The notes under the pieces are model-generated. The model ran no database searches, was not told the DNA's origin, and was given only the letters and a program-made list of their open reading frames with translations. 35,681 bases of DNA from the NCBI GenBank assembly GCA_937967625.1, contig CALCJP010000160.1, positions 1 through 35,681 on the forward strand, given 5' to 3'. Below, piece by piece: positions 1 through 35,681 of the stretch. Position 1 is the stretch's first letter. Each line of letters starts with the position of its first letter. The translations under genes were made by a program, and so were the position numbers. Origin of the DNA: an uncultured Saprospiraceae bacterium (GTDB taxonomy: Bacteria > Bacteroidota > Bacteroidia > Chitinophagales > Saprospiraceae).

Positions 1-60
1 AAGTTACTGCAAACTGCCTACTGCTTACTGCAAACTGCCTACTGCTTACTGAATTACTGC
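1..60. repeat. Tandem 21-bp repeat built on ACTGCAAACTGCCTACTGCTT
   Basis: actgcaaactgcctactgctt is present twice in a row, followed by a degenerate partial copy; truncated by the window edge. Confidence 0.85.
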
Positions 61-67
61 TAACTTT

Positions 68-442
68 TCAGGCTGTAAACAACCCTCTAAACTGCTCCCG
101 ATACCCAAACGTCACTGCCAAAGTCAGCATGCACCCCACAATCGCACCGGGCGCTCCGCCCAAATCATGCAACAAGTGAAACACCAAAGCATTGACCATA
201 ATGGCTCCCAAAACAGTGGTTGCCAAAGGAATGTACTTTCCGATGATAAGCAATAAGCCAAATACGATTTCCAAAATTCCGATGAATTTCATAAACCCAG
301 ATTGGGCATAGATTCTCATCAATTCGCCGCCATCACCTTCGATAGGGGGAAGGGGGATAAAACCAATGAATTTATTCAATCCAAAAACGAGGCAGAAAAC
401 GCCAAAAACAATTCTAATAATGTTAGTTACATTAGGACTCAT
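68..442 (-). CDS. DoxX-like family membrane protein
   Basis: 124 aa, four hydrophobic segments, DoxX-like FGLNKFIGF...GFMKFIGILEIVFGLLLIIGKYIPLATTVLGAIM pattern. Confidence 0.85.
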   Translation of the reverse strand: MSPNVTNIIRIVFGVFCLVFGLNKFIGFIPLPPIEGDGGELMRIYAQSGFMKFIGILEIVFGLLLIIGKYIPLATTVLGAIMVNALVFHLLHDLGGAPGAIVGCMLTLAVTFGYREQFRGLFTA

Positions 443-592
443 CTGTTGAAAATTTTAAAGTTGGTTAATCATGTTTCTCAAATAAAAGCGACTTTCGTCG
501 AATGACATTTTTAACGATTCGTTTAATGTTTTAAATGTCCTTAACTTTGCCAAAAGTACTCAATCAGACCCGATAATTGAGAAAACGACCTA

Positions 593-2008
593 ATGAAACT
601 TTTTACTGAAACACTTGCCTTCACAGTGCTTTTCTTCCTCTTTGGCTGCAATCCTACCATCAAGTATGATCTGGCTTTGCAAAACGCACTCGTTTTTGAT
701 GCGAAAGAAAAGCAACTCCTTCCCAACAAGACGATTCTCATCAATGGAGATAAAATCGAATCCATTGTGAGTGCGGATTACTCATTTTCCGCAAGGAAGA
801 AAATAGATTTGAATGGCAAATTAGTCACTCCTGGTTTTGTGGACACCCACATTCACCTTACTGATATTTTAGGCAACTACGAAGATGCCCCTGATTCGAT
901 CAGCGTAGATTCATTTGAAACCTATCGCCAGCGGATTGCGGACGTTTATTTGCCTTATGGCACCACAACGATTCTGGAGGTCGGTCAGCCTGAAAAGTGG
1001 CTGCCCGCCACCACCGAATGGCAAAAGAACCAAAGTCCAGATTTTCCCAATCTGTTTGTGAGTGGTGGAGCCTTGATTTCTGACGAGACGCGCAATCCAT
1101 ACATCGGGCATTTGGAATTGGCAGCTCCGGCCGATGCTGAAAGAAAGATTCAAGAATACTATGAAATGGGGATTCGCCACATCAAGTTGTATTGGCGACT
1201 TCGCCCTGCCGAAATGAAGGCCGTCGTCAAAAAAGCAGCTGCCTTGGATATGTACGTCTGCGGGCATATTGATCAGAATGTGGTCTCTATCGACTCGGCG
1301 ATGGATTATGGCGTCAGGCATTTTGAGCACTTCTTGACCACTGCGTTTAGTGTCTTTAACTATGAAGAACATCTGACTGATTTTAGAAAAACATTGGATT
1401 TGCCCGTCATCAAGACGCAAGATGAAATGGTCGCCATGATGTTGCAAACCTTCAGCTACATCGAAAAATATAAAGGACTGCAAATGGAACTCGAAAGCCT
1501 CATCGACCAGATGGCTGCCAACAAAACCACAATGAGCACCACCATTCATCTGGTGGGGTCGATTGCTGAGAAGACCTTTTTTACGACCTCGGCAGGCGAC
1601 CCAAAAGGAGGCAACGAAATCATCGAATTAAACTACTCGGCTGACCAAAAAGCGGATTTGGCGAAAGCCTACCAAACCATGATGAAATACCTAAAAATGG
1701 CTCATGACAAAGGCGTCTTGATTCGAATCGGAACCGACTGTCGGCAAGGCGGAAAAGCCCTCCTCTCAGAAATGAAGCTGCTCCAAGAAGCGGGTTTCTC
1801 AATCGAAGACGTTTTGCAAATCGCCACCTACAACGGCGCAAAAGCCATCCAATTAGATCACCAATTAGGACTCATCGAAAGAGGCAAACGCGCCGATTTG
1901 GTAATATTTGACGAAAGTCCTTTTGATGATCCTAAAAATTTCCTTTCGGGAAAAACCGTGATCAAAGGCGGGCAGATTTTAACCAAGAGGCGATTGCCTG
2001 TGCGATGA
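593..2008 (+). CDS. Amidohydrolase family lipoprotein (imidazolonepropionase-like)
   Basis: Signal peptide with Cys (LFFLFGCNP), metal motif VDTHIHL, IKLYWR, HIDQ, GTDCRQGG and C-terminal GKRADLVIFD. Confidence 0.9.
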   Translation: MKLFTETLAFTVLFFLFGCNPTIKYDLALQNALVFDAKEKQLLPNKTILINGDKIESIVSADYSFSARKKIDLNGKLVTPGFVDTHIHLTDILGNYEDAPDSISVDSFETYRQRIADVYLPYGTTTILEVGQPEKWLPATTEWQKNQSPDFPNLFVSGGALISDETRNPYIGHLELAAPADAERKIQEYYEMGIRHIKLYWRLRPAEMKAVVKKAAALDMYVCGHIDQNVVSIDSAMDYGVRHFEHFLTTAFSVFNYEEHLTDFRKTLDLPVIKTQDEMVAMMLQTFSYIEKYKGLQMELESLIDQMAANKTTMSTTIHLVGSIAEKTFFTTSAGDPKGGNEIIELNYSADQKADLAKAYQTMMKYLKMAHDKGVLIRIGTDCRQGGKALLSEMKLLQEAGFSIEDVLQIATYNGAKAIQLDHQLGLIERGKRADLVIFDESPFDDPKNFLSGKTVIKGGQILTKRRLPVR

Positions 2009-2073
2009 CTGACAATTTGGAATATTCTCAAATATCTCAATATCCAATTATCATAATTTCTACCTTTACCCTC

Positions 2074-2868
2074 ATGAATAATCGAATCACCATTTCTATC
2101 AAAGACCACGTCGCCGATGTGCGTTTCAATCGACCTGAGAAAATGAATGCGTTGGACATGGACATGTTTGATGCCATCGTTGAAGCTGCCGAAAAACTCA
2201 CCAAGGACACCTCCGTTCGTTGCGTGGTTTTATCAGGGGAAGGAAAAGCGTTTTGCGCAGGCCTTGACTTAGCCAATTTCACCCCTGACGGGGAAATGCT
2301 CTCCCAACCACTCAAAACCCGCACTCACGGAATCGCTAATAAATGGCAAGCTGCCGCCTGGGTTTGGCACAACTTACCAGTGCCTGTGATAGCTGCCGTA
2401 CATGGCGTTTGCTTTGGAGGAGGTTTGCAAATCATGTCGGGCGCTGACATCAAATTCATCGCAGCCGACACCAAATTGTCTATCATGGAAATGAAGTGGG
2501 GAATCATTCCCGACATGGCAGGGACACAGCTTTGGAGACACAATGTTCGAGATGATATTTTAAGAGAATTGACTTATACCCATCGCGTTTTTTCTGGCAA
2601 GGAAAGTGTCGAATATGGTTTTGCGACCCACCTCTCTGATGACCCTCATACCGACGCCATGCAGCTCGCGGAGGAGATTGCTTCCAAAAGTCCGAGTGCA
2701 GTGGTGAAAGCAAAAAAGGTTTTCAATGAAGCGCCCTACCTCAGTGTCGCTGATGGCTTAATGCTCGAATCCGTCGAACAGCAAGAAATCATCATGAAGA
2801 AAAATCAAATGGAAGCCGTCTTTGCAGGTATGCAAAAACGAAAAGGCAACTTCGAGGACTTTCGTTGA
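2074..2868 (+). CDS. Crotonase / enoyl-CoA hydratase family protein
   Basis: ORF opens at 2005, but MNNRITISIKDHVADVRFNRPEKMNALDMDMF begins at 2074. Has GKAFCAGLDL, GVCFGGGLQIMSGADIKF, MKWGIIPDMAGTQ. Confidence 0.9.
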   Translation: MNNRITISIKDHVADVRFNRPEKMNALDMDMFDAIVEAAEKLTKDTSVRCVVLSGEGKAFCAGLDLANFTPDGEMLSQPLKTRTHGIANKWQAAAWVWHNLPVPVIAAVHGVCFGGGLQIMSGADIKFIAADTKLSIMEMKWGIIPDMAGTQLWRHNVRDDILRELTYTHRVFSGKESVEYGFATHLSDDPHTDAMQLAEEIASKSPSAVVKAKKVFNEAPYLSVADGLMLESVEQQEIIMKKNQMEAVFAGMQKRKGNFEDFR

Positions 2869-2870
2869 GA

Positions 2871-2980
2871 ACGGCCGCTTCGCTTGACGGGAGACGGAAA
2901 ACGGCCGCTTCGCTGGACGGGAGACGGAAAACGGCCGCTTCGCTGGACGGATGACGGGCCGCTTCGCTGACGGGAGACGG
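2871..2980 (+). repeat. Direct array of about 30-bp units ACGGCCGCTTCGCTGGACGGGAGACGGAAA (4 copies, last ones shortened)
   Basis: Units at 2871-2900, 2901-2930, 2931-2957, 2958-2980; starts 2 bp after the stop codon of the crotonase gene. Confidence 0.95.
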
Positions 2981-2984
2981 ATCG

Positions 2985-3022
2985 AAAAAGTCGCTACTGA
3001 GGTAATTCAGCAGCGACTTTTT
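2985..3022. terminator. Bidirectional rho-independent terminator between convergent genes
   Basis: AAAAAGTCGCT-aCTGAggtaatTCAGc-AGCGACTTTTT with A-tract before and T-tract after. Confidence 0.85.
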
Positions 3023-3038
3023 TAGATGCACTAATCTT

Positions 3039-3094
3039 CCGTCTCCCGTCCAGCCCGCAGGGCGACCGTCTCCCGTCCAGCGAAGCGGCCGTTT
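3039..3094 (-). repeat. Inverted copies of the 2871-2980 repeat word (CCGTCTCCCGTCCAG)
   Basis: CCGTCTCCCGTCCAGCCCGCAGGGCGACCGTCTCCCGTCCAGCGAAGCGGCCGT; ends 1 bp before the stop codon of the convergent gene. Confidence 0.93.
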
Positions 3095-3095
3095 T

Positions 3096-3593
3096 TTACT
3101 TCTTCCGTTGGGCGATCATCTGTTCGATGGCGCCGGTGAATTCGGGTACGGTTTTATTGTAGCCAGTTTTGCCCAAGGCGCTTACCATGAATTTGCCTGC
3201 TGTATCTTTTTCTAAGTCAAAAACCCAAACCGTTGGGTAGCCACGCACGCCGAATGCTTGCTGCAAACTTGCGTTTTGACCTCTGATATTTTCAGGCAGT
3301 TTTTTTCTACGTGGAAAATCTAATTCCAATAAAATGACATTTTCTTTTGCCCATTTTTTGAATTCATCATGGACGAAAACGGCAGCTGTCAATTTTTTGC
3401 ACCAATGGCACCAATCACTTCCTGTGAAATTGGCTAAGATGGGTTTGCCGGTTTTTTGCGATTCGGAATAGGCTTTATCAATACTTACGTACCAGCCTTC
3501 ATTTTCTGCTTTGTATTCTTCTTGAGCGTTGATTTGCGCGAAAGCGAAAAGACCAAGCACAAAAGGGAAAAGGAATTTTTTCAAATTTTTCAT
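3096..3593 (-). CDS. Secreted thioredoxin-like protein (thioredoxin_7/DUF255-like)
   Basis: Signal peptide MKNLKKFLFPFVLGLFAFAQINAQ, FTGSDWCHWCKKL active site, GVRGYPTVWVFD. ORF open to 3614; start uncertain. Confidence 0.85.
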   Translation of the reverse strand: MKNLKKFLFPFVLGLFAFAQINAQEEYKAENEGWYVSIDKAYSESQKTGKPILANFTGSDWCHWCKKLTAAVFVHDEFKKWAKENVILLELDFPRRKKLPENIRGQNASLQQAFGVRGYPTVWVFDLEKDTAGKFMVSALGKTGYNKTVPEFTGAIEQMIAQRKK

Positions 3594-3679
3594 ATTCATT
3601 ATTTGTTGGTGCAAAACTAACCTACTTCCTAAAAAAAAGTTGGGTTATAACAGAACTTTAAACTTTATGCCAAAAAGAA

Positions 3680-3709
3680 GACGGTTCGTTCGTAAGTGAA
3701 CAAACCGTC
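3680..3709 (-). terminator. Rho-independent terminator downstream of the SPOR/thioredoxin gene
   Basis: GACGGTTcGTTCgtaagtGAACaAACCGTC hairpin; T-rich tract on the minus strand after the stem. Confidence 0.7.
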
Positions 3710-3786
3710 AGTCTTGAATTGGATCATTGTGTTATACAGGTATCTCTTTTGTTGCGAAGCGACTTCATGTTTACGCTTCTGCGCAA

Positions 3787-4635
3787 TTATTTTTTCTTGA
3801 TGAAAGCAGAATGTCCGTCTGCCTTTACTTTTTTGTACACTTTTTTGGCGGAAGCCCAATTGTAGTAATCGCCAACAAGGACTCTATGCACCCTTTCCCC
3901 CTCTACATTTTCGACCATGATATAGACATAATCATCGTATTTCAACTGGAGTTCCATCGCCAGTTCTTGGGCGTTTTGGTGCTCTTTGAATAAGCCCATT
4001 TGCACCGTGTATGTTTTTTCCCTTTCGGAAAATGAGGTCACAGGTTGCGCCGTAATGTTTACGTATTCGCTAACACCAATGGCGCGTGCCTCTGGTTGTG
4101 GTGCGGTGTAGGGCGTCCCAAAATCTGGTTCCACTGTCGGCTCTTCGACCATGGGTTCAGGAGTTGGGGCGGTCGAAATTGGTTTTTCAATATCCATTTC
4201 AAAAACAGCTAACTGCTCTTTGATTTCTTGATAAGATTCAGGATCTGCGATAATTCTTTGCATATCGGTTGAGGTGAGCGGCTGTGCTACTCGCTGAATC
4301 AGATTGCCGTCCTCATTGAAAAACAGGAAGACGGGGGCATTAAAGATGCTAAATTTTTCAGCCCAAAAAAGGCTGTTCTTTGCACCAATGTTGACTTTAT
4401 AAGCACCTATTTTTCCATCCATGACTTTCGTCAAACCCGGATCTTGGAAAGTAGAATTATTCATTGCCTCGCAGGTGTTGCAATCTGCTGAAGCGAAGTA
4501 AACAATATAGGGTTGCTTGGAATCTTGCGCTCTTTTTTTAGTGTAATCGAAGCTTGCGAATTGGAAATTTACCTGACCCATCATCATAAATGTAGAGCAC
4601 ATCAAGGTCAGTAGCGGGAGGAATTTTTTGTTCAT
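3787..4635 (-). CDS. Secreted thioredoxin-fold protein with C-terminal SPOR domain
   Basis: Signal peptide, YFASADCNTCEAM, FNAPVFLFFNEDG; C-terminus YTVQMGLFKEHQNAQELAMELQ...HRVLVGDYYNWASAKKVYKKVKADGHSAFIKKK is SPOR-like. Confidence 0.85.
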   Translation of the reverse strand: MNKKFLPLLTLMCSTFMMMGQVNFQFASFDYTKKRAQDSKQPYIVYFASADCNTCEAMNNSTFQDPGLTKVMDGKIGAYKVNIGAKNSLFWAEKFSIFNAPVFLFFNEDGNLIQRVAQPLTSTDMQRIIADPESYQEIKEQLAVFEMDIEKPISTAPTPEPMVEEPTVEPDFGTPYTAPQPEARAIGVSEYVNITAQPVTSFSEREKTYTVQMGLFKEHQNAQELAMELQLKYDDYVYIMVENVEGERVHRVLVGDYYNWASAKKVYKKVKADGHSAFIKKK

Positions 4636-4928
4636 GGTTAATAAAACTTTGTTGAAAAAAAATCAGTCAACGCAAAGCAAGTCAACTGTTTAGATATTAT
4701 TTAAAATCAACATATATCAATAACCGTACCGTTTCCATTTTTCCGAAAGGGAAAAAATTAAAAAAAAATAGGGGGAACAGAAAATGAATTGCTATGCAGC
4801 AAAAAACGAGAAGTAATTAATCATCTGACTAAAAAATTGGGTAGTGACATTTTAGGGTCTGTTGCTTTCCCATAGGGAGAATCTCAATACTCATTTATTT
4901 TTCCAGCAGCATAAAATCAGAAGCTACT

Positions 4929-6299
4929 TTAGACTTTGACTTCCACCACCCTTCCCTCCTTTCGGGAAATTTCTGCCGCGAACCCCATCAGATGGCTCTC
5001 AATCGAAGCGGCAATAGTCGAGGTGAGTAGAGATGAATCTTGAGCAGCCACTGCCTGAATCCAATCCGAAACCAAGTTCCAATCGCCGCCGCCATGACCG
5101 TCAGTTTCTTGCTCCCAAACTGTTTTTTGGCCAGTCAAAAAATCAGTGTGTTCGAATTTTTGCATATCCCCCACGACGTCGCCGTGGCTCCCCATGATGC
5201 GCGTGCGGCGCCCGTGGTAGGAAGTGAATGCTTCCATATTGAAGGTAGCCGTCACATCGTCTTCGAAGAGCATATTGCAAGTGTAGTGGTCTGGTTGGTC
5301 GTTTTCCATATCATAGACACAGCGACCATAGTTGGTGTTTTTCAAGTATTCTAAAATAACCTCGCCGTGTTTGGACTCATCTTCCGGCAAGTCAAAAACA
5401 TAGGTACGAGCGCGATCTCGATAATATATCTTCATCGCAGAGTATGGGCAAGTGGATTCAACCGCACAGCCATCCATGCACCGAGGCGTGCTACCCTTGG
5501 GGGCATTGTCCTTATTGAACCAAGAAAGTGAGCCTAAGGCATGGATACTTTGGCAGTTTTTGCCAAACATCCACTTCATGATGTCCAAATCATGACAAGA
5601 CTTCGCTAAAATAATGGGTGCCGTCTGGATAGAGTTGTGCCAGTTTCCTCTCACAAATGAATGAGACATGTGTATCGCTTCTATTGGCTCAAAGTGCTGC
5701 ATGCTGACCACTTTTCCCAGTACCCCCGATTGCATGATTTCTCTCAACTTGATGAAGTAAGGAGCATATCTCAGCACATGACAAACAGCGACTATGCGCC
5801 CGGTTTGCTCACTCAACTCGAAAATGTCGCGACATTCTTTTTCAGAGGGTGAGATTGGCTTTTCGAGCAAGACGTCGTAGCCCATTTTGAGCGCTTCCAT
5901 GCAGGGGCCATAGTGCAGGTCGTCTGGCGTAGTGATAATGATCGCGTCGGCAAACTTTGGCACCTTAAAGACGTCCTCCCAAGTCTTGAAGGAGTGCTTT
6001 TTCTTTATGTCATGTTTTTTCATGTAGCGCTTCTTGCGAATTTTGATAGGCTCCGCTACGCCGACGATGTTTAGCTCTTTGGGATATTGGGTTGCATAAT
6101 TACCATACACGTTTCCTCGGTTTCCCGCACCTAAGGTGATGGCAGTTACGGCTTTCGCCAAATGTCGTTTCTTTCGTTCATCTGGCAAGAGGATAGGTGT
6201 TCCGTCCTGCGTTTTCGCGAAAGCGGAAGGAGTAAAGGCCATGGCACCAAATGCCAAAGTGAGGTTTTTGAGAGCTTTTCGTCTTGATTGCTGATTCAT
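4929..6299 (-). CDS. Gfo/Idh/MocA family oxidoreductase, Tat-like N-terminus
   Basis: SRRKALKNLTLAFGAMAF leader, ITLGAGNRGNVYGNYA, DAIIITTPDDLHYGPCMEALKMGYDVLLEKPIS. Confidence 0.92.
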   Translation of the reverse strand: MNQQSRRKALKNLTLAFGAMAFTPSAFAKTQDGTPILLPDERKKRHLAKAVTAITLGAGNRGNVYGNYATQYPKELNIVGVAEPIKIRKKRYMKKHDIKKKHSFKTWEDVFKVPKFADAIIITTPDDLHYGPCMEALKMGYDVLLEKPISPSEKECRDIFELSEQTGRIVAVCHVLRYAPYFIKLREIMQSGVLGKVVSMQHFEPIEAIHMSHSFVRGNWHNSIQTAPIILAKSCHDLDIMKWMFGKNCQSIHALGSLSWFNKDNAPKGSTPRCMDGCAVESTCPYSAMKIYYRDRARTYVFDLPEDESKHGEVILEYLKNTNYGRCVYDMENDQPDHYTCNMLFEDDVTATFNMEAFTSYHGRRTRIMGSHGDVVGDMQKFEHTDFLTGQKTVWEQETDGHGGGDWNLVSDWIQAVAAQDSSLLTSTIAASIESHLMGFAAEISRKEGRVVEVKV

Positions 6300-6495
6300 C
6301 GTTAACTTTTTTTTGTAGAAGCAATATAACGAGTTTCGCTTCTATTTAGCAAAATCGACAGGATGTAAATGTTTTGCCATGTCACAAAATGATACCTTTT
6401 TGTTAAAAAAATGGCATATCAGGCAAGGAAGTTGCATTTTCATGAAGTAGAATAAATTGCCCTCCGAATACAAGATTGATACTTTTATCAATATC

Positions 6496-9030
6496 ATGAA
6501 TACAAATTCGGAAAAAAGTTGGACATACTCCATTCTAACAGCGATACTTGCGCTGTTGGTTTTCCCTATTTTATCTTTCGCTTCAAGTCTGCAAGCTGCT
6601 CAAGAGACGCTACATAAAGATCCAAAGAAAGCGCTCGAAATATTAATTCAATTAGAAAAAAGTCCGGCTTCAAAAGAAACTCCTTCACTTTTGGGAGACA
6701 TTTATTTTCAGATGGCAAAGACTTATAAAGCATTGGATGAGTTCAACAATGCAAACGAATACTGTCATAAAGCAATTAAGGAATATTATAAGATTGATAA
6801 TTTCCAAGAGGTGGTAAAGGCAAGGCGTTGGATGGGACAATACCTTATGAATTCGGGCAAGTCAAATGAAGCTGTAAGACTTATTGAAGAAACTATAGGA
6901 GAGTCATTGGAGCGAAAAGATACTTCTGCTCTCATAAGTTCAAAAATAACGCATTTTGGATTTCACTATGATTTATCAAATTTTAGTGAGACTATTAAAA
7001 TAGCATACGAAGTCCTTGAGTTAATGGAACTTCATGAAGTAGATAAAACTAATAAAGTCGAGGTTTATAATATCTTAGGAAATATCAATACTCTAAATAA
7101 AGAACCTGAAAAGGCGATTGAACACTACGAGAAGGCACAAGCAATAGCTACAGAAATTGGTGATTTTAATAAAGTTAGTTTTTTAAAATTAAATATTGGT
7201 CTCTTATATTCTCAGGAAAACAATATCCAATTAGCTGAAAAATATTTTTTCGAGTCTCTCGAATCGAGCAAAATCACCCAAAACGAAAGGAATATTGCCT
7301 TTTCCAATTTGATGATAGGAGAACTTTTGGTTGAAAAAGATAGTGTCTTACGACAAGCACAAAGTCACCTAAATCAAGCTATCGCTTATTTTTCGAAAGA
7401 AAAACAAAATGGATACTATTGCTTTGCCTCTGGACTATTGGGCGCATCTGAAATCAGACTTGGAAACTTCAATAAGGGCTTGATGCTTTTTGATAGAGTC
7501 GAAAAACTGATTCCACAAAACTCCAGCACAAGGGACAATAGAGATATTCTTGAACTTATTGCAGAAGAATGCTACAAGGTCAACTTGTATGAAAGAGCTT
7601 ATAAATATCAGAAGCTAAAGGAAACTTTTGATAAAGAAATATATGACGAAAAAAGTAATAATGAAGTATTACGACTTCAGACTGAATTTGAATCAAAAGA
7701 AAAAGAACTCGAAATAACCACTCTAAAACAGCAAAACCTTAATCAAGCCGTTATCGGTATTTTACTTTTCGTTTTGGTTTCAGCGCTCGTTTTTTTCATT
7801 CATTTGCTTTGGAAACAACGCTCCTTGCTTAAGGTAAAAAATGAAGCTCTGGAAAAAGCAAGAAACGAGGCTGAAAAACTGGCTTCTTCCAAAACCGAAT
7901 TCTTAGCCACCATGAGCCATGAAATCCGAACGCCCATGAATGGAGTCATCGGGATGGCAAATATCCTAAGTGAGGAAAACCCAAGGTTAGACCAAAAGGA
8001 AAATCTGGAAATCTTAAAATTTTCAGCAGATAATTTATTGAATTTGATAAACGATATCTTAGACTTAGCAAAAATAGAATCTGGAAATATTGAATTAGAG
8101 AAAACCGAATTCAACATAGAGGACTATTGCAAAAAAGCATTTTCGGCCTACAAAAATGGAAAGAAGAAAGCCAATGTCAAATTGGCGCTCTATACCAACT
8201 TTGAGGGACTAAACCATCAAGTGATAGGAGACCAAATCAGATTGAATCAAGTCGTTACGAATTTGGTGAACAATGCAATGAAATTCACAGAGAAAGGTAC
8301 TGTTGATGTAAAAATGTATGCTACCGAAGTAACCAAAACCAACGCGAGGATCAAGTTCGAAATTATCGATACCGGTATTGGGATTTCGAAAGAGAAGCAA
8401 AAAACCATCTTTGAAAAATACAAGCAAGCAGAAACCGACACTGCTCGACTCTACGGCGGAACCGGCTTAGGACTGAATATTGCAAAAGAGATCGTCGAAC
8501 TTTATGGTTCACATTTGAAACTCGAAAGCGAACCGGGCAAAGGAAGCAATTTCTATTTCGAAATTGACTTTCCCCTTAGCAAAAGCAGCCTCAAAGATGC
8601 AGCAAACACTGTTAATATAGAAAAGAACATCTCAGGGTTGTCTGGCATGAGGGTTCTTTTGGCAGAAGACAATAAGGTGAATCAATTAGTTGCCAGACGA
8701 ATTTTAACAAATTGGGGCATTCACCTTACGATTGCTCAAGATGGGCAACAAGCAATTGAATCACTTCAAAAAGGTGATTTTGACCTGATTTTGATGGACA
8801 TACAAATGCCAAAACTAAATGGCTATGAAGCGACTGACATCATCCGAAAAATGCCTAATCCAAAAGGCAACGTTCCGATTATCGCAATGACCGCTTCTTC
8901 TTTAGCAGTGCTGGAAAAATCCAAAACCCACAATATGAACGGCTACATCGGCAAGCCATTCAACCCTAAAGAATTATTCAAAGTCATCTCTGAATTCAAA
9001 AAATCAAATTCGAGCCTCGCTATTTCATAG
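6496..9030 (+). CDS. Hybrid histidine kinase with N-terminal TPRs, HisKA, HATPase and C-terminal receiver domain
   Basis: ORF opens at 6457; likely start MNTNSEKSWTYS at 6496. TPR region, TM, FLATMSHEIRTPMNGVIGMANIL, GTGLGLNIAKEIVELYG, MRVLLAEDNKVNQLVARRIL, LILMDIQMPKLNGYEA. Confidence 0.93.
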   Translation: MNTNSEKSWTYSILTAILALLVFPILSFASSLQAAQETLHKDPKKALEILIQLEKSPASKETPSLLGDIYFQMAKTYKALDEFNNANEYCHKAIKEYYKIDNFQEVVKARRWMGQYLMNSGKSNEAVRLIEETIGESLERKDTSALISSKITHFGFHYDLSNFSETIKIAYEVLELMELHEVDKTNKVEVYNILGNINTLNKEPEKAIEHYEKAQAIATEIGDFNKVSFLKLNIGLLYSQENNIQLAEKYFFESLESSKITQNERNIAFSNLMIGELLVEKDSVLRQAQSHLNQAIAYFSKEKQNGYYCFASGLLGASEIRLGNFNKGLMLFDRVEKLIPQNSSTRDNRDILELIAEECYKVNLYERAYKYQKLKETFDKEIYDEKSNNEVLRLQTEFESKEKELEITTLKQQNLNQAVIGILLFVLVSALVFFIHLLWKQRSLLKVKNEALEKARNEAEKLASSKTEFLATMSHEIRTPMNGVIGMANILSEENPRLDQKENLEILKFSADNLLNLINDILDLAKIESGNIELEKTEFNIEDYCKKAFSAYKNGKKKANVKLALYTNFEGLNHQVIGDQIRLNQVVTNLVNNAMKFTEKGTVDVKMYATEVTKTNARIKFEIIDTGIGISKEKQKTIFEKYKQAETDTARLYGGTGLGLNIAKEIVELYGSHLKLESEPGKGSNFYFEIDFPLSKSSLKDAANTVNIEKNISGLSGMRVLLAEDNKVNQLVARRILTNWGIHLTIAQDGQQAIESLQKGDFDLILMDIQMPKLNGYEATDIIRKMPNPKGNVPIIAMTASSLAVLEKSKTHNMNGYIGKPFNPKELFKVISEFKKSNSSLAIS

Positions 9031-9178
9031 CCCCAATTCAAATCTCCTTCCTACCGCTCCTCATTCCTATTTTTTTTTCATTACGGTTTCGTTTTTTCAT
9101 TACCACTCTCATTCTGAGTTTGAGTTTGAAGTTTCATTAAATGCTTACCTTGTCTTCTGACAAAACGAAAAAAAAACG

Positions 9179-10282
9179 ATGAAACGATACCAAGCCCTTG
9201 ACATTTTCCGAGGCATGACTATCTGTCTGATGATCATTGTCAACACACCCGGCACTTGGAGCAGTGTCTTCCCACCACTTCTACATGCCAAATGGCATGG
9301 ATTCACACTAACCGATTTGGTTTTCCCTTCTTTCCTATTTGCGGTAGGGACTTCCTTTGCCTTCGTGATGCAGCGCTATGGAAGTGCCACTCAAAACATC
9401 CCCTGGAAAAAAATCATCTGGCGAACCCTACTCATTTTCCTTTTGGGCTACTTGATGTATTGGTTCCCATTCATGAAGTGGAGCAAATCAGGCGAACTGA
9501 CTTCTTTCCCTTTCGGGGAAACCCGTATTTGGGGCGTTCTGCAACGGATTGCTATATGCTACTTTTTGGCTGCCATCCTGATTGTCTTTCTCTCCAAGCG
9601 CAAATTGGTCTATGCTTCCATTGGACTCCTTTTGGCCTACTGGGCGGTATTGTGGGGCTTTGGTGATTACACCTTAGAACACAATGCAGTGCGGACGCTT
9701 GATGTATTTCTATTTGGCGAAAGCCACCTCTACGGCGGCGAAGGCATTCCATTCGATCCCGAAGGTTTTTTGAGTAGTTTCCCAGCGGTTGTCAATGTGA
9801 TTGGTGGATATTTGGCAGGTGCCTATCTCATCAACAATAAAAACGAAGGCTTCCAAAAAGTCGCAAATCTGATGATTGCTGGAGCGGCGCTGGCAGGAGT
9901 AGCTTACTTCTGGGATTTCCTTTTTCCAGTCAATAAAAAATTGTGGACGAGTTCTTACGTCCTCCTGACTATCGGCTTGAATTTGATGATTTTAGGAACT
10001 TTAATCACCCTAACCGATTTGCGAGAGCGCCCTATCAATTTCAATTTCTTTGAGGTCTTTGGCAAAAATCCCTTGTTCATTTATTTGCTTTCGCAATATC
10101 TGGCGATCACGATGTGGTTCATTCGAATTGGTGGCAAACCGGTCTATTCTCTGGTCTATGAAAACGCATTTGCATGGATTGGAGCGATGTGGGGGTCATT
10201 TGCATTTGCACTGGTTTTCATGCTTGTCTGCTGGGCTGCGGGTTGGTGGTTGGATAGGAGGCGGATATATATCAAGGTGTAA
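9179..10282 (+). CDS. DUF5009 / heparan-alpha-glucosaminide N-acetyltransferase-like membrane protein (NagX-like)
   Basis: RYQALDIFRGMTICLMIIVNTPGTWSSVFPPLLHAKWHGFTLTDLVFPSFLFAVG plus multiple TM segments. Confidence 0.87.
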   Translation: MKRYQALDIFRGMTICLMIIVNTPGTWSSVFPPLLHAKWHGFTLTDLVFPSFLFAVGTSFAFVMQRYGSATQNIPWKKIIWRTLLIFLLGYLMYWFPFMKWSKSGELTSFPFGETRIWGVLQRIAICYFLAAILIVFLSKRKLVYASIGLLLAYWAVLWGFGDYTLEHNAVRTLDVFLFGESHLYGGEGIPFDPEGFLSSFPAVVNVIGGYLAGAYLINNKNEGFQKVANLMIAGAALAGVAYFWDFLFPVNKKLWTSSYVLLTIGLNLMILGTLITLTDLRERPINFNFFEVFGKNPLFIYLLSQYLAITMWFIRIGGKPVYSLVYENAFAWIGAMWGSFAFALVFMLVCWAAGWWLDRRRIYIKV

Positions 10283-10292
10283 AGGGGATTGG

Positions 10293-10375
10293 AAGAGAGA
10301 CCGCTGCGCTGAGAGAGTAGAGATGAGAGACGCCTATCTCCCTCTCAAAAAAGTAGTCTCTCTCTTCTCTACTTA
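10293..10375. repeat. Intergenic GAGAGA-word inverted array
   Basis: AGTAGAGATGAGAGAC (10316-10331) versus GTCTCTCTCTTCTCTACT (10356-10373), with GC-TGC-GC mini-hairpin upstream. Confidence 0.75.
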
Positions 10376-10385
10376 AAAAAAAGAA

Positions 10386-10413
10386 TCCCGAACTGCACTA
10401 AACCAGTTCGGGA
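10386..10413 (-). terminator. Rho-independent terminator for the minus-strand OM protein gene
   Basis: Perfect 10-bp stem TCCCGAACTG...CAGTTCGGGA; minus strand reads into ATTCTTTTTTT. Confidence 0.8.
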
Positions 10414-10460
10414 AACAAGAGAGAGATACCAAAATTTAATCACGTATATTTAATCTATCT

Positions 10461-11333
10461 TCATTTAGTCATGTCGTAAAACACGCCGACGGAGTAAGAT
10501 GGAGCAGCAGCGATGATTTCACCTCTAAAAGCACCCGCTGCTCCAACTGAGACACCTATTTTCTTAGTAACAAAGACGTTTGCCTCAACGCCGATGCTCG
10601 AAAATTCGGAATTGTTAGCGAAGATGCTTGTGCTGGTTATGGACTCGGCAGTAGCGCCATTTTTAAGAGATTCGACGACGTTTAGTTTGGTAGCCAACCA
10701 AAATTTTTGATTTACCAAGCCAATACCGAACTCTGCTCCGTATCTAATTTCTTCTGAAAAATCTTTTGTTCTATTATTGAAACCGGTGTAAGCGCTGATG
10801 TATGCAGGCGTCTTTCCAATGGAAAATCCACGTCCTGCGTCCAATTGAATCATTTGGTTGAATTCGCCATCTCCGGTTTGCAAGTTGTTCAATTCGCCTG
10901 CGACTGGTGTGCCTGTCGGCAAACCTAAAATCACAGAAAGCGAGATGGGAATCCGAGCGCCCGGCTTAGTCAACCCATATTTCAATCCCAAATCAATGTC
11001 GCCTAAACTGTTGATCGCCTCACCTGCGACGATGATGTCTTTGGTCGTGTTAGAGCGCAAATTGTTCATGTAATTTCTACTCAACAAAGCGCCATTGAAT
11101 TGAGCAGTCAATCGGTTGGTGATTCCGAATTCTGCGTAAAGCGAAGTATTAAAAATTCCAGTGGTCACATTCGGGTCTATCAATCCTTGGTCGGTGAAGT
11201 GTTGGTCAAAAACAGTCCACCACTCCGAGAGCTTGAAGTATCCTTTTCCTTTGGGTTGTGGCCATGGGCCACCTGCAAAAGAGACACTTGAAAATATAGT
11301 AGATATTAAAATAATTGAAATTATATTTTTCAT
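10461..11333 (-). CDS. Putative outer-membrane beta-barrel protein
   Basis: Signal peptide MKNIISIILISTIFSSVSFAGGPWPQPKGKGYFKLSEWWTVF, alternating beta-strand pattern, aromatic-rich C-terminus YSVGVFYDMTK. Confidence 0.65.
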   Translation of the reverse strand: MKNIISIILISTIFSSVSFAGGPWPQPKGKGYFKLSEWWTVFDQHFTDQGLIDPNVTTGIFNTSLYAEFGITNRLTAQFNGALLSRNYMNNLRSNTTKDIIVAGEAINSLGDIDLGLKYGLTKPGARIPISLSVILGLPTGTPVAGELNNLQTGDGEFNQMIQLDAGRGFSIGKTPAYISAYTGFNNRTKDFSEEIRYGAEFGIGLVNQKFWLATKLNVVESLKNGATAESITSTSIFANNSEFSSIGVEANVFVTKKIGVSVGAAGAFRGEIIAAAPSYSVGVFYDMTK

Positions 11334-11350
11334 GATTCTTGATTTTTTCG

Positions 11351-11428
11351 CTCCCGATTAAAATCCGGGACAAGTTTTCGCGAAATGAGGGTATTTGTCG
11401 AAAACTTGTCCCGAACTGGCTTCGGGAG
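11351..11428. repeat. Composite nested inverted repeat with CCCGATTAAAATCCGGGACAAG module and TTTTCGCGAAATGAGG motif
   Basis: CTCCCGA(11351-11357)/TCGGGAG(11422-11428) enclosing a perfect 14-bp pair GGGACAAGTTTTCG(11367-11380)/CGAAAACTTGTCCC(11399-11412). Confidence 0.9.
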
Positions 11429-11450
11429 GCAAAAGATAAAATTGGTTGAT

Positions 11451-12131
11451 CTAAAAGTTCAAATCGCCATCTCCTACTTTCACATTAAATGGCTTACAGA
11501 AATAAACGATATGCTTATAGTCTTTGAAGTTAATGCCTTCGATTTCGTAAGTGTGTTCGCCACTAAAAGTGGTGACTTTGCCTATCTCTAAGGCTCCTGA
11601 GACAGAGTTAGGATTGTTGGAGAGATAGATATACAAACCGGGCAATCTATTGGAAGCCACATAATCGCTACCAAATTCTAAGAGTATTTTATCGCCCTCT
11701 TCTCGATAGACAAAATCGCCTTCTAAGACATAAAAAGTGGTAGTTTCTACGCGTCCTTCGATTCGGTTTTCTGAGATGACCGTAGTTTCTCCCACGACCA
11801 CTTCCGTTGAATCTTCTAACGTCGTTCCATCTGAGTCAATTATTACTGTGATGGAGGCTGTTCCTTTTTGTTTTGCTGTTGCTAATCCGTTTTGATCGAT
11901 TTCAAGAATATCAGAATTTGAGCTAATCCATGTTGCTGCCACTATTTCTTCTTGCCCAATGTCATTGAGATACATTTTCTCAAATTGGAAAGTAGTATTG
12001 ATTTCTAAGGTGTCTATTGAGGTGGTAATACTAACTGATTGCCCTACAAAGTCTTCGAGAAAGTCATCGCCAACACAACTGGTAAATGAAAGGGCAATTA
12101 TGGCGAAAGCCAAAGTGAATAAATTCTTCAT
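11451..12131 (-). CDS. Lipoprotein with bacterial Ig-like (BIG_2-type) domain
   Basis: Likely start MKNLFTLAFAIIALSFTSCVGDD at 12131; ATWISSNSDILEIDQNGLATAKQKGTASITVI is BIG_2-like. Confidence 0.78.
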   Translation of the reverse strand: MKNLFTLAFAIIALSFTSCVGDDFLEDFVGQSVSITTSIDTLEINTTFQFEKMYLNDIGQEEIVAATWISSNSDILEIDQNGLATAKQKGTASITVIIDSDGTTLEDSTEVVVGETTVISENRIEGRVETTTFYVLEGDFVYREEGDKILLEFGSDYVASNRLPGLYIYLSNNPNSVSGALEIGKVTTFSGEHTYEIEGINFKDYKHIVYFCKPFNVKVGDGDLNF

Positions 12132-12260
12132 GATGGTGATTTTTTTGGTTGTTTGACTGCTGAGATTGCAGTAATAAGAACTGCAACTCAACAATCAATA
12201 CAACCAATTTAAATATTTGGAGGGTGATTTAAATCGGCTTAATGGTTAGGGGAATTGTGC

Positions 12261-13148
12261 TTATTTTTGAATTGTCCCTGTTGGGTTGGTTGCGCCTGCA
12301 TTGTTATTCATGCTCAAAGGCGTGTGGTCAGCAGCGTCAGCAGCAACTGGTCCTACCAAAGGCTTCAAGGTGAAAGGAGCAGGACTGTTGTCTGGAACTG
12401 GCTCAACTGAAATCACTACTGCATTTCCTCTAAGGTCAAGTGGAAATGAAAGACCAGCTGGTGCATTTCTCAAAAGGTCTTCTCCTGGGAATGGAGGTGC
12501 CGGTTGGTCTCCGCTGAAAGAACCATCGCTATCTGCACCCGTTGCAGTTCTAAAAGTACCTGTAGAAATTGGCGTACCATCTACTACCGCCCATCCTTCA
12601 TAAATCCATCCAGCAGGAAGTTCTGGCAAATCTAATCCAGGTCCAGGTCCAGCAGTTGGGTCTAACCACCATACGCCACTCGTTTCGTTTGTATTGTCTG
12701 TATCAGTTGGTGTCGCCAAGATGTAAGTACCTGCGGAAGCCGTGAAATCAGTACCTACTGCCGCACCGTGCCCTACGGTAAGTGCTGCGTCGTCACCACT
12801 AAAATCACCTCCTAAGATGTGGACTGAACTTGGTGCTGGGTCGCTATCAGGACTTGGCTCAATAGTCAAAACATAAGCAGTCGCTTTCGCTAAATCATCT
12901 GCATTGACTTCAAAAGAGGTAGCAGAAGGAGTTCCGTTTGCGTCAACGGTAAAAATTCCAGCCGTAACAGGAGCGCCATCAACGATAAGCCAACCTTCGT
13001 AAGCGAAATCGCTACCTAAGTCTTCAAGACCAGAGAAGTTTGCTTCAAAAGTTGCAGTGTCAATTTCTGGCTCATCATCGTCGCCACAGCTTGTCAAAAA
13101 AGTGAATGAGAAAATTGAGAAAACTAAAATCCATTGTAAATTTTTCAT
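12261..13148 (-). CDS. Lipoprotein with two RskA C-terminal-like repeats
   Basis: Lipobox FTFLTSCGDDD. Two copies of (F/I)xYEGWxxVDGxPxxxGxF...(A)xVxxxEPxPDxxPAP. Confidence 0.75.
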   Translation of the reverse strand: MKNLQWILVFSIFSFTFLTSCGDDDEPEIDTATFEANFSGLEDLGSDFAYEGWLIVDGAPVTAGIFTVDANGTPSATSFEVNADDLAKATAYVLTIEPSPDSDPAPSSVHILGGDFSGDDAALTVGHGAAVGTDFTASAGTYILATPTDTDNTNETSGVWWLDPTAGPGPGLDLPELPAGWIYEGWAVVDGTPISTGTFRTATGADSDGSFSGDQPAPPFPGEDLLRNAPAGLSFPLDLRGNAVVISVEPVPDNSPAPFTLKPLVGPVAADAADHTPLSMNNNAGATNPTGTIQK

Positions 13149-13401
13149 AATAGTCAGGTTAATATTTTAAAAAAAATTGGTTGATAAGTAAATTAAAAAT
13201 GATGGCGCAAATCTCTTTCATTGAATCTGAAAAGGCTTCACATGAATATCAAATGACTATCACATTTTTATCACGGTGCTTTTTTCAATCAAATCAAAAG
13301 CGCTTTTGCTTTCTATCATTTTTGATGACACAAAGATGGGGGCACATCTGAGTGTTTTGTTAAACCAATCTTCCTGACGTGTTGTCAATTTTTCCCGTTT
13401 G

Positions 13402-13625
13402 CAATCAAAATCAAAAGATTCAATCAAAAGATTCAATCAAAAGATTCAATCAAAATCAAAAGGTTTAATCAAAATCAAAAGGTTTAATCAAAAGATTCAA
13501 TCAAAATCAAAAGATTCAATCAAAATCAAAAGATTCAATCAAAATCAAAAGATTCAATCAAAATCAAAAGATTCAATCAAAATCAAAAGATTCAATCAAA
13601 ATCAAAAGGTTTAATCAAAATCAAA
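13402..13625 (+). repeat. Tandem array of 19-bp unit AATCAAAATCAAAAGATTC (with 13-bp short variants)
   Basis: About a dozen contiguous copies, GATTC or GGTTT endings; 13-bp variants lack one AATCAA hexamer. Confidence 0.95.
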
Positions 13626-13727
13626 ATTCAGCTTTGACTGATGCAATCAATCAAAATCAAAAACCCTCAAACTCAGAAAAGCGAAAGAAATTTCTAACTT
13701 TAGTTATTCAAACCAAAACATACTATA

Positions 13728-14090
13728 ATGAAAGAGAAATTATACAACCTGGAGGAGCGATTGGTAAGGTTTGCAGGTGAGGTAATTAATTTTTGTAATT
13801 CACTTCCTAAATCTCAGTCGGGACTTTATTACTCTGACCAAATCATGCGTTCTTCAGGAAGTGCTGCTTTGAATTATGGCGAGGCTCAAGGCGCAAATAC
13901 TTCCAAAGACTTTATTCATAAAATGTCAATTGTACTGAAGGAATTAAAAGAAACAAGGGTTTCCTTAAAAATTTTGAACTACGTAAATCAAGGCGAGGAA
14001 GAAAAACGAAATTGGCTATTAAAGGAAGTAAATGAATTGGTACCGATAAGTGCTAAAATGATATTGAATAAGAAAAGAGCAAACAGCTAA
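13728..14090 (+). CDS. Four helix bundle protein (S23/TIGR02436-type)
   Basis: MKEKLYNLEERLVRFAGEVINFCNSLPKSQSGLYYSDQIMRSSGSAALNYGEAQGANTSKDFIHKMSIVLKELKETRVSLKIL matches the family's conserved pattern. Confidence 0.9.
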   Translation: MKEKLYNLEERLVRFAGEVINFCNSLPKSQSGLYYSDQIMRSSGSAALNYGEAQGANTSKDFIHKMSIVLKELKETRVSLKILNYVNQGEEEKRNWLLKEVNELVPISAKMILNKKRANS

Positions 14091-14119
14091 TCTATTGATA
14101 TAAGTCTTATCTAATCCAC

Positions 14120-14139
14120 TATTTGCCGAAAGGCAAATA
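14120..14139. repeat. GAAA-tetraloop hairpin TATTTGCC-GAAA-GGCAAATA
   Basis: Perfect 8-bp stem; member of the dispersed TTTC/GAAA hairpin family. Confidence 0.8.
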
Positions 14140-14147
14140 AAAATTTT

Positions 14148-14306
14148 TGATTTTGATTGAGACCTTTTGATTTTGATTGAGACCTTTTGATTTTGATTGA
14201 GACCTTTTGATTTTGATTGAACCTTTTGATTTTGATTAAACCTTTTGATTTTGATTGAGACCTTTTGATTTTGATTGAACCTTTTGATTTTGATTGAACC
14301 TTTTGA
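14148..14306 (-). repeat. Tandem array TTTTGATTTTGATTGA(GA)CC (19/20-bp units), reverse complement of the 13402-13625 repeat
   Basis: About 8 contiguous copies; reverse complement GGTTCAATCAAAATCAAAA is the left-array unit. Confidence 0.95.
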
Positions 14307-14310
14307 CTTA

Positions 14311-15138
14311 TCAAGCCTCCCTAAACTGCGACGGCGAAACCCCTTCATGTTTTTTAAAAAACCGACTAAACGACTGAATGTCCTGATAGCCCACCTGATA
14401 GCCAATCTCCGAAATGGGCAGCTCGGTGTAGCGCAACATTCGCCGCACCTCAATCATGATTCGGTTCTGAATAATTTGGAGCGGAGATTTATCACTTACC
14501 TTTTTAAATAGATTGGAAATCGTTTTGGGAGATTTGTTGAGTAGGTCAGCATACTCGCTTACGGAGTGTTTTTCTTTGAAGTGCTGCTCCACTAAGAAGC
14601 TGAATTCCCGAACGATATCAGTTTGTATGTTATCAATAGCTTGATAGTTTTCTTGGCTTTTATAGATGCGAGTGCAAAGAATCAGCAATCGTTTGAGCAT
14701 CATCTGAAGCATCTCCAATTGAAGATTATCTCTTGATTCCATCTCAATAAGGATCATTTTCCAGACAGTCTCTAAAATAGTGAGGTCTTCCACACTTGGA
14801 TTGAGAAGAGGGAGATTGGAAGAACCAAAAAACAAAATGCCTTTGCAACCCACTTCACTATCATGATTAAGAATACAGAAAAATGGCGCATTAAATCTCA
14901 GGTACTTCACCTTGCCCAATTTCTGGACAATTACCTTATGCATGGAGGTAAGGCATATCAATTGATTCTTATTGAAAACATAATCTTTAGCATCTATTAT
15001 TAGGCAATTGTCATCTTCCTCAAACCAATAAATCGACAACTGACCATCAATTGAAGAATCAGGAAGCATTTCGCCTGATTCTATATTTAGGACTTCAAAA
15101 TATTCGTCTGTCTTTCCTTGATATATGAGTTTATTCAC
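14311..15138 (-). CDS. AraC family transcriptional regulator
   Basis: C-terminal two-HTH region: VSEYADLLNKSPKTISNLFKKVSDKSPLQIIQNRIMIEVRRMLRYTELPISEIGYQVGYQDIQSFSRFFKKHEGVSPSQFR. Confidence 0.94.
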   Translation of the reverse strand: MNKLIYQGKTDEYFEVLNIESGEMLPDSSIDGQLSIYWFEEDDNCLIIDAKDYVFNKNQLICLTSMHKVIVQKLGKVKYLRFNAPFFCILNHDSEVGCKGILFFGSSNLPLLNPSVEDLTILETVWKMILIEMESRDNLQLEMLQMMLKRLLILCTRIYKSQENYQAIDNIQTDIVREFSFLVEQHFKEKHSVSEYADLLNKSPKTISNLFKKVSDKSPLQIIQNRIMIEVRRMLRYTELPISEIGYQVGYQDIQSFSRFFKKHEGVSPSQFREA

Positions 15139-15399
15139 TGGATCTTTTTTTTTGAGAAACGTAAAGTCTTACCAATGGTTGGGTACACAAATGTCGAAAA
15201 ACGACAAAGACAAGAGCTTATTAAGTAAAGCTAAAAAAATAACCTTTCGATTTGAAGCTGTTCTTTTTCCATTATACTTCCCCGATTAAAATCGGGACAC
15301 GCATTGTCTGCGGTTTTTGCCTCGTCTAATGAAAAAACAACTCACTTCAATTTCGAAACTTTATTATTTCAACTTTACTAAACAACTTTTAAATAAAAA

Positions 15400-15437
15400 T
15401 CCGCTTTCGCGAAATAAGCATATTTCGCGAAAGCGGA
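15400..15437. repeat. Perfect 17-bp-stem hairpin of paired CGCTTTCGCGAAATA motifs
   Basis: TCCGCTTTCGCGAAATA-agca-TATTTCGCGAAAGCGGA; lies just 3' of the ABC-F gene. Confidence 0.93.
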
Positions 15438-15464
15438 AAAGTAATCATAACCAAAAACACTAAT

Positions 15465-17099
<1,635 letters not shown>

Positions 17100-17177
17100 T
17101 CAAATTTTGCGCAAAAGTACTATTAGTCTTTTGTTTGGCGCATTTGTGGGGGGAAATAGTTTTTTGTTAACTTATTA

Positions 17178-17420
17178 ATTGTTTCGCTACTTCGTAGCTG
17201 ATTGTTGTGGCTTCGCCACTGATTGTTTCGCCTTCGGCTGATTGTTTGATTGTTTTTTTCTCGCTTTCGCGAAATGAGGCTATTTCCCGAAAGGGAAAAG
17301 CAATCAAACAGGGGCGAAGCCAAAACAATCAGCCGCAAAGCGGCGAAACAATCAGCGAAGCGAAACAATCCTTCGCCGTAGGCGGAACAACAATCAGCGA
17401 CAAAGTCGCAAACAAACCCT
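17178..17420. repeat. Inverted GATTGTT-word array with variable mini-hairpins, in a divergent spacer
   Basis: Eight mini-hairpins with 3-nt loops between GATTGTT / AACAATC words, centred on CGCTTTCGCGAAATGAGGCTATTTCCCGAAAGGG. Confidence 0.9.
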
Positions 17421-17528
17421 ACCTTCACTACCCAATTCAACGCTTCGTTTGTTTCTGCTTACCGCAAGATCAAGAGTACAAGCCGACAGAGTTTAGAATG
17501 ATTTATTCATTAAAACCTGACTTGTACT

Positions 17529-19088
17529 ATGGAAGAAAATCTCTATGTGGTCGAATCTAAAAAGCCATTTGGCGAAAGCCTCATCTGGAAACTCAATCGC
17601 GAATTTTATCAGGAAGAAGGGATTCATGCATGGAGCACCGGAGAAGTGCCTCATCACCTGACGAGCAATTCCAATGTCGGAAAAACTTATGCGCATTTAA
17701 TCTTTGGCTTCCTCAAGGACTTAGCGCAAAAGGGGCAAATGTCCCGCGTTTATTTTCTCGAATTGGGTGCCGGGCATGGGCGATTAGCATTTCATGTTTT
17801 GCGACATTTAGGAAGATTGATCAAAGAGATTCAGTTGGATTTGCCGCCTTATTGCTATATCCTAAGCGACATCGTGGAGGAGAATTTGACCTTCTTTGAA
17901 GAACATCCGCAGCTCCAAACCTATTATGATTCAGGGCAGTTGGATGTGGCATATTTTGATGCCGTAGCGGGCAAAGAATTGTCGTTACGGAAATCGGGTT
18001 TGAAGATTTTGCCAGAGCAATTAGACCAACCTATCATTGCGATTGGCAATTATTTTTTTGATTCGATTCCGACTGATGTGTTCCATTATGACCACATGCA
18101 AATCTCCACTTGTGAGGTTTCCATTGAGTCCACAGAACCCCCTTCCGGAAAATCCGCAAGAGAACTATTCAAGACCTCAAATTTGAAAATCCACAAAACG
18201 GTAATGGAAAAACCGTTTTATGAAGAAGCGGCGTTGAATGAGATTTTGGAGGCGTATCGCTCTACGCTGATGACTACCCACGTGTTCTTCCCAAAAATCG
18301 GAATAGAGTGTCTGAAAAACATCCGCAAGTTCTCCAAAAAAGGAATGCTACTCCTCTCAATGGACAAAGGCTCGCACGAATTGCATGATCTCGAAAACGC
18401 CAAAGAACCTGACATGGTGTCGCATGGCAGCATTTCGTTTTGGGTCAATTTTCATGCGTTGGGGGAGTATTGTAAGAAGACAGGCGGTAAGGCGATTTTT
18501 CCAAAATACTCGACTTATCATCTTGATTTGGCGTGCCTACTCTTTTTGCCGGAAGGCGAATCTTATACCGAAACCCAATTTGCCTACAACCTATTTGTCA
18601 ACGAATTCGGACCAGAAGATCTGACCTTGATGAAGAAGTTTTATTACAGCCACATCCGCAGTTTACGCTTACGCGAAATCGTCGGTTTGCTGCGCGTGAA
18701 TGGCTATGATTCTCAAATTTTTTCCAACGTATTGCCACGAGTCAAACAAGTGATTCAACAGATTACTTTTAACGAACGGAAGTTTTTGGGGCAAGCGATG
18801 CATGAGGTGTACAACACCTATTTCCACATCAACGAAAAGGAAGATTTAGCTTTTGAGATTGGCGGCATTTATTACGCGCTTGGGTTTTATCAAGAAGCAT
18901 TAGATTTCTTCGACCGCTCGGTCAAGCAATATGGTCAGACCCCTGATGAGTATTATAATCGGGCACTTTGTCATTATCAGTTGCGACAGGATGAGTTGTT
19001 TTCTAAAACACTGAAAGAGGCGAAAACTGCCTATCCGGGTTATGAGCAATTTGGGCATTTGGATAAGTTGGATTTGGGGGCGAAGTGA
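17529..19088 (+). CDS. Putative class I SAM-dependent methyltransferase with C-terminal TPR-like region
   Basis: YFLELGAGHGRLAFHVLRHL (motif I-like), YILSDIVEENLTFFE, IAIGNYFFDSIPTDVF; C-terminal GIYYALGFYQEALDFFDRSVKQYGQTPDEYYNRALCHYQL. Confidence 0.72.
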   Translation: MEENLYVVESKKPFGESLIWKLNREFYQEEGIHAWSTGEVPHHLTSNSNVGKTYAHLIFGFLKDLAQKGQMSRVYFLELGAGHGRLAFHVLRHLGRLIKEIQLDLPPYCYILSDIVEENLTFFEEHPQLQTYYDSGQLDVAYFDAVAGKELSLRKSGLKILPEQLDQPIIAIGNYFFDSIPTDVFHYDHMQISTCEVSIESTEPPSGKSARELFKTSNLKIHKTVMEKPFYEEAALNEILEAYRSTLMTTHVFFPKIGIECLKNIRKFSKKGMLLLSMDKGSHELHDLENAKEPDMVSHGSISFWVNFHALGEYCKKTGGKAIFPKYSTYHLDLACLLFLPEGESYTETQFAYNLFVNEFGPEDLTLMKKFYYSHIRSLRLREIVGLLRVNGYDSQIFSNVLPRVKQVIQQITFNERKFLGQAMHEVYNTYFHINEKEDLAFEIGGIYYALGFYQEALDFFDRSVKQYGQTPDEYYNRALCHYQLRQDELFSKTLKEAKTAYPGYEQFGHLDKLDLGAK

Positions 19089-19108
19089 TTTTTTTATTAA
19101 GGTTGATT

Positions 19109-19264
19109 TTTCGCTTTCGCGAAATGAGTGCCTCTGTGTAACTCCGTGGTTCTCAGTGTAACTCTGTGTAATAACCTATCATGATAGAATTGTTACACAG
19201 AGATTCACAGAGGAGACACAGAGTTTCGCAGAGGTAATAAAATTGCATATTTAGCAAAAGCGAA
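19109..19264. repeat. CTCTGTG-word inverted array nested inside a CGCTTTCGCGAAATGAGTG ... GCATATTTAGCAAAAGCGA pair
   Basis: Left CCTCTGTGTAACTCCGTGGTTCTCAGTGTAACTCTGTGTAATAA, centre TATCATGATA (19177-19186), right TTGTTACACAGAGATTCACAGAGGAGACACAGAGTTTCGCAGAGG. Confidence 0.9.
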
Positions 19265-19270
19265 AATAAT

Positions 19271-19996
19271 CTATTTCTCCGCCTGATAAATCGTAGAAAT
19301 CCCCCCCGCCTGCGGCAACACCCTCACTTTCTGATACCCCACCTTTTCAAAGATCACTTTTAATTTTTGCCCGTAAGGGAAATCACGAGCCGATTCGGAA
19401 AGGTAGGCATAAGCCTTTTTATCTGTGGAAAACAGCCTGCCGATCAGCGGCAACATGAATTTGGTATGAATCATATAGCCCTGCCGCAAGAAGAAATTGT
19501 CAGGAATGGAAGTTTCTAAAACGACCAACATGCCTTTCGGCGAAAGGACACGCAAAATCTCAGAAAGCCCCTTTTCCAAATCTTCAAAATTTCTGATGCC
19601 GTAGGTGACCGTCACCACATCGAGGCTGCCATCTTCGAAAGGAAGATGTTCGGCGTCGCCCAATTTGTATTCGATGACTTCTTGGAGATTTTTCTTTTCG
19701 GTTTTTTGTTTGGCGACTTCGAGCATGCCGGAGGAGATATCGAGTCCGACGATTTTTTTGGCGTCCGTATTCGCGTATAAAATTGCCATATCGCCCGTGC
19801 CGGTGGCGATGTCGAGGATGGTTTTGGGTTTTTGCTCTTCTACTATTTTAAACACATTTTTGCGCCAGCCAATGTCCATTCCGAAAGTGATGACGCGATT
19901 GAGCGTATCGTAATTGCCCGAAATGTTATCAAACATCTCGGTGACTTGCTCTTTCTTTCCTGCCTCGGTGTCTTTATACGGTTTGACTTGACTCAT
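19271..19996 (-). CDS. ubiE: Demethylmenaquinone / 2-methoxy-6-polyprenyl-1,4-benzoquinol methyltransferase
   Basis: MFDNISGNYDTLNRVITFGMDIGWRK, ILDIATGTGDMAI, VTYGIRNFEDLEKGLSEILRVLSPKG; ORF open to 20017. Confidence 0.94.
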   Translation of the reverse strand: MSQVKPYKDTEAGKKEQVTEMFDNISGNYDTLNRVITFGMDIGWRKNVFKIVEEQKPKTILDIATGTGDMAILYANTDAKKIVGLDISSGMLEVAKQKTEKKNLQEVIEYKLGDAEHLPFEDGSLDVVTVTYGIRNFEDLEKGLSEILRVLSPKGMLVVLETSIPDNFFLRQGYMIHTKFMLPLIGRLFSTDKKAYAYLSESARDFPYGQKLKVIFEKVGYQKVRVLPQAGGISTIYQAEK

Positions 19997-20114
19997 CTGT
20001 TTTACTTTAGTGCGCAAAGCTATGATTACGCTTCCATATCAGACAATGGATCGGGGTAAATGTTTAGCCGAAAGGCGAAAAAAATAAAAGATCAGAAGGG
20101 CTCCTTTTTCAATT

Positions 20115-20465
20115 TCAAAAGCTATAATTATACCCCACTAAAACAGAAAAAGCCGTCCCCTTCAATTGCTCCTCTCCCACATCCACAGCGCCATAATGAA
20201 TGCGTCCTTGAAAATCAATCGTTGATTTATTGAAACTCAAAATATCAAATCCAACTGCCGCTGTCGCGGAATATCCCTAATTGAAATTGCGCTCCTCAGC
20301 AGTTTGGATATCATAAAAAGCAGGAGCGTCCATGCCCATTCCGACGCCAGCCAACACCCAAGTTCGTTTTTGTATCCAAATATTGGGCAGAGAGCAAAAT
20401 GGCTTCAAAACCTCTATCGCGATTGCGTTCTGCATTCTCAAAGTTGGCTAACATCAATGCTTAGT
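20115..20465 (-). pseudogene. Decayed C-terminus of an outer-membrane beta-barrel protein
   Basis: Minus strand: ANFENAERNRDRGFEAILLSAQYLDTKT (frame 1), then shifted frame RTWVLAGVGMGMDAPAFYDIQTAEERNFN*GYSATAAVGFDILSFNKSTIDFQGRIHYGAVDVGEEQLKGTAFSVLVGYNYSF*. Frameshift plus internal TAG at 20277-20279. Confidence 0.6.
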
Positions 20466-21032
20466 GTGCCCCATAAAAACATTCACATTCGAATCGATGG
20501 GATTGCCTGCCGAACGGCGATAGGAAACCACCTGCCCCGTGTGCCACAACGCATCTGCAATTGGTCCATTGAATATATGCCAAAATGGAAAATCAGATTG
20601 TTTCTCTCTTCTCTCAAAAATGACTTTTAGGTTGGCAACCTCTGCCTCCGATTTGCCCAACATCAGTTCACTCGCCTTTTTTAAATTCTTTAAAGTCCCC
20701 TTTCGGAAATCTTCAAACGTAAGGTTTTCAAAATCCGAGGGGCGTATGTTCGGTTCGTTTTTAGCAGCATTTAGTATCACCTCCGAAAGTCCATAAATAT
20801 GCTCCAAGGTATGTTCCGTATCTCTTCCTTCTGGCGATGGTTTGTATTTCAAATCCTTTTCAGTAAGCCCCTCCGTTGCCCAATAATAGCGATAGCCCAA
20901 GCCATCTATCATGCGGGCGACGACATTGCCCGTTGAGTAATCTTCTGGGTAATCAGGGATGGAGTGGTATGGGAGTTGGGCGCAAGATGAAGTCATGATG
21001 GTGATTGAAAATAGAAGTGGAAGTAGTCGCAT
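20454..21032 (-). CDS. DinB-like lipoprotein
   Basis: Lipobox MTSSCAQ; GLGYRYYWATEGLTEKDLKYKPSPEGRDTEHTLEHIYGLSEVIL and ADALWHTGQVVSYRRSAGNP resemble the DinB superfamily pattern. Confidence 0.68.
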   Translation of the reverse strand: MRLLPLLFSITIMTSSCAQLPYHSIPDYPEDYSTGNVVARMIDGLGYRYYWATEGLTEKDLKYKPSPEGRDTEHTLEHIYGLSEVILNAAKNEPNIRPSDFENLTFEDFRKGTLKNLKKASELMLGKSEAEVANLKVIFERREKQSDFPFWHIFNGPIADALWHTGQVVSYRRSAGNPIDSNVNVFMGHTKH

Positions 21033-21086
21033 GAAATTAGATTTTTTGTAAAGGTAAAATAAAGATCAAATTCAAAACTCAAACCT

Positions 21087-21240
21087 GAGTACAGGACAAA
21101 ACATAGGTTTACTAAACTTCGCTCCCGATTAAAATACGGGACAAGCCTTCGCTAAATGCACTGATTTAAATAATTCTATTCGCGAGTTTTTAAAAATTAA
21201 GTTTAGTAAACCTCTCATTTCACTTTTGTCCTGTACTTAG
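21087..21240. repeat. Composite inverted repeat enclosing a CCCGATTAAAATACGGGACAAG module
   Basis: Left GAGTACAGGACAAAAcatAGGTTTACTAAACTT; right AAGTTTAGTAAACCTctcatttcacTTTTGTCCTGTACTTA. Confidence 0.9.
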
Positions 21241-21413
21241 AACTCAAACTCAACTCAAAGATCAAACTCAAATTCATTGAGTTTTTGAGTTTGAAGTTGA
21301 GGTTAACGGTTCAATTAAGATCAATCGCCCTTTCGGGCAATATCCCAAAATGAATCAACAGTCGATGAAATCACCGCTGGTTGTCCCGAACTTGGTTAGA
21401 AAGGCAAAAAAAA

Positions 21414-21435
21414 CAGGCGCTCAAAAGAACGCCTG
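21414..21435 (-). terminator. Rho-independent terminator on the minus strand
   Basis: CAGGCG...CGCCTG stem; minus strand continues CGCCTGTTTTTTTTGCC. Confidence 0.75.
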
Positions 21436-21475
21436 CAAAAAATATATTTAGGTATTAGACAAAATTTCTATTTAA

Positions 21476-21583
21476 TTATTCTGAATCTGAATAGACAGTC
21501 GGCGCTCCAAATTCTTCATTCTGACATGAAGAAGCCATGAATACACACAAAACATCAGATAACAAATATTTTAAAAAATCCAT
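21476..21583 (-). CDS. Small 35-aa lipoprotein-like ORF (MDFLKYLLSDVLCVFMASSCQNEEFGAPTVYSDSE)
   Basis: Absent from the ORF track because of length; lipobox-like ASSC, terminator just downstream on the same strand, and a TAATTTTG (TAnnTTTG-like) box upstream at 21622-21629. Confidence 0.35.
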   Translation of the reverse strand: MDFLKYLLSDVLCVFMASSCQNEEFGAPTVYSDSE

Positions 21584-21832
21584 AACTCTTTTGAATTAAA
21601 AACTGAATTTATTCCAGCACCCAAAATTAATAATTGCCAAACAATAATTCCTCCGAATTAATTAATTTTTGTTAACGCATAGACATTTTTCGTAATGCCA
21701 CGACCTCACAGGCTGCGAATTGATTGGTTTATGCGTTATTTCGATTCCATTCCATGAACTTACCTTTATATTTAGCGCATTTTCCGTCAAGGAAAAAAAA
21801 CAAAAATCATTTCTCACTAAAAACTCATTAAT

Positions 21833-24817
21833 ATGGTTAAACAGAAAACACTCTATGTGCTGTTGGCTTTCTTATTTGTAGGAACGACAGCTTTTTCTCA
21901 GTTTACACTAAACGGTACCATCAACGACGCCAACGGCGAACCGTTGATCGGAGCCACCATCCTTGAAAAAGGAACACCCAATGGAACTGTCGCTGACATC
22001 GATGGTAACTATTCTCTCAATGTCACCAAAAACGACGCAGTGTTGGTCATCAACTACACTGGCTATGCTGAGATGCTGCAAACCGTCAACTCAAGCATGA
22101 AATCGCTCGACATCGTCATGGAATCCTCTGCGACAGCACTTGACGAAGTAGTCGTCACGGGTCTGGCATCTTCTGTAAAGCGATCCAACTTGGCCAATGC
22201 CGTCGCATCAATCGACGCGAAGGAGCTAACCGGTGTGACTTCACAATCTACGATGGATGGAGCACTTTACGGAAAATTTAGCGGTGCCGACATTCGTGCC
22301 AACTCAGGAGCGCCCGGTGGTGGATTCTCAATCAGATTGCGTGGGGTAACTTCTGTTTCTCTAAATCAACAACCGGTCTATATCGTTGATGGAGTTTATA
22401 TGGACAACTCCACGATTTCTCTCGGAACAGACATCGTAACTTCCGCAGCAGGTGGAGGAAACACTGCAACCAATCAGGATGACGCATCAAACCGTATCGC
22501 AGATTTAATTCCTGAAGACATCGAGTCTATCGAAATTTTGAAAGGAGCGTCCGCGGCGGCTATCTACGGTGTAGGTGGAGCAGGAGGTGTGGTTTTAATT
22601 ACCACCAAGCGCGGAAAGTTTAATCAAGACTTACGAGTCAATTTCGCTCAGACCATTGGTACTAACCAATCTACTCGCCTTTTGGGAGATAGAGGTTGGG
22701 ATAGAGCTAAGGTAGCGGATGTGTTTGGAGAAGATGAAGCAGCTCGTTTTGATGCCAACGGAACCAACGACTACGAAAAAGAAGTCTTCGGAAATAGTGT
22801 TTTAAATGCCATTTCTGCCCTTTCTGTTTATGGAGGTAGCGAAACCACGAAATATTATGTAAGTGGTACTTGGAGAAATCAAGATGGTTTTGTTCCAGGA
22901 ACCGGCTACACTAAGTCTTCTGTAAGAGCAAACATTTCCAACAAATTATCTAAAAAATTGAACCTTGACATCACTTCTTCTTATGTAAGATCAAGTGCAG
23001 ACAGAGGGCTTTTCAATAACTCAAATGCAAACACAACAGTTGGTTACGCTATGGCATTTACGCGACCTTGGGATGACCTTTTCGCTGACGAAAATGGTAA
23101 CTTCCCAGCCAACCCTCGTGTAGGTTCCAACGTGGTGGAAACTGTAAATACGATTACCAACAACGAAAACCTAAGCCGTTTCTTTGGTAGCATGAGATTG
23201 ACTTACACTTTGATGCAAACTGACAATCAAGTATTGAAAGCAGGCATCGAGGGTGGTTTGGACAACTACACCATGAAAGTAAGAGGTATCTTCCCTCAGC
23301 AACTTTCTTTCTTTAGAGACCCGACTTCTTTGGGTGGTGTTTCTATTGCTGGTTTTGGTTTGAGCCGCAGAACGAATTTTTCTGCTTTCGCAGTACATGA
23401 CTACTACACGGATGATTTGAATTTGACGACTCAGGCAGGTGTAATCCAATTGGATCAAGACCTTGATAATGTAACCACGATTGCTTCGGGTCTTAATGGT
23501 TCTCAAACCAACGTGGATCAAGCAGCCAACCTTTCTACAGGTCAAAACATCGTCAGAAGTCAAATCAAAGGTTTCTTCGCACAAGAAGAAGTTAACTGGG
23601 CTGATAAATTAATCCTAACCTTAGGAATCAGAGGAGACAAGTCTTCTAATAATGGAGACCCAAACAAAATCTTCTGGAATCCTAAAGCAAGTTTAGCTTT
23701 CAATGTCCACGAATTCACAGATTTGGGAGGAACGATTTCTCAATTGAAGCCACGGGTAGCATTCGGACGTTCGGCACGTTTTGCTGGATTTAATGACCGA
23801 TTCAACTCATTGGATGGTTCGTTGATTGAAGGCAATGCAGGTTTGGTAACTTCTTCTTTAAGAGGTAACCCGGACGTAGCTCCTGAAACTCAAACGGAAT
23901 TAGAATTTGGTCTTGATTTAGGTTTCTTGAAAAATAGAATCTTATTGACCACTTCTTTCTACAACAAAACAATTGATGACCTATTGCTAAGAGCACAAGT
24001 ACCTGCATCTACTGGATTCACCAATCAAGTAGTTAATGCTGGACAATTAGTAAATAGAGGTATTGAATTAGGATTAGAAGCAGAAGTGGTTCGTTCAGGC
24101 GATCTTTCTTGGGCAGTTGGATTCAACTGGTGGAGAAACCGCTCTGAGGTTACTCGCTTAGATATTCCTGCTTTCAACACTGGAGGTTTCGCGGCGTTCT
24201 TGGGTCAGGGAAGAATTCAAGAAGGACAAAGTGCCACTCAACTGGGTGGTTCAATCGACCCCTCTCTGTGTGATAATGGCGACTGCTCCAACGTAGATCC
24301 AGAAGGTGATGGATTCATGACCTTTGGAGATATGGAAGCAGACTTCAACCTCTCTTGGGTCAATAGTATCGCTTGGAAAGGATTGGAAGTAAACTGGCTG
24401 TTCCACTGGAAACAAGGTGGTGACGGTATCAACCTTTCTACCCTACTCTACGACCTTGGGTCAGTAACTTGGGATTATGACGACACCAATCTTGACCCAA
24501 GTGGTCAGCTTTCAAACGGAGATTTCCGTCTTGCTGCTTTGGGTACGCACCCAGGTGTTTATATCGAAGATGCAGGCTACATGCGTTTGAGAGAGTTAGG
24601 TGTTTACTATACCGTTCCATCTAAATCATGGAGCAATGACTTGATCAGAAATATGAAAATCGGATTTTCTGGAAGAAACCTAATCAATATTTTTGACTAC
24701 AATAGTTATGATCCTGAAGTATCTAACTTCGGTAACAATGTCTTGATTAACTCTGTGGAGGTTACCCCTTACCCATCGGCAAGGACTATGAACTTCCACT
24801 TGAACCTTACTTTCTAA
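21833..24817 (+). CDS. SusC/RagA family TonB-linked outer membrane protein
   Basis: Signal peptide, carboxypeptidase-regulatory-like domain (NGTINDANGEPLIGATILEKGTPNGTVADIDGNYSL), TonB-box region LDEVVVTG, plug GAPGGGFSIRLRGVTSVSLNQQPVYIVDG. Confidence 0.97.
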   Translation: MVKQKTLYVLLAFLFVGTTAFSQFTLNGTINDANGEPLIGATILEKGTPNGTVADIDGNYSLNVTKNDAVLVINYTGYAEMLQTVNSSMKSLDIVMESSATALDEVVVTGLASSVKRSNLANAVASIDAKELTGVTSQSTMDGALYGKFSGADIRANSGAPGGGFSIRLRGVTSVSLNQQPVYIVDGVYMDNSTISLGTDIVTSAAGGGNTATNQDDASNRIADLIPEDIESIEILKGASAAAIYGVGGAGGVVLITTKRGKFNQDLRVNFAQTIGTNQSTRLLGDRGWDRAKVADVFGEDEAARFDANGTNDYEKEVFGNSVLNAISALSVYGGSETTKYYVSGTWRNQDGFVPGTGYTKSSVRANISNKLSKKLNLDITSSYVRSSADRGLFNNSNANTTVGYAMAFTRPWDDLFADENGNFPANPRVGSNVVETVNTITNNENLSRFFGSMRLTYTLMQTDNQVLKAGIEGGLDNYTMKVRGIFPQQLSFFRDPTSLGGVSIAGFGLSRRTNFSAFAVHDYYTDDLNLTTQAGVIQLDQDLDNVTTIASGLNGSQTNVDQAANLSTGQNIVRSQIKGFFAQEEVNWADKLILTLGIRGDKSSNNGDPNKIFWNPKASLAFNVHEFTDLGGTISQLKPRVAFGRSARFAGFNDRFNSLDGSLIEGNAGLVTSSLRGNPDVAPETQTELEFGLDLGFLKNRILLTTSFYNKTIDDLLLRAQVPASTGFTNQVVNAGQLVNRGIELGLEAEVVRSGDLSWAVGFNWWRNRSEVTRLDIPAFNTGGFAAFLGQGRIQEGQSATQLGGSIDPSLCDNGDCSNVDPEGDGFMTFGDMEADFNLSWVNSIAWKGLEVNWLFHWKQGGDGINLSTLLYDLGSVTWDYDDTNLDPSGQLSNGDFRLAALGTHPGVYIEDAGYMRLRELGVYYTVPSKSWSNDLIRNMKIGFSGRNLINIFDYNSYDPEVSNFGNNVLINSVEVTPYPSARTMNFHLNLTF

Positions 24818-24828
24818 TTTTCTTTTTT

Positions 24829-24886
24829 CGCTTTCGCGAAATGAGATTCCCGATACATCGGGACAAGTGATTTCCCGAAAGGGAAA
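24829..24886. repeat. Palindromic element between susC and susD
   Basis: CGCTTTCGCGAAATGAGA, then TCCCGAT-ac-ATCGGGA (24848-24863), then TTTCCC-GAAA-GGGAAA (24871-24886). Confidence 0.9.
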
Positions 24887-24924
24887 AAAATCAATCAATA
24901 CATTTAATACAACATAAATTAATT

Positions 24925-26247
24925 ATGAAAAAAATATATTTAATTCTCCTCACTGCGATTTCAATAGCAGTAACTTCTTGCGAAGTGGAGCCAATCTTAA
25001 ATCCAAACTCTCCCACTACGGAGGTGTTTGAAGACGGAGCCACACTTGCTGATTTACAACTTTTGGCACAAGGGCTTCAATCTGTTATCAGAGAAGACAT
25101 GCAGTTTCACTATTGGACACTCAGCGTGGTCGGTAGAGAATATTATGACTTGCGCGGTACGGACCCTCGTTACACCTCAGAGCTTTTGGGGCAAAACGGA
25201 GGGGACCTCGACAACAATGGTTTCTTGACCACGCGTACCTATTTCGGACGCTATCGTTCGGTTCGAAACGCTAACTTGTTGAAGCAAGCAGTTGCAAACA
25301 CTTCGGCTTCCTTATCAGCTGGCGAAGTAGCAGCGTTCAACGGATTTGCGAATACCATCATCGGTTTCGAATTGGCATTGGAAGCCAACCGCCAATACGA
25401 AAACGGTTTGAGACTCGACGTCAATGATGTCAACAATCTCGGACCCTTCTTGAGTGGATATGATGCAACCATGGCAGGAATCATTGCCATTTTGGATGAA
25501 GGGTACAATCAGTTGACCTCAGCGTCAGCGACTTTCCCTTTCTCCATGGCAGATGGAATGTTTAGTACTATTCCTGGCTACGATGATTCGCAGACAGGTG
25601 CGATGGCAAAATTCAATAGAGGAATCGTGGCGCGTATCAATATCCAAACTGGCAACAAAGCAGATGCTATCAAAGCATTAGGTGACTCTTTCATGGACAT
25701 GGGCGGCGACCTCAATGCAGGTGGCTACTATGCTTTCGGAGGTGCAACCGGTAATGATTTTGGAAATCCGCTTTTCTACGTACCAGATGTGGACAACTAC
25801 ATGGCACACCCAACTTGGGCAGATGAAGCTGAAGCCGGCGATACTCGCATCGATGGCAAAACCACATTAGCTACCCTCATCGAATTAGATGGCTTGGGTG
25901 GTGATCGTTTGGTTTCTATCTATTCTGACAACACTGACGATGCCGTCATGCAGCGCAATGAGGAGTTGATCCTCATCATGGCAGAAGCAAGAATCGGAAC
26001 CGATAATAATGCCGCAGTGAATGCCATCAACGTGGTGAGAGCAGCAGCTGGACTTGCTGACTATTCGGGAGGTATGGATGATGCTTCATTGGTTGATGAA
26101 GTGTTGCGTCAGCGTCGCTACTCCCTATTTGGTGAAGGTCACAGATGGATCGACCTCCGCAGATATGGACGTTTGGATGAATTACCATTGGACAGAGCAG
26201 GTGATAAAGTACACGTACAATTCCCTCGCCCTGCCAATGAAGGATAG
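24925..26247 (+). CDS. SusD/RagB-like outer membrane lipoprotein
   Basis: MKKIYLILLTAISIAVTSCEVEPILNPNSPT; NEELILIMAEARIGTDNNAAVNAINVVRAAAGL; VDEVLRQRRYSLFGEGHRWIDLRRYGRL. Confidence 0.96.
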   Translation: MKKIYLILLTAISIAVTSCEVEPILNPNSPTTEVFEDGATLADLQLLAQGLQSVIREDMQFHYWTLSVVGREYYDLRGTDPRYTSELLGQNGGDLDNNGFLTTRTYFGRYRSVRNANLLKQAVANTSASLSAGEVAAFNGFANTIIGFELALEANRQYENGLRLDVNDVNNLGPFLSGYDATMAGIIAILDEGYNQLTSASATFPFSMADGMFSTIPGYDDSQTGAMAKFNRGIVARINIQTGNKADAIKALGDSFMDMGGDLNAGGYYAFGGATGNDFGNPLFYVPDVDNYMAHPTWADEAEAGDTRIDGKTTLATLIELDGLGGDRLVSIYSDNTDDAVMQRNEELILIMAEARIGTDNNAAVNAINVVRAAAGLADYSGGMDDASLVDEVLRQRRYSLFGEGHRWIDLRRYGRLDELPLDRAGDKVHVQFPRPANEG

Positions 26248-26316
26248 AGCAGTTTTGCAGTAGGCGGTAGGCAGTATTGTAGTTAGCAGTCTGTTTCCCG
26301 CTTTCGCGAAATGATG

Positions 26317-26350
26317 AAAACCCTCACCAATTTAGATTGGTGGGGGTTTT
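26317..26350 (+). terminator. Rho-independent terminator downstream of susD
   Basis: AAAACCCTCACCAAT-ttag-ATTGGTGGGGGTTTTTC. Confidence 0.85.
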
Positions 26351-26436
26351 TCTTTTTTTCGCCTTTCGGCAAATGGGGTTGAAAAGCCGCATGGCAGCGG
26401 CACCCTCGGTAGAAAACCAAGATGACAGATCCAAAA

Positions 26437-26544
26437 AGGTGCGTAGCACCGATTCCCTTAAAAATATTTTAGAGAGCCGGTGCTACGCACCTAAATTTCA
26501 GATATTCAAAATAAAGCTACCAAGGGAATCGGCGCGCTGCGCCT
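26437..26544. repeat. GATTCCCTT-word inverted array with mini-hairpins
   Basis: GGTGC-GTA-GCACC (26438-26450), GATTCCCTT, GGTGC-TAC-GCACC (26479-26491), AAGGGAATC (26522-26530), GGCGC-GCT-GCGCC (26531-26543). Confidence 0.93.
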
Positions 26545-26635
26545 TTAATACCAAACTCGCCAGGAGTACAGAAAATTGGTAATCTCTCAAAAATTACCTT
26601 ATTTCAAAGCTCATTTACAAACAAAACATTAAATC

Positions 26636-27181
26636 ATGAAACGACCACTCATCGCTTCCCTCGTCGGGGGACTCATCTTATTTTTTTGGCAATTTCTTTC
26701 TTTTGGACCGCTCAACGTTCACGGAACAGAAAACACCTACTCCCCCAATCAAGACAAAATCATTGCTGCACTCGCTGAAAACCTAACTGAAGGTGGGGAG
26801 TACTTCATACCCGCTGCGCCGCCTGGCGCCTCAGCTGAAGAAGTTCAAAAAGTTCAGGAAAATGCCAAGGGCAAACCTTGGGCACGCATCAATTACCGCC
26901 CCGCTTTCGAAATGAATTTTGGAATGAATCTCTTTCGCGGATTCACTATTGATTGGCTTTCTGTTGGGTTGTTGGTTTGGCTCTTAATGCAGATGACCCA
27001 CCTCAACATGAAAACTGCTCTACTGAGTTCTTTGGCAGTCGGGGCGATTGGCTACATGACGATTCCGTATCTCAATAGCGTCTGGTATCAAACCAACACA
27101 TTGGGCTACATAGTGGACTGGGCTGTCCAATGGGGAATTGTCGGCGCATGGCTTGGCTGGTATTTGCCGGAGAAGAAATAA
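26636..27181 (+). CDS. Hypothetical integral membrane protein
   Basis: 181 aa, N-terminal TM, soluble segment, at least three further hydrophobic segments; follows a plausible spacer, uninterrupted. Confidence 0.7.
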   Translation: MKRPLIASLVGGLILFFWQFLSFGPLNVHGTENTYSPNQDKIIAALAENLTEGGEYFIPAAPPGASAEEVQKVQENAKGKPWARINYRPAFEMNFGMNLFRGFTIDWLSVGLLVWLLMQMTHLNMKTALLSSLAVGAIGYMTIPYLNSVWYQTNTLGYIVDWAVQWGIVGAWLGWYLPEKK

Positions 27182-27191
27182 TTTAGAATTT

Positions 27192-27261
27192 GGGAGATCG
27201 AGGTTTCGGGAATTCGGGATAAATTTGTGCGTTCTCGATCTCTCGAATTCCTGATCTCTCA
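27192..27261. repeat. Imperfect inverted GAGATCGAG / GGAATTCG word array
   Basis: GGGAGATCGAGGTTTCGGGAATTCGGGA versus CTCGATCTCTCGAATTCCTGATCTCTC. Confidence 0.7.
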
Positions 27262-27273
27262 AACTCTCAAAAA

Positions 27274-27741
27274 ATGTCTCTCCAAATCGTTTCCTACCAA
27301 CCTCAATATGCAGCCGCCTTCAAATCCATCAACCAATGGTGGATTGAAAAGTATTTCAAAATGGAAGAAGAGGATCATAAAGCCTTAGACCACCCCGAAC
27401 AAAACATCATCAACAAAGGCGGCTTTATCTTCATCGCGCTTTGGAATGACCAACCGGTCGGAGCCATCTCCATGAAAAAAATGGATGCTGAAGAGACCAC
27501 CTACGAATTAGCCAAAATGGGCGTCATCCCTGAAATGCGTGGAAAAAAGATAGGACAAAAGCTCTGCGAACAAGTCATCGCAAAAGGAAAGGAACTGGGC
27601 GCCTCGAAAATCTATATTGAAAGCAATACCATCCTGACGCCTGCTATTAACCTTTATAAAAAATTGGGATTCGTTGAGTTGGAAGACTATACCTCTCCTT
27701 ATGAGCGCGCCAATATTGCTTTGGAAATGTGCATTCAGTAG
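27274..27741 (+). CDS. GNAT family N-acetyltransferase
   Basis: YELAKMGVIPEMRGKKIGQKLCEQVIAKGKELGASKIYIESNTILTPAINLYKKLGFVEL. Confidence 0.93.
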   Translation: MSLQIVSYQPQYAAAFKSINQWWIEKYFKMEEEDHKALDHPEQNIINKGGFIFIALWNDQPVGAISMKKMDAEETTYELAKMGVIPEMRGKKIGQKLCEQVIAKGKELGASKIYIESNTILTPAINLYKKLGFVELEDYTSPYERANIALEMCIQ

Positions 27742-27843
27742 CACCCAAATTTATTTGGGTGTCAAGAAAATTCATTTGACGAAAGTCAAAAAATAAGAAG
27801 GAATAGCTTTGGTTTTTTCGCCCCAATAAATTTGGGCGCTACT
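27737..27843. repeat. Pair of inverted hairpin copies AGTAGC(A/G)CCCAAATTTATT(T/G)GGG(T/C)G
   Basis: 27737-27761 and 27819-27843; each copy is itself a hairpin. Confidence 0.9.
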
Positions 27844-27847
27844 AAAA

Positions 27848-27870
27848 AGGCGGTCAAAAATTGACCGCCT
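27848..27870 (-). terminator. Strong hairpin, rho-independent terminator on the minus strand
   Basis: AGGCGGTCAA-aaa-TTGACCGCCT perfect 10-bp stem; minus strand continues CCGCCTTTTTAGT. Confidence 0.75.
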
Positions 27871-27879
27871 ACTGTTTAG

Positions 27880-27969
27880 CTACTCGACATTTTCTTTAGA
27901 CTCATTCGGTATATTTAGAAGTAACGTGCCGATCGCTAAAATTACTATTAGCATTACATCTGCTTCCAT
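27880..27969 (-). CDS. Possible 29-aa hydrophobic peptide (MEADVMLIVILAIGTLLLNIPNESKENVE)
   Basis: Short ORF directly upstream of the 27848-27870 minus-strand terminator; could also be the tail of a decayed gene. Confidence 0.2.
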   Translation of the reverse strand: MEADVMLIVILAIGTLLLNIPNESKENVE

Positions 27970-28456
27970 TGGGGTAAGGTTTTGGTGGATTAATAGCTCA
28001 AAGATATTGATAATTTTTCTAATGATTTGAGTGCAAACCGTTCAAATTACCGTTCCTCCAACCGGATCGACCACTGGTTCTGAATTGCTATCTATTCGTC
28101 TATTGAGAAATCTTATTTTTTTTCTGACCGAGTGTGTGATTTGGTTTTCATTGCACGAAAGTGCTAAAAGTTGAAAAGCACTTTTTCCAAATCGACCAAC
28201 AACTCTGAGTCAAAAATAACCACCGAGTCAATGGAGGACGGCTACTCGGTCATCTGGGCAAATTTCGCCTACTTTAGAAGTAGGCAACAGCGTTTCACTG
28301 CCCACATAAGGGAGTAAACTACGGATTCGCCCTGTAGCAATATTGTTGAGTTGATAATCAACCAAATATATCTAATTGATTATCAATTTATTAGAAAAAA
28401 AAGATAAATTTGTTTGTACCCTAATATTTGTAAAGAACCTCATTAATCAAAAAACC

Positions 28457-29326
28457 ATGATAACCTCTCCAAACACCAACGATAGAACGAAAGACACAAG
28501 ATCAAGTGAAATCAATAATTCGGAATCTTTTCAAAACACCAGAAATTCCAAATCATTGAGCAAGTTAAGAGCCATTATCATTGACGACGAGCCGGAAAGC
28601 CTTCAAGCTGTCACGAAGCAAATCGAACTTCATTGTAAGCAAGTCGAGATTGTTCACAGCTGTGATCGAGGACAAAAGGGGATTGAAGCAATTGCGCTTC
28701 ATCAGCCTGATTTGGTTTTCTTGGATATTGAAATGCCTGGTATGACGGGGCTTGAGATGTTGGAGCGAATCCCGAATATCAATTTCGGAGTCATCTTTAT
28801 CACTGCCTACAATGAGTACGCCCTTGACGCCATCAAACTAAGTGCGCTGGACTACCTGCTCAAACCACTCGAAATTGAGCAACTCGAAGCCGCTGTGGCT
28901 AAAGCAGAAGAAAAGTTCAATAGAGAAAAAACCTTGGAACGCTTTCGCGTAATGATCGACTTGATGGAAAAACAAACCAAAGAGCAAGTCAACCAAAATC
29001 AGCGAATTGCCCTTCCGAATGGCAACAACATCATCTACGAAAGTGTGGAAAACATTCTTTACGTGGAGGCAAGCAAGCAGTATTGTGTTTTTCATTTTAC
29101 AAATGGTCACGAGCTGACTATCTCTCACAATATTGGCTACTATGAAGATACGATGAAGAAATTTGGATTCATGCGAATCCATCGTTCCTACATCGCTAAT
29201 TTGCATAGGGTCAAAGAGCTGGTGAAGCAGGATGGAGGCATTCGAGTGAAGATGAGTTCGGGGAAAGAGCTGGATGTGTCTCGCAACAAAAAGGATTTGG
29301 TTAGGGAGAAATTGGCGATGCTTTAA
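28457..29326 (+). CDS. LytTR family response regulator
   Basis: Likely start at 28457 (MITSPNTN). RAIIIDDEPESLQAV, DLVFLDIEMPGMTGLEML, FITAYNEYALDAIKLSALDYLLKP; C-terminal LytTR domain. Confidence 0.96.
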   Translation: MITSPNTNDRTKDTRSSEINNSESFQNTRNSKSLSKLRAIIIDDEPESLQAVTKQIELHCKQVEIVHSCDRGQKGIEAIALHQPDLVFLDIEMPGMTGLEMLERIPNINFGVIFITAYNEYALDAIKLSALDYLLKPLEIEQLEAAVAKAEEKFNREKTLERFRVMIDLMEKQTKEQVNQNQRIALPNGNNIIYESVENILYVEASKQYCVFHFTNGHELTISHNIGYYEDTMKKFGFMRIHRSYIANLHRVKELVKQDGGIRVKMSSGKELDVSRNKKDLVREKLAML

Positions 29327-29449
29327 GGTCATTCTTTTATTCAAGATTGCTATTGGTACAGTCAAACTCACCACTTGTCAGTTTATCAATAGATTTCAAC
29401 CCATTGTTTTTACCTTGTTAATTATTAACTCAAAAAAAACGAACCACCT

Positions 29450-29806
29450 ATGGCTTTTACTCAATTTAAGAACGGAACAACTAAAATCGTTACTTTGGAT
29501 TATACCTTAACGATTACACCCTCAGCCAACTCACATTCTGAGGCAACGCCTTACTTCCACGTGGAAGATATTATGATGATCATCAATCAATCGGAAGCCT
29601 CCTATATTCGGATGATTAATGCAAAGGTGGAATGTAAGGAAAGCTTAGAGGATGAAGAATTCATAACTAAAGATTGCCGAGTATTGGTTGGACTAAAGGA
29701 AGATAAAAAAACGCTTTTGGACCAAGACTATCACTTCGTCGCTCTTCCTTGCCCTCCTTTTGATCACAGTGGTGGAATTTTGATGTCGATCCCTCTTCTT
29801 GCCTAA
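29450..29806 (+). CDS. Conserved-looking hypothetical protein, 118 aa, family not recognised
   Basis: Uninterrupted ORF starting MAFTQFKNGTTKIVTLDYTLTITPS between the regulator and the peroxidase, 17 bp before the peroxidase start. Confidence 0.75.
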   Translation: MAFTQFKNGTTKIVTLDYTLTITPSANSHSEATPYFHVEDIMMIINQSEASYIRMINAKVECKESLEDEEFITKDCRVLVGLKEDKKTLLDQDYHFVALPCPPFDHSGGILMSIPLLA

Positions 29807-29823
29807 TAATAAACCCAAATCTA

Positions 29824-31095
29824 ATGACTAAAAGTGATATTCAATGCAACATTTTGAAAGGGCATGGGCGTAATTTTAGCAAGCTGATTTTTATTAAATT
29901 TAAGGATGGAGAATTACGAAATGGGTTGATTAACCTATTGGGCCACTATCCGATAAACAGCGCTCAAGATCAGGATGACCAATCCTTAATTTATAAAAAA
30001 ACCGGCGAAAATAACGACTTACTTGCCGGTCTTTATCTAAGTGCCAATTGCTACAACAAACTTCAAAACGAAGAAATAACAACACCTCAACACGACACAT
30101 TTAAAGCTGGAATCAAAGGCTTGAACAAGCAAGGCGTGGAAAAATACGATGAAAATCATATCATGCTCTTGCTGGCTTGTGATGATCTGGGAGTCCTCAA
30201 CGCTGCTACAGATGATATTCAAAACAATTACGAGGCAATTGAAGATGTAATTATCGAACATGGGAAAGTCTTTAGAAGAAACAAGCAGCCTATAGAGCAT
30301 TTCGGGTTTTATGATGGATTGGTAAAATCTCAGTATGAAACCATCCAAGAAGCTCAGCCAATTTTGGAGGGCATGGGAAGCTACCTTGCCTTTTTGAAAT
30401 ATGAACAAGATGTCAGAGAATTCAATAGGCTTACAAAAAATCTTTCACTGCATTTTGAATTTCCATCAGATTTTATGGAGGCTCAAGTAATGGGCGTTTA
30501 CAAAGAAAAAGGCTACCCGGTTTCGAAAGGAAAAAGTTATTTTACCAAGGGGATCTACTACCTTCGGAAGTATGGCGCAAGAAAATTTATCAGTAAGTTA
30601 GGATATCGAAATTATCGTAATTTTGACCATGCTACAATGGATTATGCAAATGACCCTCAGGGTAAGAAATGTCCTTTTCATTCGCATACCAGAAAGATGA
30701 ACCCAAGAGATGGAAAGGACAATGGCATCATAGCAAGAAGAGGTATGACCTACGATTATCAACCAAAAGGAAGAGCGTTCGATGTCGAAAGTGGAACCTT
30801 TGCAGATGAGCCTCATGGAGATGTTGGGATTCATTTCATGGCGTTCCAAAATAACATCACTGACCACCTCTTGAAGATGATGAATAGAGCCAATAATCAA
30901 GACGGAACGGGTATCGATCCGATTATTGGCGAAAGCCAAGAAGGAGACGTCATTCCGCAGGATTGGAATCAAGGTTGGGGTTCAGATAAACCCACCATCA
31001 GGAGAGTATTTAGTGGCGTAACGACTCTAAAAGCAGGTGGCTTTTTTCATGCTCCATCGATGGAGACCATCAATAAACTTACCTTGATAGTTTGA
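29824..31095 (+). CDS. DyP-type peroxidase-like protein
   Basis: DIQCNILKGHGR N-terminus, EHFGFYDGL (GxxDG), CPFHSHTRKMNPRD (proximal His), IIARRGMTYDYQP (distal Arg), GDVGIHFMAFQNNITDHLLKMM. Confidence 0.8.
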   Translation: MTKSDIQCNILKGHGRNFSKLIFIKFKDGELRNGLINLLGHYPINSAQDQDDQSLIYKKTGENNDLLAGLYLSANCYNKLQNEEITTPQHDTFKAGIKGLNKQGVEKYDENHIMLLLACDDLGVLNAATDDIQNNYEAIEDVIIEHGKVFRRNKQPIEHFGFYDGLVKSQYETIQEAQPILEGMGSYLAFLKYEQDVREFNRLTKNLSLHFEFPSDFMEAQVMGVYKEKGYPVSKGKSYFTKGIYYLRKYGARKFISKLGYRNYRNFDHATMDYANDPQGKKCPFHSHTRKMNPRDGKDNGIIARRGMTYDYQPKGRAFDVESGTFADEPHGDVGIHFMAFQNNITDHLLKMMNRANNQDGTGIDPIIGESQEGDVIPQDWNQGWGSDKPTIRRVFSGVTTLKAGGFFHAPSMETINKLTLIV

Positions 31096-34000
31096 AAAAA
31101 TTATTGTCAATTTTGGTATTCATAATAAATGGTGCTTTGCCGTTGTTAGGTCAAAGCACCATCTATGAATTCAACCTACTCTCCGGAGTTGACAATTTAA
31201 GCTCCCTTCAGAAAAACTATTATTTTCACAAAGACAAAAAAGGGTTTGTTTGGATCGGCACCTTCAATGGAATCAATCGATACGATGGCATAGAAATCAA
31301 GCAGTATCAGTCCGATGAAAATGATTCCACTTCCATCTTAGACCCCTTTATTCAGAGTCATTTTTTTGAAGATCAAGAAGGCGACATTTGGTTTGCCACC
31401 TATCAGGGATTGAACAAATATCATCGAGACTATGACCATTTTTCATCAAGGCAAATAAATGGAAAAGACGAGTACTACCGACTCTATCTCCTTGACAATC
31501 AGAAAGATATACTTCTCGCTTCTGTAAAAGACTCTCTTTTTTTAGTCCCAACGGATAGTCAAAAACCCATCGTCAATTTAGGAACATTCCGCGAAAGCGG
31601 GGCAGTAAAAGAACGACTCACTGCCTCTGATGACACTTACCATTATCTCTTCAATCTTGGCAATTTCGGAATCCAAATCTATCTTTTTGAACGTTCTAAT
31701 TTTGAGAAAGGCAAATTCACTAAAAAAGAAATTCCACTTAAAAACACACCTGAAGCAATCTACTTTGAAAGTCAAGAAAGGATTTGGATTGGCACCCCCG
31801 ATGGGCTGCTACTATTAAACTCCCTCACCGGCGAAAGTCGAATGTTTGACGAATGGAAAGGTGAAAAAATAGGCAGCATTGTAAGCGTCGATAAAATTGA
31901 TGAAACGTTCTTTTTGGTGAGTACTAAAGAGTCCGGGATTTTTCTTTATGAAAGAGATTTTGGATTCAAAGAGCGACTGCTTTGGAATGACCGAGGAAAA
32001 GTCCAACCCTTCATCAAACCATTCGAAAAAATCTATCTCGATGAAGACCAAACGATTTGGGCATCCGTGGCAGGCGAAGGGCTTTACTTTGCCAACATCA
32101 ACAAACCCAAGTTTAAAAGTGCCCTATTTGAGCAACCCAATTCGCTTCCCAATTGCAACATCATCAGGGGGTTTGCTCAAGATTCCTCCGGCTTGATATG
32201 GTGCCTTTCGGCAAATGGCATCTCTATCCTAAACCCTGATGGCTCTCCCAACGATGAATTTGATTTTAGAGGAGACAAGGTGCCTTTTTCCTCGAAAGAG
32301 GCCTATAGTATCATCTGTGATCATAAAAACAGAATTTGGATCGCTTCGAATCAAGGGCTATTTTTTTTGAGCCGATCCGCTAAAAAATTCAAAAAAATCC
32401 AAAGCAGTATTGCACAAGATTTTGTGTACTTATTGAGGATCAAAGGAGACAGACTGATCGCCTCTACTTATGCTCAGGGAATCGTCGAAATTGTTGAATC
32501 AAAAAATGAAACGTTCGCTACCATTCCGTTTGAGGAATGTAAAGTGAGAGAAGGCTTTACCCTACTTTTTGAAGATCGCTCCAATACGCTCTATTTCACC
32601 AAACCCGTCTCTGGCATTTACATTCCAAAAAAAGAAGGTGAGAACTTCACGCATGACATCATCCCCACCACTGCGACCATCAACGGCATGGTTGAAGATG
32701 AAGAAAAGAATCTGATCTGGGTCGCTTCATCAATTGGTCTGATGAGACTTGAGGATAAAAAACTGGTAGTCGAAAAAGCATTTCCGTCCGTGATTTTGAA
32801 GGGTATTTTGATGGACGAGAAAGGCAACCTTTGGCTAAGTTCCAATAATGGATTGTACAAATTCAATCCTAAATCAAAACACGTGCAGCAGTTCAATCAA
32901 TTCGACGGGCTGCAACATCTCGAATTTAATTTTTGGTCTTATTTAAAAACTTTTGATGGCAAATTTCTCTTTGGCAGCACGAATGGTTTAAATATTTTTG
33001 ACCCCACCCAGGTTGCCAACCAAGTTGCAAAAGCAAGCCCTACTATCACCAAAATTAAAATTGATTCAAAGGTTTTCGAACGAATCTTTTTGGATGAAAA
33101 AAAAGAATCTATTAGTGTAAGCGAAATAAAATTCATCCCTGAATTAGACCATGACCAAAATAATATTTCCTTCTCCTTAGCTCTGTTAGAATATAGCGCT
33201 CCATCCAAAAGTGGCTTCAAATACCAACTCATCAATCATGACGAACAGCCAATTTCAGTCACCGGAGAAAATGAAGCTACCTATAAAAATCTAAGTCCGG
33301 GCGATTATACCTTCGAGGTTTTTGCACTCAACTCAGATGGCGTCAAATCAAAAAACAGCTCCACCATCAACTTTACCATCATGCCGCCTTGGTACAACAC
33401 CTGGTGGTTTTACCTTTTGGTGTTTAGCTCCACTATTGGTAGCATTTTCATATATTACAAACGACGCATCAAGCAGATAACGGAGTGGGCAAAAATGGAA
33501 ACCAAAGTCGCCAATAGTCAAAAAGAAAATGCAGAAATGGAGGCTCAAATCGCCAACGACAAAAAGCAAAAAGCCGAAATGGAAACCCAAATTGCCGAAA
33601 ACAAAATGGCAGCCCTCCGCGCCCAGATGAATCCACATTTCATCTTCAATAGTTTAAATTCCATCAATTCCTATATCCTAAATAATGACATCAGCCAAGC
33701 GAGCATCTATGTAGGCAAATTCTCGAAATTGATGAGGATGATTCTGAATCTCAGCGCGTTTCCAGTCATCTCGGTAGAGAAAGAAATCGAAATCCTCAAA
33801 CTCTACATGGAAGTCGAGCAGTTGAGATTTAAAAAACCATTCGAATTTGAATTTAAAATTAATGAAGACGAAGTCGATCCCTTCGATACCGAAGTGCCGA
33901 CGATGCTGCTCCAACCATTTGTTGAGAATTCCATTTGGCACGGCTTGGCAGCCAAAGAGGATGGCGTCGGAAAAATCACTATCCAAATGACCTCCGAAAA

Positions 34001-34241
34001 CGACCTCCTAAAATGCGTCGTCAAAGACAACGGAATCGGAAGAGAAGCTGCTGCAAAAATCAAAAAACAAAAAGGACGTGCTCATAAATCAAAAGCATTG
34101 GACATCGTAAAAGACCGTTTGCGAATTTTGCATGCCAATGCCACTGACCATCACACCATAGAAATCATAGACCTAAAAGACCCCAACGGAAACGCCACCG
34201 GAACCGCAGTCGAAATCGTACTCCCACTCTATTATGAGTAA
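31092..34241 (+). CDS. Two-component regulator propeller / Y_Y_Y / LytS-type sensor histidine kinase (TTG start)
   Basis: Signal peptide, repeated propeller blades (GFVWIGTFNGINRYDG, GDIWFATYQGLNKY, RIWIGTPDGLLLL), Y_Y_Y region, TM, MNPHFIFNSLNSINSYIL, LLQPFVENSIWHGL, VKDNGIGR. Confidence 0.96.
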   Translation: MKKLLSILVFIINGALPLLGQSTIYEFNLLSGVDNLSSLQKNYYFHKDKKGFVWIGTFNGINRYDGIEIKQYQSDENDSTSILDPFIQSHFFEDQEGDIWFATYQGLNKYHRDYDHFSSRQINGKDEYYRLYLLDNQKDILLASVKDSLFLVPTDSQKPIVNLGTFRESGAVKERLTASDDTYHYLFNLGNFGIQIYLFERSNFEKGKFTKKEIPLKNTPEAIYFESQERIWIGTPDGLLLLNSLTGESRMFDEWKGEKIGSIVSVDKIDETFFLVSTKESGIFLYERDFGFKERLLWNDRGKVQPFIKPFEKIYLDEDQTIWASVAGEGLYFANINKPKFKSALFEQPNSLPNCNIIRGFAQDSSGLIWCLSANGISILNPDGSPNDEFDFRGDKVPFSSKEAYSIICDHKNRIWIASNQGLFFLSRSAKKFKKIQSSIAQDFVYLLRIKGDRLIASTYAQGIVEIVESKNETFATIPFEECKVREGFTLLFEDRSNTLYFTKPVSGIYIPKKEGENFTHDIIPTTATINGMVEDEEKNLIWVASSIGLMRLEDKKLVVEKAFPSVILKGILMDEKGNLWLSSNNGLYKFNPKSKHVQQFNQFDGLQHLEFNFWSYLKTFDGKFLFGSTNGLNIFDPTQVANQVAKASPTITKIKIDSKVFERIFLDEKKESISVSEIKFIPELDHDQNNISFSLALLEYSAPSKSGFKYQLINHDEQPISVTGENEATYKNLSPGDYTFEVFALNSDGVKSKNSSTINFTIMPPWYNTWWFYLLVFSSTIGSIFIYYKRRIKQITEWAKMETKVANSQKENAEMEAQIANDKKQKAEMETQIAENKMAALRAQMNPHFIFNSLNSINSYILNNDISQASIYVGKFSKLMRMILNLSAFPVISVEKEIEILKLYMEVEQLRFKKPFEFEFKINEDEVDPFDTEVPTMLLQPFVENSIWHGLAAKEDGVGKITIQMTSENDLLKCVVKDNGIGREAAAKIKKQKGRAHKSKALDIVKDRLRILHANATDHHTIEIIDLKDPNGNATGTAVEIVLPLYYE

Positions 34242-34442
34242 TTAATTTCGGACGCTCGTACATTTATATTTGCCCTTCATACATTCCCATCCATCCGATC
34301 AGATATTATTCAAGAAATTTAAGGTACGAAACACTATACTCTGTATAACCCCGTGTTTACTGCTGAAAGCTAAAACAGTCAGAGGTTTTTATTTAGTTTC
34401 ACGCCCCAGAACACCAGATGGTTTAACACGTGAAACAGATGA

Positions 34443-34464
34443 GGCTCGGTATCCCAACCGAGCC
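34443..34464. terminator. Rho-independent terminator
   Basis: GGCTCGGT-atccca-ACCGAGCC followed by TTTTTT. Confidence 0.8.
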
Positions 34465-34470
34465 TTTTTT

Positions 34471-34488
34471 ATTTCCCTTTCGGGAAAT
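34471..34488. repeat. TTTC-loop hairpin ATTTCCC-TTTC-GGGAAAT
   Basis: Perfect 7-bp stem; member of the dispersed hairpin family. Confidence 0.8.
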
Positions 34489-34626
34489 GGGTTAGAACCA
34501 AATCATAAATAGGTAAGCTCCTATGATTCATTCGTGCATTCGTGGCATATCTAATGCGCAGCGTTCACACTCACAGAAAGACCAACAAAACAATAGAAAG
34601 ATTTAAGATTTGGAGAAGATAAGAAA

Positions 34627-35637
34627 TCAACATCCAGAACCCGAAAACTGAAACTTCTTGGAGTCAATCAACTTCACTTCCAGCTGAAAAGCCTCTTTGA
34701 TAGCTTCGACGACTTCCGAATCCAACTGATTCTTCACATCAAAAATCGCATTGAGTGGGCAGTCGCGCAAGTGAGCAGGAAGGGGTTCAAATTTGATATC
34801 CATATTTGCCGAAAGGCGAGAAAGGACTTCGTGAAGCGGCTCATCAGTGAATTGTAACCTACCGGTGTACCACACCAAGTCATTGGTTTTAGGAGTTTTA
34901 TTTTTTGAAAGTTCGCCTTTATCAAAAAGATATTTGCCACTTTCATTTGCCGAAAGGTCAATAAACTTATCAGAGCCAAGCGGCTGAAAACGCACCTTAC
35001 CCGTCTTGACGATGACCTCATTTTGAGCTTCGTTGGGATAAGCACGCACATTGAAAGAAGTCCCCAAAACGCGCACCGCCGCCTCATTGGTTTCAATCAC
35101 GAATGGTTGCTCTGGATTATGCGCCACATCAAAAAATGCCTCTCCTTTCAATACAACATTGCGCTGACTTTCGTCAAATTTGGTTGCATATCGGAAGGTC
35201 GAATTTTCATTCAACCAAACTTTGGTACCATCGGCGAGAAGCAATTCCTGCTGCTCCCCTACTCCAGTCTGCGCCATCAGAGTCGGATTTGCATATTGCT
35301 GTCCATACCAATAAACCACACCCGCGACACCTATCAAAACCGCTAAAACAGCCGCCATCGCCATTGGATTAAATCTACGTTGAGGCATTTGAACCACCTT
35401 CGGAGGCGCCTCTTCTGCATCAATAAAATCCATTACTTTGGACAAACCAGCCTTCATGTCAGGTTGATAATCTTCCTTGTATCCATCTACATGTTGCCAA
35501 ACCTTTGAGATAGATTTGCCAGTCGATTCATTTTCAGAAGACGCTGATAACCAGCCATTTAGCTGAGATTCCTCTTGACCAGTAATCTTTCCGCGCAATT
35601 TCTTACGCATCAATTCTATGTAGGTATTTTGGTTCAT
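34627..35637 (-). CDS. FecR family anti-sigma/signal transducer with DUF4974-like C-terminus
   Basis: VYWYGQQYANPTLMAQTGVGEQQELLLADGTKVWLNENSTFRYATKFDESQRNVVLKGEAFFDVAHNPEQPFVIETNEAAVRVLGTSFNVRAY. Confidence 0.95.
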   Translation of the reverse strand: MNQNTYIELMRKKLRGKITGQEESQLNGWLSASSENESTGKSISKVWQHVDGYKEDYQPDMKAGLSKVMDFIDAEEAPPKVVQMPQRRFNPMAMAAVLAVLIGVAGVVYWYGQQYANPTLMAQTGVGEQQELLLADGTKVWLNENSTFRYATKFDESQRNVVLKGEAFFDVAHNPEQPFVIETNEAAVRVLGTSFNVRAYPNEAQNEVIVKTGKVRFQPLGSDKFIDLSANESGKYLFDKGELSKNKTPKTNDLVWYTGRLQFTDEPLHEVLSRLSANMDIKFEPLPAHLRDCPLNAIFDVKNQLDSEVVEAIKEAFQLEVKLIDSKKFQFSGSGC

Positions 35638-35681
35638 ATAGTTATCAATTCCTTACTAAGGACAAAAGTTTATGTTAGTAC

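Follow-up and report, generated by a model that had tools for sequence, protein, structure and literature searches.

A previously undescribed repeat family scattered between the genes of one bacterial genus

Introduction

Several described systems resemble the DNA analyzed here. REP sequences and BIMEs are short GC-rich palindromes with GTAG or CGTC tags that occur in high copy number in intergenic mosaics (PMC3733652, PMC2817692), and published REP families are enriched between convergent and unidirectional genes (PMC3733652). In REPINs, two identical or near-identical palindromes are inverted at a fixed spacing and expand within one species (PMC3116915). Intrinsic (rho-independent) terminators consist of a GC stem followed by a T-rich tail, face out of the upstream gene, and lie just after stop codons. 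The BrickBuilt MITE of Porphyromonas gingivalis, an intergenic element of the Bacteroidota, occurs in ∼20 copies with short tandem repeats and predicted long stems (PMC4596501). Arrays of 7- to 8-bp words are found in intergenic DNA as the TAACTGA heptanucleotides of Beggiatoaceae (PMC4679880) and as the cyanobacterial STRRs. Finally, the Coxiella 23S rRNA intervening sequence (IVS) combines terminal inverted repeats with tandem heptamers beside an S23p/IVP ORF (PMC4990558).

Here we describe a repeat family that is scattered between the genes of one bacterial genus. One of its copies lies in a 35,681-nt stretch of DNA, the whole of which was analyzed and is called the window. This copy had originally been predicted to fit no standard repeat class. 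Instead of a one-off, it proved to be a member of a dispersed REP/BIME-like family whose units satisfy the standard intrinsic-terminator pattern and always point inward. Judging from the sequence, we lean, with modest confidence, toward a non-coding dispersed mosaic of the REP/BIME kind that is predicted to serve as a two-way tandem terminator and 3′-end structure.

Results

The window copy spans positions 17177 to 17416 and follows a fixed layout in which GATTGTT words and mini-hairpins form a left arm, a REPIN-like core comes next, and the same units, inverted, form a right arm. The left arm (17177 to 17254; + strand, word polarity ">") holds five [A/G]ATTGTT words, AATTGTT at 17177 and GATTGTT at 17200, 17221, 17240, and 17248. 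Three mini-hairpins lie in between: GCTAC-TTC-GTAGC at 17186 to 17198, followed by TGATTGTTGT; GTGGC-TTC-GCCAC at 17207 to 17219, followed by TGATTGTTTC; and GCC-TTC-GGC at 17230 to 17238, followed by TGATTGTTTG. The stem test and terminator scan described below mark the first two as intrinsic-terminator-like on the + strand. The arm ends in a T-rich stretch, TTTTTCT (17255 to 17261), directly before the core (17262 to 17295; no strand assigned), which reads CGCTTTCGCGAAAT-GAGGCT-ATTTCCCGAAAGGG and is an inverted pair of the abundant ATTT-NNN-GAAA-NNN′ palindrome. The right arm (17300 to 17416; − strand by word polarity) carries AACAATC at 17324, 17347, 17364, and 17389, GCAATC at 17300, and a degenerate end, AAACAAAC. 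Its five mini-hairpins are GGC-GAA-GCC (17313 to 17321), GCCGC-TTT-GCGGC on the − strand followed by TGATTGTTTT (17332 to 17344), GC-GAA-GC (17355 to 17361), CGCC-GTA-GGCG (17374 to 17384), and GCGAC-TTT-GTCGC on the − strand followed by TGATTGTTGT (17397 to 17409); the second and the fifth are terminator-like. GC-GAA-GC, read as TCGCTTCGCT, is the commonest unit genome-wide. Thus, all eight of the mini-hairpins originally predicted are present, each with a 3-nt loop. By ORF-based gene calls, the copy sits in a divergent gap. On its left is an ABC-F ATPase gene (15465 to 17096, − strand), the start codon of which is about 80 (82) nt from the element and the product of which is at most 72% identical to proteins of named Bacteroidota. 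On its right is a gene with a weak SAM-methyltransferase (PF02636) match (17529 to 19088, + strand) that starts about 110 (108) nt away.

The longer stems of this copy exceed chance. Stems with a 3-nt loop were counted in 2000 dinucleotide shuffles of the element region: four stems of at least 5 bp were observed compared to 0.41 expected (0 of 2000 shuffles reached four), five of at least 4 bp compared to 1.34 (11 of 2000 reached five), and seven of at least 3 bp compared to 4.2. The last count was reached in 180 of the 2000 shuffles, and short hairpins are therefore not significant by themselves; it is the stems of at least 5 bp that lie beyond all shuffles, whereas the 3-bp stems are ordinary. 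The region is also exceptionally stable on both strands, with fold z-scores of −9.5 and −9.1 for RNA (two strands) and −8.8 for DNA. However, its lowest-energy fold is not a row of eight mini-hairpins but one long hairpin in which the two arms pair with each other, the mini-hairpins being an alternative local fold.

When the element was searched against the source genome, a draft of 278 contigs that is 64% complete, 114 matches were obtained, spread over many contigs. The statistics given here rest on 40 unselected stretches (330,515 bp, an unbiased sample) and on targeted matched loci. Four regularities were apparent. First, there were 25 clusters of at least four words in the source-genome sequence fetched, and 15 of these have both arms. 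Second, the words of a cluster switch orientation at most once, always from ">" to "<" (25 clusters), so that GATTGTT preceded AACAATC in 15 of 15 two-armed clusters and the reverse order was found in none. Third, a core palindrome lies at the switch point in 13 of those 15. Finally, the same layout as in the window recurs at ∼20 other loci, the longer copy-to-copy matches being only 74 to 75% identical.

Pairing of the stems is preserved across these copies. The rule used was ATTGTT, two bases, a 5-base arm, three bases, and a 5-base arm, and for the null the 3′ arms were dealt anew among the 78 units pairing at 4 or 5 positions. Perfect 5-bp stems after the word numbered 52, compared to a mean of 8.5 and a maximum of 17 in the null. 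The original prediction that pairing is kept thus extends to the family, whereas its other half, that stem sequence is free, does not stand, since a limited alphabet of stems recurs. The perfect ones are of only nine kinds, the commonest being GCCAC, GTGGC, and GCTGC; the alphabet also includes GCCGC, GTGAC, GCTAC, GTTGC, GCGAC, and others. Pairing is maintained while stem sequence moves within limits, and block copying is the simplest reading of stem variants that recur between loci. The loops across units are mostly TTC or TTT, but the uniform length of 3 nt seen in the window copy gives way to other loops elsewhere, for instance in GCCGT-TATC-ACGGC. Sister species have extra stems such as GCGAT-TTC-ATCGC and, in G004, a longer GTCCGCC stem. 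Mismatched stem intermediates (eight A.C versus four G.T) are too few to decide between selection on RNA and selection on DNA.

The center of the element is, as predicted, a different palindrome family, separate from the word arms and very abundant. The 330,515-bp unbiased sample holds 201 half-sites of ATTT-NNN-GAAA-NNN′ compared to 0 to 5 for motifs with an altered tag or loop, corresponding by extrapolation to some 1,900 in the draft source genome; this agrees with the definition of a REP as a palindromic unit of 20 to 40 bp with >100 copies per genome. The density is 6.1 per 10 kb in this genome and 0.02 in named Bacteroidota loci. Core stems vary with pairing kept (GCC, CCC, CGC, GAC, CAC, and others), and the spacing of inverted pairs is rigid, almost every exact copy measuring 34 nt. 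Besides 17262 to 17295, core pairs lie in the window at 15402 to 15435 and 24829 to 24883; the former is one of ∼30 perfect 34-nt copies of CGCTTTCGCGAAAT-N6-ATTTCGCGAAAGCG with identical halves. The source genome has 30 exact CGC/CGC pairs and the relative G001 has one, whereas a search of 39 other relatives returned none. The 6-nt centers of these pairs are distinct in 27 of 28 cases, with the halves identical. By form, the core is a REPIN with an unfamiliar tag. The word arms are intergenic. Of the core half-sites, 97 of 201 lie inside ORFs of at least 150 amino acids, with GCC, GGC, and CCC stems dominating; this is below the 83% ORF coverage but far from zero and is unusual for an extragenic palindrome.

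Dispersed copies with a common core could belong to a non-autonomous mobile element whose arms and core a Y1 transposase of the RAYT type, or some other enzyme, would recognize as hairpins in single-stranded form. Such an element would have been copied into intergenic DNA, and any terminator effect would be a by-product of landing downstream of genes. The source genome has four Y1_Tnp matches, the core has expanded in this species, and the DNA upstream of the ABC-F gene in G001 is alike, by eye, up to the left edge of the element (∼17171) and then diverges. The mirrored word arms form terminal inverted repeats, as in a MITE. However, no partner transposase came to light and there was no target-site duplication signal, the shared flank string being 3.14 compared to 3.22 with shuffled partners (low power, fuzzy edges), and the low identity between copies speaks against recent ones. 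At 6 per 10 kb, moreover, core half-sites are common enough to make their nearness to Y1_Tnp genes uninformative. A mobile origin is, in our estimate, unlikely. The four Y1_Tnp matches are themselves flanked by other hairpins. At three loci with Y1_Tnp (RAYT-like) genes, each gene has its own hairpin family; one has GGTGC-GTA-GCACC with GGCGC-ATA-GCGCC, and at another the gene lies between inverted hairpins.

The placement of the copies is uneven. Gaps, including the background, were classified from ORF calling rather than annotation. Convergent gaps hold 14 of the 21 classified copies (13 of 20 if both arms at one locus, L020, count once), compared to 18 of 135 unselected gaps (13%) in the unbiased sample, and divergent gaps hold 2 of 21, one of them the window copy. 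Many copies begin within ∼10 nt of a stop codon, often a few bases from both stops. The adjoining stop is TGA in 14 of 24 cases compared to 48 of 204 in the genome; often the word TGATTGTT provides this TGA, the first word doing so in about ten cases.

Read toward the core, a unit consists of a GC-rich 5-bp stem, a UUC or UUU loop, and at once TGATTGTTT, with UGAUUGUUU as the tail. A generic terminator scan of the window copy returned four sites (0.6 expected from shuffling); left-arm sites lie on the + strand and right-arm sites on the − strand. The same rule applied to 17 copies gave 57 inward and 0 outward sites, with 3.4 in total expected when shuffled; these are not 57 independent observations, because inverted arms and a T-rich word give an inward bias automatically. 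The tails have ∼5 T in 8 and are weaker than those of strong terminators. Ordinary terminator-like hairpins were also seen by eye in the source genome, for example downstream of a core half-site, and the element is thus not the sole way to end a transcript.

The family is not confined to one assembly. The doubled word GATTGTTTGATTGTT was found 42 times in the source genome, 13 times in G004, 13 times in G028 (another genus), 6 times in G001, and 3 times in G003, with 0 in G002 and G005 and 0 matches to the reversed control anywhere searched. The source genome is a fragmented, incomplete draft, and a chance or low-complexity artefact of metagenome assembly might be suspected. However, the same word is present in four other independent assemblies, units with stems recur in relatives, and the fold and stem statistics lie beyond all or nearly all shuffles. 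Recurrence in relatives already refutes a chance or low-complexity origin, and we give an artefact practically no credence.

The spacer upstream of the ABC-F gene lacks the element in G001, G003, G004, and G005. This comparison, proposed originally as a check on the pairing, says nothing about it, because the neighboring gene differs; as it does so in G028 as well, no empty site can be defined and the insertion cannot be dated. Other word arrays occupy the ABC-F upstream gap in G028 and G005 (CAACTTTCAATTCT; TTTTTGA, ATATGAA, and CACGCTC words). Attenuator control is known for some ABC-F genes, and a copy that sits in a divergent promoter spacer and folds so stably on both strands could be a structured regulatory RNA or an attenuator of the ABC-F or methyltransferase gene, located in its 5′ region. 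Against this stand the absence of the element from the four orthologous spacers, the rarity of copies in divergent gaps, an Rfam search of the element without a match, and a scan of the spacer for a sigma-70-like promoter, also without a match. We regard such an RNA as very improbable.

A good example of what changes between species is a convergent gap downstream of a small membrane-protein-like gene. The sister species G003 and G004 both have a GATTGTT element here, the first word of which supplies the TGA stop, whereas in G001 the same gap has CACAAAAGG words in inverted arms. This means that the inverted design can persist or re-form while the word is replaced. Downstream of the same gene in G000 are a core half-site and an apparent ordinary terminator, with a different neighbor. 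In G004, the gap appears to be duplicated in tandem and to contain arrays of both types, which may be due to the assembly. Replacement of the word at one orthologous gap would fit arrays that have little or no function and arise in place, through template switching or hairpin-templated synthesis: copies of the 8-bp word would multiply by slippage, and a polymerase that turns back and copies its own strand would make new, perfect mini-stems and the mirrored arms. The excess of perfect stems (52 compared to 8.5), the nearly all different centers between identical CGC/CGC halves, and the family-wide 7- to 9-bp word arrays that differ from locus to locus are in line with this. However, a small stem alphabet common to loci suggests that blocks were copied, not newly invented, and in-place generation alone does not explain the convergent preference and the fixed polarity. 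We hold it to be an unlikely account of the family.

Word arrays of other kinds are found around genes. In the window, a 23S_rRNA_IVP (PF05635) four-helix-bundle gene (13728 to 14090, + strand) is flanked at 13402 to 13626 and 14145 to 14306 by inverted CAATCAAAATCAAAAGATT and TTTTGATTTTGATTGAACC word arrays, in the same two-arm design as the element with the gene as payload. Further arrays lie at 4 to 60 and 2870 to 2980 (ACTGCNN; GACGGGA with an embedded GCCGCTTCGCTG mini-hairpin). Nearly every 23S_rRNA_IVP gene inspected by eye in the bacterial family is flanked by arrays of short words, mostly 7 to 9 bp and different at each locus, in the source genome and in other genera. Scored against a fixed threshold, 19 of 62 flanking windows adjoining IVP genes were periodic, compared to 1 of 30 next to Y1_Tnp genes and 10 of 124 from distal parts of the same loci. 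In 30 of 36, a GT-rich array on the left is matched by an AC-rich one on the right, the polarity of GATTGTT and AACAATC. A shared-7-mer test of the inverted flanks (median of 20.5 for IVP loci compared to 13 for background) is uninformative beside the periodicity and GT polarity tests. We found no description of inverted word arrays around IVP genes in the open-licence literature. The element may be the gene-less form of a family-wide class in which inverted, locus-specific 7- to 9-bp word arrays surround a payload, often a 23S_rRNA_IVP gene; a dedicated process, of which IVP proteins would be part, would write the mirrored arms and could exchange the word at a given site, in which case what is inherited would be the structure and not the sequence. 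This broader idea is doubtful, and we offer it as speculation.

Discussion

Inward polarity, convergent placement, and abutment on stop codons fit one explanation, namely, a two-way tandem terminator or 3′-end structure; stem covariation and the element that G003 and G004 share at one convergent gap also speak for it. Each unit is intrinsic-terminator-like, with a GC stem and a U-rich tail, and the units of both arms face an inverted pair formed by a second palindrome. An RNA polymerase leaving either flanking gene would therefore run through a series of weak terminators, while the 3′ end of the mRNA would gain protection from the stem-loops. Selection may then act on pairing and tail, in which case stems would drift by compensated changes and units would be gained or lost as blocks. 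The window copy counts against the terminator reading, as inward terminators in a divergent gap would serve neither neighboring gene; probably this copy is displaced, lacks function, or acts as an insulator.

If the arms do work as two-way tandem terminators, convergent genes would obtain their transcription ends from the family, and selfish palindromic repeats would be tied in a concrete way to 3′-end formation. The array swap at one gene pair amounts to a natural experiment that asks if a DNA structure can be passed on in bacteria when the underlying sequence is exchanged, and the association of arrays with IVP genes points to a testable role for the widespread IVP (S23) protein family.

Compared to REP and BIME sequences, the element shares short GC-rich palindromes in high copy number, mosaics that for the word arms are intergenic, enrichment downstream of and between convergent genes, and preserved stem pairing. 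However, it has no GTAG or CGTC tag; the flank is ATTT in the core or TGATTGTT in the arms, and CGTC is found only inside some stems. Its units all face inward in two arms with one switch per element, whereas BIME orientation alternates, and it has 3-nt loops, an 8-bp T-rich word, and a core from a second palindrome family. The core is like a REPIN in its two identical or near-identical inverted palindromes, its fixed spacing (34 nt in all), and its expansion in one species; it differs in that ATTT is not a known REP tag, the stems vary, word arms flank it, and the link to RAYT is putative. The units resemble intrinsic terminators in stem, tail, and orientation just after stops, but their 5-bp stems are short, the tail is weak, they are repeated in tandem in both directions, and they are known here from a sequence pattern. 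A position 3′ of the gene that is ended is not found for the window copy but is found for most others (14 of 21 convergent).

BrickBuilt, similar in host phylum, intergenic location, and copy number, is built of 23-nt direct repeats with a leader and tail that carry terminal inverted repeats, and it has neither mini-hairpin units nor the inward two-arm grammar. The TAACTGA sets share the short-word arrays, but these lack inverted arms and hairpins and consist of direct repeats, most of which precede start codons. Finally, although the element has no ORF and lies outside rRNA genes, the Coxiella IVS is like the IVP loci of this bacterial family in having inverted complementary arms around a payload and heptamer repeats beside the ORF.
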